NCBI GenBank assembly: GCA_021778515.1
Contig: JAJYCJ010000012.1
Coordinates: forward strand, 1 to 50,007
Direction of reading: 5' to 3'
Source: Acidobacteriota bacterium
GTDB lineage: Bacteria; Acidobacteriota; UBA4820; DSQY01
DNA: 50,007 nucleotides
Shown in pieces: positions 1 through 50,007 of this stretch. The stretch's first letter is position 1, and each line of letters opens with the position of its first letter. The notes beneath the pieces are model-generated. The model did not search any database and had not been told where the DNA came from. It saw only the letters and a list, made by a program, of their open reading frames with translations. The position numbers were made by a program, and so were the translations under genes.

Positions 1-54
1 CGGGATGGCTGGACGGCGCACCTCAGGGCCGTCATCTCCCCCGACCTTCTGTAA
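1..54 (+). CDS. 3' end of a gene entering from the left edge (uncertain)
   Basis: From the first base the frame reads RDGWTAHLRAVISPDLL and stops at TAA 52-54. The codons favour G/C at the third position, like genuine genes here. The stretch is too short to identify a family. It could equally be an intergenic chance frame. Confidence 0.4.
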   Translation, partial: RDGWTAHLRAVISPDLL

Positions 55-139
55 ATTCCGCTCCCCCCGAGTTCCTCGCCTTTCCCTGCTCCGCCGTCAC
101 TGAGCCGAACTCTGAATGGGCCGACCTGCCCCCGGCGTT

Positions 140-145
140 ATACTG
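140..145 (+). promoter_or_regulatory. -10 element upstream of the hydrolase
   Basis: TATACT lies 30 bases before the preferred GTG start at 176. No good -35 hexamer is visible. If this is a real -10 box, the ATG at 116 lies upstream of the transcript and cannot be the start. Confidence 0.4.
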
Positions 146-175
146 ACCAGGAGTCGGGACGGGGGAGGCCGCAGC

Positions 176-949
176 GTGCGTTCCCAGAAGATCCGGTTCG
201 AAGGCTCGAAGGGTCAGATGCTGACGGGACTGCTCGACGGCCCCGACGAGGGCAGCGCGCGCGCCTACGCCCTGTTCGCCCACTGCTTCACCTGCACCAA
301 GGACTACAAGTCCGTCTTCCACATCAACCGGACCCTGACGGAGAGGGGGTGGGGGGTGCTCCGCTTCGACTTCACGGGGCTGGGGGAGAGCGGCGGGGAC
401 TTCGCCGAGACGAACCTCGGCTCCAACGTGGAGGACTTCTGCCTGGCGGCCGAGTACCTGGAGAGAAACTGCGAGCCCGCGCGCCTGGTGATGGGCCACT
501 CGCTGGGCGGACAGGCGGCGCTGAGAGCCGCGCACCGCCTTCCCTCGGTGAGAGGGGTGGTGACGCTGGCCACGCCCAGCGAGCCGCTCGAACTCAGGCG
601 CCACTTCGAGGGCTCCCTGGAGGAGATCGAGCGGCGGGGGGAGGCGAGGGTGCTCGTGTCGGGGCGGCCCTTCACCCTCAAGCGCCAATTTTTCGAGGAT
701 CTGGACCGGCAGTCCCGGGGAGATGTCGTCGGCACGCTGCCCTGCGCCCTGCTGGTGCTCCACGCCCCGGCGGACGAGGTGGTCCCCTTCGCCAACGCCG
801 AGCGCCTCTTCGCGGCCGCGCCGCATCCCAAGGCCTTCATTCCCCTGGAGGGGGCCGACCACCTGCTCCTCCGGGAGGAGGATTCCCGGTACGCGGGCCG
901 CTGCATCGCCGCCTGGGCCTCCCGGTGGCTGCCGGGCGGAGCCGATTAG
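176..949 (+). CDS. alpha/beta hydrolase (OsmC-associated type)
   Basis: Serine hydrolase of the alpha/beta fold, 257 aa, probably cytoplasmic. The nucleophile elbow GHSLGG has Ser109; Asp200 (PADEVV) and His229 (GADHLL) complete the triad. The N-terminus (RSQKIRFEGSKG, then FAHCFTCTKD and LRFDFTGLGESGGDF) resembles hydrolases that are often fused or linked to an OsmC peroxidase domain. No OsmC domain is present here. GTG 176 is chosen because GGGGGAGG ends 7 bases upstream and a TATACT box lies between it and the ATG at 116. The natural substrate cannot be told from sequence. Confidence 0.88.
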   Translation: MRSQKIRFEGSKGQMLTGLLDGPDEGSARAYALFAHCFTCTKDYKSVFHINRTLTERGWGVLRFDFTGLGESGGDFAETNLGSNVEDFCLAAEYLERNCEPARLVMGHSLGGQAALRAAHRLPSVRGVVTLATPSEPLELRRHFEGSLEEIERRGEARVLVSGRPFTLKRQFFEDLDRQSRGDVVGTLPCALLVLHAPADEVVPFANAERLFAAAPHPKAFIPLEGADHLLLREEDSRYAGRCIAAWASRWLPGGAD

Positions 950-1029
950 AGCGCACGGCCGGGGCGGAGCGGCGGTTTGCGCGGGAACGGATGGGGCCCT
1001 ATTCTTTAGCCTTGCGCAGGAGCGAGGCC

Positions 1030-1773
1030 ATGGAGAGCCTGATAGCCGAGGAGCTCAAGCTCCGCCACCAGCCGGTGGCCATCCTCTTCACCGACGAGAA
1101 GCCGGAGGGGGCGGCCCGGTTCAAGGAGCACCGCTGGGGCTGCGTCATGTCCATGCTCGCCGCCTCCGCCCGAGGCTTCACGGCCGTCTTCGACCGGAAC
1201 ACCACGGGTTGCATGGGCGGCCAGGTGGGCCTCTGCTTCGGCGACGGCTACCAGGGGCGGGACATGGCCCGCTTCCTCTCCTCGGGACCCAGAGAGGATG
1301 GCCGAGAGGGGCTCGGCTACCTGGAGAGCCCCGAGGTGGCGCGGGCCTACCTCAAGGGTCTTCCCTACACGGATATCTCGGAGAGCTACGTGGTGCTCAA
1401 GCCCCTGCGGAAGGTCGATCCCGAACGGGAGGAACCCCGGCTCGTGGTCCTTCTGCCCAACGCCGACCAGGCCAGCGCCCTGTGGGTCCTGGCCAACTAC
1501 GACCGCCCCAAGGGGGACGGCGTCATCGCCCCCTTCGCCTCGGGCTGCCAGTCCATCTGCCTCCTCCCTTACGCCGAGTCCAAGAAACGAAAGCCCCGTG
1601 CCGTGCTGGGCGGCATGGACATTTCGGCTCGCCCCCACCTGGATCCCGACCTGCTGACCTTCACCGTGCCCTGGCCGCTCTTCCTGGCCATGGAGGACCG
1701 GGTGACGGGCAGCTTCCTCGAACGGGAGACCTGGCAGAAGATCCGCGAGCGCATTCCCGGATCCGCCGGATAA
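1030..1773 (+). CDS. DUF169 family protein
   Basis: A 247-aa protein matching the DUF169 family in length and pattern, with the N-terminal 'LKLRHQPVAILFTDEKP' segment and conserved cysteines (WGCVMSML, TTGCMGG, GCQSICLLPY). The biochemical role of the family is not established; the conserved Cys could bind a metal or cofactor (inference). ATG 1030 is preceded by AGGAGCGAGG; the longer upstream frame overlaps the hydrolase and has no ribosome site. It follows the hydrolase by 80 bases and may be co-transcribed. Confidence 0.88.
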   Translation: MESLIAEELKLRHQPVAILFTDEKPEGAARFKEHRWGCVMSMLAASARGFTAVFDRNTTGCMGGQVGLCFGDGYQGRDMARFLSSGPREDGREGLGYLESPEVARAYLKGLPYTDISESYVVLKPLRKVDPEREEPRLVVLLPNADQASALWVLANYDRPKGDGVIAPFASGCQSICLLPYAESKKRKPRAVLGGMDISARPHLDPDLLTFTVPWPLFLAMEDRVTGSFLERETWQKIRERIPGSAG

Positions 1774-1810
1774 GACCGAGTCCCGCCCATCCTTTCCTTC
1801 GGAGAACCCC

Positions 1811-2461
1811 ATGAGCGAACGCGTGGCCGATGGCGGTCCGATCCTCTACATCGGAAGCAAGAGCTACTCCTCCTGGTCGCTGCGGCCCTGGCTGGCCCTC
1901 AAGCAGGCCGGGGCGGCCTTTTCGGAGAGGAAGATCGCCCTTCACCGGCCGGACACGGAGGAGCGGGTGAGGGCCGTCTCCCCTTCGGGCTACGTGCCCC
2001 TCTTCATGGAGGGCGATCTGTTGGTCTGGGACTCGCTCTCGATCTGTGAGTACCTGGCCGAGAGATTCCCCGCCGCGGGGCTCTGGCCGGCCGATCGCGC
2101 CGCCCGCGCCGTGGCCCGCTCCGTGAGCGCCGAGATGCACGCGGGATTTCCCGATCTCCGCAAGCATCTCTCCTTCAACTGCCGGACCCGCTTTCCCGGC
2201 TTCCAGGTGCCGCCCGAAGCACGGGAGGATGCGGACCGCGTCCTAACCCTCTGGACCGACCTCCGGGCCAGGTTCGGAAAGGAGGGGCCGTTCCTCTTCG
2301 GCTCCTTCAGCGTGGCGGATGCCATGTACGCCCCCGTCGTCCTCCGGTTCCAGACCTACGACGTGAAGCTGGACGGAGCCGCGGCGACCTACGCCGCGGC
2401 CGTGCTGGAGCTGCCCGCCATACGGCAGTGGATCGCCGAGGCGCGGCAGGAGACGGAGTAG
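1811..2461 (+). CDS. glutathione S-transferase family protein
   Basis: 216 aa. The N-terminal thioredoxin-like domain carries the 'SKSYSSWSLRPWLALK' catalytic region and 'SGYVPLFMEGDLLVWDSLSICEYLAERFP', a typical GST glutathione-site segment with cis-Pro and the acidic-Ser pair. The helical C-terminal domain has 'FLFGSFSVADAMYAPVVLRF', the GST N-capping motif region. Such proteins conjugate glutathione or reduce disulfides; the substrate is unknown. GGAGA sits 5 bases before ATG. The stop lies 4 bases from the convergent downstream gene. Confidence 0.9.
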   Translation: MSERVADGGPILYIGSKSYSSWSLRPWLALKQAGAAFSERKIALHRPDTEERVRAVSPSGYVPLFMEGDLLVWDSLSICEYLAERFPAAGLWPADRAARAVARSVSAEMHAGFPDLRKHLSFNCRTRFPGFQVPPEAREDADRVLTLWTDLRARFGKEGPFLFGSFSVADAMYAPVVLRFQTYDVKLDGAAATYAAAVLELPAIRQWIAEARQETE

Positions 2462-2465
2462 GAGC

Positions 2466-3161
2466 CTAGGCCCAGCCCTCTTCGGCGAGGGCGTCGTGGA
2501 GCTCGTCGGGGTGGTGCCGGCAGTGGAACTCCACCCGGCTGGATTCAGCGTGGGCCTTGCTGTACGGCCAGCCCGAGGCCATCCGGTTGCGCTCGTGGAG
2601 CTCGTGGAGGAGGACGAAGGGGCGCTCCGCCTCCTCGATGGCGTCGTCGATCCAGACCTCGTTCTGGGGCACGAACTCGTAGACGTAGTCGTGGCCGCCC
2701 TCGGTGTAGTCGATGTCGAAGGCGCTGCGCACCAGCCTTCCGTTGACGATCCAGACCGAGACGCCGTTTTCGAGGCGCTTCCAGAGTCGCTCGTGGACCT
2801 CTTTCCCCTCGGGGAGCTGCTTCCCGGCGTGGGTCAGCTTGCGCACGTCGCCGGCCCTCCGGCGCTCCGTGCGTTCCGCCTGGTCGGCCAGCACGATGGC
2901 CTTTTCGTAGGGCATGCCCCCGGCCATCAACCGGTGCTCCACGAGGAGGTGGTCGATGAAGAAGCGCCGCTCGTCGTGCTCGGCCTCGCGGTCGATCCAG
3001 AACTCCTTCTCGGGGATGTAGGGAAAGCGGTAGTGCTGGCCGAAGTTCGTGAATTCCTCGTCCAGGTGGCCCCGGATGTAGGGGCCGTCCACGATCCACA
3101 CCTGGATGTCGCCTCGGGTCTCGTCCCTTTCCAGGTAGGGCGGCTTCAAAGCCTCGCTCAT
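2466..3161 (-). CDS. protein of unknown function with an internal duplication
   Basis: 231 aa made of two homologous halves: residues about 18-100 (IQVWIVDGPYIRG ... EFWID ... FIDHLLVEHRLMAGGMPYEKA) and about 133-215 (VSVWIVNGRLVRS ... EVWID ... VLLHELHERNRMASGWPYSKAH). Each half ends in a helix with an H-E or E-H pair followed by M-x-x-G-x-x-Y-x-K-A. Single-unit relatives seem familiar from phage and plasmid proteins, but I assign no function. The strong site GAGGAGGTG precedes ATG 3161. A metal-binding role for the His/Glu pairs is only a guess. Confidence 0.8.
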   Translation of the reverse strand: MSEALKPPYLERDETRGDIQVWIVDGPYIRGHLDEEFTNFGQHYRFPYIPEKEFWIDREAEHDERRFFIDHLLVEHRLMAGGMPYEKAIVLADQAERTERRRAGDVRKLTHAGKQLPEGKEVHERLWKRLENGVSVWIVNGRLVRSAFDIDYTEGGHDYVYEFVPQNEVWIDDAIEEAERPFVLLHELHERNRMASGWPYSKAHAESSRVEFHCRHHPDELHDALAEEGWA

Positions 3162-3262
3162 GGTCACCTCCTCGGGCCTGCGCGGCCACTTCGGGCCGGC
3201 CGGGCCGTCGCGCCACCAGCATACCAGAGGTCCCCGGAGGCTGTCCTCGGGGTGCGGGGCAC

Positions 3263-3931
3263 TCACTCCAGCGGCAGGACGCACTGGATGGAGTCGTGCC
3301 TCGCCGCATTGACGAAGGAGGAGACGGGATGGGCCCGCATCCCTTCCGAGGGACAGGGCTTGAGCAGGGCGAGCAGGGCCTGGCGGTCCCCGTTGTGCGG
3401 ATCGAGCCAGGCTCCATAAGATTCGGGCGGCAATATGACGGGCATCCGGTGGTGGATGGGCCGCATGAAGGCGTTGGCCTCCACGGTCAGAATGGCACAG
3501 CTCAAGACGGGCTCGCCCCCCGGAGGAGTCCAGTGCTCCCATAGGCCGGCGAAGGCAAAGACGGGGACTCCATCGAGGGAGATGAAGTAGGGCGTCTTTC
3601 TTGTCCCCTCGGCCTTCCACTCGTAGAACCCGTCGGCTAGGATCAGGCAGCGCCGGCGCAGAAAGGCCTGTCGGAAGGCCGGCTTCTCGGCCACCGTCTC
3701 GGCCCTGGCGTTGATCAGCCGCTCTCCGATGGAGGGATCCTTGGCCCAGTGCGGGATGAGGCCCCACCGGAAGGCATCGAGCCGACGCCCCTCCCCCTCG
3801 TCCACGACCACGGGGACCACCCGGCCGGGTGCCACGTTGAAGCTGGGGGCCGTCTCCCTCGCCGTCTCCGCGATTCCGAAGGCCGCGGCAAGATCGGGCG
3901 ACGGAAGTCGAACGGTAAACCTCCCGCACAT
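3263..3931 (-). CDS. yedK: SRAP domain protein (YedK/HMCES-like abasic-site protein)
   Basis: 222 aa, normal length. YedK/HMCES proteins form a thiazolidine crosslink with abasic sites in single-stranded DNA and shield them during replication. The catalytic set is visible: Cys2 (exposed after Met removal), Asn32 (FNVAPG), Asn74 (INARAET), Glu104 (DGFYEW) and His160 (PIHHRMP). This leaves little doubt about family or activity. GGAGGAGG lies just before ATG 3931. It diverges from the small lipoprotein gene at 4065 and precedes the duplicated-domain gene with a 101-bp gap. Confidence 0.95.
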   Translation of the reverse strand: MCGRFTVRLPSPDLAAAFGIAETARETAPSFNVAPGRVVPVVVDEGEGRRLDAFRWGLIPHWAKDPSIGERLINARAETVAEKPAFRQAFLRRRCLILADGFYEWKAEGTRKTPYFISLDGVPVFAFAGLWEHWTPPGGEPVLSCAILTVEANAFMRPIHHRMPVILPPESYGAWLDPHNGDRQALLALLKPCPSEGMRAHPVSSFVNAARHDSIQCVLPLE

Positions 3932-4064
3932 GAAATCCTCCTCCGGGTGAAAGTATAGGGAAGTTTTTCCCGGTCCGCCCGGAGTCCTCCCCGCCGTTCT
4001 TCGGGGGAATGAAAGGCGTGGTCCGGTCTGTTTCTTGCAAGGGAGGGTACCAGGAGGATTGACT

Positions 4065-4295
4065 ATGCGCCGGAACGTCATCACCGCATTCACCCTCGCC
4101 TTGGCCCTGGGCGCCCTCGCCGGCTGCGCCGAACACCATGGCCCCATGGAGCGGGCCGGCCAGGCCGTCGACCACGCGGCCAACAAGACGGCCGACGCCG
4201 TCGGCACGGCCCTGGAGAAGACCGGCTCGGCCATCGAGCGCGGCGGGCAAAAGATCCAGCAGAAGGTGGACCAGAAGGCCGGCGGGAACGGGTAG
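4065..4295 (+). CDS. small lipoprotein, helix-rich
   Basis: 76 aa. A signal peptide (MRRNVITAFTLALALGALAGC) ends in a lipobox LAGC, so Cys21 should be lipidated and the protein anchored in a membrane. The mature part (HAANKTADAVGTALEKTGSAIERGGQKIQQKVDQK) is an Ala/Lys/Gln-rich amphipathic helix with about an 11-residue rhythm, like LEA- or entericidin-type stress proteins (inference). AGGAGG lies 6 bases before ATG 4065. Confidence 0.8.
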   Translation: MRRNVITAFTLALALGALAGCAEHHGPMERAGQAVDHAANKTADAVGTALEKTGSAIERGGQKIQQKVDQKAGGNG

Positions 4296-4444
4296 CGAAG
4301 GGGCCGACCCGCCGACGGGGTCCACCGGGGCGCCGGTTCGCCCTCCTACGCCTCGCTCCGGAAGGCAGGCCCCCCAAGGGAGGGCTGGATGATTTTGGAC
4401 GGCCGCGGTGGCGATATACTGTCCCCGAATCTGAGGGGGGCGAC

Positions 4445-5914
4445 ATGAACCCGTTGGAAGAGAGCCTGCGCGAACTCGTCGGCAAGGTGGTGGAGAACGA
4501 CCTCTGGCGGCAGCGGCGGTGCTTCAACCTGATCCCGTCGGAGAACACGCCGTCGCTCCTGGTGAAGCTGTGCGAGATCAGCGATCCCGCCGGCCGCTAC
4601 GCCGAGCACAAGACGGCCCTCAAGCGGGAGCTGGAGTCCCTCCAGGGATCGGGCGCCCTCAAGGGGGACCAGGTCTACTACTACCAGGGAACCGACTTCA
4701 TCTACGAGGTGGAGGAGCGCCTCAAGCGGGAATTCGCGGCCTACATCGGCGGCAGCGAGGTGGAGACGAGGCCCGTCAGCGGCCAGATGGCCAACGAGAT
4801 CGTCTTCAAGGGGCTGGTGAAGTTCCTGGCCGGCGGCCCCGAGGGTTTTCAGCCGCTGGGCCCCACGGGCCGGCTCTCCTGTGTGATGAACAACGACCTG
4901 AACGCGGGCGGCCACCTCTCGGCGCAGCCCTTCGGCGCCCTCTTCAACTTCGTCGAGGGGGAGGTGGTGCACTTCCCCGTGGAAGCCCACAACTCCTACC
5001 GGATCGACGTGCCCCGCATGCTGGAGCTGGTGGAGCGGCACCGTCCGGCGCTGGTGGTCTTCGGCAAGAGCCTCTTCCTCCACCCGGAGCCCGTGCGGGC
5101 CCTGCGGGAGCACCTCGACGCGGCCTCCGGGCCCCGGCCGGTGGTCATGTACGACGGAGCCCACGTCCTGGGCCTTCTCGGTCCCCGCTTCCAGGACCCG
5201 ATGGCGGAGGGCGCCGACATCGTCACCGGCTCGACCCACAAGACCTTCTTCGGCCCCCAGCGGGGGATCATCGCCTCGAACCTGGCCAAGGGGACGCCGG
5301 CGCGCAAGCTCTGGACGGAGATCGTCGGCCGGGCCTTCCCGGGCTCCACGAGCAACCACCACCTGGGCACCCAGCTCGCCATGCTGGCGGCCGCCCTGGA
5401 GATGAACCACTTTCGAGACGCCTACCAGAGCCAGGTGCTGGCCAACGCCAGGGCCTTCGCCCGGTTCTGCGCCGACGCCGGCATCCCGGTGGAGGGCGGC
5501 GAGGCGGAGGGCTTCACCCGCACCCACCAGGTGGTGCTGCGGGTGGCCCCCTTCGGCGACGCGAAGGAGATCGCGAGCACCCTGGAGCGGAACAACCTCA
5601 TCGTGAATTTCCAGGCCCTGCCCGACGACGAGACCTTCTACCACCCCAGCGGCCTGAGGCTGGGCGTCCAGGAGATGACCCGGTTCGGCATGGTGGAGGC
5701 GGACTTCGAGCCCCTGGCGCGCCTGATCGCCGACGTGATCGTGCGCCGGAGACCGGTGGGCGCAGAGGTGGCGGAGTACCGCGCGCGCTTCAGCTCCATG
5801 CGCTTCTGCCTGACGCCTGAGGAGACCCTCCGCCTTGCCCCCGCGCTTCTGGAGAGCCTTTTCCCGGGAGCGTCTTACGCCGAAGCCTTCGTGCGAGCGC
5901 TGCAGCGCGCGTAA
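4445..5914 (+). CDS. SHMT-like PLP enzyme, divergent
   Basis: 489 aa, fold-type I PLP enzyme of the serine/glycine hydroxymethyltransferase group, which moves one-carbon units between serine and tetrahydrofolate. It keeps the 'NLIPSEN' N-terminal motif, 'PVSGQMANEI' and the Schiff-base lysine in GSTHKTFFGPQRG (Lys266). It is longer than bacterial GlyA (about 420 aa) and departs from it in 'GRYAEHKTALKRE' and the C-terminal third. It may act on another amino acid or aldehyde rather than being housekeeping GlyA. A TATACT box lies at 4415-4420 and AGGGGGG just before the ATG. Confidence 0.85.
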   Translation: MNPLEESLRELVGKVVENDLWRQRRCFNLIPSENTPSLLVKLCEISDPAGRYAEHKTALKRELESLQGSGALKGDQVYYYQGTDFIYEVEERLKREFAAYIGGSEVETRPVSGQMANEIVFKGLVKFLAGGPEGFQPLGPTGRLSCVMNNDLNAGGHLSAQPFGALFNFVEGEVVHFPVEAHNSYRIDVPRMLELVERHRPALVVFGKSLFLHPEPVRALREHLDAASGPRPVVMYDGAHVLGLLGPRFQDPMAEGADIVTGSTHKTFFGPQRGIIASNLAKGTPARKLWTEIVGRAFPGSTSNHHLGTQLAMLAAALEMNHFRDAYQSQVLANARAFARFCADAGIPVEGGEAEGFTRTHQVVLRVAPFGDAKEIASTLERNNLIVNFQALPDDETFYHPSGLRLGVQEMTRFGMVEADFEPLARLIADVIVRRRPVGAEVAEYRARFSSMRFCLTPEETLRLAPALLESLFPGASYAEAFVRALQRA

Positions 5915-5998
5915 GGGACCGTTTGCGCCGGGGGGCGCCGGGCCCTAAATTGAGGGAAGGCACCCTTATCCGATGACTCGCGTGCCGGGAGGTGCATC

Positions 5999-6181
5999 AT
6001 GCCCGGAAAGAAGCACGGGAAGACCATCCAGCACAGAAGCTACCGTGGACCATGGCCGGAGGAGCATACCGCCGTGCCGGGGCAGCCTTCGCGCGTGGGC
6101 CGGGAGCGGACCCAGAGCCGCACGGAGACCCCGAGCCAGCCGCCGCAGGTCCACAAGATTCCACCGCCGGCCCCCAAATAG
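5999..6181 (+). CDS. small basic proline-rich protein
   Basis: 60 aa, rich in Lys, Arg, Gln and Pro (MPGKKHGKTIQHRSYRG... ending QVHKIPPPAPK), without a signal peptide, probably disordered. GGGAGGTG lies 6 bases before the ATG and a strong hairpin follows the stop, so it looks like a self-contained transcription unit. No family recognised; DNA or RNA binding is only suggested by its charge. Confidence 0.6.
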   Translation: MPGKKHGKTIQHRSYRGPWPEEHTAVPGQPSRVGRERTQSRTETPSQPPQVHKIPPPAPK

Positions 6182-6204
6182 GGTGATTCCGGCGAGCGAT
6201 CCCT

Positions 6205-6234
6205 GGGCGGCCGTCCGATTGGGGACGGCCGCCC
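6205..6234 (+). terminator. hairpin terminator after the small basic gene
   Basis: A 12-bp perfect stem (6205-6216 with 6223-6234, GGGCGGCCGTCC) with a 6-base loop starts 23 bases past the stop. It is followed only by CATTT, so the U-tract is weak. Confidence 0.6.
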
Positions 6235-6304
6235 CATTTGGGAACGGGCTCCTCCCGTCCCGCGGGCGCCGGCCGGGACGAGGGGGCCGGAAGGTGAGGT
6301 GGGC

Positions 6305-6658
6305 ATGGGTCTTCACGGCGTCTGCCACGTGGAATGGTCCTGCACCGATCTCGAGCGGACCAAGGCCTTCCTCTGGGGGCTCTTCGGGTGGGAGTTCGAG
6401 CCCTTTGGGGATGACTACCTCCTCTTCAGCGCACCCGAGGGCCCGGATGTGGGCATCCAGCGGGTGGCCGAAGTGGGGCCGGGGGATTCCCCGACCATCT
6501 ACGTCGAAGTCTCCTCCGTCGCCACCAGCAGCGAGCAAGCCGAGGAGCTGGGCGGGGCAGTGGTGACGCCTAAGGCCGAGATCCCCGGCGTCGGGTGGTT
6601 TTCGCGCGTCAAAGACCCGGACGGAAACGTGATCGGCCTGTTTGAACCCCACCGGTGA
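6305..6658 (+). CDS. VOC (glyoxalase/bleomycin-resistance fold) protein
   Basis: 117 aa, a single vicinal-oxygen-chelate unit pair: 'HGVCHVEWSCTDLERTKAFLWGLFGWEFE' at the start and 'VKDPDGNVIGLFEP' at the end, the classic metal-ligand positions (His at the start, Glu in the last strand). The reaction cannot be assigned. ATG 6305 is preferred over GTG 6299 because AAGGTGAGG would overlap the latter. The next gene begins 12 bases downstream, so the two are probably co-transcribed. Confidence 0.85.
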   Translation: MGLHGVCHVEWSCTDLERTKAFLWGLFGWEFEPFGDDYLLFSAPEGPDVGIQRVAEVGPGDSPTIYVEVSSVATSSEQAEELGGAVVTPKAEIPGVGWFSRVKDPDGNVIGLFEPHR

Positions 6659-6670
6659 TCGAGTGGTAGA

Positions 6671-7819
6671 GTGATCGTCCCCGAGAGTCCTCCCTTGCGA
6701 ATTCAGGGCCTTCGAACTCCCGCCGCCCTCGTGGACCTGCGCCGGCTGGAAGCGAACGCGACGCGCATGGCTCGGAAGGCATCCCGCCTCGGGGTGGCCC
6801 TGCGCCCCCACGTGAAGACGCACAAGTGCGTGGAGATCGGGCTCATCCAGTCGGGCGGCAGCCCAGGCCCCATCACCGTCTCCACGCTGGCGGAGGCGAG
6901 GGGCTTCGCCCACGCCGGCTTCCGGGACATCACCTACGCCGTGCCGCTTCCCCTCCCTTTCCTGCCCGACGCAGCGGAGCTGGGGCGCCGCATCCGGCTC
7001 AACCTTCTCCTGGACGACGAGGCCACCCTCGGCTCCCTGGAGGCCTTCGCCGAGGCGCAGCGGATGCGGTTCCGGGCCTTCCTCAAGGTCGACTGCGGCT
7101 ATCACCGAGCCGGCGTGGACCCGCAGTCCGATGGCGCCCTCGCCCTCGCCCGGCGCCTTCAGGCCTCACCGGGCGTGGAGTTTCTGGGCATCCTCACGCA
7201 CGCCGGCCAGAGCTACGCATGCCGGTCCCCGGAGGGGGCCAGGGCGGTGGCCGAGCAGGAGCGCGCCGTCATGGACCTGTTCGCGCGGCAGCTTCGCGAA
7301 TCGGGCGTCCGTGTTGAGTCGGTGAGCGTGGGTTCGACGCCCACCTGCTGCGCGGCGGAGGGGTGGGCGGGTGTCACGGAAATCAGGCCGGGCAACTACG
7401 TCTTCTTCGATGCGTTCCAGGCGGCCATCGGGAGCTGCGAGGCCGAGGACGCCCTGGCCTTCTCGGTCCTGGCCACCGTGATCGGACACTACCCCGGCCG
7501 CAACGAGCTGCTCCTCAACGCCGGGGCGCTCGCCCTCTCCAAGGACCCGGGTCCCGTCCACGTGGACCCGGACTGCGGGTTCGGCGGGCTGTACACGGCG
7601 GAAGGGCTCCCCCTGCCGCACCTTCGGCTGTCGTCCCTCTCCCAGGAACACGGGCTGATCCGGGGCCTGGCGCCCATCGACTACGCGAGCCTGCCCGTGG
7701 GGAGCTGCCTTCGCGTCGTGCCCACCCACTCGTGTCTGGCGGCGGCCTGCTTCGATCGGTATTGGGTGTTGGTGGATGGGGCCGTTTCCGAGGAATGGCG
7801 CAGGATCGGCGGTTGGTAG
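6671..7819 (+). CDS. D-serine dehydratase / D-threonine aldolase-like PLP enzyme
   Basis: 382 aa, fold-type III (alanine-racemase barrel plus beta domain). Lys49 in 'RPHVKTHK' is the likely Schiff-base lysine. The C-terminal 'VVPTHSCLAAACFDRYWVLVDG' contains the His-x-Cys zinc site of the DSD1/D-threonine-aldolase group. Members deaminate D-serine or cleave D-3-hydroxy amino acids; which applies is not visible. GTG start. The N-terminal 'RIQGLRTPAALVDLRRLEAN' is typical. Confidence 0.9.
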   Translation: MIVPESPPLRIQGLRTPAALVDLRRLEANATRMARKASRLGVALRPHVKTHKCVEIGLIQSGGSPGPITVSTLAEARGFAHAGFRDITYAVPLPLPFLPDAAELGRRIRLNLLLDDEATLGSLEAFAEAQRMRFRAFLKVDCGYHRAGVDPQSDGALALARRLQASPGVEFLGILTHAGQSYACRSPEGARAVAEQERAVMDLFARQLRESGVRVESVSVGSTPTCCAAEGWAGVTEIRPGNYVFFDAFQAAIGSCEAEDALAFSVLATVIGHYPGRNELLLNAGALALSKDPGPVHVDPDCGFGGLYTAEGLPLPHLRLSSLSQEHGLIRGLAPIDYASLPVGSCLRVVPTHSCLAAACFDRYWVLVDGAVSEEWRRIGGW

Positions 7820-7864
7820 AAGAGCCGGCTGGCCCGTGCGCCGGGCCCTTGGCCGTGGACGACC

Positions 7865-8314
7865 TCAGGATTCCGGCGTATCTCCTGGCTCTTTCCTGAG
7901 ATCGGACGGGTCGATGCCCACCAGGATCGGCGAGTCCGAATCGGCCCTGGCCGTCTCGCCGGAGCCCAGGCCCGCACCGACCGGCTGCAAGACCCGGGCG
8001 GAGAGCCGCTCCTCCTCCTCCCCCGAGAGGTCGCGGAACTGCAGCCCGGCCCGGTAGACCACCACGCGCTCCAGCCGGTCGTTGGTCCCGTACCCCCAGA
8101 CGCAACACCGCTTCACGGTGGCCTGGAGCAGCAGTTCGTCCCCGTTTTCCAGGACCCTGAGGTCACACTTCGTCTTGGGCGGCAGGGGCTGGGTGATCTC
8201 CAGCAGAGCCCCGCGGGGAGAGATGTCCACCACCCGGGCGGGAATATAGGCCTTCACCTTGGCCCGGATGGGCTTCTCGGGCTTGATGCGCAATGCCGCC
8301 CTACGCTCTGGCAT
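7865..8314 (-). CDS. PilZ domain protein
   Basis: 149 aa. PilZ domains bind cyclic di-GMP through RxxxR and D/NxSxxG motifs: here Arg5-Arg9 (RRAALR) and Asp30-Ile-Ser32-x-x-Gly35 (VVDISPRGALLE), both intact. A single PilZ domain is followed by an acidic C-terminal tail of about 40 residues. It is probably a cytoplasmic c-di-GMP effector; the partner is unknown. It converges with the preceding gene (45-bp gap). Confidence 0.88.
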   Translation of the reverse strand: MPERRAALRIKPEKPIRAKVKAYIPARVVDISPRGALLEITQPLPPKTKCDLRVLENGDELLLQATVKRCCVWGYGTNDRLERVVVYRAGLQFRDLSGEEEERLSARVLQPVGAGLGSGETARADSDSPILVGIDPSDLRKEPGDTPES

Positions 8315-8420
8315 GACCGGCTCCGATGAAAAACTGACTTACAGAACAACCATAGGTTCCTCGCGCTTCCATGTCAAAGGGGGAGGAGCCGAATCCGCCC
8401 CTCCCCCTCGCTCCATCGCA

Positions 8421-11400
8421 TCAAGGCCACTCCCAGGTCAGCGTCGTCTCCCCGAGGTCGGGATTCACCAAACGGAAGTCAGTGGGGGTGTACTTCGGCA
8501 CCACCTCTTTCAGGCTGGTGCCCCCCTTGAGCAGGACCTGGTTCGGGTTCTTCCACTTCGTCACCGACCACGGCGTCCCGTTGATGTACACCTGGATGCC
8601 GCTCTGGAGGTTGCTCCCCGAAATGCTGATGCGGAAGGGGCTGCCCAGCTTGCGCATGGCGGTCACCACCGGCGGCGGAGCCGTCACGGAGATGGTCCCC
8701 GTTTTGGTGCAGACGGCCGCGTCGACCCGCACCGTCAGCGTCCAGGTGAAGGTCCCCGAGGTGGTGTAGGCGTACGAGGCATTCTGGGAGGTGGAGCTGC
8801 CCCCGTCCCCGAAGTCCCACTCGTAGGTTGCGCTTCCCGTGCATCCGTTGGGGGTGGCGGAGGCCTGGAAGGCCACCGGAGAAGCCTTGCCGGCCGAGGC
8901 GGGCACGCTCGCGCTGCACGTCAGCGTGCAGCCGCCTCCCCCCACGCTGGCGGTGTTGGACCATCCGCTCGTGCCCTGGTCGTAGACGGCCTTGGCCCGG
9001 TAGTAGAGGGCTCCCACGGGAGCGCCGGCATCGCTGTAGCTCGTCGAGGCCGGGGAGACCAGGGCGCCGTTGAGCTGCACGTAGCTGGAGTCGCTGTCCA
9101 CGGTGGCCCGGTAGAGGTTGTAGCCCTGCAGCACCGGCGTGGTGCTGCCTCCCCCCGTGATGGCCAGGGCGTAGGAGGAGTCCTGCGGTGCCGTGCAGGC
9201 ACCCCCCGTGAAGAGGTTCACGGCGAGCACGTAGGTGCCCGGTGTCAGCGCGAGCTGCACCACCTCGGGGTTGGAGCAGGTCACGCCGCAGTACGAGCTG
9301 CCGCAGGCGGGGTTGAGGATGTGGAGATCGGTGGTCAGGACCCACAGATCCAGGTCGGTGGTGGCCGCCGCCGTCAGGGCGATGGTGTAGGTGGCGCTCT
9401 GTCCGATGGAGAGCACGAAGAAGTCCTCGATCCGGTCGCCGTCCGGGTCCTGAATGCACCCTTCGGTGTCCGCCTGCTCCACGTGGCCCATGAGCGTGTC
9501 CCCGCTGAGGAGGGTCTGGTAGGGATCCGACCCGTAGCCGAGGATGCTGATGCAGCCGTTCGGTTCGGTCTCGCTCAGGGTGCTCTCCGGGCGGTCCGGA
9601 GCCGGGCATGCCGATTCCATCGGGCGCGGTCCTCCGGGAGGAAGAAGGAGGCCCTCTCCGAACGTCGGCTTGCCCGAGCTCTCGGCCTCGGTCACCTGCG
9701 TGCGCGAAGCCTGGAGGTTCTGCGGCGGGTTCAGGGCGCCCGCGGCGGGGGGCGACCAGGCCAGGTGGACGCCCGACCCTCCGCTGCCCACGGCGATGGT
9801 GCCCGTGCGGCTGCACGTGGTGCCGCCGACGGAGGCGGTCATGGTCCAGCCGTAGGTCGCCGGTGCGGTGTAGGTGTGGGTCGGGTTCTGCTGGGACGAG
9901 TGGGCGGAGCCGTCCCCGAAGTCCCAATCGTAGCTCACGGAGCCCGAGCAGCTGCTGGGCGTGGCCGTGGCCTGGAAGGAGACCGGCGTCCCGACGGAGG
10001 CGCTGGAGGGGGCGCTGGCCGAGCAGGTGAGCGTGCAGCCGGAGGAGGTCCCCACGGTGAAGGAGATCGTGGAGCCCGCCGCGCTGCCGATCCCGGAGAT
10101 CTGCAATCCGCCCGGAGAGCCGGTGGAGAGGAATCCGCTCGGGCTCGTGGCATCGTTGATGGCCGTCCGGCCCGACTCGCCGGAGTAGTAGGCGCCAGCA
10201 GGGGTGCCGTCGCTGGTCGTGGTGCCCCCGGGACGGTAGACGTAGAGCTCATCGGGAGGCCCCTCCCGGTTGCCGTTGCCGTCCTCCGCGGTGTTGACCC
10301 TGAAGACCAGGAGCCCCGAGCCGGGCAGCTGGCTCTCGAATCCGCCGGTGGTGCGCTGGCGGTACTCCACCACGTAGTACTCGGTGGAGGAGTTGGGGGA
10401 GGGAATCTTGTAGCAGTTGTTCGTGGAGGAGGTGAGCGGGTTCAGGGAGTAGACCCCGGGGGAGGTGATCTCCGGGATCGAGGCGATCCAGCCGCCGTAC
10501 CGGTACTTCATGTAGGCGCTCATGTGCTGGGGCGGGTTCAGGTCGTACTCCATGATGTCCCACTTGTAGACGGGCTGGAGGCCGTCGTAGCTGTAATGGT
10601 AGAGGTCCGGCGCGCCCAGGGAGTGGAACATCTCGTGGCAGAGGACCCCCACCGCCAGCACGCTCTGGAGCTGGAAGTTGTAGGTGTAGACGCGCTTGCC
10701 GTTGATGGTGGCGGTCACGCTGTAGAGGCTCCAGCGGTGGGGCCAGAGCAGGTCCGACCAGCCGCCGGGCGAGCCCTTCACGACGAAGATCACGTTGTCC
10801 ACGTTCCCGTCACCGTCCCCGTCCAGGTTGAGGCCCGCGGGCACCAGGTAGGCCACGGCCTCCACGGCGCTCTTCAGGAGGGCGTGTTCACGGTCCCTCC
10901 TCTCGGTGTCGCCGCTGTAGCCCGTGGGGTTGCTCGCTGCGTTGTAGGGCTGATAGTAGGCCCGCGGCTGGGAGTCCTGGTAGGAGACCACGGTGCCTCC
11001 CGGCGTCGGGTAGAAGGTGCTGGAGAGGGTGAGCGCCCCGTAGGAGACCGCCTGGTAGTAATTCTTCAGCGAGCTGGCGCCCGGCGAGGAGTTGTTGAGC
11101 AGGTCGTCGTAGAAGCTGATGGGATCGGTGAACTCGCTGTCGTCGCTGAACCGGACGAAGATCACCAGGTTGTTGATCGTGCCGGTGGTGGGGGCCGGCG
11201 CCGGCGGATGCGCCTCCAGGAGGGCCCGGCGCGCCTCCACCTCCGCCCTCGATACCCGGGGGCGTGTGGCCAGCCCCAGCCCGGCGGGGTCCACCCGTCC
11301 GGCCACGTAAGCCGTGGGTATCAGCGCGTCGCCCGACTCCCGCGCATAGACGTAGAATCCCGTCCGGGGGTCCTGCATGATGATGTACCCCCGGGCGTCG

Positions 11401-11603
11401 TGCAGCCAGTTGAAGAACTCGTCCCCCGTGGCCAGGCACTGGAGGGCGGCGCCGTCCGGCTGGACCACCGTCACCGGCACGTTCCTCAGATAGGCCGCCC
11501 GGCTCGCCAGCGACACCCAGAGGAGCCCCAGCAGGACCACCGTCAAACCAAGCCAGCGGCGCCGAGGGCTCTCCCTCCGCGCACCCGTCGTCGTGGTGCC
11601 CAT
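8421..11603 (-). CDS. secreted M6-family metalloprotease with PKD and PPC domains
   Basis: 1060 aa, exported: after a basic N-terminus comes a hydrophobic segment (WLGLTVVLLGLLWVSLASRA). The M6 (immune-inhibitor-A type) zinc protease domain has HEMFHSLGAPDLYH, with the first His at residue 323. Then follow a PKD domain (about 530-610, YDWDFGDGSAH), an FN3-like stretch, a PPC-type beta domain (about 745-830, LDLWVLTTDL), a second PKD (YEWDFGDGGSS) and an IPT/TIG-like C-terminal domain. Such proteases degrade extracellular protein. GGAGGGAGA precedes the ATG, with a promoter at 11695-11723. Confidence 0.93.
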   Translation of the reverse strand: MGTTTTGARRESPRRRWLGLTVVLLGLLWVSLASRAAYLRNVPVTVVQPDGAALQCLATGDEFFNWLHDARGYIIMQDPRTGFYVYARESGDALIPTAYVAGRVDPAGLGLATRPRVSRAEVEARRALLEAHPPAPAPTTGTINNLVIFVRFSDDSEFTDPISFYDDLLNNSSPGASSLKNYYQAVSYGALTLSSTFYPTPGGTVVSYQDSQPRAYYQPYNAASNPTGYSGDTERRDREHALLKSAVEAVAYLVPAGLNLDGDGDGNVDNVIFVVKGSPGGWSDLLWPHRWSLYSVTATINGKRVYTYNFQLQSVLAVGVLCHEMFHSLGAPDLYHYSYDGLQPVYKWDIMEYDLNPPQHMSAYMKYRYGGWIASIPEITSPGVYSLNPLTSSTNNCYKIPSPNSSTEYYVVEYRQRTTGGFESQLPGSGLLVFRVNTAEDGNGNREGPPDELYVYRPGGTTTSDGTPAGAYYSGESGRTAINDATSPSGFLSTGSPGGLQISGIGSAAGSTISFTVGTSSGCTLTCSASAPSSASVGTPVSFQATATPSSCSGSVSYDWDFGDGSAHSSQQNPTHTYTAPATYGWTMTASVGGTTCSRTGTIAVGSGGSGVHLAWSPPAAGALNPPQNLQASRTQVTEAESSGKPTFGEGLLLPPGGPRPMESACPAPDRPESTLSETEPNGCISILGYGSDPYQTLLSGDTLMGHVEQADTEGCIQDPDGDRIEDFFVLSIGQSATYTIALTAAATTDLDLWVLTTDLHILNPACGSSYCGVTCSNPEVVQLALTPGTYVLAVNLFTGGACTAPQDSSYALAITGGGSTTPVLQGYNLYRATVDSDSSYVQLNGALVSPASTSYSDAGAPVGALYYRAKAVYDQGTSGWSNTASVGGGGCTLTCSASVPASAGKASPVAFQASATPNGCTGSATYEWDFGDGGSSTSQNASYAYTTSGTFTWTLTVRVDAAVCTKTGTISVTAPPPVVTAMRKLGSPFRISISGSNLQSGIQVYINGTPWSVTKWKNPNQVLLKGGTSLKEVVPKYTPTDFRLVNPDLGETTLTWEWP

Positions 11604-11694
11604 GATCGTCTCCCTCCCGTGGACGGCCCGCTCCCGGACGGAGAGCGCCGCGCTCTCCCCCCTGCCGGGTGTGGGCGTTGCCTTGCGTGCTCAA

Positions 11695-11723
11695 AAGGTA
11701 AGGAGATGGCGGGAGCCTGTCAA
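11695..11723 (-). promoter_or_regulatory. sigma70-type promoter for the M6 protease
   Basis: On the minus strand TTGACA (11718-11723) and TACCTT (11695-11700) are separated by 17 bases, about 95 bases upstream of the protease ATG. A perfect -35 with optimal spacing makes this one of the clearest promoters here. Confidence 0.6.
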
Positions 11724-11724
11724 C

Positions 11725-11749
11725 ATCCAGCCGGGATTAGCGGCTGGAT
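11725..11749 (-). terminator. hairpin between the fusion gene and the protease
   Basis: A 9-bp stem ATCCAGCCG (11725-11733) pairs with CGGCTGGAT (11741-11749), 5 bases past the end of the aminotransferase-kinase gene. There is no U-tract. It probably separates the two transcription units. Confidence 0.45.
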
Positions 11750-11753
11750 TCCC

Positions 11754-14075
11754 TCAGCGGAGGAGGCCCAGGAGCCTCGTGGCCGCAGATTCTGGGCTTC
11801 CCACGGCGGTGTTGAGCAGGAAGCAGGCGGCGGCGCCGAAGAGGCCATCGTACTGGCGCCGGAGCGCCTCCGAGCGGGCCATGTCGGGGGCCGGAACGTG
11901 GGGGTTCTGGAAGGGTGCCGCGCCCCCTCCCGGCCGGCCCTCCGCGAGCAGTCCCGCCGCCTCGCGCGCGGGCAGCTCCTTGAGCGAGGGCAGGACGGGA
12001 TCCTTCGCCAGCAGGACGCAGACCCGCGGGGCGGTCCTGCGGACGTGCCGGGTGGCCCCTCCCAGCCAGTAGGGGTCGAGCATGATGCGGCCGTCCCTGG
12101 AGGCCGGCACGCAGGCCGCGGCTCCCAGATCCAGCGGGCACTGGTCCCCCTCCTTGCAGTACTCCAGGGAGCACTGGTCCCGGCTGGTGACCAGATTCTC
12201 CAGCTTGGAGCGCTCCATGAATCGCTCCAGCTCGGGCAGGTGCTGGACCCATTTGGCCTTGAGGTAGAGCTTGCGCTCCACGAGGTCGGCCACGGGCTGT
12301 CCCTGGGGCATCCTCACCAGAAGGTTGTCGGTGGAGACCAGGCGCACCCCTTCCTCCCGGAGAGCCGCCGCCAGGATGGCGGTCCGCCCCGAGCCGGGCC
12401 CGCCCCAGATCAGCAGGCCTCGGCCGTCCACGTCGAGGGCGGCGCAGTGGGCGAAGAGTGCTCCCGAGGCGCGCGAGGCCTGCTCGGCCGCCAGGGCCAG
12501 CGCCAGGGAGCGCACCTGGCCGTAGAAGGCGGTGTTGAAGGCGAAGCCGGTGGCCGTCTCCAGGCTCAGGCTGGCCTGGGCCTCGCGCCCCGGGATGTCC
12601 TTCACCGCGTAGAGCACGGCGTGCGGTTCCAGCTCCCCCTCCAGGGGCGCCGGGTAGAAGTTCTCCTGGTAGAAGTCGGCCAGGTGCGGAGAGTTGGTCC
12701 TCAGCTGCACCACGGCCCCGGCGATGGCGGCGTTCCACTCGAAGTAGGCCTCGGGCTTGAGGTGGGCCTGGGCCGCGGAGAGGAGGGCGTTACGCCCGTC
12801 GATGCTGGGGATGGGGCGGACCTCCACGTAGGCGGAGACCTTGGTGGTGACGTTGTTGAGGGCGCGCGGGCGGATGCGCCTGGGCGTCTCCAGCCGCCTG
12901 AGGGCCTGCTCGATCCGGGCCATGCCCTCCTGCAGGCGCTCCATGGAGGTGGCGAAGGAGAGGCGCAGGTGCTCGGGTGCCTCGAAGGCCTCGCCAGGCA
13001 CCACCGCCACGCGGGCCTCCCTGAGCAGGTAGTAGGCGAGGCCGTAGGTGTTGCGGATGGGGGCCCCACCGAACTCCTTGTCCAGGTAGGCCGCCACGTT
13101 CGGCATGGCGTAGAAGGCCCCCTGGGGAGAGTTGCAGGAGACGTCGGGCAGGGAGCGAAGGCGGTAGACGACGAAGTTGCGCCGCCTCTCGAATTCCGCC
13201 CTCATCCGCTCCACCTCGGGCGCGCAGGATCGCAGGGCCTCCACGGCCGCCTTCTGGACGAAGCTCGTGGCGTTGGAGGTGGAGTGGGACTGGATCTTGG
13301 AGCAGGCGGCGATGATCTCCCGCGGGCCCGCGGCGTAACCGAGGCGCCAGCCCGTCATGGAGTAGGCCTTGGAGAAGCCGTTCACCACCACCGTGAGCTT
13401 CTTGATCTTCTCGTCGAGGCTCGCGATGGAGACGAACCGGGAGCCGTCGTACAGGAGCTTCTCGTAGATCTCGTCGGCGATGACCCAGATCTGCTCCTTC
13501 ACGCAGAGGGCGGCGATGGCCTCCAGCTCCTCGCGGGAGTACATGGCCCCCGTCGGGTTGCAGGGGTAGTTCAGGAGGAGCGCCTTGGTGTTGGGGGTGA
13601 TGGCCGCCTGGAGGTCCTTGGCCTGAAGGCGGAAGCCCTCCTCCTCGCGGGTGGGCACCAGAACGGGGTTTCCCCCCGCCATGCGCACCTGGTCGGGGTA
13701 GGAGACCCAGCAGGGCGAGGGGATCAGCACGTCGTCGCCCGGCCCGAAGAGGGAGAGGGAGATGTTCAGCAGCGAGTGCTTGGCGCCCGTGGAGACGATG
13801 ATCTCGTTGGAGTCGTACGCGAGGCCGTTGTCCCGGAGCAGCTTCTCCCGGATGGCGGCCTTCAGCTCGGGGATGCCGTCGTTGGCCACGTACTTGGTGA
13901 AGTTGGCGTCGATGGCCGCCTTGGCGGCCCGCTTCACGGCCTCCGGTGAGGGGAAGTCCGGCTCGCCCGCGGAGAAGTCCACCACGTCGATGCCCTGGGC
14001 GCGCATCTCCAGGGCCCGCGCGGAGATCCGCAGCGTGGGGGAGAGGGAGATCCGGTTCACCCGATCCGACAGCAT
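11754..14075 (-). CDS. class I aminotransferase fused to an HPr-kinase/PEPCK-like P-loop domain
   Basis: 773 aa in one uninterrupted frame. Residues 1-395 form an aspartate-aminotransferase-like enzyme: NYPCNPTG (167-174), Asp201 in ADEIYE, Schiff-base Lys236 in NGFSKAYSMTGWRLGY and the substrate Arg in HLRLSFA. After a linker (RRIRPRALNNVTTK), residues about 405-773 resemble HPr kinase: a P-loop GPGSGRT (559-565), a Walker-B-like LVSTDNLLVRM, a cysteine-rich loop (QCSLEYCKEGDQC) and a helical end. The kinase-like half has Arg in place of the usual P-loop Lys. HPr kinase and PEP carboxykinase share this fold, and a PEPCK homologue lies 1.8 kb away. The role of the fusion is unknown to me. Confidence 0.85.
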   Translation of the reverse strand: MLSDRVNRISLSPTLRISARALEMRAQGIDVVDFSAGEPDFPSPEAVKRAAKAAIDANFTKYVANDGIPELKAAIREKLLRDNGLAYDSNEIIVSTGAKHSLLNISLSLFGPGDDVLIPSPCWVSYPDQVRMAGGNPVLVPTREEEGFRLQAKDLQAAITPNTKALLLNYPCNPTGAMYSREELEAIAALCVKEQIWVIADEIYEKLLYDGSRFVSIASLDEKIKKLTVVVNGFSKAYSMTGWRLGYAAGPREIIAACSKIQSHSTSNATSFVQKAAVEALRSCAPEVERMRAEFERRRNFVVYRLRSLPDVSCNSPQGAFYAMPNVAAYLDKEFGGAPIRNTYGLAYYLLREARVAVVPGEAFEAPEHLRLSFATSMERLQEGMARIEQALRRLETPRRIRPRALNNVTTKVSAYVEVRPIPSIDGRNALLSAAQAHLKPEAYFEWNAAIAGAVVQLRTNSPHLADFYQENFYPAPLEGELEPHAVLYAVKDIPGREAQASLSLETATGFAFNTAFYGQVRSLALALAAEQASRASGALFAHCAALDVDGRGLLIWGGPGSGRTAILAAALREEGVRLVSTDNLLVRMPQGQPVADLVERKLYLKAKWVQHLPELERFMERSKLENLVTSRDQCSLEYCKEGDQCPLDLGAAACVPASRDGRIMLDPYWLGGATRHVRRTAPRVCVLLAKDPVLPSLKELPAREAAGLLAEGRPGGGAAPFQNPHVPAPDMARSEALRRQYDGLFGAAACFLLNTAVGSPESAATRLLGLLR

Positions 14076-14093
14076 GAAAACCCCTCAGCAATG

Positions 14094-14177
14094 ACCACCA
14101 CGGCACCAAGACACCAAGAAAATACGTGTGGTTTTAGAAGACGAATCTACCTTCGTGCCTTGGTGTCTTGGTGGTTA
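14094..14177. repeat. palindromic intergenic element, CACCAAGG type
   Basis: Two arms face each other: CACCACGGCACCAAGACACCAAG on the left and its near reverse complement CTTCGTGCCTTGGTGTCTTGGTGG on the right, around about 30 bases of unrelated sequence. Each arm is itself built of an 8-base unit (CACCAAGA, CACCAAGG, CACGAAGG). It fills the gap between the fusion gene and the flotillin gene. The architecture matches the elements at 23.2, 30.1 and 32.8 kb. Confidence 0.75.
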
Positions 14178-15566
14178 TTTTTTCTCCCTTTCTTCCGGCT
14201 TGACCTTGCGGATGAGGTCCTGGAGCTTGAGGCCGGTGAGGTTCTCGATGACGGGTGGAAGCTGGGCGAGGACGGCGGCCACCTGACCCGTGATCTTGGG
14301 CGCCCCATCGGCATCGCCCACCATGATGATCTTGTCCACCTTGGCGAGCGGCTCGGCCACGGCGCGGGCCATGTCGGGAAGCGCCTTGATGACCATCTCG
14401 GCGAGGGCGGCGTCGGTGTACTGCTTCCACGCCTCCGCCTTCAGCCTCATGGCGTCGGCCTCGGCCTTGCCGCGCGCGAGGAGGGCCTCGGCCTGGGATG
14501 CGCCCTCGAGCCGCACGCCGGCGGCCCTGCCCCTGGCCTCCAGCTCCTTCTGGAAGGCCTCCGTCTCCGCCTCCAGCTTGGCCTGGTAGGCCATGGCTTC
14601 GGCGGGCCGCTTCACGGTGGATTCCAGCTCTTTCTCGCGGCGGATGATCTCCTTCTCCTCCAGTTGGGCGGAGAGCTCCTTCTCGGCGAGCCGCACGCCG
14701 TACTCCTGGCGCTTGAGCGCCTCGGAGAGCTTGGCCCGTTCCAGGTCGTAGGCGATGTCCGCCTCCGCCCTCTGGACGTTCACGGCGGCCTGGTACTGGG
14801 CGCGCCGTACCTCGAAGTCGCGGGTGGCCTCGGCCAGCTCGGTCTCCGCCGCGAGGCGGGCCACGTCGCCCTCCTTGCGCGCCTGCGAGGCGTTGATGGC
14901 CGCGTCCCTCTCGGTTTCGGCCTGGGCGATGGTGGCGTCGCGCTTCACCTCGGCGATGCGCCGGGCGCCCAGGGCGGCGATGTACCCCTGGCTGTCCGAG
15001 ATGTCCTTCAGCGAGAAGGAGACCAGATCCAACCCCAGCCGGCCGAAATCCTCCTGGGCGGCCACCCGTACCCGGTGGGCGAACTCCTCCCGCTGGGCGT
15101 AGATTTCCTCCACGGTGAGCGTGCCCAGGATGCCTCGCATGTGGCCCTCGAGCACCTCCTGCGCCACGTAGGTGATGCCCGAGGAGCCCTTGGAGAGGAA
15201 GTTCTCCACGGCCCGGTGGAGGAGGGGCTCTTCGCCGCAGGCCTTCACCTGGCCCTGGGCCTCGGCCGAGATGAGCACGCCCTGGGCGGTGAGGACCTCG
15301 GGGCACCGCAGGGAGATGGAGAAGACCTCCAGCGGAAAGACCTCGGCGGTCTCCATGAGGGGCATCACGAAGGTGCCTCCGCCGACCTGGAGACGGTAGC
15401 CCACCTTCTGTTTTCGTCCCTCGGCGTCCAGAACGGTGGAGGTGCGGCCCGAGATCACGAGCACCTGGTTGGGGCCCACCCTTCGGTAGTTCCTAGCCCA
15501 GAGCACGACCAGCGCGACCACGAGGACGACAGCGACGGCTGCGACGATCCAGGGCATCAATGGCAT
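14175..15566 (-). CDS. floT: flotillin / SPFH-domain membrane protein
   Basis: 463 aa. An N-terminal membrane anchor (MPWIVAAVAVVLVVALVVLW) is followed by an SPFH/band-7 domain (about 30-200, 'YRRVGPNQVLVISGR') and a long Ala/Glu-rich coiled coil (200-390) with the EA-repeats of flotillins, then a short oligomerisation tail. Flotillins organise membrane microdomains. It uses the same strand as the fusion gene downstream, separated by a palindromic element. The last codons run to the edge of that element. Confidence 0.93.
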   Translation of the reverse strand: MPLMPWIVAAVAVVLVVALVVLWARNYRRVGPNQVLVISGRTSTVLDAEGRKQKVGYRLQVGGGTFVMPLMETAEVFPLEVFSISLRCPEVLTAQGVLISAEAQGQVKACGEEPLLHRAVENFLSKGSSGITYVAQEVLEGHMRGILGTLTVEEIYAQREEFAHRVRVAAQEDFGRLGLDLVSFSLKDISDSQGYIAALGARRIAEVKRDATIAQAETERDAAINASQARKEGDVARLAAETELAEATRDFEVRRAQYQAAVNVQRAEADIAYDLERAKLSEALKRQEYGVRLAEKELSAQLEEKEIIRREKELESTVKRPAEAMAYQAKLEAETEAFQKELEARGRAAGVRLEGASQAEALLARGKAEADAMRLKAEAWKQYTDAALAEMVIKALPDMARAVAEPLAKVDKIIMVGDADGAPKITGQVAAVLAQLPPVIENLTGLKLQDLIRKVKPEEREKK

Positions 15567-15834
15567 GGTTCCCTCCGCTTCCTCCGCCCCCCGAAGCAGG
15601 CGAGACTTCGAGCTTATGCCATTTGTCCTTCGGCCTCAAGCCGGGAACGACGGGAGAATGAGGAAAGCGGAAAGCGGAAACACCACGAAGACACCCGGTG
15701 CTTCCACCCTCCAGCGCTGCTCACGCCACAGCTTCCGCCTCTCGCGCCCGGCGCCGCTCGCGCGCCTCATTGCCAGCGCCGGCGGCCGGAGGCTATGCTA
15801 GAAGAGAAAGCGGTGCACCGCCGCGGGGGAGACC
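15567..15834. other. 268-bp divergent intergenic region
   Basis: Lies between the divergent flotillin and PEPCK-like genes. It contains a short AAAGCGG-period run and a single arm of a periodic element (CACCACGAAGACACC, 15682-15696), then a CCACCCTCC motif also seen near 32.74 and 32.84 kb, and a promoter at 15770-15799. No open frame here is convincing. Confidence 0.6.
15770..15799 (+). promoter_or_regulatory. promoter for the PEPCK-like gene
   Basis: TTGCCA (15770-15775) and TATGCT (15794-15799) are 18 bases apart, 35 bases upstream of the ATG. This is a reasonable sigma70-type match. Confidence 0.45.
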
Positions 15835-17712
15835 ATGAGCGAGGGTCCGTACGATCCCGACGTCTACCGGCGCTTCGCCGAGAACCTGAAGGGGGCCCTT
15901 TCCGGCTCCAACATCCAGCACCCCTCCGTGCGCCGCCTCCGCCGCCTGGCGCTCAAGAGCGCCAGGAAGACGGTCAACGGCTCGGCCCTCTGGACCTCGG
16001 CCATCTCCTCGCGGCAGGCGGCCAGGACCGTCTACCTGGGGGACGAGGGCGTCCAGCTCCCCACTCCCTCGGCCGGCCAGCTCTCCATCGTGGAGAAGGC
16101 GCCCGAACAGCTCCACAAGGTCCTCCAGCTCCTGAAGACGCAGCCCTTCGTCCACGTGCGGCGCCGGATGGGTGATAACGCCGAGTTCAACCCAGTCTGC
16201 AATCTCTACGTGAGCGTTTCCGATCCGAAGAACTATCGCCTGGCCTACGAATGGGCCATGACCATGGGGCCTGTGAGCCGGGGACGCCCCGGTCCCGAGT
16301 TTGTGATGATCCACGTTCCCGAGGAGCACCAGCTCCGCATGCAGATCCTGGTCCTCCCCCAGCACGGCATCAACATCGCCATGGGGACCGACTACACGGG
16401 CGAGTGCAAGAAGGGCTTCCTGCGCCAGGGGATGTACAGCGCGGACATGCAGGGCATGCTGGGCCTGCACGCGGGCACCAAGGTGGTCCGCGTGCAAGAC
16501 TCCCGGACGGGCCAGCTCAGGACCTGCGGCGTCTTCATGTTCGGCCTCACGGCCACGGGCAAGTCCACCTGGTCCTGCCACCAGCTCGGCCTCGATCCCG
16601 CGCTCGGCGAAGGCACCTGGGTGGCGCAGGACGACATCGTCATGCTCCGGCGCGACGGCTCGGCCCTGGGCACGGAGCAGGGCTTCTACGTGAAGACCGA
16701 CGTGGACCCGGCCCTCCAGGAGGCCATGTACCACGCGCTGGCCCACAAGTCGGCGCTCCTGGAGAACGTCATGGTGGACGGCCGGGGGAAGATCAGCTTC
16801 CTGGACGAGCGCCTGGGCGAGAACGGCCGGGGCGTCCTGGACCGCCGCCAGCTCAAGGTGAAGCGGGGCGGCAAGCTGGTTTCCATCTGCGCCGACTCCA
16901 TCGACCTGCCCAGCCTCGACCACCTGGACGGCCTGGTCTTCGCCTTCATCACGCGGCGAGGCACCATCATGCCCTTCGCCCAGCGCCTCACGCCCGAGCA
17001 GGGCGTGCTCGCCTACCTCTGGGGCGAGTCCACGCACTCCTTCGCCACGGTGCCCGAGAAGGCCGGCGAGTCGGTGCGCATCGTGGGCATGGACGACTTC
17101 ATCGTGGGCCCCCAGGGCCGGAAGGTGAACGCCTTCCACGACATCGTGATGGGCCTGGTGCACAGGCACCCGGGCAAGGTCCACTTCTTCCAGTACAACA
17201 CGGGCGGCGTGGGCGAGATCATCGAGAAGGACCCGGCCACCGGGAAGAGGAAGCTCGTCCGCAAGGTGCAGCGCGTTCCCCTGGACCTCATGGCCGCCCT
17301 GCAGCGGGGCGACCTGAGGGGAACCAACGAGTACCGCAAGGGCCGGCTGGGAACCGAGGAGGTCGTGAAGTGCGAAGGGGCCGACCTGGGCCAGTACGAC
17401 CCCAAGAACTTCTACTCCGAGGAGCAGATCGCCGCCTACGTGGCGGACCTCGTGGAGGGGCGGAGGGCCTTCACCGAGCAGATCGCCCGGGAGGGGCTCC
17501 GGAAGGAGATCCGAGAGCTGGCCCACCGCGAGCTCGATGCCATCGAGGGGGTGCGCCGGAAGGCCGAGCCCTGGGCCCCCCCGGAGCCGAAGATACGGAC
17601 CGACGCCGCCGAGGACCGCCTGCCCCTCTCCCCGCACATCACGCCGTGGGAGCACCGCCGGCCCAGCCGCGATCTCGTCCCCTTCCGCGGCACCGGGGGC
17701 GGGAAGTATTAG
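15835..17712 (+). CDS. divergent phosphoenolpyruvate carboxykinase (ATP)-type protein
   Basis: 625 aa, longer than standard ATP-PEPCK (about 530 aa). It has the family architecture: phosphate-binding loop GLTATGKST (237-245; usual form GLSGTGKTT), kinase-2-like AQDDIVML (264-271; usual form GDDEHGW) and a final region with long helical extensions. PEPCK converts oxaloacetate and ATP to PEP, CO2 and ADP. Because the kinase-2 motif and the segment after it (ALGTEQGFYVKTD) deviate, the substrate may differ. A GGGGGAGA site precedes the ATG. The C-terminal 60 residues are charged and proline-rich. Confidence 0.8.
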   Translation: MSEGPYDPDVYRRFAENLKGALSGSNIQHPSVRRLRRLALKSARKTVNGSALWTSAISSRQAARTVYLGDEGVQLPTPSAGQLSIVEKAPEQLHKVLQLLKTQPFVHVRRRMGDNAEFNPVCNLYVSVSDPKNYRLAYEWAMTMGPVSRGRPGPEFVMIHVPEEHQLRMQILVLPQHGINIAMGTDYTGECKKGFLRQGMYSADMQGMLGLHAGTKVVRVQDSRTGQLRTCGVFMFGLTATGKSTWSCHQLGLDPALGEGTWVAQDDIVMLRRDGSALGTEQGFYVKTDVDPALQEAMYHALAHKSALLENVMVDGRGKISFLDERLGENGRGVLDRRQLKVKRGGKLVSICADSIDLPSLDHLDGLVFAFITRRGTIMPFAQRLTPEQGVLAYLWGESTHSFATVPEKAGESVRIVGMDDFIVGPQGRKVNAFHDIVMGLVHRHPGKVHFFQYNTGGVGEIIEKDPATGKRKLVRKVQRVPLDLMAALQRGDLRGTNEYRKGRLGTEEVVKCEGADLGQYDPKNFYSEEQIAAYVADLVEGRRAFTEQIAREGLRKEIRELAHRELDAIEGVRRKAEPWAPPEPKIRTDAAEDRLPLSPHITPWEHRRPSRDLVPFRGTGGGKY

Positions 17713-17793
17713 GTCACCGCCCCTCATCACTTGTCTGAGCGAGCGTGTGGGAGAAGTGCCTTGGCCTTTGATCTGCTGGAGAAGGAGGCGGTC

Positions 17794-18924
17794 ATGAAGA
17801 TCGTGGTATTGGGCGCCGGACGGGTGGGCAGCGCCATCGCCCGGGACCTGGCGGCCGAGGGCGAATTCGAGGTGGTGGCGGCCGACCTCTCCCAGGGAGC
17901 GCTCGACCGTCTCGCGGAGAGCTCCGGCATCGCGACCCGCCGGACGGACCTGGGTGACCCGGCGGAGGTGGCGGCCGCCGTGCGGCCGGCGGACCTGGTG
18001 GTGGGGGCCGTGCCGGGCTCCATGGGCTTCGCCACCGTGAAGCGGGTCATCGAGTGCGGCAAGCCCATCGTGGACATCTCCTTCTTCGAGGAGGACCCCT
18101 TTCTCCTGGACGATCTGGCCAGGGACAAGGGAGTCACGGCGGTGGTGGACTGCGGCATCGCCCCCGGCTGTGGCAACATCATCCTCGGCTACCTGGAGAC
18201 GGTCCTGGAGCGCCTGCACAGCTTCGAGTGCCTCGTGGGCGGACTGCCCGTCGTGCGGACCTGGCCCTACGAGTACAAGGCCGTCTTCTCGCCGGCGGAC
18301 GTGATCGAGGAGTACACGCGGCCGGCGCGCTACGTCTCGCACGGCCGGGTGGTCTCCATGCCGGCCCTGTCCGAACCCGAGCTCATCGACTTCCCCGGCG
18401 TCGGGACGCTCGAGGCCTTCAACACGGACGGCCTGCGCTCCCTCATCACGACGGTCAAGGCTCCCTTCATGAAGGAGCGGACCCTCCGTTACCCGGGCCA
18501 CATCGAGAAGATGAGGATGCTCCGGGAGACCGGCTTTTTCCGCAAGGAGCCCGTGGATCTCCCGGGAGGGCGCGTCAGCCCCCTGGAGCTCACCGCCAAG
18601 CTGCTCTTCCACGAGTGGCGGCTCGGGGAAGGTGAGGAGGACATCACGGTGATGCGCGTCACCGTGGAGGGGGAGAAGGAGGGGCGGAAGGTCCGCCACG
18701 TCTTCGACCTGCTGGACCGCTACGACCCGGCCACGGGCATCACCTCCATGGCCCGCGCCACGGGCTACACCTGCACGGCGGGGGTCCGCGCCGTGGCCAG
18801 AGGCCTCTACCGCCGCCCCGGCATCTCCCCGCCCGAATATCTGGGGCGCGAACCGGGCTGCTACCTGTTCGTGATGCAGGAGCTGGCCAAGCGGGGCGTG
18901 GTCTTCCGCGAGAGCGTGACCTGA
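17794..18924 (+). CDS. saccharopine dehydrogenase-like oxidoreductase
   Basis: 376 aa. N-terminal Rossmann fold with 'KIVVLGAGRVGSAIARDL' (GxGxxG at 8-13), then the family's 'VDCGIAPGCGNIILGY' and a catalytic domain typical of the Lys9/saccharopine-dehydrogenase family, which splits or forms saccharopine-type amino acid conjugates with NAD(P). ATG 17794 has AAGGAGG 7 bases upstream. It follows the PEPCK-like gene by 81 bases and may be co-transcribed. An amino-acid link with the aminotransferase fusion is plausible but unproven. Confidence 0.88.
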   Translation: MKIVVLGAGRVGSAIARDLAAEGEFEVVAADLSQGALDRLAESSGIATRRTDLGDPAEVAAAVRPADLVVGAVPGSMGFATVKRVIECGKPIVDISFFEEDPFLLDDLARDKGVTAVVDCGIAPGCGNIILGYLETVLERLHSFECLVGGLPVVRTWPYEYKAVFSPADVIEEYTRPARYVSHGRVVSMPALSEPELIDFPGVGTLEAFNTDGLRSLITTVKAPFMKERTLRYPGHIEKMRMLRETGFFRKEPVDLPGGRVSPLELTAKLLFHEWRLGEGEEDITVMRVTVEGEKEGRKVRHVFDLLDRYDPATGITSMARATGYTCTAGVRAVARGLYRRPGISPPEYLGREPGCYLFVMQELAKRGVVFRESVT

Positions 18925-18931
18925 GGCGCCG

Positions 18932-19300
18932 CTACTCCTCCGACTGCTCGGGCTCCTCGTCCTCCACCTCGAGGTGGAAGCGGTGGAGGAAGCGGTGGAA
19001 GAGGGGGGCGAAGACGATCCCCACGGCCACGATGAGCACCAGGCCGCAGTAGAGCGCGTAGAAGCTGGCGAAGAGCTTGCCCGCGGTGGTGTGCAGGTCG
19101 CCCACGGGGCCCATTCCGCCTAGCAGCATGGAGGCGTTCACCAGGGCGTCGATCCAGGATTGGCCCTCCAGGAGGTGGTAGCCAAGGACGCCGGTGGCCA
19201 GGGAAAAGGCCACCAGGCCGAAGGCCGCCGCGGCGCTCGCCGCCATGCGCCGCAGAAAGGCGCTGCGCGACAGCAGCGGTTCGCTCCGGTGCTCGAACAT
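18932..19300 (-). CDS. two-TM potassium-channel-like membrane protein
   Basis: 122 aa. Two hydrophobic segments (about 22-41 and 82-103) flank a pore-loop-like stretch (WIDALVNASMLLGGMGPV), with an acidic tail (VEDEEPEQSEE). Similar short proteins are annotated as two-pore K+ channel relatives, but the canonical TxGYG filter is absent and reads GGMGPV. A strong GGGAGGAGG site precedes the ATG. It is the last gene of a seven-gene leftward cluster. Confidence 0.75.
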   Translation of the reverse strand: MFEHRSEPLLSRSAFLRRMAASAAAAFGLVAFSLATGVLGYHLLEGQSWIDALVNASMLLGGMGPVGDLHTTAGKLFASFYALYCGLVLIVAVGIVFAPLFHRFLHRFHLEVEDEEPEQSEE

Positions 19301-19319
19301 GGCCTCCTCCCTCGGGGGC

Positions 19320-19661
19320 TCAGCCCCCCGGTTCGGCGCTTCCCGGTTCCGGCCGGCGAAGCAGCGCCACCAGCCTCCGCTCGGAGGCCCCTCGTGGGAC
19401 CACCTCCGTGGCGCCCGCCTCGCGGGCCGCGGCCAGAAGCTCCGTCTGAACGTGCGGCCCGAAGGCCAGGATGAGGGCGGAGGGATGGCCGGCCTTCCAG
19501 GAGGCGATGGCCTCCAGCGCGCCCCGGGCGGTGAGGTCCACGGCCACAAGATCGGGCACGCGCTCCGATCCTCTGGCCAGCACCTCGGCCCCGGCCGCCC
19601 GAGCGGCCGGTTCCAGCCTCGCCCTCGTCATGAGGTTGTCCGTCACCAGGAGGAACGTCAC
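19320..19661 (-). CDS. degenerate response-regulator receiver-like protein
   Basis: 113 aa with the alternating pattern of a CheY-like fold: TFLLVTDN, PDLVAVDLT, PSALILAFGPH, GATEVVPRG. The usual phospho-acceptor Asp position (VAVDL) is kept, but the acidic pair near the N-terminus is reduced to one Asp and the conserved Lys is replaced in VPRG. Phosphorylation is therefore uncertain. The GTG start, with GGAGGG upstream, lies 2 bases past the RimJ-like gene, so they are co-transcribed. Confidence 0.7.
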   Translation of the reverse strand: MTFLLVTDNLMTRARLEPAARAAGAEVLARGSERVPDLVAVDLTARGALEAIASWKAGHPSALILAFGPHVQTELLAAAREAGATEVVPRGASERRLVALLRRPEPGSAEPGG

Positions 19662-19663
19662 GC

Positions 19664-20236
19664 TCAGCCCTCCTTCGGATTGATGCGGGAGGTCAGGACG
19701 TGGTCGCGCCAGGCCCCGTCGAGGAAGAGGTAACTCTTCGCCTGGCCCTCCACCGTGAATTCCAGGCGCTGAAGGAGCCTGGCGCTCCGCTCGTTGTGGG
19801 GCATGTAGTTGGCCATGACCCGGTGGAGGCCCAGCTCCTGGAAGACGTGGGCGATGGCCGCCGTCAGGGCCTCCTGCATGAGGCCCCGCCCCTGGAAGCG
19901 GTGGTCCAGGCTGTAGCCCAGGTGGCAGGCCTGGAAGACGCCCCGGACGATGTTGCGGAAGTTGGCGGTGCCGACGATGGGACCGCCCGCATCGCCGCTC
20001 TCCACGAGCGCGAGCCTGAGCGAGAGGCCGTCCAGGTACTCCCGTTGCGCCGCCGCCAGCTCCTGGCGCCAGAACTCCTCCGTGAAGTAGGCCTGGAAGC
20101 GCACCGGCTCCCACGGCGCCAGGTGGTCCCGGTTCTCCAGCACGTACCAGAGCATGCGCCGGGCGTCCTTGGGCCCCGGTACCAGGAGGTGGAGCCGCTC
20201 GGTCGTCAGCAGGGGCGTCTTGATCTTGGCCGCCAT
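19664..20236 (-). CDS. GNAT acetyltransferase, RimJ/RimL type
   Basis: 190 aa GNAT domain in the ribosomal-protein N-acetyltransferase group. The acetyl-CoA loop reads 'GYSLDHRFQGRGLMQEAL' (QGRG), followed by 'GLHRVMANYMPHNERSARLLQRLEF', diagnostic of RimJ/RimL-like proteins. It probably acetylates the N-terminal amine of a ribosomal or other protein. It sits between the LOG gene (9-bp gap) and the receiver-like gene (2-bp gap). Confidence 0.9.
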   Translation of the reverse strand: MAAKIKTPLLTTERLHLLVPGPKDARRMLWYVLENRDHLAPWEPVRFQAYFTEEFWRQELAAAQREYLDGLSLRLALVESGDAGGPIVGTANFRNIVRGVFQACHLGYSLDHRFQGRGLMQEALTAAIAHVFQELGLHRVMANYMPHNERSARLLQRLEFTVEGQAKSYLFLDGAWRDHVLTSRINPKEG

Positions 20237-20245
20237 GGGGGTCCC

Positions 20246-20827
20246 TCAGGTCCTCCGACCGTTCAGGCGGGGCTCCCCCTCGGGCGGCCGGTAGGCCTCC
20301 AGGGCGGCGAGGAGGGGGCCGACCTCGCGCTCCACGATGGCCATGCTCCGGTGGCGCGGCTTCAGGAATCCGCGCTCCACCATGGCGTCCAGAAAGGCGA
20401 CGAGCGGGTCGTAGTAGCCCTTCGCGTTGAGCAGGCCGCAGGGTTTGTGGTGGACTCCGAGCTGGGCCCACGTCCAGATCTCGAAGAACTCCTCGAGGGT
20501 GCCGATGCCTCCGGGCAGGGCCGCGAAGCCGTCGGAGAGCTCGGCCATGAGGGCCTTGCGCTCGTGCATGGAGTCCACCACGCGCAGGTCTGAAAGCCCC
20601 AGGTGGCCCACCTCCCACTCCATGAGTGCCTTGGGGATGACGCCGATGACCTCGCCGCCGGCCCGAAGCGCCGCGTCGGCCAGGATACCCATGAGCCCCA
20701 CGTTGCCGCCGCCGTACACCAGCGTGATCCGGCGCTCGGCCAGGGCCCCGCCCACGGCCGCGGCGGCCTCCGCGAAGGCGGGGTCGTGGCCCGCGCTCGA
20801 ACCGCAGAAGACGCAAAGGCGCTTCAC
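20246..20827 (-). CDS. LOG family protein
   Basis: 193 aa Rossmann-like protein of the LOG group, which cleaves ribose 5-phosphate from nucleotide monophosphates (cytokinin-type phosphoribohydrolases). The signature '[14 protein letters not shown]' and '[10 protein letters not shown]' are intact. The GTG start overlaps the YceH stop as GTGA, indicating translational coupling. Confidence 0.92.
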
Positions 20828-21504
20828 TGAAACTCCTGGCGGAAGGCCTCGAACTCGCTTCTCAGCTCGGCCAGCTCTTCGCGCAGCCGCCGGAGCTCCT
20901 CGCGGAGCGCACAGAGCGCCTCTTCCTGCTCGGCCATGCGATCGGTCACCCGAAGCGGCTGGGTCTCGAGGGCGGGCGGCGCCTCGGCGCCCGGCTCCTC
21001 TGTGGGGATCCCCTCGAGGGTGTGGGCGTAGCGGTGCTCCTTCCGGCCGGGCTGGCGCGGCAGGCGCACGGCCAGGGGCCCGCCGGGGCGTTCGGAGAGC
21101 CCCCGCAGGATCGCCTCCACCTCCTCCAGCCCGGAGAATCGGTAGAGCCGCTCGCTCCGGCCTCGCAGCTCGCCCGGGGTCTGGGGGCCCCTCAGCATGA
21201 GGAGCGAGAGAACCGCCACCTCGGGCGGCGAGAGGTCGAGCGCCTCGGGGAAGCGGTGCTGGAACTTGGGCACGCGCGCCTCGGCGGGGCTGACCACCCA
21301 GAGCAGGTGCTTGTCCCGCAGGCTCTCCAGGGCCGCCTGAACGGTGGCGTCGTCGTAGGCCACCACGGGGTCGCGCCCCGACTTCTGGTTACAGGCGTTT
21401 CGCACGGCGTTCAGGCTGAGGGGGTAGTACTCGGGCGTGGTGACCGCCTTCTCCACGAGGCATCCCAGGACGCGCGTCTCTTCGGGGGTCAGCAGAATCT
21501 CCAT
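20824..21504 (-). CDS. yceH: YceH family (DUF480) winged-helix protein
   Basis: 226 aa. Two winged-helix repeats (about 1-165: '[38 protein letters not shown]', then '[30 protein letters not shown]') and a C-terminal coiled coil (190-226, [19 protein letters not shown]). The exact role of YceH is not known; the fold suggests DNA or protein binding. ATG 21504 has GGAG upstream; the longer frame lacks a site. Its end overlaps the LOG start by 4 bases. Confidence 0.92.
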
Positions 21505-21557
21505 GGGTGCTCCACGCCCTGCAATGTACCGCCGCGGCGCGCCGCGGCGCAAGCCGC

Positions 21558-22046
21558 CTAGCCGGTCTGGGCTACGTGGACTTCGGTGGGCGAGAGCAGG
21601 GCCCGCAGGGCGGCCGGATCGAGTGCGACGAGAAAGCCCCGCCGGCCGCCGTTCAGGTAGATCACGGGCAGGTCGAAGATCGTGGCTTCGGCGTAGACGG
21701 TCATGGGCCGGCGGGTGCCCAGGGGGCTGATGCCGCCCACCTGGTAGCCGGTGGCGCGCTCGGCCTCCTCGCGGCCGAGCGGGGCCACCTCCTTGACGTC
21801 AAGCAAGCGGGCCAGCGCCTTCGTGGAGACCTCCCGGTCGCCGTGCATGAGGACCAGGAAGGGGCGTTTTGGATCGGCCGCCATGACGAGGGTCTTGATC
21901 ACGGCGTGTTCATCCACCCCCAAGGCCTGGGCGGCGTGGCGCGCCACGTCGTGGGCCTGGAAGGGGTAGAGGTGGGGCGCGAAGGGGACCCCCTTCGCCC
22001 TCAGCAGGCGGGTGGCCGGGGTGACGGGCCATTCGTCGCGGCCCAC
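21558..22046 (-). CDS. ybaK: Cys-tRNA(Pro)/Cys-tRNA(Cys) deacylase YbaK-like
   Basis: 162 aa, the standard YbaK/EbsC editing fold. These free-standing proteins hydrolyse mischarged aminoacyl-tRNA, with a conserved Lys in 'HAVIKTLVM' (about residue 50) and 'GYQVGGISPLGTRRPM' as the substrate pocket. GTG start preceded by GGAGAGGTGAGG. The upstream YCII gene ends 4 bases before it. Confidence 0.92.
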   Translation of the reverse strand: MGRDEWPVTPATRLLRAKGVPFAPHLYPFQAHDVARHAAQALGVDEHAVIKTLVMAADPKRPFLVLMHGDREVSTKALARLLDVKEVAPLGREEAERATGYQVGGISPLGTRRPMTVYAEATIFDLPVIYLNGGRRGFLVALDPAALRALLSPTEVHVAQTG

Positions 22047-22050
22047 CGCC

Positions 22051-22359
22051 TCACCTCTCCGCGGGAGGCGCGGCCAGGAGGGGCGCGATCCCCTCGGCGT
22101 GCATGGTGGGCTCGAAGGCCAGGAACTCGTACTCGGCCACCCCCGCCACGGCGAAGGGGTCCCTGGCGAAGAGGGCCCGCAGCTCCTCGACGCTCCCGGA
22201 GCGGGCGAGGATGAGTCCGCCGTCGGTGCGCGGGGTGCGCGGCCCGGAGAGGAGCAGGAGCCCCTGCCGGTAGTATTCGGCCAGGAAGGCCTTGTGGGAG
22301 GGGACGAGCCGGTCCACCTCTTCCAGCGGCTTCACGTAGTGAACGAGGACGACGACCAT
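22051..22359 (-). CDS. YCII-related protein
   Basis: 102 aa with the YCII/DGPF-like ferredoxin fold: 'VLVHYVKPLEEVDRLVPSHKAFLAEYYRQGLLLLSGPR' and 'LFARDPFAVAGVAEYEFLAFEP'. The His-Asp pair of the family is present (SH, RDPF). The enzymatic role of most members is unknown. Its ribosome site AAGGAGGTGATC (22361-22372) is a perfect complement of the 16S 3' tail, directly before ATG 22359, so strong translation is expected. First gene of the leftward cluster. Confidence 0.88.
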   Translation of the reverse strand: MVVVLVHYVKPLEEVDRLVPSHKAFLAEYYRQGLLLLSGPRTPRTDGGLILARSGSVEELRALFARDPFAVAGVAEYEFLAFEPTMHAEGIAPLLAAPPAER

Positions 22360-22424
22360 GATCACCTCCTTGACGTGCCCAGCCTCGATCATGGGACGGG
22401 TGCCTCGGGGGATCAAGCGGAGGC

Positions 22425-22551
22425 ATGGCTGTCCAAAATACATTCGACTCGCACTTGAGGGGTTTGCCTTGCGGAGCGAAGCGGAGGAAGGCGCGGCACA
22501 GCCCCAGCCGTGGTTCTGAGCCGGCATAGCGGTCTATGTTGGACAGGCGTG
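22425..22551. repeat. miniature inverted-repeat element, family 2
   Basis: About 127 bp with imperfect terminal inverted repeats ATGGCTGTCCAAAATACA on the left and TCTATGTTGGACAGGCGTG on the right. It is flanked by a 10-bp direct repeat AAGCGGAGGC (22415-22424 and 22552-22561). Its left half recurs at about 32526-32597 and its right half at about 35037-35128. It lies between two divergent genes. Confidence 0.6.
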
Positions 22552-22631
22552 AAGCGGAGGCTATCCCCATGCGAGGCGCGGTGGTCTATCCTGGGCGAAG
22601 GGAGGGGGACGGCTTTCTGAAGGAGATGGCC

Positions 22632-23213
22632 ATGGCCGACTTGATTCTGAATCCCGCCACCACCGCCGTCGTCGTCATCGATCTGCAGAAGGGCATCGTG
22701 GGCCGCGCAACGGCGCCGAACCCGGCGGCCACCGTGGTGGCCAACACGGTGCGCCTCCTGCGCTCGGCCCGCCGCGCCGGCGCGACGCCCGTCCTCGTCC
22801 ACGTGGGCGGATCCCCGGACGGCCTGGACCGCCTGAACCCCACGGCCGACGAGCCCCTGCGGGCCTCCGCACCCCTGCCGCCCGACTGGTCCGAGCTGAT
22901 CCCCGAGCTCGAACGGTCGCCCGGCGACCTCGTCATCCTCAAGCGCCAGTGGGGAGCCTTCTACGGCACCGACCTGGAGCTCCAGCTCCGGCGCCGGGGC
23001 CTGACGACCCTGGTGCTCTGCGGCATCGCCACGGAGTACGGCGTGGAGAGCACGGCGCGCGACGCCTTCGAGCGGGGCTTCGAGCAGATCTTCGTCTCGG
23101 ACGCCATGGGCGCCCTCAGCGCCTCGGCCCACGAGCACTGCCTCACGCGGATCTTCCCGCGCATGGGGCGCGTACGAGACACCCAGGCCGTCGTCTCCGC
23201 CCTAGGCGGCTGA
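22632..23213 (+). CDS. isochorismatase-family protein lacking the catalytic Cys
   Basis: 193 aa cysteine-hydrolase fold. Asp17 (VVVIDLQKG) and Lys104 (ILKRQWGAF) of the catalytic triad are present, but the nucleophile position in the motif G-I-x-T-x-x-C-V-E is Gly137 (GIATEYGVESTARDA). A similar loss is known in YecD-like members, so this is a subfamily trait rather than a sequencing error (recalled, not checked). It cannot act as a standard amidase or nicotinamidase. ATG 22632 is chosen because AAGGAGA lies 7 bases upstream; ATG 22626 overlaps that site. Confidence 0.85.
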   Translation: MADLILNPATTAVVVIDLQKGIVGRATAPNPAATVVANTVRLLRSARRAGATPVLVHVGGSPDGLDRLNPTADEPLRASAPLPPDWSELIPELERSPGDLVILKRQWGAFYGTDLELQLRRRGLTTLVLCGIATEYGVESTARDAFERGFEQIFVSDAMGALSASAHEHCLTRIFPRMGRVRDTQAVVSALGG

Positions 23214-23477
23214 GAGCGTTATCTTCGAAAGAAATGAACCACAGAGGCGCAGAGCCACAGAGGGAAACCCTCTTGAAGAGGACAAAGAAGGCCTTCGAGG
23301 AAGAAGGGCAACGGATCGCGACTTGCGCTTCTCTTTAGTCCTGGATGGCCCTTCTCGGCGCCTCTGTGTCTCTGTGGTTAGAGAAGAAAGGGTGGTGAAA
23401 CTTCGGCCCCGGCCGGCCCGTCTCAGGAGACTTGTGGCTCCGCATCCCTGTTTCTCGCATTGCGATAAGGAGGCTTC
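23214..23477. repeat. palindromic intergenic element, CACAGAGG type, with flanks
   Basis: Left arm AACCACAGAGGCGCAGAGCC (from 23234) and right arm GCGCCTCTGTGTCTCTGTGGTTA (to 23381) are near reverse complements about 100 bases apart. The arms repeat CACAGAGG every 8 bases. The core holds a second short inverted pair (CCCTCTTGAAG, CTTCTC) but no gene. The remaining stretch up to 23477 is the leader of the tricorn gene. Confidence 0.75.
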
Positions 23478-26400
23478 ATGCGCAAAGCCCTGCTCGTGGC
23501 CCTCGTTCTCCTGGCCGCCTCGCTCTGCCTGGCGGCCGCCGCTCCCCCCCTGCTCCTTCGGGAGCCCGCCCTCTCCAAGACGCAGATCGCCTTCGTCTAC
23601 GGCGGCGACATCTGGGTCGCGAGCCGCTCCGGCGGCGACGCCCACCGCCTGGTGACGGGGATGGACCTGGAGAGCCGCCCCATCTTTTCTCCCGACGGCT
23701 CCCTGGTGGCCTTCTCGGGCGAGTACGACGGCAACGTGGACGTCTACGTCGTACCCGCCTCGGGGGGCGAGCCGCGCCGCCTCACTTGGCACCCCGATCC
23801 CGACGTGGCCGTGGGCTTCACCCCCGACGGCAAACAAGTGCTCTTCCGCTCCCACCGGGACGCCACGAATGATTCGGACCAGCTCTTTCTCGTGCCGCTG
23901 ACGGGCGGCCTGCCCGCGCCCCTGCCCCTGTCCATGGCGGAGGACGGCTCCTTCTCGCCCGACGGCAGCCACATCGCCTACAGCCCCGTCTTCCAGTGGG
24001 AGCCCGACTGGCGCGACTACCGGGGCGGCCAGACCACGCCCATCTGGATCGCGCGCCTGTCCGATTCGAGCGTCGTCAAGATCCCGCGGGAGAACTCCAA
24101 CGACCGCGACCCCATGTGGGTGGGCGACACGGTCTACTTCCTCTCGGACCGAAGCGGCCCCCAGACCCTCTTCGCCTACGACACCAAGAGCGGGACGGTG
24201 ACGCGGTGCATCGACAACCAGGGCTTCGACATCGACTCCGCCTCGGCGGGCCCCGGCGCCATCGTCTACTCGCAGATGGGGAGGCTCTTCCTGTACGACC
24301 TCGCCACCCGAGAGACCACCCCCGTCTCCGTCCGCGTGGCGGGCGACATGCCGCAGGTGCGGCCGCACTTCGAGAAGGTCGCCAAGCAGATCGCCGGCGC
24401 CGACCTCTCGCCCACCGGCGCCCGCGCCGTCTTCGAGGCCCACGGCGACATCCTCACGGTACCCGCGGAGAAGGGCGACGTGCGAGACATCACCTCGACG
24501 CCGGGGGTCATGGAGCGCAGCCCCGCCTGGTCGCCCGACGGCCAGTCCATCGCCTACTTCTCCGACGCCTCCGGCGAGTACGCCCTGCACATCTCCAGCC
24601 AGAGCGGCCTGGGGCCCGTGCGCGTCATCCCGCTCGGCGAGCCGCCCTCGTTCTTCTACGATCCCGTCTGGTCGCCCGACGGCAAGAAGATCGCCTACAG
24701 CGACAAGCGCCTGAACCTGTGGTTCGTGGACCTCGATCACCCCGTCCCGGTGAAGGTGGACACGGACCTCTACGACACGCCCGCCCACGAGTTCGACCAG
24801 GAATGGTCGCCGGACAGCCGCTGGCTGACCTACACGAAGCAGCTCCCCAACCACCTCCACGCCGTCTTCGTCTACTCCCTGGCCACGGGCAAGGCGACCC
24901 AGGTCACGGACGGCATGAGCGACTGCCTCTACCCCGTCTTCGACCGGAGCGGCAAGTACCTCTTCTTCACGGCGAGCACCGACACGGGCCTGGCCGCCGG
25001 GTGGCTGGACATGACGAGCGAGGCGCGCCCCGTGACCTGCTCCGTCTACGTGGCCGTCCTGCGCAAGGACCTCCCCTCGCCGCTGGCCCCGCAGAGCGAC
25101 GACGAGAAGGCCCCCAAGGCCGGGGCCCAGGAGAAGAAGGAGCAGCCTGCGGAGGGCGCCAAGGGTGAGGCGAAGGAGGCCAAGGGGGCCGCGGAGAAGC
25201 CGCCCGAGGTGCGCATCGACTTCGACGGCCTGCTCCAGCGAACCCTCGCCCTGCCCGTTCCCGCGGCCAATTACGCGGGGCTCTGCGCGGGCAAGGCCGG
25301 CGAGCTCTTCCTCGTGAAGGCGCCACTCGTGCAGATGGACGAGGGCCGGCCCGAGCTCACGGTGGAGAGGTTCGATCTCGAGAAGCGCAAGATCGAGCCC
25401 CTCCTCGACAAGGTGAACGACTTCGTCCTCTCCTTCAACGGCGAGAAGATGCTCTACCAAAGGGGAAACGACTGGTTCATCGCCAAGACCGATGCGCCGC
25501 CCAAGCCCGGCGAGGGCAAGATCGGCACCGCTGACATGAAGGTCTACGTGGTGCCCCGCGAGGAGTGGGCCCAGATGTACCGGGAGGTCTGGCGCATCGA
25601 GCGGGACTTCTTCTACGACCCCCACTACCACGGCCTCGACCTGGCCGCCGCCGAGAAGACCTTCGCCCCCTACCTCCCGGGCATCGCCAGCCGGGACGAC
25701 CTGACCTTCCTCTTCCGGCGGATGCTCTCCTACCTGTCGGTGGGCCACATGTTCGTGCGGGGCGGAACGGAGCCGGAGGAGCACAAGGTCTCCGTGGGCC
25801 TGCTGGGGGCCGACTACGCCATCGACCACGGCCGCTACCGCTTCGCCAAGATCTACAGCGGCGAGAATTGGAACCCCAAGCTCCAGGCCCCCCTCACCCA
25901 GCCCGGCGTGGACGTGAAGGCGGGCGACTACCTGCTGGCCGTGAACGGCCGCAACCTGACCGCCTCGGACGACGTCAACCGCTTCTTCCAGGGAACGGCG
26001 GGCCAGCAGACCGTGATCCGCGTGGGGCCCGACCCCGACGGCACGGGCGCCCGCGACGTCACGGTGGTGCCCGTGGAGAGCGAGTTCGGACTGCGCCACG
26101 AGGACTGGGTCGAGGCCAACCGGCGGAAGGTGGACGCCCTGAGCGGCGGCAAGCTGGCCTACGTCTACCTCCCCGACACTCAGTTCGGCGGCTTCACGAG
26201 CTTCAACCGCTACTACTTCGCCCAGGTGGGCAAGGAGGGGGCGGTGCTCGACGAGCGCTACAACCACGGCGGCCAGCTCGCCGACTACATCATCGACTAC
26301 CTGAACCGCGTCCCCATGAGCCGGGTCATGACCCGCGAGGGCGAGGCCTACACCGAACCGACGGAGGCCATCTACGGCCCCAAGGCGATGATCATCAACC

Positions 26401-26774
26401 AGTTCGCGGGGTCGGGCGGGGACGCCATGCCCTGGTACTTCCGCAAGGCCCACATCGGCCCCCTCGTGGGGGAGCGCACCTGGGGCGGCCTCGTGGGCAT
26501 CGGCGGCTACCCGCGCCTCATGGACGGCGGCACGGTCACGGCGCCGCGCTGGGCCATCTACGGCCTGAGCGGCCACTGGGACGTGGAGAACCACGGCATC
26601 GCACCGGACGTGACGGTCTGGCAGGATCCCAAGCTCGTGCGCGAGGGCCACGATCCGCAGCTCGAAAAGACGGTGGAGCTCCTGATGGAGAAGCTCAAGG
26701 AGCACCCGGCTCCGCACTACGAGAGGCCGCCCTACCCCGACTACCACCCCGTCCTGCCCCCGCCGGAGCCGTGA
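23478..26774 (+). CDS. tricorn-type S41 protease, secreted
   Basis: 1098 aa, typical of tricorn proteases (about 1070 aa). A signal peptide (KALLVALVLLAASLCLAAAA) precedes PD40/beta-propeller repeats (about 40-520: SPDGSLVAFSG, SPDGKKIAYSD), an acidic/lysine-rich linker (545-575), the C1 core with His757 (SVGHMFVRGG), a PDZ domain (about 775-860) and the S41 domain with nucleophile Ser979 (NQFAGSGGDAMPW). Archaeal tricorn is cytosolic; the signal peptide argues that this one is periplasmic or exported. AAGGAGG lies before the ATG. A terminator follows. Confidence 0.94.
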   Translation: MRKALLVALVLLAASLCLAAAAPPLLLREPALSKTQIAFVYGGDIWVASRSGGDAHRLVTGMDLESRPIFSPDGSLVAFSGEYDGNVDVYVVPASGGEPRRLTWHPDPDVAVGFTPDGKQVLFRSHRDATNDSDQLFLVPLTGGLPAPLPLSMAEDGSFSPDGSHIAYSPVFQWEPDWRDYRGGQTTPIWIARLSDSSVVKIPRENSNDRDPMWVGDTVYFLSDRSGPQTLFAYDTKSGTVTRCIDNQGFDIDSASAGPGAIVYSQMGRLFLYDLATRETTPVSVRVAGDMPQVRPHFEKVAKQIAGADLSPTGARAVFEAHGDILTVPAEKGDVRDITSTPGVMERSPAWSPDGQSIAYFSDASGEYALHISSQSGLGPVRVIPLGEPPSFFYDPVWSPDGKKIAYSDKRLNLWFVDLDHPVPVKVDTDLYDTPAHEFDQEWSPDSRWLTYTKQLPNHLHAVFVYSLATGKATQVTDGMSDCLYPVFDRSGKYLFFTASTDTGLAAGWLDMTSEARPVTCSVYVAVLRKDLPSPLAPQSDDEKAPKAGAQEKKEQPAEGAKGEAKEAKGAAEKPPEVRIDFDGLLQRTLALPVPAANYAGLCAGKAGELFLVKAPLVQMDEGRPELTVERFDLEKRKIEPLLDKVNDFVLSFNGEKMLYQRGNDWFIAKTDAPPKPGEGKIGTADMKVYVVPREEWAQMYREVWRIERDFFYDPHYHGLDLAAAEKTFAPYLPGIASRDDLTFLFRRMLSYLSVGHMFVRGGTEPEEHKVSVGLLGADYAIDHGRYRFAKIYSGENWNPKLQAPLTQPGVDVKAGDYLLAVNGRNLTASDDVNRFFQGTAGQQTVIRVGPDPDGTGARDVTVVPVESEFGLRHEDWVEANRRKVDALSGGKLAYVYLPDTQFGGFTSFNRYYFAQVGKEGAVLDERYNHGGQLADYIIDYLNRVPMSRVMTREGEAYTEPTEAIYGPKAMIINQFAGSGGDAMPWYFRKAHIGPLVGERTWGGLVGIGGYPRLMDGGTVTAPRWAIYGLSGHWDVENHGIAPDVTVWQDPKLVREGHDPQLEKTVELLMEKLKEHPAPHYERPPYPDYHPVLPPPEP

Positions 26775-26796
26775 TGGCGCCGATTCACGAATGCAC

Positions 26797-26824
26797 AAAG
26801 GGCCGCCCGCTCGGGCGGCCCTTT
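26797..26824 (+). terminator. terminator of the tricorn gene
   Basis: A perfect 13-bp stem AAAGGGCCGCCCG (26797-26809) with CGGGCGGCCCTTT (26812-26824) around a 2-base loop, 22 bases past the stop. The A/T ends make it symmetric, so it could also work leftward. Confidence 0.75.
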
Positions 26825-26894
26825 CAGTCCATGAGGTGCGACTGGGCGTCGCAACTCGCCCCTGTGCTCTTTTCCGGCGCAGTCGGCTAGGACC

Positions 26895-27179
26895 TCACCC
26901 GTGGGCCTTGACCTCTCCCTGGATGACCTCGGGGGTGCCGAGAATGCCCGCGAGGTGGTGTTCCACCCAGAACTTCGCCACGGAGACCGAGCCCTCGGCG
27001 CCCGACTTGCTCCCGAACACGGTCATGGACTCCCCGACCCCGTTCCCGTTGTCCAACCAGAAGTAGGCAACGAACCCAGGGGCCTTCTTCAGCAGAGGGA
27101 CGAAGCTCTCCTGGATCTCACGGTCGATCTTCTCCGCGTTCGCGGGGTCGAAACGGTAACGGCGGCTGACAGCGTACAT
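26895..27179 (-). CDS. small ABM-like (dimeric alpha-beta barrel) protein
   Basis: 94 aa, 'MYAVSRRYRFDPANAEKIDREIQESFVPLLKKAPGFVAYFWLDNGNG', the strand-helix pattern of antibiotic-biosynthesis-monooxygenase-like proteins. The second half ends 'FWVEHHLAGILGTPEVIQGEV'. No catalytic assignment is possible. It is followed downstream by the tricorn terminator in the opposite orientation. Confidence 0.75.
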   Translation of the reverse strand: MYAVSRRYRFDPANAEKIDREIQESFVPLLKKAPGFVAYFWLDNGNGVGESMTVFGSKSGAEGSVSVAKFWVEHHLAGILGTPEVIQGEVKAHG

Positions 27180-27266
27180 GGAAGTCTCCTGGAAGATGGC
27201 CAGAATGTGGGTCGCCGTCCGGGTGGGCGCCAGCCCGGCCGGCAGAGGGGGCAGCCCCGGCGCCGT

Positions 27267-27986
27267 CTACCGGCCGAAGACCTCCTTGAGCAGATCGGTG
27301 GTCCTCGCCGCGGGGTGTTTGCGGATGCGCTTCTCCTGCTGGCCCAGGACGGTGAAGAGGCCCGCGAGGGTCCGGTTGGTGACGTACTGGTCGAGGTTCA
27401 CCGCCGGCTTCGTGACGAAGGGCAGCTTGTCGTAGCGCTCGATCAGGCGGTTGTACTGCTGGGCCACGCCCACCTTCTCCATGCTCTTCGTCACGATGGG
27501 GAGGAACTTGGCGTCCAGGGCGGCGGAGGTATGGGCGCGGAAGTATTGCGTGGCGGCCGTGTTTCCTCCGCGCAGGATGTGCACGGCGTCGGGCAGGGTC
27601 ATCTGCTTGATGCCATCGGCGAAGATGGGCCTGGCCTCTCCGGCGGCCTTTTCCGCGGCCCGGTTCATGGCCACCTCCAGTTCGTCCACCTCCTTACCCA
27701 TCCCGAGCTTGCGCAGCGTGTCGGCCATGGGCCGGATCTCTTTCGGCAGGGCGATGCGGATGAGGGCGTTGCCGAGAAAGCCGTCCACCTTGGAGGTCTG
27801 GAGGACGGTTCGCTCCGCTCCCACCTGGAGCGCCTCCTTCAGTCCCGCCGCGGCGGTCTTCTCGTCGATCCCTCCGCCCTGCGACAGGAGCTTGTCCAGC
27901 TGCGCCCGGGGTGCCGGGCCAGCCCCCGAAACCAGCAGCACACCTGCCAGCAACACCATCACCCATGGATTCCGAAGGCGTGTCAT
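27267..27986 (-). CDS. DUF4197 family exported protein
   Basis: 239 aa. A hydrophobic signal segment (NPWVMVLLAGVLLVSGAG) is followed by an all-helical DUF4197 domain: 'GLKEALQVGAERTVLQTSKVDGFLGNALIRIALP', 'DAVHILRGGNTAATQYFR', 'DQYVTNRTLAGLFTVLGQQEKRIRKHPAARTTDLLKEVF'. These match the family closely. Function is unknown; it is probably periplasmic. ATG 27986 has GGAGGTG upstream. It lies 87 bases upstream of the ABM-like gene on the same strand. Confidence 0.9.
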   Translation of the reverse strand: MTRLRNPWVMVLLAGVLLVSGAGPAPRAQLDKLLSQGGGIDEKTAAAGLKEALQVGAERTVLQTSKVDGFLGNALIRIALPKEIRPMADTLRKLGMGKEVDELEVAMNRAAEKAAGEARPIFADGIKQMTLPDAVHILRGGNTAATQYFRAHTSAALDAKFLPIVTKSMEKVGVAQQYNRLIERYDKLPFVTKPAVNLDQYVTNRTLAGLFTVLGQQEKRIRKHPAARTTDLLKEVFGR

Positions 27987-28381
27987 AGGCACCTCCATGC
28001 AGAAAGACCGACCAGGCGCGGGCGGTCGGGGAGATAGGCCGGGAGCCCTCTTCCTGAAGACCCGTTCGCCCATGAATCCATTACAATGTAACACCGTATC
28101 GAGCCAACGTCCCAAAGGCGCGATTCCACTCCGGCCGAGCCCGCCCGGCCACGGGCGGCGTCGGCTTCGGATCGGCGTCCGCGGGCGCCAGGCGCACGAT
28201 GCGGTAGTGCCCGAGGGTCCTGCCCGCCTCCATCGTCATGGGTTTTCCCCAACCCACGGTAGCGCGTGAGGAGGAGGCGGTCAAGGGATCGGGAGCCGCA
28301 CGTGAGCGGCGCCCCGTTCGGGCCGGGGCGGGACCTCGGGAGGGCGGGAGATGGCCCGCGGTGAGGAGGGCGCTGCTCCCT
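27987..28381. other. 395-bp region with a possible kinase-gene fragment
   Basis: Lies between the DUF4197 and EttA genes. On the minus strand from ATG 28233 it reads MEAGRTLGHYRIVRLAPAD, which looks like the start of a bacterial Ser/Thr protein kinase (x-GxxLGxYxIVxLLG) but diverges before the glycine loop. It may be a kinase remnant or chance. Nothing else is recognisable. Confidence 0.35.
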
Positions 28382-30064
<1,683 letters not shown>

Positions 30065-30408
30065 GGCGCGACGACCTCCGGGGCGATTGTAGCAACGGGA
30101 AGGCGAAAGGCGAAGAGCGAAGGGGGAGAAGCCTCACCACGGAGAACACCGAGAGCACGGAGAAAAGCCCGCCGTCGAAAACCCCGCCGTCGAAGACCCT
30201 GTAGGAGCGCTCTCCGGAGCGCGAATATTCACCACGGAGAGCACGGAGAGCACGGAGAAAGCTGTAAGGTGGTCAAAAGCGGCGCAGCGGCGTTGCCCAC
30301 CATTATTTGTGGCAAGACCGGAGCATAACGCCGCGTTGCCCCCATGGGCCCAAGGCGGTGGGCATCACGAAGACGATGCCCACTGATACGCGGCTGGGCG
30401 CCTTGGCG
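30065..30408. repeat. 344-bp region with two periodic arms and a REP-like hairpin
   Basis: Upstream of ettA there is a run of GGCGAAA-like 7-base units (about 30099-30120). Then come two direct-oriented arms with a 9-base period, at 30134-30165 (CACCACGGAGAACACCGAGAG) and 30230-30261 (CACCACGGAGAGCACGGAGAG). Between them is a GTAG-headed hairpin at 30201-30224. No gene is seen. Confidence 0.65.
30201..30224 (+). repeat. REP-like GTAG palindrome
   Basis: GTAGGAGCGCTCTCCGGAGC followed by GCGA: a GTAG head and a 6-bp stem GCGCTC/GAGCGC with a 4-base loop. This is the layout of the REP sequences handled by RAYT transposases in Pseudomonas and Stenotrophomonas. No RAYT gene is in the window. Confidence 0.5.
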
Positions 30409-31197
30409 TCAGTCGCCATCTGCGGGGCTCCTGGAGAGACCACGTCGAAGGTCATCTTGGGGAGTCGTGTTGGACCCCTTGCCCAGGGCCGCTCTCTCTC
30501 TCAAGCAGAAGATGACCCACTCAAGAATAGCGGCAGTTCTCTTTTGATTTTCCCTAATATTGTTGAGATAGATTGCCGCTAATTCACGCGCCTTGCTGGT
30601 GCTAACTCGTATGGATACGAGACTATGATCGTTCATGACCAGGAAAAGGGAGTCTCCCGCCCGCTTATGTGAGAGCTCAGGATCATCGCTTATCGCAAAA
30701 CGATCTCGGATCATCACGTTCCCGTGTTTTAGCTTGTTGTATGCTTGAACAACTCCATCCTTGAGGTACATATCTACCATTGGAAAGAGCAGTTTCTTGA
30801 GATCTGAGTCCTTGAGCTTTTCAGGGCCAGCATCATCCCCGACCAACTTGTTAAGTGTTTCGGCCGAGGGCAGCCCGACATACCCAAACCAGTCCTCTGA
30901 TTCCATCAGTCCTTTGAAAAAGTGGCCAACTTCGCCCTGCTTGTAGGAGAGAAAGGACGACAGGATGCTTCTGCACCTCGAGGCTTTGGAAACTGCAATC
31001 AGCAGTGCGCCTGTCGCCTCCCATGCGCTTACTAGCTCCAAGTGAAGAGATGCAATGAGATGACCTGCCCGATTGAAGTCTTGCTTAGTGAATGCCTCTT
31101 CATAGGCGGCGTGGAGCGCCTCGGCAACTGCAACTGGTCTCATGGAGGAAAAGTCGCGATACTCACCCAGGAAGCGAATGTCGGCTAACCGGTTCAT
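30409..31197 (-). CDS. AT-rich gene of unknown function
   Basis: 262 aa, soluble and mainly helical ('RPVAVAEALHAAYEEAFTKQDFNRAGHLIASLHLELVSAWEATGALL', 'KLLFPMVDMYLKDGVVQAYNKLKHGNVMI'). No family recognised. The last element, 'YNKLKHGNVMIRD', recalls HEPN/abortive-infection-like 'YxxxKHG' helices, but that is only an impression. The codon usage is clearly more AT-rich than all neighbours, which suggests recent transfer. ATG 31197 has GGGAGG upstream. It lies 58 bases downstream of the next gene on the same strand. Confidence 0.75.
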   Translation of the reverse strand: MNRLADIRFLGEYRDFSSMRPVAVAEALHAAYEEAFTKQDFNRAGHLIASLHLELVSAWEATGALLIAVSKASRCRSILSSFLSYKQGEVGHFFKGLMESEDWFGYVGLPSAETLNKLVGDDAGPEKLKDSDLKKLLFPMVDMYLKDGVVQAYNKLKHGNVMIRDRFAISDDPELSHKRAGDSLFLVMNDHSLVSIRVSTSKARELAAIYLNNIRENQKRTAAILEWVIFCLRERAALGKGSNTTPQDDLRRGLSRSPADGD

Positions 31198-31255
31198 CGA
31201 TGCCTCCCAGGGGGCGGGGGTGAGAAGAACCCCCACCCCCGCCAGCCATTCTGAT

Positions 31256-31939
31256 CTAGCTCGCTGCTCCCACGGCCGGCGTCCCGTTGCCGTTGTCCTT
31301 CTTGGCCTTGGCCTTGGCGGCCTTCTTGAAGAAGGAGTCGGCGGTGCGCTTGTCGCCGCCGAAGGCGGAGAGGATGTCGGCGTAGTTCTTGCGGTAGGCG
31401 GCGAGCCAGTTGACCTTCTCGGCCTCCAGCAGGGCCCAGGCGTTGGCGGCGACGGTGAGGCTGGCCTGGAACGCGGTGAGGGTCTTGGTGTAGGTGCCGA
31501 GCTGGGCCTTGATCTGGGGCAGATACTTGCCCGCAAGCGGGTCGTCGGGCGTCTCCTCGAGGACGGCGGCCAGCGCCGTCACGCGCCCGATCTCGCCGGC
31601 GTAGCCGTCCCGGATGATGGCGCTCAGGCCCTCCGGGAACCAGCGCAGGAAGGTGGCGTCCCTCTTGTTGTTCTTGCACTGCGCCAGCTTGGAGAAGTAG
31701 AGATCCCGGATGAGGTTGTCCATGTCCAGGTCCGCCCGCGCCAGCTCCGCCTCCAGGGTCGCCTTGGCGCGCCCGGCCTCGATGAAGAGCTGGCCCTTCT
31801 TCTCCAGGGCCGCCTGCTGGGCCTCGAACGGGGGCGCCAGCCCCTTGGTCTTGACGTCGGCCTTGATCCGCGCCAGGTGGTAGATGCCGTGCTCGTTCAC
31901 CATGCCCGTCCAGCTCGCCGTGTCCTTCACCATCTCCAT
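31256..31939 (-). CDS. helical protein of unknown function
   Basis: 227 aa, almost wholly alpha-helical, without signal or TM segments, ending in a lysine-rich tail (FFKKAAKAKAKKDNGNGTPAVG). No family recognised. Its GC content is normal for this genome, unlike the gene after it. GGGAGGAC lies before ATG 31939. The two genes may form an operon of mixed origin. Confidence 0.75.
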   Translation of the reverse strand: MEMVKDTASWTGMVNEHGIYHLARIKADVKTKGLAPPFEAQQAALEKKGQLFIEAGRAKATLEAELARADLDMDNLIRDLYFSKLAQCKNNKRDATFLRWFPEGLSAIIRDGYAGEIGRVTALAAVLEETPDDPLAGKYLPQIKAQLGTYTKTLTAFQASLTVAANAWALLEAEKVNWLAAYRKNYADILSAFGGDKRTADSFFKKAAKAKAKKDNGNGTPAVGAAS

Positions 31940-32738
31940 GTGGAAGTCCTCCCGACAGGGATCCCCGCCGCCCGACCCATTCGGGCGGGAGGCCCACTCA
32001 ACGCCATGGCATGAAAACCGGAGGGCAGAGCCCGCCGGTCCCCCGAAATGTCCTCTGACGGATTGAAATGCCCAGGACAGGTGTCGGAAGCGGCCCGCGA
32101 AGGGGCCCTCGGCCCGCCGAAAATCGGGGAAACGGCTCCCATGCGCGTTGCGGGGCCATTTCCGAAGGCCGCACTGCTCCCCCCGCACAGGAGGAAGCAG
32201 GGTGCGGAATCCCGCGCGGCCCTTTCACCGGCGCCGCCCCCACGGCCGCGACGGGAAAGGGCGACACCCGTCTCCGGAGAGGACGGCGCGGAATCCGGAA
32301 GCGGGGCGCGCACGTCGTATCGGAGCGTTTCCGCCTCTGGGACCGCCTCGTCCATGCGTGATTCTGCCGTTTCGGCGATGGTCCGCGCCCAAGGCACGGC
32401 TTGAAGCCCCCCCACGTCCCCTCTCCATGCGACAATCCCGGCGAACGCACTTCGGTGATGGCATTAGTATACGGCCAGCGTGATGGCGAACGGAAGGGGG
32501 TAACAAGGAGCCGCGAGGAAATCCGAGGATGGCGGTTCAAAGCGACTGCTGATCCTTCTGGCGGAGCATGTCCTTCGGAGCGAGGCGGAGGAAGGCGCGT
32601 CCCGGCCAAGAGGGCGCCGGCCGATGGCGAGCATCGGACGCGGCGGCGGTCTCTCCACGGCGGGATCCTCTGCCAGCAGCCCTTCGAAGGAGTCCTCGGG
32701 ATGACGCCCCTTGCGTCTCGCGTCTCGCGCCTAGCGTC

Positions 32739-32849
32739 CCCACCCTCCACCGCGCCGTTTTTCTCCGTGTCCTCCGTGCTCTCCGTGGTGAGGCGGCGCG
32801 CGCAGGAGCGGGACCGGGGGGGGCGCTCCACTCCCCACCCTCCACCGCG
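32739..32849. repeat. periodic arm between 16-bp direct repeats
   Basis: CCCACCCTCCACCGCG occurs at 32739-32754 and 32834-32849. Between them lies an arm TTCTCCGTGTCCTCCGTGCT followed by CTCCGTGGTG, the reverse complement of the 9-base-period arms at 30.1 kb. A related CCACCCTCC stands near 15.71 kb. Confidence 0.6.
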
Positions 32850-32895
32850 GCGCTCGTTCCGCTGGCTCCTGCAATAAGAAGAGCCTCCGTGGTGT

Positions 32896-32901
32896 TATAA
32901 T
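32896..32901 (+). promoter_or_regulatory. TATAAT -10 box for the AIM24 pair
   Basis: A perfect TATAAT, 118 bases before the first AIM24 ATG, in an otherwise GC-rich stretch. The -35 (AATAAG at 17 bases) is poor. Confidence 0.45.
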
Positions 32902-33018
32902 CAATACATAGTCCAGGGTTGCCCGGGGCCGTTGGGAGACGGTGGGTGCGGCAGAGAACGAGACGGGGCGGTTCGGCGCGGGGGTTCGCCGGCCGCGGAC
33001 GGCTCCCGAGGAGGTCCC

Positions 33019-33867
33019 ATGAGCGACGGCGTCCAGAACCAGCCCGGCGCGGCCCAGGCCCCGCTGGAGCGAATCCAGTGTCAGTGGTGTCAGGGGCAGA
33101 ACGAGAAGACGGCCACGAGCTGCCGCTCCTGCGGGGCGCCCCTGGACGTGCGGAACCTGGTGAGCGAGTCGGGCTGGCGCGAGGCGCCCCGGCTTCGCGA
33201 CATGACCGAGATCCACTTCGGCGAGAGCACCTGCCAGGTGGAGGGCGAGATCGTCCCGGTGGCGGAGCTGCACATCGCCGCGGGCGACTCCGTCTACTTC
33301 GAGCACCACGTCATGCTCTGGAAGGAGGAGACGGTCCCCCTGACGACGCTCCAGCTCCCCGGCGGCATGAAACGGGTGCTGGCCGGCATGCCCTTCATCA
33401 TCAGCGTGGCCTCGGGCCAGGGCCGCATCGCCTTCTCGCGGGACGCCACGGGCGAGCTGGTGGTGCTCCCCCTGCACCCCGGGATGGAGCTGGACGTGCG
33501 CGAGCACGCCTTCCTCCTGGCCTCGCACACCATCCAATACTCCTTCGTCCGCATCAAGGGGCTGGCCAACATCCTCTTCGGCGGGCAGGGGATGTTCATG
33601 GACCGCTTCGTCACCGCCAGCGCCCCGGGGCTGCTCATCCTCCACGGCTACGGCAACGTCTTCGAGCGGACCCTGAAGGCGGGCGAGAGCATCCTCCTGG
33701 AGCCGGGCGCCTTCCTCTACAAGGACTCCACGGTGACCATGGCGGTGCAGCAGCAGAAGCTCACCTCGGGGTTCTTCGGCGGCTTCGGCATGAGCCTCGC
33801 CAAGATGACGGGCCCCGGCCGGGTGGGCATCCAGTCCATGTACGTGCACCACGCCTCGGGCGAATAG
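33019..33867 (+). CDS. AIM24 family protein with N-terminal zinc ribbon (copy 1)
   Basis: 282 aa. A zinc ribbon (CQWCQGQN...CRSC, about 18-37) precedes an AIM24/TRAP-like beta domain ('AELHIAAGDSVYFEHHVMLWKEE', 'GGQGMFMDRFVTASAPGLLILHGYGNVFERTLKAGESILLEPGAFLYKD'). The bacterial function of AIM24 proteins is not settled; the beta-rich fold may assemble or bind ligands at the membrane. GAGGAGG precedes ATG 33019. The next gene is a paralogue 9 bases downstream. Confidence 0.9.
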   Translation: MSDGVQNQPGAAQAPLERIQCQWCQGQNEKTATSCRSCGAPLDVRNLVSESGWREAPRLRDMTEIHFGESTCQVEGEIVPVAELHIAAGDSVYFEHHVMLWKEETVPLTTLQLPGGMKRVLAGMPFIISVASGQGRIAFSRDATGELVVLPLHPGMELDVREHAFLLASHTIQYSFVRIKGLANILFGGQGMFMDRFVTASAPGLLILHGYGNVFERTLKAGESILLEPGAFLYKDSTVTMAVQQQKLTSGFFGGFGMSLAKMTGPGRVGIQSMYVHHASGE

Positions 33868-33876
33868 GAGGGGGCC

Positions 33877-34794
33877 ATGGCGGACCAGAACGCGCCGGCC
33901 GCCGGCCGGACCTACACCTGCCCCTACTGCGGCGCCGCGAGCGACGGCACGGCCCTCTCGTGCCCCGGCTGCGGATCGCCCATCGACGTGCGCTCCATCG
34001 TCTCTCCCGCGCACTGGAGCGAGGCCCCCGCGCAGAAGGACATGGCCAAGCTCAAGTTCGGCAACTCCATCTGCCAGATCGAGGGGACCTACGTGCCCGT
34101 GGCCGACCTCCAGCTCGCCGCGGGCGACGGCGTCTACTTCGCCCACCACGTGCTCCTCTGGATGGACGGCCAGGTCCAGGTGGGCGCCATGCCCCTCAAG
34201 GGGGCCTTCAAGCGCATGCTCGCCGGCATGCCCATCGTCATGACCGAGGCCAAGGGCCCGGGCCGCATCGCCTTCTCGCGGGACGCGCCCGGCGAGCTGC
34301 TGGCGCTGCCCCTGCAGAAGGGGGACGCGGTGGACGTGCGCGAGCACCTCCTCGTGGTGGCGACCCACTCGGTGGCCTACGACTGGTTCCAGACCAACGT
34401 CTGGTACAAGATCCGCATCCAGAAGGGCAACGAGACGGAGACCGAGACCATCTACCCCATGGGCATGCTCATGGACCGTTTCACGGCCCCCGCCGGCCCC
34501 GGCTTCCTGCTGATCCACGCCTCGGGCAACGTCTTCGTGCGCAACCTGCAGCCGGGAGAGACCATCCTCATCAAGCCCACCTCTCTCCTCTACAAGGACC
34601 CTGGCGTGCAGATGCAGCTCCACTTCGAGCACCCGAGCCAGACCTTCAGCTTCTTCGGCGGCTACAGCCAGCGCTACACGTGGCTGAGGCTGCACGGGCC
34701 GGGCCGCGTGGGCGTCATGTCGGCCTTCGAGCCGGTGGAGGGGGAGCAAGCCCAGCTCGTGGGCTTCTCTCCGGCCACCGAGAGGAGGTGGTAG
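33877..34794 (+). CDS. AIM24 family protein with N-terminal zinc ribbon (copy 2)
   Basis: 305 aa, paralogous along its length to the upstream gene: zinc ribbon CPYCGAAS...CPGCG (about 12-31), then the same 'VDVRSIVSPAHWSEAPAQKDM' linker and AIM24 domain. It has an insert of about 20 residues near 'KIRIQKGNETETETIYPMG'. The tandem arrangement suggests a two-subunit complex or recent duplication. A hairpin terminator follows the stop. Confidence 0.9.
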   Translation: MADQNAPAAGRTYTCPYCGAASDGTALSCPGCGSPIDVRSIVSPAHWSEAPAQKDMAKLKFGNSICQIEGTYVPVADLQLAAGDGVYFAHHVLLWMDGQVQVGAMPLKGAFKRMLAGMPIVMTEAKGPGRIAFSRDAPGELLALPLQKGDAVDVREHLLVVATHSVAYDWFQTNVWYKIRIQKGNETETETIYPMGMLMDRFTAPAGPGFLLIHASGNVFVRNLQPGETILIKPTSLLYKDPGVQMQLHFEHPSQTFSFFGGYSQRYTWLRLHGPGRVGVMSAFEPVEGEQAQLVGFSPATERRW

Positions 34795-34841
34795 GGGGCC
34801 GCCGCGTCTTTCCGCCTCATGGCATGCGATCCATCGGGCGA

Positions 34842-34865
34842 GGCCCGTCCCCGGCGGGACGGGCC
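34842..34865 (+). terminator. hairpin after the AIM24 operon
   Basis: A 9-bp stem GGCCCGTCC (34842-34850) with GGACGGGCC (34857-34865), 6-base loop, about 48 bases past the stop. There is no U-tract. Confidence 0.5.
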
Positions 34866-35055
34866 CTGCCGCACAGGGCGCGTTCCGGCGCGTGGCGAGA
34901 AGGATCGGAGCGACGGGATCGCGTGCTAGCAGAGCTTCGAAGGTGGCCGCGGGATGACAGCGGCAGAAGAAGCGCCCGTCGAGGCGGCTCCCCTGGCCCC
35001 TGAAGAAGGCACCGCAGGCGCCCGGGCGGCACGCCGGCTGTGCTCTATCCCCACG

Positions 35056-35094
35056 GCGCGGCCGTGGCGCGGCCGTGGCGCGGCCGTGGCGCGG
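35056..35094. repeat. 11-bp tandem repeat
   Basis: GCGCGGCCGTG is repeated three times exactly plus a half unit. At the matching place in the family 2 copy at 22.5 kb there is only one CCGTGG, so the array expanded inside this copy. Confidence 0.8.
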
Positions 35095-35190
35095 AGCCGG
35101 CAAAGCGGTCTGTTTTGGACAGCCATGATCTTGGATAGTTGTCCGCTTGGGGCATCTGGCGCTCGGTAGGGGGCCCGTGAGCCCGCCGTG

Positions 35191-35219
35191 TTGAAAAGGG
35201 ACTGATTCGGTATCATATT
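35191..35219 (+). promoter_or_regulatory. promoter for the NapH-like gene
   Basis: TTGAAA (35191-35196) and CATATT (35214-35219) with a 17-base spacer, ending 25 bases before the ATG. Confidence 0.5.
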
Positions 35220-35244
35220 GGCCGCCTCGCTGAGGAGGTGGCCC

Positions 35245-36336
35245 ATGGCCGCATCCGAGATCGCGCACCCGGAGGCCGAAAGGGAGGCGCACGCCGGGCG
35301 GCCCAAGCCCACCGCCACCCGCCTGCGCAGAGCCCTCCAGCTCTTCATGGTCCTCCTGGTCCTCGTCATCGGCGTCCAGTTCAGCCGCTTCGTCGCCTCC
35401 TGCCTGGACCCGCGCCTGCCCGCCGTGGCGAGGCCGCCGGGGGTGGGGGGCTTCCTGCCCATCGCCGGCCTCATGGGTCTGCGCCACTGGCTCGCGACGG
35501 GCCGCCTCGACGCCGTCCAGCCCTCCGCCGCGGTGCTCCTCCTGCTGGCCCTCCTCGCGAGCCTCCTTCTGAAGAAGTCCTTCTGCGCCTGGCTCTGCCC
35601 CATCGGCGCGCTCTCCGAGTGGCTCTGGCGCCTGAGGGCGAAGCTCTTTCCGCGCTGGCCGGCCCACCGCCTTCCCCGCTGGCTGGACGGGGTGCTCATG
35701 GCGCCCAAGTACCTCCTGCTGGCCTTCTTCGCCTTCTTCATCTTCGTGGCCATGCCGCCGAGGGCGCTGGAGGCCTTCATCGAGGGGCCTTACAACCGCG
35801 TGGCCGACGTGCGGATGCTGGCCTTCTTCGCCCATCCCTCGACCCTCACCGTCGCGGTGCTGGCGGGGCTCCTGCTCCTCTCCTTCCTCGTGCAGAACGC
35901 CTGGTGTCGGTACCTCTGCCCCTACGGCGCGCTCACCGGCCTCGTCAGCCTGCTGAGCCCCCTCAAGGTGCGCCGCGTGGAGGAGGCCTGCACCCACTGC
36001 CAGGCCTGCACGAGGGCCTGTCCCATGCACCTGAAGGTGCACGAGCTGGGTGCCGTGCGCTCGCCCGAGTGCACGGCCTGCCTGCTCTGCGTGGACGCCT
36101 GCCCGGAGCCCGATGCGCTCGTAGTGGGCCCCGGGCCGGGTCTCAAGCGCCCCCGCCTCGCCCTCGCGGCTCTCGCCCTGGTCCTGCTCGTCTACTTCGG
36201 CGGCATGGCCCTGGCCATGGCGGCGGGCCACTGGCGCAACGGCATCGGCCGGGAGGAGTACCTGCGGATCGTGCCCCCCGCCATGCAGCGCTACCCCGTT
36301 CAAGACGGGGAGACAGACGGGACGCGATCCCCCTAG
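35245..36336 (+). CDS. NapH/CcoG-like polyferredoxin membrane protein
   Basis: 363 aa. Four or five membrane helices with two CxxxCP motifs on the loops (CAWLCPIGALSEW, CRYLCPYGALTGL) and a C-terminal pair of 4Fe-4S clusters (CTHCQACTRACP, CTACLLCVDACP). This is the NapH/NosR C-terminal type that passes electrons across or along the membrane; no nap or nos genes are near. ATG 35245 is preceded by GAGGAGG. Its TAG stop lies in the 5-bp target duplication of the adjacent miniature element. Confidence 0.9.
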   Translation: MAASEIAHPEAEREAHAGRPKPTATRLRRALQLFMVLLVLVIGVQFSRFVASCLDPRLPAVARPPGVGGFLPIAGLMGLRHWLATGRLDAVQPSAAVLLLLALLASLLLKKSFCAWLCPIGALSEWLWRLRAKLFPRWPAHRLPRWLDGVLMAPKYLLLAFFAFFIFVAMPPRALEAFIEGPYNRVADVRMLAFFAHPSTLTVAVLAGLLLLSFLVQNAWCRYLCPYGALTGLVSLLSPLKVRRVEEACTHCQACTRACPMHLKVHELGAVRSPECTACLLCVDACPEPDALVVGPGPGLKRPRLALAALALVLLVYFGGMALAMAAGHWRNGIGREEYLRIVPPAMQRYPVQDGETDGTRSP

Positions 36337-36337
36337 A

Positions 36338-36663
36338 CCCAAATTCCGCGATTGACGGGCATGTGGCTTCGGCTATGGTTCCGGTTCACGGGGGGAAGAC
36401 ATTGTCTCTTGGACGGGGAGGGCCATGGGCTTCCTCCTCCGATTCGCAGGCCAAGCCTGACGAATCGTCGCGTTGCCCTCCGGGGCCCCGCCCCACGGGC
36501 AAAGCCCGCTGGGGCCCCACCCCACCCTCGGGGCTTCCTCCCCCGGACCAAGTCCGGGGTCGGAGGCAGCCCTAATCCCTTGGCGGGTCAACACCGGCTT
36601 TCGCGGAATCCACATTCTATCTGCCTTTCGGCGCTACTACCACGTCCAATCGCGGGATTTGGG
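36338..36663. mobile_element. miniature inverted-repeat element, copy A
   Basis: 326 bp. Ends CCCAAATTCCGCGATTG and CAATCGCGGGATTTGGG are inverted repeats (one mismatch). It is flanked by the direct repeat CTAGA (36333-36337 and 36664-36668). It lies between the stop codons of the convergent NapH-like and DUF962 genes; both stops are part of the duplicated CTAG. Internal hairpins (GGGCAAAGCCC) occur. It encodes no protein and would need a transposase in trans. Confidence 0.88.
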
Positions 36664-36969
36664 CTAGAACGGGATCTTGCCGGTGAGGATGGAGAAAAAC
36701 ATCACCCAGTCGCCCGCCAGGCTATAGAGCGGGTGGGTGAAGGTGGCCGGCCGGTTCTTCTCGAAGACGAAGTGGCCCACCCAGGCGAAGCCGTAGCCCG
36801 CCACGGGCATGAGGAGCAGGAGCCACCAGATCCTGGTGATCGCGGCCGAGGCCAGGAGGGCGAGCACCAGGAGGCTGCCGATGAAGTGGAGCCTCCGGCA
36901 GGTGCGGTTGCGGTGCTCCGAGAGGTAGAAGGGGTAGAACTCCGCAAAGCGCGCGTACCGCTCCTTCAT
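36664..36969 (-). CDS. DUF962 (Mpo1-like) membrane protein
   Basis: 101 aa, with 'YARFAEFYPFYLSEHRNRTCRRLHFIGSLL' and 'MPVAGYGFAWVGHFVFEKNRPATFTHPLYSLAGDWVMF', the typical DUF962/Mpo1 pattern with conserved His residues; Mpo1 is a dioxygenase of fatty-acid alpha-oxidation in yeast. Two or three TM helices. The ATG at 36969 is part of the 5-bp duplication TCATG of the older element, so the bases just upstream are element sequence (CGCGGGATTTGGCC). The original GGAGAAAAGGCC stands beyond the element near 37580. Confidence 0.85.
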   Translation of the reverse strand: MKERYARFAEFYPFYLSEHRNRTCRRLHFIGSLLVLALLASAAITRIWWLLLLMPVAGYGFAWVGHFVFEKNRPATFTHPLYSLAGDWVMFFSILTGKIPF

Positions 36970-36970
36970 G

Positions 36971-37566
36971 GCCAAATCCCGCGATGGACATGCTCTGCCT
37001 TCGGCGATGGGGATGGTTCACGGCGGAAAGGAAGCGTCTCCAAAACGGGGAGGGCCATTCCCTCCCCGCTCCGCGGGCAACCCAAATTCCGCGATTGAAA
37101 TACGGGTGGCTTCGGCCAGGTTTCGGACACACGGGGGAAAGGCATTGTCTCTTGGACGGGGAGGGCCATGGGCTTCCTCCTCCGATTCGCAGGCAAAGCC
37201 TGCCGAATCGTCGTGTTGTCCTCCGGGGCCCCGCCCCACGGGCAAAGCCCGTTGGGGCCCCACCCCACCCTTGGGGCTTCCTCGCCCGGCCTGGGCCGGG
37301 TTCGAAGGCCACCCAAATCCCTTCGCGGGTGAAGACCGTCTTTCACGGGAACTACCCTCCATCTGCCTTTCGGAGCCACTCCCATGTCCAATCGCGGGAT
37401 TTGGGGCAAAGCCCGTGGAGCCTCACCCCACTCTTGGAGCATTCTTCCCCCGGATCCAGTCCGGGGTCGAATGACCCAATCCCTTGAAATGCAATCGGCG
37501 GTTTTGCCAGAAAGCAGCATTCATGAGCATTCGGACCTTCTTGTCCCCGCCATCGCGGGATTGGGG
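36971..37566. mobile_element. older miniature element (copy B/D), split by copy C
   Basis: Left part 36971-37080 starts GCCAAATCCCGCGATGG and right part 37410-37566 ends CCATCGCGGGATTGGGG; joined, they form one element of about 267 bp. It is flanked by the direct repeat TCATG (36966-36970 and 37567-37571). Removing copy C and one target copy restores the GGGCAAAGCCC hairpin found whole in copies A and C. Confidence 0.85.
37081..37404. mobile_element. miniature inverted-repeat element, copy C, nested
   Basis: About 325 bp with ends CCCAAATTCCGCGATTG and CAATCGCGGGATTTGG. It is inserted into the loop of the hairpin of the older element, with GGCAA on both sides (37076-37080 and 37405-37409; the length is ambiguous between 4 and 6 because of flanking G). 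It is close to copy A over its whole length. Confidence 0.88.
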
Positions 37567-37592
37567 TCATGGCCTTTTCTCCGAAGCGCGGG

Positions 37593-37985
37593 CTATCCGT
37601 CCGGGCCCACCTCGGCTGGCGCTCCGCCCTCCAGCGGATGCGCGGCGAAGAGGTAGTCCCGCACGGGCCTTCCGCCGATGAGGTGCTCCTGGATGACGCG
37701 CTCCAGGACCTCGGGCGTGCAGGAGTGATACCAGGTGCCCTCCGGGTAGACCACGGCGATGGGGCCCTGGCGGCAGATCTTCAGGCAGTTGGCCTTGGTC
37801 CGGTAGACCCCGCCCGGCCCCGCCAGCTTCAGCTCGTCGAGCCGGCGCTTGAGGTAGCTCCAGGACTCGAGCCCGGCCTCCTTGGCGCAACATTTGGGCT
37901 TGGTCTGATCGCAGCAGAGGAAGATGTGGCGCCGCAGGCGGGGGATGCCCAGCGCCTCGGTGACCCGCTCCAGCGTCTCGTCCAT
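37593..37985 (-). CDS. thioredoxin-like [2Fe-2S] ferredoxin
   Basis: 130 aa, Aquifex-Fd/NuoE-like thioredoxin-fold ferredoxin. Cluster ligands: Cys in '[19 protein letters not shown]' and '[21 protein letters not shown]'. It carries electrons between unknown partners; the NapH-like gene 1.3 kb away is a possible one only by proximity. ATG 37985 has GAGAGGG upstream. Confidence 0.9.
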
Positions 37986-38042
37986 GGGCCCTCTCCTGGC
38001 GCTAAGAACATGGGCTCGCGGCCAAATGTTCCTGCCCGCCGA

Positions 38043-39332
38043 CTAGGCCCGGCACCTCGCGCACAGCACCGTCACGTCATCGCGCAGGGCGGCCCCCGAC
38101 ACGAAATCCGCGACGGCCGCGTGGAGGGCGCGCACCGCCGCCTCGGGCTCCCGGGCACGCTCCAGTCCGGCGGCGGCCCTCTCCATGCCGAACTCCTCAC
38201 CGCCCTGCTCCGCACTGGCCTCCGTGACCCCGTCGGTGATGGCGAGCAGGAGGTCACCCTCCTCCAAGACCGCCGAGCCGCAGGCATAGGGAAGGCCCGG
38301 AATGAGGCCCAGCGGAGGTCCCGTGGCCGCATGGCGCTTCACGGCCCCCCCCTGCCTCAGGAGCATGGGCGGATGGCCGGCGTTCACCCATCGGAGCTCG
38401 CGCGCCTCCGGCCGCCACTCAGCCAGGACGAGGGTCGCGTACTTGCGCCCGTCCGTGAGGCGGTGGAGCAGGTCGTTGCCCTCCGCCGCCAGCTCGTGCA
38501 GCGGCTCGCCCGAGTCCCGGCGGCTCCAGAGGAAGGCCTGGAGGTTGGAGGCGATCAGGGCCGCCGCGACCCCCTTGCCCGAAACGTCGGCCACCACCAG
38601 CCACCACGAGCCGTCCTTCCCGGGGATGAGGTCGTAGTAGTCTCCACCCACCTCCAGGCAGGGCTTCCAGAGGACGGCCAGCTCCAGCCCCTCCACCCGG
38701 CCCAGATCCTTCGGGCAGAGGGCCCGCTGGATGTCGGCGGCGAGCTGCAGCTCCTTGCGCAGGCGCTCGCGCTCCAGGATGGCGCGGTGCTGGCGGGCGG
38801 TTTCCAGGGCCAGGGCGAAGGGGACCCCCAGCTCCGCCAGGAACCGGACGTCCTCCCGGCCGAATCCGTTTCGGCGGCGGTTCAGAAGCTGCAGCACCGC
38901 CACGAGCTCCCCGTCGCGGTCCCGGACCGGCACGGTCAGCAGGGAACGCGTGAGGAAGCCCGAGGCCTCGTCGAAGGAGCGGTCGAAGCGCGGGTCGGCG
39001 TAGGGGTCATCCAGCACCAGGGCCTTCCCGCTCCGGGCCACGGAACCCACGATCCCCTCGCCCATCTTCACGGTCAGGGGCGTTCCGTCGAGCCCCTGGG
39101 CCACGAGCGAGGAGAGCGTGGCCCCCCCGCGGTCCAGGAGGAAGAGGCTGCCGCGCTCAGCCCCGATGCGCTCGGCCGCCATGGCCACGATGCGCTCCGC
39201 GATCACGTGCAGGTCGAGGGTCTGGTGGGTGAGGGCGCCCGCCTCCACCACGGCCCCCAGGCGGCGCACCCGCTCGCGGAGGGCGGAGGTTGTCGTCCTG
39301 GCACGCGGTGAACAGCGCTTGGAATCGCTCAT
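38043..39332 (-). CDS. GAF-SpoIIE (RsbU-like) serine phosphatase
   Basis: 429 aa. GAF domain at about 40-185 ('IVAMAAERIGAERGSLFLLDRG', 'VARSGKALVLDDPYADPRF') and a PP2C/SpoIIE domain at about 205-429 with the metal-binding acidic motifs 'EVGGDYYDLIPG', 'VVADVSGKGVAAAL' and 'LLAITDGVTEA'. RsbU-type enzymes dephosphorylate anti-anti-sigma factors to switch sigma factors on under stress. No partner switch genes are nearby. No TM segment, so cytoplasmic; the GAF ligand is unknown. Confidence 0.93.
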   Translation of the reverse strand: MSDSKRCSPRARTTTSALRERVRRLGAVVEAGALTHQTLDLHVIAERIVAMAAERIGAERGSLFLLDRGGATLSSLVAQGLDGTPLTVKMGEGIVGSVARSGKALVLDDPYADPRFDRSFDEASGFLTRSLLTVPVRDRDGELVAVLQLLNRRRNGFGREDVRFLAELGVPFALALETARQHRAILERERLRKELQLAADIQRALCPKDLGRVEGLELAVLWKPCLEVGGDYYDLIPGKDGSWWLVVADVSGKGVAAALIASNLQAFLWSRRDSGEPLHELAAEGNDLLHRLTDGRKYATLVLAEWRPEARELRWVNAGHPPMLLRQGGAVKRHAATGPPLGLIPGLPYACGSAVLEEGDLLLAITDGVTEASAEQGGEEFGMERAAAGLERAREPEAAVRALHAAVADFVSGAALRDDVTVLCARCRA

Positions 39333-39410
39333 GGAGCCTCCCTCCGCGGCACTCCCGACGCTATGACAAGGAAGGTACGCCGCAGAAAATGGGATGTCAA
39401 CGGCTTAGCG

Positions 39411-40295
39411 CTACCCCTCCCCCGCCACGGGCCGGAAGCCCTCGCCGAGCACCTCGTGGGCCTCGGAGACCACGACGAAGGCCAGGGGGTCCACCTCGGC
39501 GATGATCCTCTTGAGGGCCGTGATCTGGGAGCGGGAGACCACCACGTAGAGGACCGGCCTCGGCTCGCGGCTGTAGCCTCCCCAGCCCTGGAGGACCGTC
39601 ACCCCGCGGCCCACCTCCTTCAGGATGGCCTCGCGCACCTCGTCCATCTTCTTGCTCACGATGAGCACCGACCGGGCGTAGCCGAGCCCCTCCTGCACCG
39701 TATCCAGGACCCGGCTGGAGATGTAGTTCACGATGAGGGCGTAAAGCACGGGCACGAGGCCGACCACGGGGATGGCGGCCAGCAGGATCACCGTGTTGCT
39801 CACCAGGAAGACCTGGCCGAAGGGGATGCGGCGGTAGCGCTGGAGGAGCTGGGCGATGATGTCCGTGCCGCCGGTGGTGCCGCGTCCCCTCAGCACCAGC
39901 CCGATGCCGAGGCCGTCCACGAGTCCCCCGAAGAGGGTGTAGATGAGCGGGTCGCCGTGGACCGCCGGCAGGAGCGGCTGGAGCAGGTCGATGCCGAAGC
40001 TCATCACCACTGTGGCGTAGATGGTCCTCACCAGGACCTTGTAGCCGCCGCCCCACCGGAGACCCGCCAGGAGCAGGGGCACGTTGAGCGCCAGGGTGAC
40101 CAGCCCCACCGGCCACTTCCAGAGGAAGAAGGCGAGCATGGCGAGACCGGTGACCCCCGCCGCCACCACGTGGTTCGGCGTCAGGAAGAGGTCCACCCCC
40201 GCCGCCACGATGAGCGCGCCCGCCGTCAGGAGCAGGTAGTCCCCCGCAAGGCGGAATCCCCTTCGCACCAGGATGCGCCGCACGGCATTCCTCAT
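39411..40295 (-). CDS. YitT family membrane protein
   Basis: 294 aa: six hydrophobic segments in the N-terminal two thirds (YLLLTAGALIVAAGVDLFLTP..., 'GGLVDGLGIGLVLRGRGTTGGTDIIAQLL') and the C-terminal DUF2179 domain ('VSRSQITALKRIIAEVDPLAFVVVSEAHEVLGEGF'). The GTTGGTDI motif is conserved in the family, whose transport role is unproven. ATG 40295 is preferred over GTG 40301, since GGGAGGTG would overlap the latter. It lies just downstream (39 bases) of the antiporter gene. Confidence 0.92.
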   Translation of the reverse strand: MRNAVRRILVRRGFRLAGDYLLLTAGALIVAAGVDLFLTPNHVVAAGVTGLAMLAFFLWKWPVGLVTLALNVPLLLAGLRWGGGYKVLVRTIYATVVMSFGIDLLQPLLPAVHGDPLIYTLFGGLVDGLGIGLVLRGRGTTGGTDIIAQLLQRYRRIPFGQVFLVSNTVILLAAIPVVGLVPVLYALIVNYISSRVLDTVQEGLGYARSVLIVSKKMDEVREAILKEVGRGVTVLQGWGGYSREPRPVLYVVVSRSQITALKRIIAEVDPLAFVVVSEAHEVLGEGFRPVAGEG

Positions 40296-40334
40296 GAGCA
40301 CCTCCCTCGGTCGACCTCAGCCGTTGCGCGCATC

Positions 40335-42119
40335 CTAACCCCGACCGGAAGGCAGGTCCACGGGTCCGGAGCGGGAAACCGGAAGCGGCCCGTCCATCTC
40401 CAGCACGAGGTAGGGAGGCGGCTCGCTACCGCCCCCGCGGATGAGCCGGACGCCGTCCCCCTTGAGAGAGGCCAGGGGCCAGAGGCCGGGCGCGGTCCCG
40501 GCGGCCTCGCGGATGCGCCATCGTCCGCCCTCCGGCAGGAGGCCCGTGTGGAACTCCTCGCTGAAGGCCAGGGTCTTGGCCAGATGGGGCCGCAGCCGGA
40601 CGAGGGCGGCGGAGGGGCTGCTGGCGATCCGGAAGAGGCGGTTTCTCCCGAAGACCGGCTCCGCGTGTTCGAGGACCATGCCGTTGAGGGCGTCGTTGGG
40701 GGTGGCGGCGAGGACCCTCCGGTAGCCGAGCTCCGCGGCGTCTTCATAGAGGCTCTCGTCGAGGGCGTTGCCCTGAACCACCTCCACGCCCGGAATGGCC
40801 GTGGCCTGCACCTTGGCCGGATCGCTGTCCAGCAGCCGCACGGGGACCCTGCCCGAAAGGGCCGTTGCGAGCGCCGTGGAGAAGGGGTTGATGCCCACGA
40901 TCACGATGCCCGTCCTGGACTCCGCGACGCGGATCCGCAGGAGCCAGGCGAGGGGGCGTCCCATGAGGGTCGCAAAGCCCGCCGAGAGGGCGATCACCAG
41001 GAAGGTCAGGGCGAAGGCCTCGCGGGCCATGGGGTCATCGCCCCGCTGGGTCAGCACGAAGGAGGCGGTGGCCAGGGCGACGATGCCGCGAGGGCCGATG
41101 AGGGCCGTGAAGAGCCGCTCCGCCATCGGGAGCTCGGTTCCCCAGAAGGCGAGGAAGAGGCTGGCTGGGCGCACGATGAAGCCCAGGATGAGCGCCGTCA
41201 GCAGGAGCCTGGTGAGGTTTCCCTGGATCGCCGAAAGGTGAAAGAGGCCCGAGAGCAGGACGAAGAGCATGCTGATGAAGAGGTAGGCCACCTGGCCTTT
41301 GAAGAGGCGGATCTCCGCCGCGAAGGGGCCCTTCATCGTGACCAGCGTGAAGCCCGCGACGGCGCTGGCGATGGGGCCGCTCCCGGGGCTCAGGGTCTGA
41401 GCGGCGGTGAAGGCGAGGATGGCCCACGCCAGGGCCGCCATGCCCGGCAACTCGGGCTCCCCGAGCTTGGCCAGCGCCGGGAGCACCCACCTGGCGAGCA
41501 GGACCCCGGCGACGACGCCCATCACCGCCGCCAGCCCGACCATCTCGAAGAGGTGGTAGGGGAGGCTGGCGAGGGCCTTCGGGCCGCGCTGGATCCAGAA
41601 GGGGAGCACCAGGCTCGCCATGAGGATGCCGAGGCAGTCCCCCCAGATGGCCTCGTTGCGTAAGAGGACCTCGAGCCGGCGGCTGATGGCAAGGCTCCGG
41701 AGCAGGGGACCGATGGTGGTGGGGCCGGTGACCGAGATGAGGGCGCCGAAGGCGGCGGAGGCCAGCGGATCGAGCCCGGCCACGAAGTGCGCCGTGAGGG
41801 CCGAGAGCACGGCCGTCATCGGCATGCCGATGCCCAGAAGACGGCGCGAGGAGTGGGGCAGGGCCCCGCCCGCCGAGCTGGGGAGGCTCAGGGCCCCCTC
41901 GAAGAGGATGATGGCCAGGCCGAACTCCACGAGGGTGGAGAGGCGGTCGCCTAGGGCCTGGGGGCTTATCCAGCCCAGCCCCATGGGCCCCAGCGCGAGG
42001 CCCGCGAGGAGGTAGAAGAGCAGGGGAGGAACGCGCAGACGCCGAGCCAGGCTCATGGCCGTGACCCCCATCCAGAGGGCCAGGCCGAGGGTGAGCGTGA
42101 TGGTCTCGTGGTTGGACAA
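40335..42119 (-). CDS. CPA1-type Na+/H+ antiporter with TrkA-N-like domain
   Basis: 594 aa. About 11-12 TM helices in the first 400 residues with 'LVEFGLAIILFEGALSL' and 'SVTGPTTIGPLLRSL', the ion-binding region of the CPA1/NhaP group. The C-terminal region has a TrkA-N Rossmann fold ('GIVIVGINPFSTALATALSG') that may sense nucleotides. It exchanges Na+ or K+ for H+. It starts with TTG (42117-42119) preceded by GGAGGAGG; no in-frame ATG is better. Confidence 0.92.
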   Translation of the reverse strand: MSNHETITLTLGLALWMGVTAMSLARRLRVPPLLFYLLAGLALGPMGLGWISPQALGDRLSTLVEFGLAIILFEGALSLPSSAGGALPHSSRRLLGIGMPMTAVLSALTAHFVAGLDPLASAAFGALISVTGPTTIGPLLRSLAISRRLEVLLRNEAIWGDCLGILMASLVLPFWIQRGPKALASLPYHLFEMVGLAAVMGVVAGVLLARWVLPALAKLGEPELPGMAALAWAILAFTAAQTLSPGSGPIASAVAGFTLVTMKGPFAAEIRLFKGQVAYLFISMLFVLLSGLFHLSAIQGNLTRLLLTALILGFIVRPASLFLAFWGTELPMAERLFTALIGPRGIVALATASFVLTQRGDDPMAREAFALTFLVIALSAGFATLMGRPLAWLLRIRVAESRTGIVIVGINPFSTALATALSGRVPVRLLDSDPAKVQATAIPGVEVVQGNALDESLYEDAAELGYRRVLAATPNDALNGMVLEHAEPVFGRNRLFRIASSPSAALVRLRPHLAKTLAFSEEFHTGLLPEGGRWRIREAAGTAPGLWPLASLKGDGVRLIRGGGSEPPPYLVLEMDGPLPVSRSGPVDLPSGRG

Positions 42120-42418
42120 CGCCTCCTCCCTCCTCTGCGTCGCCCCAGTATAGCCGGTCGGCCGCGGGGCGCGGAACGGCAGGTGCGAGATGAGGCGATG
42201 AGGTGATTAGGGTGGGAGGAGGCCTTCGAAGGCGCCGCGGTGGACGAGAGAACCGCGGGGTCGAGCGGCGGCAGGCTGGGAAGAGGAAATTCGGGACATC
42301 GGTCACTTGCAGGCCGGGCGCCTCGGTGGCGGTCGGCCCACAAGGCCTGGAGATGCAGGATCCGGACAAGCGTAGGGGGGAGGCGGCCGCCTCCCCCCTA
42401 CGCTTGCACGGCCCCGCG
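42120..42418. other. 299-bp region between antiporter and export operon
   Basis: Contains a TTCGAAGG repeat (42222-42229, recurring at 32.68 and 34.93 kb), a run of GATGAGG direct repeats (42189-42202) and a perfect 40-bp palindrome. No gene is seen. Confidence 0.55.
42367..42406. repeat. perfect 40-bp palindrome after the export operon
   Basis: Bases 42367-42386 are the exact reverse complement of 42387-42406 with no loop (CAAGCGTAGG... centre GCGGCCGC). It lies 13 bases past the stop of the last operon gene, where a terminator is expected, but there is no U-tract. Confidence 0.85.
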
Positions 42419-43636
42419 CTACCCCGGAGAGACGAGGGCTCTGGCGGGGTCGAGGTAAGCGGCGCGGAGGGCGGGAGCCAGCCCCGAGAGGAGGCCGAGC
42501 CCCACGGAGAGGGTGAACGACAGCGCCGCTCCGCTCCAGGGCCAGACGAGCGGCCAGCCCGCGGTGAGGCAGACGAGGGCGGTCCCGCCGAAGCCGGCCA
42601 GCGCGCCGGCCGCCCCGCCCGTCCCGGAGAGGGCGGCGGCTTCTACCAGAAACTGGAGCGCCACGGCTCCCCGCGTGGCTCCGATGGCCCGCCTCAGGCC
42701 GATCTCCCCCGTGCGCTCCCGCACCGAGAGGAGCATCACCGCCGCGATACCGGCGCAGCCTGTCAGCAGCGAGACTCCGGCCACGGCCTCCATGAGTCCC
42801 TGGAAAGCCGCACCCATGTCGTGCTGGGCCTTGAGGAGCGCCGCCGGATCCTGAATCGTGAAGTCGTTGCCCCGGTTGGGGGGCAGGCGGTGGGCCTGGC
42901 GCAGGACGGCTATCATGCGTCCCGTGGTGGTGCCCAGGTCCGCTCCGGGGCGGGCCTGGACCTCGATGCTCGCCAGGTAGGAGACGCCGAAGAGCCGGCC
43001 CATGGCCGTGGTGAGGGGAACATAGAGGGTATCGGCCCCCTGCTCGTCCGCTCCGCCCTCGTCCTGGACCACTCCCACGACCCGAAAGAGGACGCCCCCC
43101 ACGCGCAGATCCGCGCCCAGTGGCCGGGCTCCCAGGCGCAGATCCCGTACCGTCCTGGCACTCAGCACGGCCAGCCGGGCCTGGCCCCGATTCTCCTCTG
43201 GCGTGAAGAACCGTCCGGCTGTCAGGTGTAGCCTCGACATGGCGAAATAGGGCGGCTCGACCCCCAGCACCGACACCAGCCCCTTCTCCCGGCCGCACGT
43301 CACGACCTTTTGGTCCTCGGCGATGCCCGAGGCCGAGGCGAGCTGGGGGACCTCCTGGAGGAGGGTTGCAGCATCAGCCGGCACGAGCGTAGTGAACGAC
43401 GCCACCTGCATCTGCCGGTTGCCGATGGGCTGGAACTCCCCCGCCTGGACCACGAGCACGCGGGTCCCCAGGGCGTCGAGACGGCGGTTCAGGTCCTTCT
43501 GGGCCGACTGCCCCGTCCCCAGCATGAGCGTCACCGCGCAGACCCCCACGAAGACCGCCGAGCAGGACAAGAAGGTCCTCGCCTTGTGAGCGATCAGGAC
43601 CCCCAGCGAGGAGGCAAGCAGGCGGCGCGTCATCAT
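42419..43636 (-). CDS. MacB/FtsX-type ABC transporter permease
   Basis: 405 aa: one N-terminal TM, a large extracytoplasmic MacB_PCD-like domain (about 40-270) and three C-terminal TM helices in the FtsX pattern ('[30 protein letters not shown]'). With the ATPase directly upstream (24-bp gap) and the adaptor, it makes a MacAB-like efflux unit. The substrate cannot be told. Confidence 0.92.
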
Positions 43637-43660
43637 GGGTGAAAGCTCCGCGGGCCTTTG

Positions 43661-44338
43661 TCAGGCCACGGACCGGTCGGATTCCACGGTGCCGTCCCGG
43701 AGCGCTACGATCCGTTTGGCCCGGGCGGCCACGGCGGGATCATGCGTAACGAGGATGAGCGTTCGCCCCTGGGCGTGGAGCTGGTCGAAGAGATCCAGAA
43801 TTTCGGCACCGGCCTTCTGGTCCAGGTTGCCCGTGGGCTCGTCGGCCAGGATGAGCGCCGGCTCGTTGATGAGGGCCCTAGCGATGGCCACCCGCTGCTG
43901 CTGCCCACCGGAGAGGGCATAAGGCTTGTACTTGACGCGATCTCCGAGTCCCACCTGCTCCAGCAGCCCCTTGCCGCGCTCCTTGGCATCCTTCGGGTAG
44001 TGCGGCGAATACAACAGGGGCAGCAACACATTGTCCAAGGCGGAGATCCGGGGCAGCAGGTGGAAGAGCTGGAAGACGAACCCGATGCGCTGGTTACGGA
44101 GGCGTGAGAGAGCCCTGTCGCCCAGGTCCGTGACATCCTCTCCATCGAACAGGTAGCGGCCGCCCGAGGCCGAGTCCAAGAGCCCCAGGACGTTCATGAG
44201 GGTGCTCTTGCCCGTCCCGGAGGGGCCCATGAGGGCCACGTATTCGCCCTGTTCGATGGTGAGATCGATCCCCCGGAGCACCGGCGTCTCCACCCCACCC
44301 GCTTGGTAGGTCTTCTCTATCTTCTGGAGCTGGATCAT
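43661..44338 (-). CDS. MacB/LolD-type ABC ATP-binding protein
   Basis: 225 aa, a complete ATPase: Walker [11 protein letters not shown]-loop '[10 protein letters not shown]', signature [15 protein letters not shown], Walker B '[12 protein letters not shown]' and His switch 'LVTHDP'. This is the LolD/MacB subfamily that partners FtsX-like permeases. AAGAGGAGG precedes ATG 44338. It sits between adaptor (16-bp gap) and permease in the operon. Confidence 0.94.
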
Positions 44339-44354
44339 GCGACCTCCTCTTTCA

Positions 44355-45437
44355 TCACGCCCCACCGCTCTGAGCCTGGGGAAGGAGGACCTCTTCCCCT
44401 TCGGACAGGCCGTCTTTGATGGGAATCTCTCCGCCGCTCTGCGAACCGCAAACCACGATCTTCTTCTGGGGCTTGCCCTTCACCATCACCGTCACGTAGC
44501 TGCTCCCCTGGGCGTCATACTGAACCGCCCCCGCAGGCACCACGAGGGCCGCCCGGTGTTCGCCCGTCTCGATGGAGACGGTGGCCGTCATGGCGGGACG
44601 TAGAATCCCCTTGGGGCCCTTCTGGATGGCGAGCAACACCACGTAGTTGACAACGTTGTTGCGCACCATGGCCTGGGGAATCACGGCCTGCACCGTTCCG
44701 TGGAAGGTCTCCGAGGGCGCCGCATCCACCGTAAAGGTGGCCGCCTGACCGGGCTTCACGCGCCCGATGTCCACCTCGTCCACGTAGGCATCCACCTGGA
44801 GGCGATTGAGGTCCACGATCGTGACGAAGGTCGGCACCGCGAAGCTCGCGGCCACCGTCTCGCCCTCCTGGGTCGAAATGGCCGTCACGGTGCCTGATAT
44901 GGGCGCCCTCACGGTGGCGTAGCTTTGCACGATGCGCGCCGAGGCCAGGCGACTTTGGACACTTTCGAGAGCTGCCTTATCCACCGTGACGGTCTCGCGG
45001 GCAATGTCCAGGTCCTCCGGAGAGACGATGCCCTCCCGCTCCAAGCGGACCCGGCGCGCGAGAACCAGCTTGTCCAGATCCAGCTTGGCCCGGGCCTCCT
45101 TCACCGATGTCCCGGCGTCCCGGACGGCTTGGTCCAGATCCGCGTGTTCGATCTCCGCCAGCACCTCGCCGGTCTGGACGGTGTCACCCACCTTTACGTA
45201 GAGCTTCTGGAGAAGGCCTGAAATGCGGGGGCCGACCTTTACGTCCGCTCCCACCTGTGGCGTGATGGTGCCCGTGGCCGAGACGGTGCTCTCGAGCGTC
45301 CGCTGTTCCACCCGGACCAGCGTGCCGGTCACCTCGGCTTTTGGTTTCTTGCACCCCGCCACGCTGGCCAGGGCCACCACCGTCAAAAGGGCCACCACGG
45401 CCCCTCTCCCTATCCCGCGCCGCCTCTTACGCTCCAT
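44355..45437 (-). CDS. HlyD/MacA-type membrane-fusion lipoprotein
   Basis: 360 aa. A lipobox 'VALASVAGC' predicts a lipoprotein. Biotinyl-lipoyl-like halves surround a helical hairpin (about 110-165, with 'GTSVKEARAKLDLDKLVLARRVRLEREGIVSPEDLDIARETV'), then a beta-barrel 'VDIGRVKPGQAATFTVDA'. Such adaptors bridge inner-membrane ABC permeases to an outer-membrane channel. The site before ATG 45437 is weak (GGGGG). Confidence 0.92.
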   Translation of the reverse strand: MERKRRRGIGRGAVVALLTVVALASVAGCKKPKAEVTGTLVRVEQRTLESTVSATGTITPQVGADVKVGPRISGLLQKLYVKVGDTVQTGEVLAEIEHADLDQAVRDAGTSVKEARAKLDLDKLVLARRVRLEREGIVSPEDLDIARETVTVDKAALESVQSRLASARIVQSYATVRAPISGTVTAISTQEGETVAASFAVPTFVTIVDLNRLQVDAYVDEVDIGRVKPGQAATFTVDAAPSETFHGTVQAVIPQAMVRNNVVNYVVLLAIQKGPKGILRPAMTATVSIETGEHRAALVVPAGAVQYDAQGSSYVTVMVKGKPQKKIVVCGSQSGGEIPIKDGLSEGEEVLLPQAQSGGA

Positions 45438-45519
45438 CGCGAACCCCCTATCGCTCTGGCCGGTCTCATTATCGCCGGACCCGGCCTCATTGAAGGTGAC
45501 GCACCAGTTTGCGTCTTGT

Positions 45520-47268
45520 CTAGCCCGCCCTTCGGCGCCCTGGCTCCTTGCGGTTCCCATGGCCTTGGGCCAGGACGGCATAAGCCCCCCCGAGGGCCAG
45601 GAGCTCCGCATGCGTCCCCTGCTCCACAATCCGGCCGCTTTCCAGCACCCAGATCCGGTCGGCGTTTTGAACCGTGCTCAGCCGGTGGGCAATGATGAGC
45701 CGGGTGCAGCCCAGCCGGGCGAGATTGGTGTGAATGCTGGCTTCTGTAGGAGGGTCCAGCTCACTCGTGGCCTCGTCCAGGAGGAGAATGGCCGGCTGCC
45801 GCACGAGCGCTCTGGCCAGGCAGATGCGCTGGCGCTGCCCCCCGCTGATGTTGTTCGCCATTTCGGAGAGCAGGGTGTCGTAGCCCATCGGCATGGCTTC
45901 GATGTCATCGGCGATACAAGCCAGACGCGCCGCCTCCCGGACCCGTTCAAGGGACACGTCGGAGGCCCCGATCGTGATGTTGCGCCGGATGGTATCGTTG
46001 AAGAGAAAGGCGTTCTGAACTACCACCCCCGTCTGGCGCCGCAGGCTGGGAAGGTCGAGGACGGGGAGGCTCTTCCCGTCCCACAGGACTTCGCCTTTCG
46101 TGCAGGGATAGAGCCCCAGGAGCACCTTGGCCAGGGTGCTCTTGCCGGAGCCTGACTTCCCAACGAGAGCCACCAGCGCGCCTTCGGGCACCGTGGCGCT
46201 CACCTCTTTCAGGACCCACGGAGACTGCGGCCCGTAACGGAAGGACACATCACGGACCTCGATTTGGCCTCGCAGCTCGGGGGCCGCTTGGGGGTGCCTC
46301 GGCTCGGGCGGCTCTTCAAAGACCTCCTCCAGCCGTCCCAGGTGCGTTCCCATGACCTGGAAGCTTTGCATGTTGCTCACGAGGGAGTTGAGCGGAGCGA
46401 GAAAGGCCCCGGCCAGGGCCGCGAAGCCCAGCATCTCCCCTAGGCTCAAGTCCCCATGCAGCACGAGATGGGCGCCGCAGAGGAGCAAGAGAAGAGGGCT
46501 CGCCACGGTCAGGACTGTGCCCAGGCTTCTCAAGAGCGCACCCCGTTTTTGCCTGTTGAACGACGCTAGGAGCTGCTGGCCGAAGAATCCACGCCACGCT
46601 TGAAAGACTTCGTCCTCCGCTCCCGAGGCCTTGATGGTTTCCACCCCCCGCAGGACCTCCACAAGGTAGCTCTGGCTGCGGCTCTGGGCCGCGATGTCCT
46701 GGCGCACCGGTCCCTGCATGACTTTGGCCTCCACCAAGGCCCACACCACTTGCAAGAGCGCCAGGGACAGGACCAGCAGCGCGAGAGACCCATTGGTGGC
46801 CATCATGACGCCTAGGTACAACACCACCAACAGCCCATCCGTGGAGAGCGAGAGCAGTTGCTGGGACAACAGCTCCCGCACGAGCGAGTTGCTGGAGAGG
46901 CGCATCATCAGGTCGCCGGCCGACCGCACCTGAAAGAAGGAAAAAGGCAGGGACAGCAAGTGCTCGAAGAATCCCGCCATGGTGTGCTCGTCCACCATGA
47001 CCTGCAGGCCGAGGAGGAGAAGACTTCGCCCAAGCGACACCACCCCATAGGCGGCCAGGTACAATCCCAATCCCAGGGCGGCCACACGCAGGCCTGGCAG
47101 AGAGTGGGCCGGGACAACCCGGTCCACGACATACGCCGTCAAAAGCGGCAGGGCCAGCCCCAGCGCTTGAACAGCGAGGGACAAGAGGGCCACGAACGAA
47201 AGCGTGCCCCGCCGCTCTAGCAGGATGTTGAAAAAACCATTGTCGCCATTATAGCCATATGATATCAT
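45520..47268 (-). CDS. bacteriocin-type ABC exporter, 5' truncated by an IS element
   Basis: Native sequence begins at codon LERRGTLSF, 47220. It holds six TM helices and an ATPase domain with Walker A GKSGSGKST, signature ISGGQRQR and Walker B 'ILLLDEATSELD', close to NHLM/peptidase-type exporters. These often have an N-terminal C39 peptidase domain; here the N-terminal part is missing because an IS element lies there. The frame continues into the IS, and an in-frame ATG at 47268 gives 582 aa, the normal size of an exporter core. There is no ribosome site before it, so expression is doubtful. Confidence 0.8.
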   Translation of the reverse strand: MISYGYNGDNGFFNILLERRGTLSFVALLSLAVQALGLALPLLTAYVVDRVVPAHSLPGLRVAALGLGLYLAAYGVVSLGRSLLLLGLQVMVDEHTMAGFFEHLLSLPFSFFQVRSAGDLMMRLSSNSLVRELLSQQLLSLSTDGLLVVLYLGVMMATNGSLALLVLSLALLQVVWALVEAKVMQGPVRQDIAAQSRSQSYLVEVLRGVETIKASGAEDEVFQAWRGFFGQQLLASFNRQKRGALLRSLGTVLTVASPLLLLLCGAHLVLHGDLSLGEMLGFAALAGAFLAPLNSLVSNMQSFQVMGTHLGRLEEVFEEPPEPRHPQAAPELRGQIEVRDVSFRYGPQSPWVLKEVSATVPEGALVALVGKSGSGKSTLAKVLLGLYPCTKGEVLWDGKSLPVLDLPSLRRQTGVVVQNAFLFNDTIRRNITIGASDVSLERVREAARLACIADDIEAMPMGYDTLLSEMANNISGGQRQRICLARALVRQPAILLLDEATSELDPPTEASIHTNLARLGCTRLIIAHRLSTVQNADRIWVLESGRIVEQGTHAELLALGGAYAVLAQGHGNRKEPGRRRAG

Positions 47269-48548
47269 GCTGATTGGTTGATGGAGGTGGCGATGAGGGG
47301 ATCGGATGAGGATCAGGCGGAGCTGTTCAGCTACGTGTCGCTGGAGTCGCGGATACCGGCGGATCACCCGTTGAGACCCATCAAGAAGATGACGAATGCG
47401 GCGCTGAAGCAGCTTTCGCCCGAGCTGGACGCGCTGTACGCCAAGACCGGCAGGCCTTCCATCCCTCCCGAGCGGCTCCTTCGGGCCCTGCTTCTTTAGG
47501 TGTTGTATTCGATCCGGAGCGAGCGCCTGCTCGCGGAACAGCTCGACTACAACTTTCTCTTCCGCTGGTTCGTGGGGATGGGGACCAACGAGGAGATCTG
47601 GGACCATTCCAGTTTCACGCAGAACCGGGACCGGCTCTTGTCCGGAGACGTCGCCCATCGCTTCTTCGCCGCCGTGCTGGATCAGGCCAAGGCCGGCAAT
47701 CTGACGTCGGATGAGCATTTCACGGTGGACGGCACGCTCATCGAGGCGTGGGCCTCCATGAAAAGCGTGCGGCCGAAGGACGGGGGAAATCCGCCGCCCG
47801 GCGGTACAGGCCGCAATCCCTCCGTGGACTTCAAGGGGCAGAAGCGGCGCAACGACACCCACGCCTCCACGACGGACCCCGAGGCCAGGCTGTACCGGAA
47901 GGGGGAAGGGCAGCAGACCAAGCTGTGCTATATGGGCCACGTGCTGATGGAGAACCGGCACGGCCTCGTGGTGGACGGACGGTTGACCCAGGCCACGGGG
48001 AGCGCGGAGCGGGAGGCGGCTCGCGCCATGGCGGAGGTAATCCCCGGACAGGGCCGGGTGACCCTCGGCGGTGACAAAGCGTACGATACGGCAGGGTTTG
48101 TCGAAGACCTGAGGGCCCTGAACGTGACGCCTCACGTGGCCCAGAACACCACCGGCCGGCGCTCGGCCATCGACGGCCGCACGACGCGGCACCCCGGGTA
48201 TGCGGCCAGCCTGAAGGCGCGGAAGCTGGTGGAGGAGGTCTTCGGCTGGATCAAGACCGTGGCCTCCCTGCGCAAGACACGCTTCAGGGGGCGAGACCGC
48301 GTGGGCTGGTCCTTCCTCTTCGCTCTCGCCGCCTACAACCTGGTCCGCATGCGAAAGCTCTCGATGAATGGATGAAGGAGGCGGAAAAAGGCCCAAGCCC
48401 GAGGATGCATCCCCCGGCAGGAGAGTAACATCCGGCCCTTCCACCCCTCGTCTGATCCCCATCGCCACCCCATCCATCAGCCATAACCCGAATTCCACGG
48501 CGAACGAACAACCCAGAAATATCTCAACCCACTATTTTCAACGGCCTG
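47221..48548 (+). mobile_element. IS5-like insertion sequence
   Basis: About 1.33 kb. Imperfect inverted ends: CAGGATGTTGAAAAAAC on the left and the complement of CAGGCCGTTGAAAATAG on the right. Flanks CTAG (47217-47220) and TTAG (48549-48552) look like a 4-bp duplication with one change. It carries a DDE transposase and sits between an ABC exporter and a permease gene. Confidence 0.85.
47293..48375 (+). pseudogene. IS5-family transposase with an internal amber stop
   Basis: Frame 47293-47499 encodes the N-terminal part (MRGSDEDQAELFSYVSLESR... ending PERLLRALLL), then TAG 47497-47499, where relatives have Gln, and the same frame continues to 48375 (VLYSIRSERLLAEQLDYN... KLSMNG). The catalytic DDE is whole: Asp in 'FTVDGTLIEAW', Asp in 'LGGDKAYDT' and Glu in 'VEEVFGWIK'. 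A CAG-to-TAG change, not a frameshift, explains it. TAG is a normal stop in this genome (for example at 947-949), so recoding is unlikely. GGAGG lies just before the ATG. Confidence 0.85.
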
Positions 48549-49784
48549 TTAGGTCCGCAGTGCATGCGAAAACTCCAACGTCGCTAGACGCGCCCTGGTC
48601 AACGCACCGCAAGAGAACCCTACAACGACCTCGAGAGCGGCAGGAAATGCAAACGCGATCGCGCTTGTCTTAAGAGGATATAGCTTGATCGCCATGGCTG
48701 GCGCCGTATGTCGCCATACGGCCAACGCGACTAAAGAGATTACGGACCCTTCGATGAAGGCACCCGCCGAAACGAGAACGGGTTCAAGAAGCACCTCCCA
48801 GGAGACGTCGTTTAGGCTAGCGCCAAGCGCGCGCTTTAGTGCGAATTCCTTCTTTCTTTGTGCCAAGCTGGTAGCAATTACGATAACGGCCACTGCCCCA
48901 CCTGCGAGAAACGTTAACAAAGAAAGCGCGAAGCCGGCCAAGAGCATGGAACGCTTGCTGGCCCAGTAGTGTTCTGTCATCTTCTCGCCGGTAAATATTT
49001 CAAAGTTATCTTGCTGGGGGGGCACAATATGATGTTGCTTTCGAAGAAGGACTGCGATGTCGTCGACCATCCGCTGGATCGGAACATCCTTCCTCGCTCG
49101 AAAAAGGATTACGGTTGGGCCTCCTTCGTTCCACAACCTCTCCATACCCGTACTGAAAGGGATTAGAACTTGTTGGGCGGCCGCCGGGCTGAGTTGTGCT
49201 GCCGATTCATTGGCTGATCGTAGCCCCTTCACAAGGAAGGGAACACCGTCAATAGTAAGGGACTGATCAATACAGGGCTTGTCGCCGAAAAGCTTCCTGG
49301 CAGTATCTGTGGTTAGAATACACACCCGATTGAGGGATCGTTCGTCTTCGTAGTTCAGAGTGCTACCAGATATGATTCGCCAATCCTTGATCCTTAGGAA
49401 CGAAGGTTCGGCTGCGGTGACCAACGACATAAGATGGTGACCCGCGTGCGATATTGTAACTGTCTCTTGGATCTCCCCTGCAAACATTGCCTCACCACCC
49501 AACTTGTTCTGAAGTAACTTTAGATCGTGGAGGCGCAGTGGTGGTGGAACAACGGATGGCCTATCTGACTCGCCGGCCAGTCTGCTATAGGCGATGCCGC
49601 CTTCGTTCGGATGAAAGAATACTTCCATGAGCGCAGAAAGACGATCTTCTACTCCCCTATACAGAGAGAGCGTCAACACGAGTAGCACCGTCCCCAGGGA
49701 TAGTGTAATGGAAACAAGAGCCAACCGCCCTCTGTTTTCGTTGAGCCCCCGGAGCACTACCCTCAACCTTCCAATCACCGTCAT
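48549..49784 (-). CDS. FtsX/MacB-like permease, AT-richer than its neighbours
   Basis: 411 aa. N-terminal TM (LALVSITLSLGTVLLVLTLSLY), a large extracytoplasmic domain (about 45-275), then three TM helices, with 'KKEFALKRALGASLNDVSWEVLLEPVLVSAG' as the FtsX signature. The TAA stop is made by the first bases flanking the IS (TTAG), so the original C-terminus may have been a little different. Base use is markedly less GC-rich than the rest of the window. ATG 49784 is chosen over GTG 49787 because GGGAG spacing fits. Confidence 0.85.
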   Translation of the reverse strand: MTVIGRLRVVLRGLNENRGRLALVSITLSLGTVLLVLTLSLYRGVEDRLSALMEVFFHPNEGGIAYSRLAGESDRPSVVPPPLRLHDLKLLQNKLGGEAMFAGEIQETVTISHAGHHLMSLVTAAEPSFLRIKDWRIISGSTLNYEDERSLNRVCILTTDTARKLFGDKPCIDQSLTIDGVPFLVKGLRSANESAAQLSPAAAQQVLIPFSTGMERLWNEGGPTVILFRARKDVPIQRMVDDIAVLLRKQHHIVPPQQDNFEIFTGEKMTEHYWASKRSMLLAGFALSLLTFLAGGAVAVIVIATSLAQRKKEFALKRALGASLNDVSWEVLLEPVLVSAGAFIEGSVISLVALAVWRHTAPAMAIKLYPLKTSAIAFAFPAALEVVVGFSCGALTRARLATLEFSHALRT

Positions 49785-49956
49785 CACAGTCTCCCATGCT
49801 CTAGACAGCCTTGTTTCATCCTACGGTTGAGTCCCCGACACTATCCAGCCCGCCTTCCGCGATTGATGGGATGTAGAAGGGATTGAAAAGCCTTGTGGGA
49901 TAGGGCAGAATATGTGTTGTCAAGGCACCGATTCGGTCCACCCACAAGGTGAGGTC
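49785..49956. other. 172-bp region before the right-edge gene
   Basis: Contains a stretch CTTCCGCGATTGATGGG (about 49852-49868) that resembles the terminal repeat of the miniature elements at 36.3-37.6 kb, here without a visible partner. The following bases may include the left end of an insertion sequence. Confidence 0.4.
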
Positions 49957-50007
49957 ATGATAGCGAAAACGATCCTGCCGTTCAAGCTGGTTCCCACGGA
50001 TGAAACG
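49957..50007 (+). CDS. probable transposase, N-terminal 17 residues (cut by edge)
   Basis: GAGGTC precedes ATG 49957. The frame reads MIAKTILPFKLVPTDET and runs off the window. The start 'LPFKL' resembles IS1380-like transposases, but this is too short to be sure. Confidence 0.4.
   Translation, partial: MIAKTILPFKLVPTDET

Follow-up and report, generated by a model that had tools for sequence, protein, structure and literature searches.

An aspartate aminotransferase fused to a PEPCK-like domain and encoded next to a flotillin-like gene in four bacterial phyla

Introduction

The known group I-gamma aspartate aminotransferases (AspATs), such as those of PDB entries 1j32, 6f35, 6f77 and 5wmh, the last being the bifunctional aspartate/prephenate aminotransferase of Arabidopsis, stop at approximately 390-400 residues, the plant enzyme having a transit region in addition. 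PEP carboxykinase (PEPCK) and HPr kinase (HprK) have been placed in one kinase family group (PMC1079889).

The window (the whole stretch of 50,007 nucleotides from an Acidobacteriota bacterium that was analysed here) carries on its minus strand a gene in which a 377-residue domain related to this family group is added to a complete AspAT (Table 1). A preliminary description had seen a class I aminotransferase running in frame into a P-loop domain, and knew of no standard enzyme with such a layout. The in-frame arrangement is borne out by a single frame of 773 residues without interruption, and no standard enzyme of this layout turned up. Neither a paper nor a family model describing the architecture was found in a search covering few subscription journals. 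Each module taken alone is of a known kind; the combination of modules, its single origin and its linkage to a flotillin-like gene are new.

Table 1. Coordinates of the features of the fusion locus in the window
Feature	Position	Strand	Basis or remark
Fusion gene, AspAT + PEPCK-like domain	11754..14075	(-)	ATG to stop, 773 aa, one open frame
N-half, class I aspartate aminotransferase (residues 1-395), PLP Lys236	12890..14075	(-)	PF00155, PDB matches, motifs
C-half, divergent PEPCK/HPr-kinase superfamily domain (residues 397-773)	11754..12887	(-)	AF2 model, Foldseek, hhalign
P-loop remnant GGPGSGRT (residues 558-565); Arg564 at E. coli PEPCK Lys254 position	12381..12404	(-)	sequence
Cys motif C635-x4-C640-x5-C646-x8-C655; possible metal site	12111..12173	(-)	Cys count in relatives
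Palindromic repeat in the flotillin-fusion intergenic region	14076..14174	(-)	hairpin -36.1 kcal/mol, z -3.7
Flotillin-like SPFH protein, 463 aa, N-terminal hydrophobic segment	14175..15566	(-)	Band_7, Flot; directly upstream of fusion
Divergent ATP-type PEP carboxykinase, 625 aa, divergently transcribed	15835..17712	(+)	PF01293, catalytic residues conserved

Results and Discussion

Reality, distribution and origin of the fusion

The search for related loci gave 22 fused records, belonging to Acidobacteriota, Zixibacteria, one KSB1 genome and one unclassified bacterium. An assembly join between 12.8 and 12.9 kb, which the preliminary description had considered, or any other chimera was ruled out, since independently assembled genomes from four phyla show the same fusion in open frames of approximately 770-800 residues. 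Both halves are under purifying selection, with dN/dS values of 0.11-0.24 for the N-half and 0.26-0.39 for the C-half; taken together with the independent assemblies, this indicates that the fused frame is not an artefact.

At the genome scale, the fusion was detected in 32 of 297 Acidobacteriota genomes (C-half as query, E <= 1e-114; frames of ~770-800 aa, one of them cut at a contig start). In the phylum holding Zixibacteria, C-half matches were obtained for 42 of 132 genomes. This number includes two stand-alone proteins of another kind and several truncated at contig ends; approximately 40 of the 132 are fused. The phylum of the KSB1 genome gave matches in 6 of 82 genomes, one weak and partial, and a small fourth phylum in 6 of 8. 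Whole-genome searches of the four phyla did not bring up the C-half itself as a clear stand-alone protein, and in the fetched loci, where split halves had been looked for, no unfused AspAT has a separate C-half gene next to it.

The phylogenetic survey proposed in the preliminary description, besides finding the fusion in four phyla, recovers a single fused clade: all 48 fused sequences group together (100/99) in a tree built from 84 AspAT halves, which indicates that the fusion arose once. An unfused Zixibacteria member (L023), which has neither C-half nor flotillin, is nested in this clade, so the fusion was also lost at least once. The sister of the fused clade is formed, with weak support, by stand-alone AspATs of Cloacimonadota. 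One genome placed in Acidobacteriota (L017/L108/G016:C218) has a Zixibacteria-like copy with an NDK-PEPCK row that groups with Zixibacteria in the tree; either a misbinned contig or a horizontal transfer would account for it. A phage origin was also considered and dropped, no relative having been found in viral contigs.

The aminotransferase half

The PF00155 profile matches residues 30-388 of the fusion at 258 bits (cut-off 19.7; profile positions 2-361 of 361), and the closest PDB entries to the N-half are the group I aspartate aminotransferases 1j32 (E 1e-105), 6f35, 6f77 and 5wmh. Lys236 sits in the motif GFSKAYSMTGW and is invariant among fused relatives; with N173, D201, Y204, R244 and R371 (PLP site and alpha-carboxylate Arg) it is also unchanged throughout the alignment of 14 full-length fused proteins. 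The earlier assignment to a complete class I aminotransferase, with Lys236 and the PLP residues intact, is thus confirmed.

T14 and K99, which we take to be the residues recognizing the distal carboxylate of dicarboxylates, align exactly with T84 and K169 in the aspartate/prephenate aminotransferase of Arabidopsis and are both invariant in the fused set. From this alignment, aspartate or glutamate, possibly prephenate, would be expected as the substrate. The fusion does not pass NF041091, a curated equivalog naming the substrate (401.5 bits for a cut-off of 550). Other class I aminotransferases are present in the genome of the window, the nearest being 38% identical.

Fold and family of the C-terminal half

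The AlphaFold2 model of residues 397-773 has a pLDDT of 86 and a pTM of 0.86; that of the full-length fusion reached a pTM of 0.51, without a reliable domain arrangement. When the C-half model was submitted to Foldseek, all 50 of the 50 best PDB matches listed were PEPCK, the first being E. coli PckA (2py7; E 5e-16, approximately 400 alignment columns for a 377-residue query). The TM-score is 0.68 by query length against 1os1, and 0.66-0.69 across ATP-PEPCK structures. In a profile search of PDB sequences, PEPCK came first and HprK second, both weak. The profile alignments obtained by hhalign are collinear with both PEPCK types, namely the canonical ATP-PEPCK (238-254 columns, score 61-75) and the type encoded next to the fusion (243-245 columns), when 20 column-shuffled controls gave a maximum score of 21.4 and unrelated families gave nothing. 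HprK-related proteins match the C-half profile at E 3e-15 and score above PEPCK, in an alignment limited to 152 columns around the P-loop.

Family models were less generous. Neither PEPCK profile (PF01293, PF00821) matches the C-half at E <= 1, and the HprK scores lie below the cut-off for PF07475 (14.4 bits, cut-off 33.3) and very far below it for TIGR00679 (15.5, 240), HprK_rel_A (TIGR04352; 28, within 200-240) and HprK_rel_B (TIGR04355; 22.3, 200). On the basis of the PEPCK fold matches, the collinear profiles and the weak HMM scores, we propose that the C-half, with its PEPCK-like overall fold as modelled, forms a new branch within the PEPCK/HprK superfamily and is neither an HprK nor a PEPCK enzyme.

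The preliminary description had spoken of a domain like HPr kinase/PEPCK. The superfamily holds; the emphasis on HprK does not, PEPCK being far better in fold. At the level of sequence profiles both are related to the C-half, the HprK-related proteins with a higher score over fewer columns and PEPCK with a lower score over more. The structure prediction and fold search that it had recommended brought up no unrelated fold, PEPCK standing throughout the matches listed. Two other identities were discarded: a bona fide HprK, by the cut-offs and the fold, and an ordinary AAA/RuvB ATPase, since the weak phmmer matches (RuvB-like, VCP) span the P-loop region alone and were dropped after the fold search.

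State of the active site

The catalytic positions of PEPCK, given with E. coli numbers, were mapped by profile onto the C-half. Lys212 corresponds to R522, invariant among C-halves. Lys213, a metal ligand in PEPCK, corresponds to S523, which is variable (S/K/T/N), and His232 to H543, which is His in 25 and Arg in 29 of 55 relatives. At position 564 (Lys254), Lys is found in 22 and Arg in 33 of the 55, and at T565 (Thr255) mostly Thr, with Gly in 10 of 55. D583 (Asp268/269) is Asp or Glu across C-halves, and R663 (Arg333) is Arg in 36 of 54. As a set, Lys254 and the metal ligands Lys213, His232 and Asp269 are not conserved (R564, S523, H543 and D583 in the window).

The letters GPGSGRT reported earlier as a P-loop are present, but they do not form a valid Walker A, since the lysine at 564 is Arg: the pattern GxxxxGK[ST] is absent from the window copy (GGPGSGRT) and retained in some sister lineages. 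The P-loop varies by lineage, being GTKKT in most of L094-L107, GRT in the clade of the window and GRG in L017-L019, while GKS/T together with an acidic D/DD is found in L140, L141, L143, L145 and L146. Because the P-loop lysine is lost and the metal residues of PEPCK are not kept, an ATP-kinase activity of the window copy is doubtful, and we infer that it was lost in the lineage of the window. The active kinase half suggested in the preliminary description is therefore not supported for this copy; regulation of the aminotransferase by the C-half, its other suggestion, is possible.

It would be unlikely, in our estimation, that the C-half in general is an active kinase of the superfamily, working on a small molecule or on a protein such as flotillin or the AspAT itself. 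The superfamily consists of phosphotransferases, the HprK-related profile match is in agreement with such an activity, many charged residues are invariant, and the lysine persists in the GKS/T loops and in the GTKKT loops. Against it are the Arg at the P-loop position in the majority of relatives, the window included, the Arg that replaces the HprK/PEPCK-site His in 29 of 55 and the Gly in place of the Walker A Thr in 10 of 55. The lineages that keep both GKS/T and D/DD may nevertheless have a working kinase, at least there.

The drift of the P-loop and metal positions is accompanied by near-invariance of E446, W447, N448, R459, N461, H464, E471, N472, R497, Y518, R522, E600, R601, K602, K624, E626, N627, D667, R680 and N755. 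Such a pattern, with R522, E600, R601, K602, E626 and N627 retained, would suit a pocket that is still used without the need for standard phosphotransfer, that is to say repurposed and not decaying.

The cysteine-rich loop noticed earlier is indeed present (C635, C640, C646 and C655). Most relatives have four Cys at 635-655; many in the clade of the window have three, with a His nearby, and in some Zixibacteria the count is two (C646, C655). This exchange between Cys and His among relatives hints at a putative metal site.

Linkage to a flotillin-like gene

The gene upstream passes both flotillin-related profiles (Band_7, 83 bits for a cut-off of 23.6; Flot, 31.4 bits for 27). In 22 of 23 fused loci (the window and 21 of the 22 related records), the gene immediately upstream of the fusion, on the same strand, is flotillin-like, the sole exception being L014, which starts inside the gene at a contig end. 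The fused loci taken from whole genomes with an upstream flank also have flotillin directly upstream, with a variation in L142, where the fusion and a flotillin fragment (31-residue match, E 2e-4) at the contig end are approximately 1.4 kb apart. In this locus, two open frames on the minus strand (207 and 251 aa; L142:5589-7094) stand between the two, as if inserted in the cassette. Beside unfused AspATs, flotillin was found in none of 56 loci, all but one of which (L036) extend at least 1.5 kb upstream. In the window, flotillin and fusion presumably belong to one operon. This strict linkage, together with the frequent linkage to PEPCK, is the most informative fact about the locus and was missing from the preliminary description.

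Flotillin linkage being stricter than PEPCK linkage, the C-half could be thought of as a ligand-free module for membrane recruitment or oligomerization that serves flotillin only, the PEPCK linkage reflecting shared ancestry. We consider this improbable, since an inert adaptor would not need some 20 near-invariant polar residues, many of which match positions of the PEPCK active-site lobe.

Linkage to PEPCK

The neighbouring PEPCK (PF01293, 86.5 bits for a cut-off of 26.5) has K192, K193, H212, K243, S244, D266, D267 and R332 invariant among 12 sequences, and is the only PEPCK detected in the genome of the window. It represents a divergent subfamily with a C-terminal extension, scoring 299 bits with NF006821, under the cut-off of 369; in some genomes of the Zixibacteria phylum and in G161, this type coexists with a canonical ATP-PEPCK. 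A PEPCK gene adjoins the fusion in many lineages and in varied orientations, in three of the four phyla, and several Zixibacteria have a four-gene row of flotillin, fusion, NDK and PEPCK. Among the 297 Acidobacteriota genomes, the divergent type was found together with the fusion in 19 of 23 carriers (hypergeometric p 6e-18, kinship ignored). The 13 fused genomes that are devoid of it (families f41, f54 and f62), most of them with a GTP-PEPCK elsewhere, show that a dedicated PEPCK partner is not universal.

The substrate of PEPCK being the product of AspAT, a bifunctional enzyme may be envisaged, in which oxaloacetate would be channelled to the C-half for a PEPCK-like decarboxylation or another reaction. 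The PEPCK fold over nearly the whole C-half and an Arg equivalent to Arg333 in 36 of 54 sequences would fit, but the metal ligand Lys213 is not conserved, His232 is kept in part, Lys254 is Arg in most, and a separate true PEPCK is present in most of the fused genomes tested; we regard this reading as improbable.

No further neighbour is common across lineages besides flotillin, PEPCK and, in Zixibacteria, NDK; the RNase PH, SIS, acyltransferase, release factor and citrate synthase neighbours are lineage-specific and look incidental. In the window, the core of the intergenic palindrome, CTTGGTGTCTTGGTGGT, has 13 copies in the genome (0 for the reversed control), four of them clustered on contig C115 with a spacing of 100-200 bases, as in a REP-like repeat. 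The downstream frame (8421-11603, minus strand, 1060 aa) has an HExxH-type motif, CHEMFHSLGAPD, and by eye resembles a secreted metalloprotease. Just past the PEPCK lies a saccharopine dehydrogenase-like gene (17791-18924, plus strand), with PF16653 and PF03435 above cut-off.

Proposed role

Our preferred explanation, which we hold tentatively and as something slightly short of probable, is a flotillin-tethered AspAT whose PEPCK-derived domain senses a ligand or docks PEPCK. On this view, a domain of the PEPCK/HprK superfamily was added a single time to the C-terminus of an AspAT, which would have become co-inherited with a flotillin-like membrane scaffold. The AspAT half would interconvert aspartate and 2-oxoglutarate with oxaloacetate and glutamate. 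The PEPCK-like half, its PEPCK chemistry being gone in the lineage of the window, would keep a conserved pocket for a ligand (nucleotide, oxaloacetate or PEP) and act as a sensing or docking module, tuning the AspAT or positioning it relative to the true PEPCK next door (aspartate to oxaloacetate to PEP). Flotillin would recruit the fusion protein, giving a complex on a membrane flotillin platform. The analysis establishes the fusion itself, its single origin, the purifying selection and the linkage to flotillin and, frequently, to PEPCK, as well as both folds by prediction and profile; the AspAT substrate, the loss of kinase activity, ligand sensing, PEPCK docking and membrane localization are inferred. 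A more elaborate version, a flotillin-scaffolded aspartate/oxaloacetate/PEP metabolon in which the repurposed domain is both an allosteric sensor and the place where the real PEPCK docks at the membrane, is somewhat unlikely.

AspAT and PEPCK both act at the PEP-pyruvate-oxaloacetate node, and the fusion with its flotillin linkage suggests a point of control or assembly, linked to the membrane and not described before, where aspartate, oxaloacetate and PEP meet. The near-exceptionless linkage across four phyla would make the fusion a rare genome-written client of a bacterial flotillin, offering a direct test of whether bacterial flotillins organize central metabolism. The natural P-loop series GKS, KKT, GRT and GRG offers a means of following how a PEPCK/HprK-type phosphotransferase changes or loses its function.

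Comparison with known systems

The likeness to the group I-gamma AspATs extends over the whole N-half, with the PLP lysine and T14/K99. With the ATP-dependent PEPCK (E. coli PckA; 1os1, 2py7), the C-half shares the fold over nearly its whole length and collinear P-loop and flanking motifs; it differs by the Arg in place of the P-loop Lys, the loss of the Lys213 equivalent, the partial retention of His232, the lack of a Pfam PEPCK match and of the C-terminal part of PEPCK, and by its extra Cys motif. With HprK and the HprK-related kinases A and B, the likeness is a local profile similarity near the P-loop, the C-half scoring 15-28 bits against cut-offs of 200-240 across the HprK models (TIGR00679, TIGR04352, TIGR04355) and the window copy being without the Walker A Lys. 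The closest unfused relatives of the C-half that were seen are stand-alone proteins of ~580-600 aa (L133:5645-7387 and L134:5423-7222, both on the minus strand), related to it in the N-lobe and P-loop region (E 6e-41) and without a Pfam match at E 0.001; unlike the C-half, they are not fused to an AspAT, have intact GTGKST and SDDW motifs and lack a flotillin neighbour. The upstream gene, finally, resembles the bacterial FloT (NF058507) by its Band_7 and Flot domains, but the orthologue in L104 scores 370 bits, under the cut-off of 700, and the flotillin is here partnered with an AspAT fusion.

Follow-up and report, generated by a model that had tools for sequence, protein, structure and literature searches.

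The perfect palindrome at positions 42367-42406 of the window, i.e. the whole stretch of 50,007 nucleotides that we analysed (the entire contig C3 of the source genome, G000, whose assembly comprises 3.34 Mb in 176 contigs), is most likely the 3'-end hairpin of a MacB-type export operon, and it would serve there as a U-poor ("I-shaped") terminator and a shield against exonucleases, insulating the antiporter gene that follows. The gene upstream of the palindrome (42419-43636, minus strand) codes for a MacB-like/FtsX permease of 405 amino acids (Pfam MacB_PCD and FtsX) and appears to be the last of the operon, to which the genes for an ABC transporter ATPase (43661-44365, minus strand; Pfam ABC_tran) and an HlyD-type membrane-fusion protein (44355-45629, minus strand; Pfam HlyD_D23) probably also belong; we group the three as an export operon because of their spacing. 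Downstream lies a gene for a Na/H exchanger (antiporter) with a TrkA_N domain (40335-42119, minus strand, the first possible start being taken; Pfam Na_H_Exchanger and TrkA_N), so that the two neighbours of the palindrome share the minus strand. The palindrome is separated from the antiporter reading frame by a 247-bp intergenic stretch (42120-42366) that matches nothing else in the sequence sampled. The first-pass annotation had put the palindrome 13 bases past the end of the operon; its position just after the gene is correct, but the stop codon of the permease gene occupies 42419-42421 and the bases between the two number 12.

The palindrome is 40 bp long and consists, as had been claimed before, of two exact 20-bp arms with no loop in the DNA. 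It forms the inner part of an extended inverted repeat (42362-42411) with 25-bp arms that are 92% complementary, with two mismatches. Judging by base composition, zero-spacer arms of 20 bp are expected 5.0e-7 times in the window and 3.3e-5 times in 3.34 Mb, and the longest arm among 60 sequences of 50 kb simulated with an order-3 Markov model measured 12 bp, compared to the maximum of 20 bp observed in the window. Because the chance expectation is so small and the simulations never went above 12-bp arms, the palindrome is a non-random feature. Its GCGGCCGC centre is not rare in this genome: the window alone has nine such sites, and there are 61 in 400 kb of genomic sequence. The accompanying remark that repeats of this kind are unstable in many hosts was overstated, as the palindromes used in a study of Escherichia coli were far longer (246- and 480-bp interrupted ones and a 460-bp perfect one in the portion of the paper available to us; PMC4245961). 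According to the same portion, SbcCD can cut, in vitro, hairpins formed by palindromes above about 20-36 bp; as 40 bp is just above this limit, a mild cost of keeping the palindrome is possible. A search for SbcC (TIGR00618) gave no match in the source genome, while all 14 control genomes were matched, one of them over the cut-off. The absence of SbcC is only suggestive, since a missing match in an assembly that is 97% complete is no proof.

When read as minus-strand RNA, the palindrome is predicted to fold into a very GC-rich stem of 18 pairs closed by a 4-base GGCC loop, the stem being lengthened in the model by one G-U pair and, beyond a mismatch, three more pairs. The 70 nt following the permease stop codon reach -59.0 kcal/mol, the lowest folding energy among 311 gene ends (z -7.5). 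A 91-nt context of the plus strand folds better than 200 of 200 shuffled versions, and a 66-nt piece of the minus strand likewise folds better than all its shuffles (z -4.80). The hairpin thus combines two hallmarks of a canonical intrinsic terminator, a stable GC-rich stem and a position shortly (12 nt) after a stop codon. The U-tract directly after the full stem is absent, with two T in nine bases, a number that rises to four of nine if the outer 8 bp of the stem (TACGCTTG) are counted by eye as the tail, and a consensus terminator scan did not list the palindrome. Since the U-tract is missing, the hairpin falls outside the canonical definition of an intrinsic terminator; the class that comes closest is that of the U-less "I-shaped" terminators, i.e. 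strong hairpins after a gene without a U-trail, which is what the predicted fold and its position amount to. The window contains no match to any Rfam family at the gathering score, and neither a tRNA nor a tmRNA was found in it.

The frequency of such hairpins in the source genome (phylum Acidobacteriota) was judged from a sample of 459,349 bases (about 14% of the genome), made up of 20 stretches of 20 kb together with the window and contig C36. Genes (326 in total) were called with a simple home-made tool, which missed some real ones (e.g. that at 44355-45629), and the class here called intergenic may hold a few such missed genes. Perfect inverted repeats with arms of at least 10 bp and spacers of 0-8 number 12 in the 15.5 kb lying up to 80 nt past stop codons (0.77 per kb), 12 in 81 kb of other intergenic DNA (0.15 per kb) and seven in 363 kb of coding DNA (0.019 per kb), so that their density after stops is about 40 times that in coding DNA. 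With arms of at least 11 bp, there remain 15 cases, seven of them after stops, eight in other intergenic DNA and none in coding DNA. A folding z-score below -2 (relative to shuffles that keep base composition only) characterizes 18% of 108 ends followed by a same-strand gene at a gap of at least 80 and 18% of 74 ends facing a gene on the other strand, the corresponding share being 6% for the 81 within-operon ends and 5% for the full set of 311 gene interiors; in the interiors of the 81 within-operon genes the proportion is 11%, above that of their own ends. A T-rich tail (at least four T in nine bases) accompanies 15 of 22 gene-end hairpins in a table that includes the window and C36 and counts some hairpins once per strand, whereas only one of 68 control tails at inverted repeats in coding DNA is as rich in T. 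The source genome thus uses T-tailed hairpins, and the hairpin of the window departs from that pattern.

Two other gene-end hairpins from the sample illustrate the form that these structures can take. One, at L094:6712-6757, is 46 bases long, has perfect 21-bp arms with A/T-rich outer pairs, lies between two convergent genes and looks like a bidirectional terminator; it occupies two rows among the 40 lowest-energy ends listed, with z-scores (-9.7 and -10.1) below the -7.5 of the window. The other, at L103:10644-10674, reads AAAAAGGGGGCGGC-AAC-GCCGCCCCCTTTTT and has an A-stem-T form. Given these examples and the enrichment past stops, gene-end hairpins, some of them bidirectional in form, are regular in the source genome, and the hairpin of the window stands at the extreme of the set.

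The class as such is already known, since perfect inverted repeats of bacteria have been reported to peak after stop codons, mostly with spacers of 4-5 bp (PMC13155455, in the part accessible to us); the present case is less usual only in having a zero spacer and no U-tract. A terminator was one of three possibilities raised by the first-pass annotation, and it is the one best supported, because of the position of the palindrome, its fold and the enrichment of hairpins after stops, with the missing U-tract speaking against it. Upon transcription of the minus strand, the folded hairpin would stop or pause RNA polymerase, either alone or with help from Rho and Nus factors, would shield the 3' end of the mRNA against exonucleases and would insulate the antiporter gene located downstream on the same strand; owing to the perfect symmetry, the same hairpin would form whichever direction is transcribed. 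Transcription of the palindrome, the transcript end at this site and the factor used are all parts that we infer, in the case of termination because the T-rich tail is missing. The literature on hairpins of this type, as far as the accessible sections of the respective papers go, is divided. U-less hairpins have been called fairly common in GC-rich mycobacteria, while hairpins without a U-tract were reported to cause no termination by the RNA polymerase of Mycobacterium bovis, and the evidence for termination by U-less hairpins has been called contradictory (all in PMC5335608); one study of 13 genomes argues that the U-trail is unnecessary (PMC8355165).

Among known elements, the hairpin of the window resembles the I-shaped terminators of GC-rich bacteria, e.g. 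TtsaD of Mycobacterium tuberculosis, which also follows a gene and lacks a U-trail (PMC5335608, accessible part). However, TtsaD is reported there to be active in one orientation only, whereas the hairpin of the window, itself a putative terminator, is perfectly symmetric. The symmetric stem, giving the same hairpin from either strand, is shared with bidirectional intrinsic terminators. Yet the bidirectional candidates from the same genome mentioned above (L094:6712-6757 and L103:10644-10674) have A/T-rich outer pairs that give U-tails, while the outer pairs in the window are mixed (CAAGCGTA/TACGCTTG), and, unlike the situation at bidirectional terminators, there is no convergent gene on the other side of the palindrome. 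In sum, the kind of feature is ordinary, though this example of it is exceptionally perfect and stable, and it probably ends or protects the transcript of the export operon. It offers a case in which to test whether, in Acidobacteriota, a strong hairpin can bring about termination without a U-tract; according to the part of the paper at hand, this phylum was left out of the 13-genome study for want of good RNA-seq data (PMC8355165).

A search of the whole genome for other copies, which the first-pass annotation had proposed as a check, was done with a 181-bp region and revealed a single further place, C36:7348-7397. The unit common to the two sites (42375-42424 in the window, minus strand) is 50 bp long, 48 of the 50 positions being identical without gaps, and it spans the permease stop codon, the left arm and the right arm up to the end of the GC core. 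The hairpin on C36 is located between the stop of one minus-strand gene and the next minus-strand gene, with 31 nt between the stop and the core, and the unit is inverted there relative to its upstream gene. A genome from the same genus (G001) keeps a hairpin after the same gene, its palindrome region being identical to that on C36 and its left flank different; the DNA beyond the hairpin in G001 is unrelated, and the sequence beyond the C36 hairpin matches G001 13.2 kb away. As the same pairing of gene and hairpin occurs in G001 even though the DNA beyond differs, the two seem to have stayed together across a rearrangement. Both of these hairpins nevertheless constitute weaker evidence than that of the window, because they fold little or no better than shuffled sequences (z -0.47 for C36 and -1.42 for G001) and because of the state of the upstream gene in G001: this gene (G001:C44:64617-65423, L070), orthologous at 83% identity to the one that precedes the hairpin on C36, contains one in-frame TGA and may be a broken gene or reflect an assembly error.

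The comparison of the three sequences also suggests how the perfect symmetry came about. The sequence of the outer right arm is GTGCGTC both on C36 and in G001, and it does not complement the left arm. In the window, on the other hand, TACGCTTG, the 8-bp outer right arm, is exactly complementary to CAAGCGTA, the left arm, and this complementarity includes the sole arm base (T) at which the left arm in the window differs from that on C36. Template switching during replication, with one arm serving as the template for the other, would produce this state in a single step, and the perfect symmetry is its probable by-product; according to the accessible part of PMC8794818, events of this type can generate perfect hairpins and repair their pairing. 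The case may exemplify the origin of an exact palindrome at the end of a bacterial gene. Among 12 relatives searched, a single close ortholog of the permease gene was found, in G005 (80% identity); it has no such palindrome after its stop codon, and its sequence beyond the stop is unalignable with C3. A more far-reaching proposal, which we consider unlikely, is that the 50-bp unit represents a copyable terminator module, a hairpin centred on the palindrome that would spread from one gene end to another through conversion or through template switching primed by the palindrome. Being symmetric, it could land in either orientation, and copying from arm to arm would perfect it after the move.

With up to two mismatches, the 22-bp core is present in 11 of 199 genomes searched, including the source genome and G001, and a 67-bp query retrieves (E at most 0.001) five of 396 genomes of the phylum, namely the same two and G003, G025 and G090, whose matches are weak (79-96% over 23-48 bases). 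The exact core occurs in seven stretches in the public genome collection, i.e. in the record of G001 and in six unrelated genomes. In four of these six it follows the stop of a Pfam-matched gene: 3 nt after a GntR/UTRA gene in Nocardiopsis, where it faces a convergent dehydrogenase gene; 14 nt after TctC in Desulfarculus; 37 nt after an oxidoreductase gene in a Bacillota assembly, as part of an independent 42-bp perfect palindrome that faces a convergent ThuA gene; and 79 nt after a gene of the MYG1 family in "Candidatus Heteroruminococcus" (L083), where it also stands just before an alanine racemase gene. The only neighbouring gene resolved in the remaining two, a Streptomyces and a member of Betaproteobacteria, starts after the hairpin. 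In our reading, GC-rich hairpins have arisen independently between genes, in most cases where a gene ends, and the shared core does not reflect common descent. Plasmid records searched with the 181-bp region gave no match. A repeated motif of the DNA-uptake type was rejected as well, as a 17-mer is not over-represented at up to three mismatches, its counts of 11 and 14 being below the 17 and 20 of the reversed control.

Several alternatives to an I-shaped terminator deserve consideration. One of them, which is possible and overlaps with the preferred explanation in that both invoke a gene-end hairpin, is that the palindrome acts solely as a post-transcriptional barrier: Rho would terminate transcription further downstream and exonucleases would trim the transcript back to a hairpin that does not itself terminate. 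This is a live rival because Rho is present in the source genome (702 bits, over the cut-off), and it accords with the very stable stem and the lack of a U-tract; the T-tailed gene-end hairpins common in the same genome, on the other hand, suggest that intrinsic termination is in use. A role at the level of DNA, i.e. as the site of a dimeric protein or as a cruciform or supercoiling element with no RNA signal, could likewise draw on the perfect dyad symmetry, and the palindrome is upstream of the antiporter gene as much as it is downstream of the permease gene. A typical operator is, however, shorter than 20-bp perfect arms with long G-runs, the antiporter reading frame is 247 bp away, and, in bacteria that are not related to one another, the core stands next to unrelated genes, unlike what one regulon would produce; we thus find such a role unlikely. 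Least probable in our view is an artefact of assembly or sequencing, be it a fold-back chimera or misjoined contigs. The assembly is indeed fragmented (176 contigs) and the exact palindrome has been seen in no second assembly, but a fold-back chimera would have flanks that are reverse complements of each other, whereas here the complementarity stops at 25 bp (the arms ending at 20-25 bp), and the flanks, which have no other match, bear no relation to each other. Contigs were not joined through an identical repeat either, as the two copies differ at two bases in the shared 50 bp. Misassembly is therefore unlikely, given the unrelated flanks, the near-copy at a second site and the related hairpin kept at the C36 site in the congeneric G001; the Bacillota assembly, in which a separate perfect palindrome of 42 bp shares this core, points in the same direction.

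The idea that the palindrome is a relic of a mobile element (a REP, a MITE or the end of an insertion sequence) was also among the suggestions of the first-pass annotation. It draws on the 50-bp near-copy elsewhere in the genome (48/50), on three matches to Y1 tyrosine transposases, on the absence of the palindrome after the G005 ortholog and on a GTAG near the edge of the shared unit in the window, GTAG being the tag of one REP superfamily (PMC3733652, accessible part). REP elements described there are, like the palindrome, short and intergenic, with near-copies elsewhere, but they exist in many dispersed copies, whereas the core is found (at up to two mismatches) at only two places in the source genome, and the 17-mer mentioned above shows no excess over its reversed control. 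The end tag is not conserved, as the GTAG in the window overlaps the stop codon, its counterpart on C36 reads GGAG, and G001 has neither GTAG nor CGTC at this place. No transposase was detected with Pfam in six neighbouring reading frames, all three Y1_Tnp matches are on contigs other than that of the window, and at the two of these three loci that were read there is no perfect hairpin with arms of at least 9 bp. An abundant 272-bp repeat ends 94 bases from the C36 copy, yet is 4.9 kb off in the window. Within the 181-bp region, only the 50-bp unit recurs in the genome, and alignment with the G005 ortholog breaks off past the stop. With so few copies and no associated element found, we rejected a REP/RAYT, MITE or insertion-sequence relic as improbable. 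An integron attC site was considered separately: the core sites of attC are RYYYAAC and GTTRRRY, and inspection by eye found neither AAC nor GTT in 42362-42411.

The 272-bp repeat is worth describing in its own right. Located in an intergenic region of C36 (L109, 6982-7253), it is dispersed and MITE-like, bounded by 17-bp terminal inverted repeats with a single mismatch between them. It yields 55 match rows in the source genome (including the query itself, fragments of individual copies and one non-repeat row), several of them at the ends of contigs, and G001, G002, G004 and G005 give additional rows; variants with 75-87% identity are present in the window at 36338-37486. A comparison of G000:C36:6952-7358 with G001:C44:51284-64543 indicates that about 13.2 kb of G001 is replaced by about 400 bp in the source genome. 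The MITE-like repeat lies inside these 400 bp, the C36 hairpin is at their edge, and in the 13.2-kb segment of G001 it is a gene for an HsdM-type DNA methylase that adjoins the hairpin.
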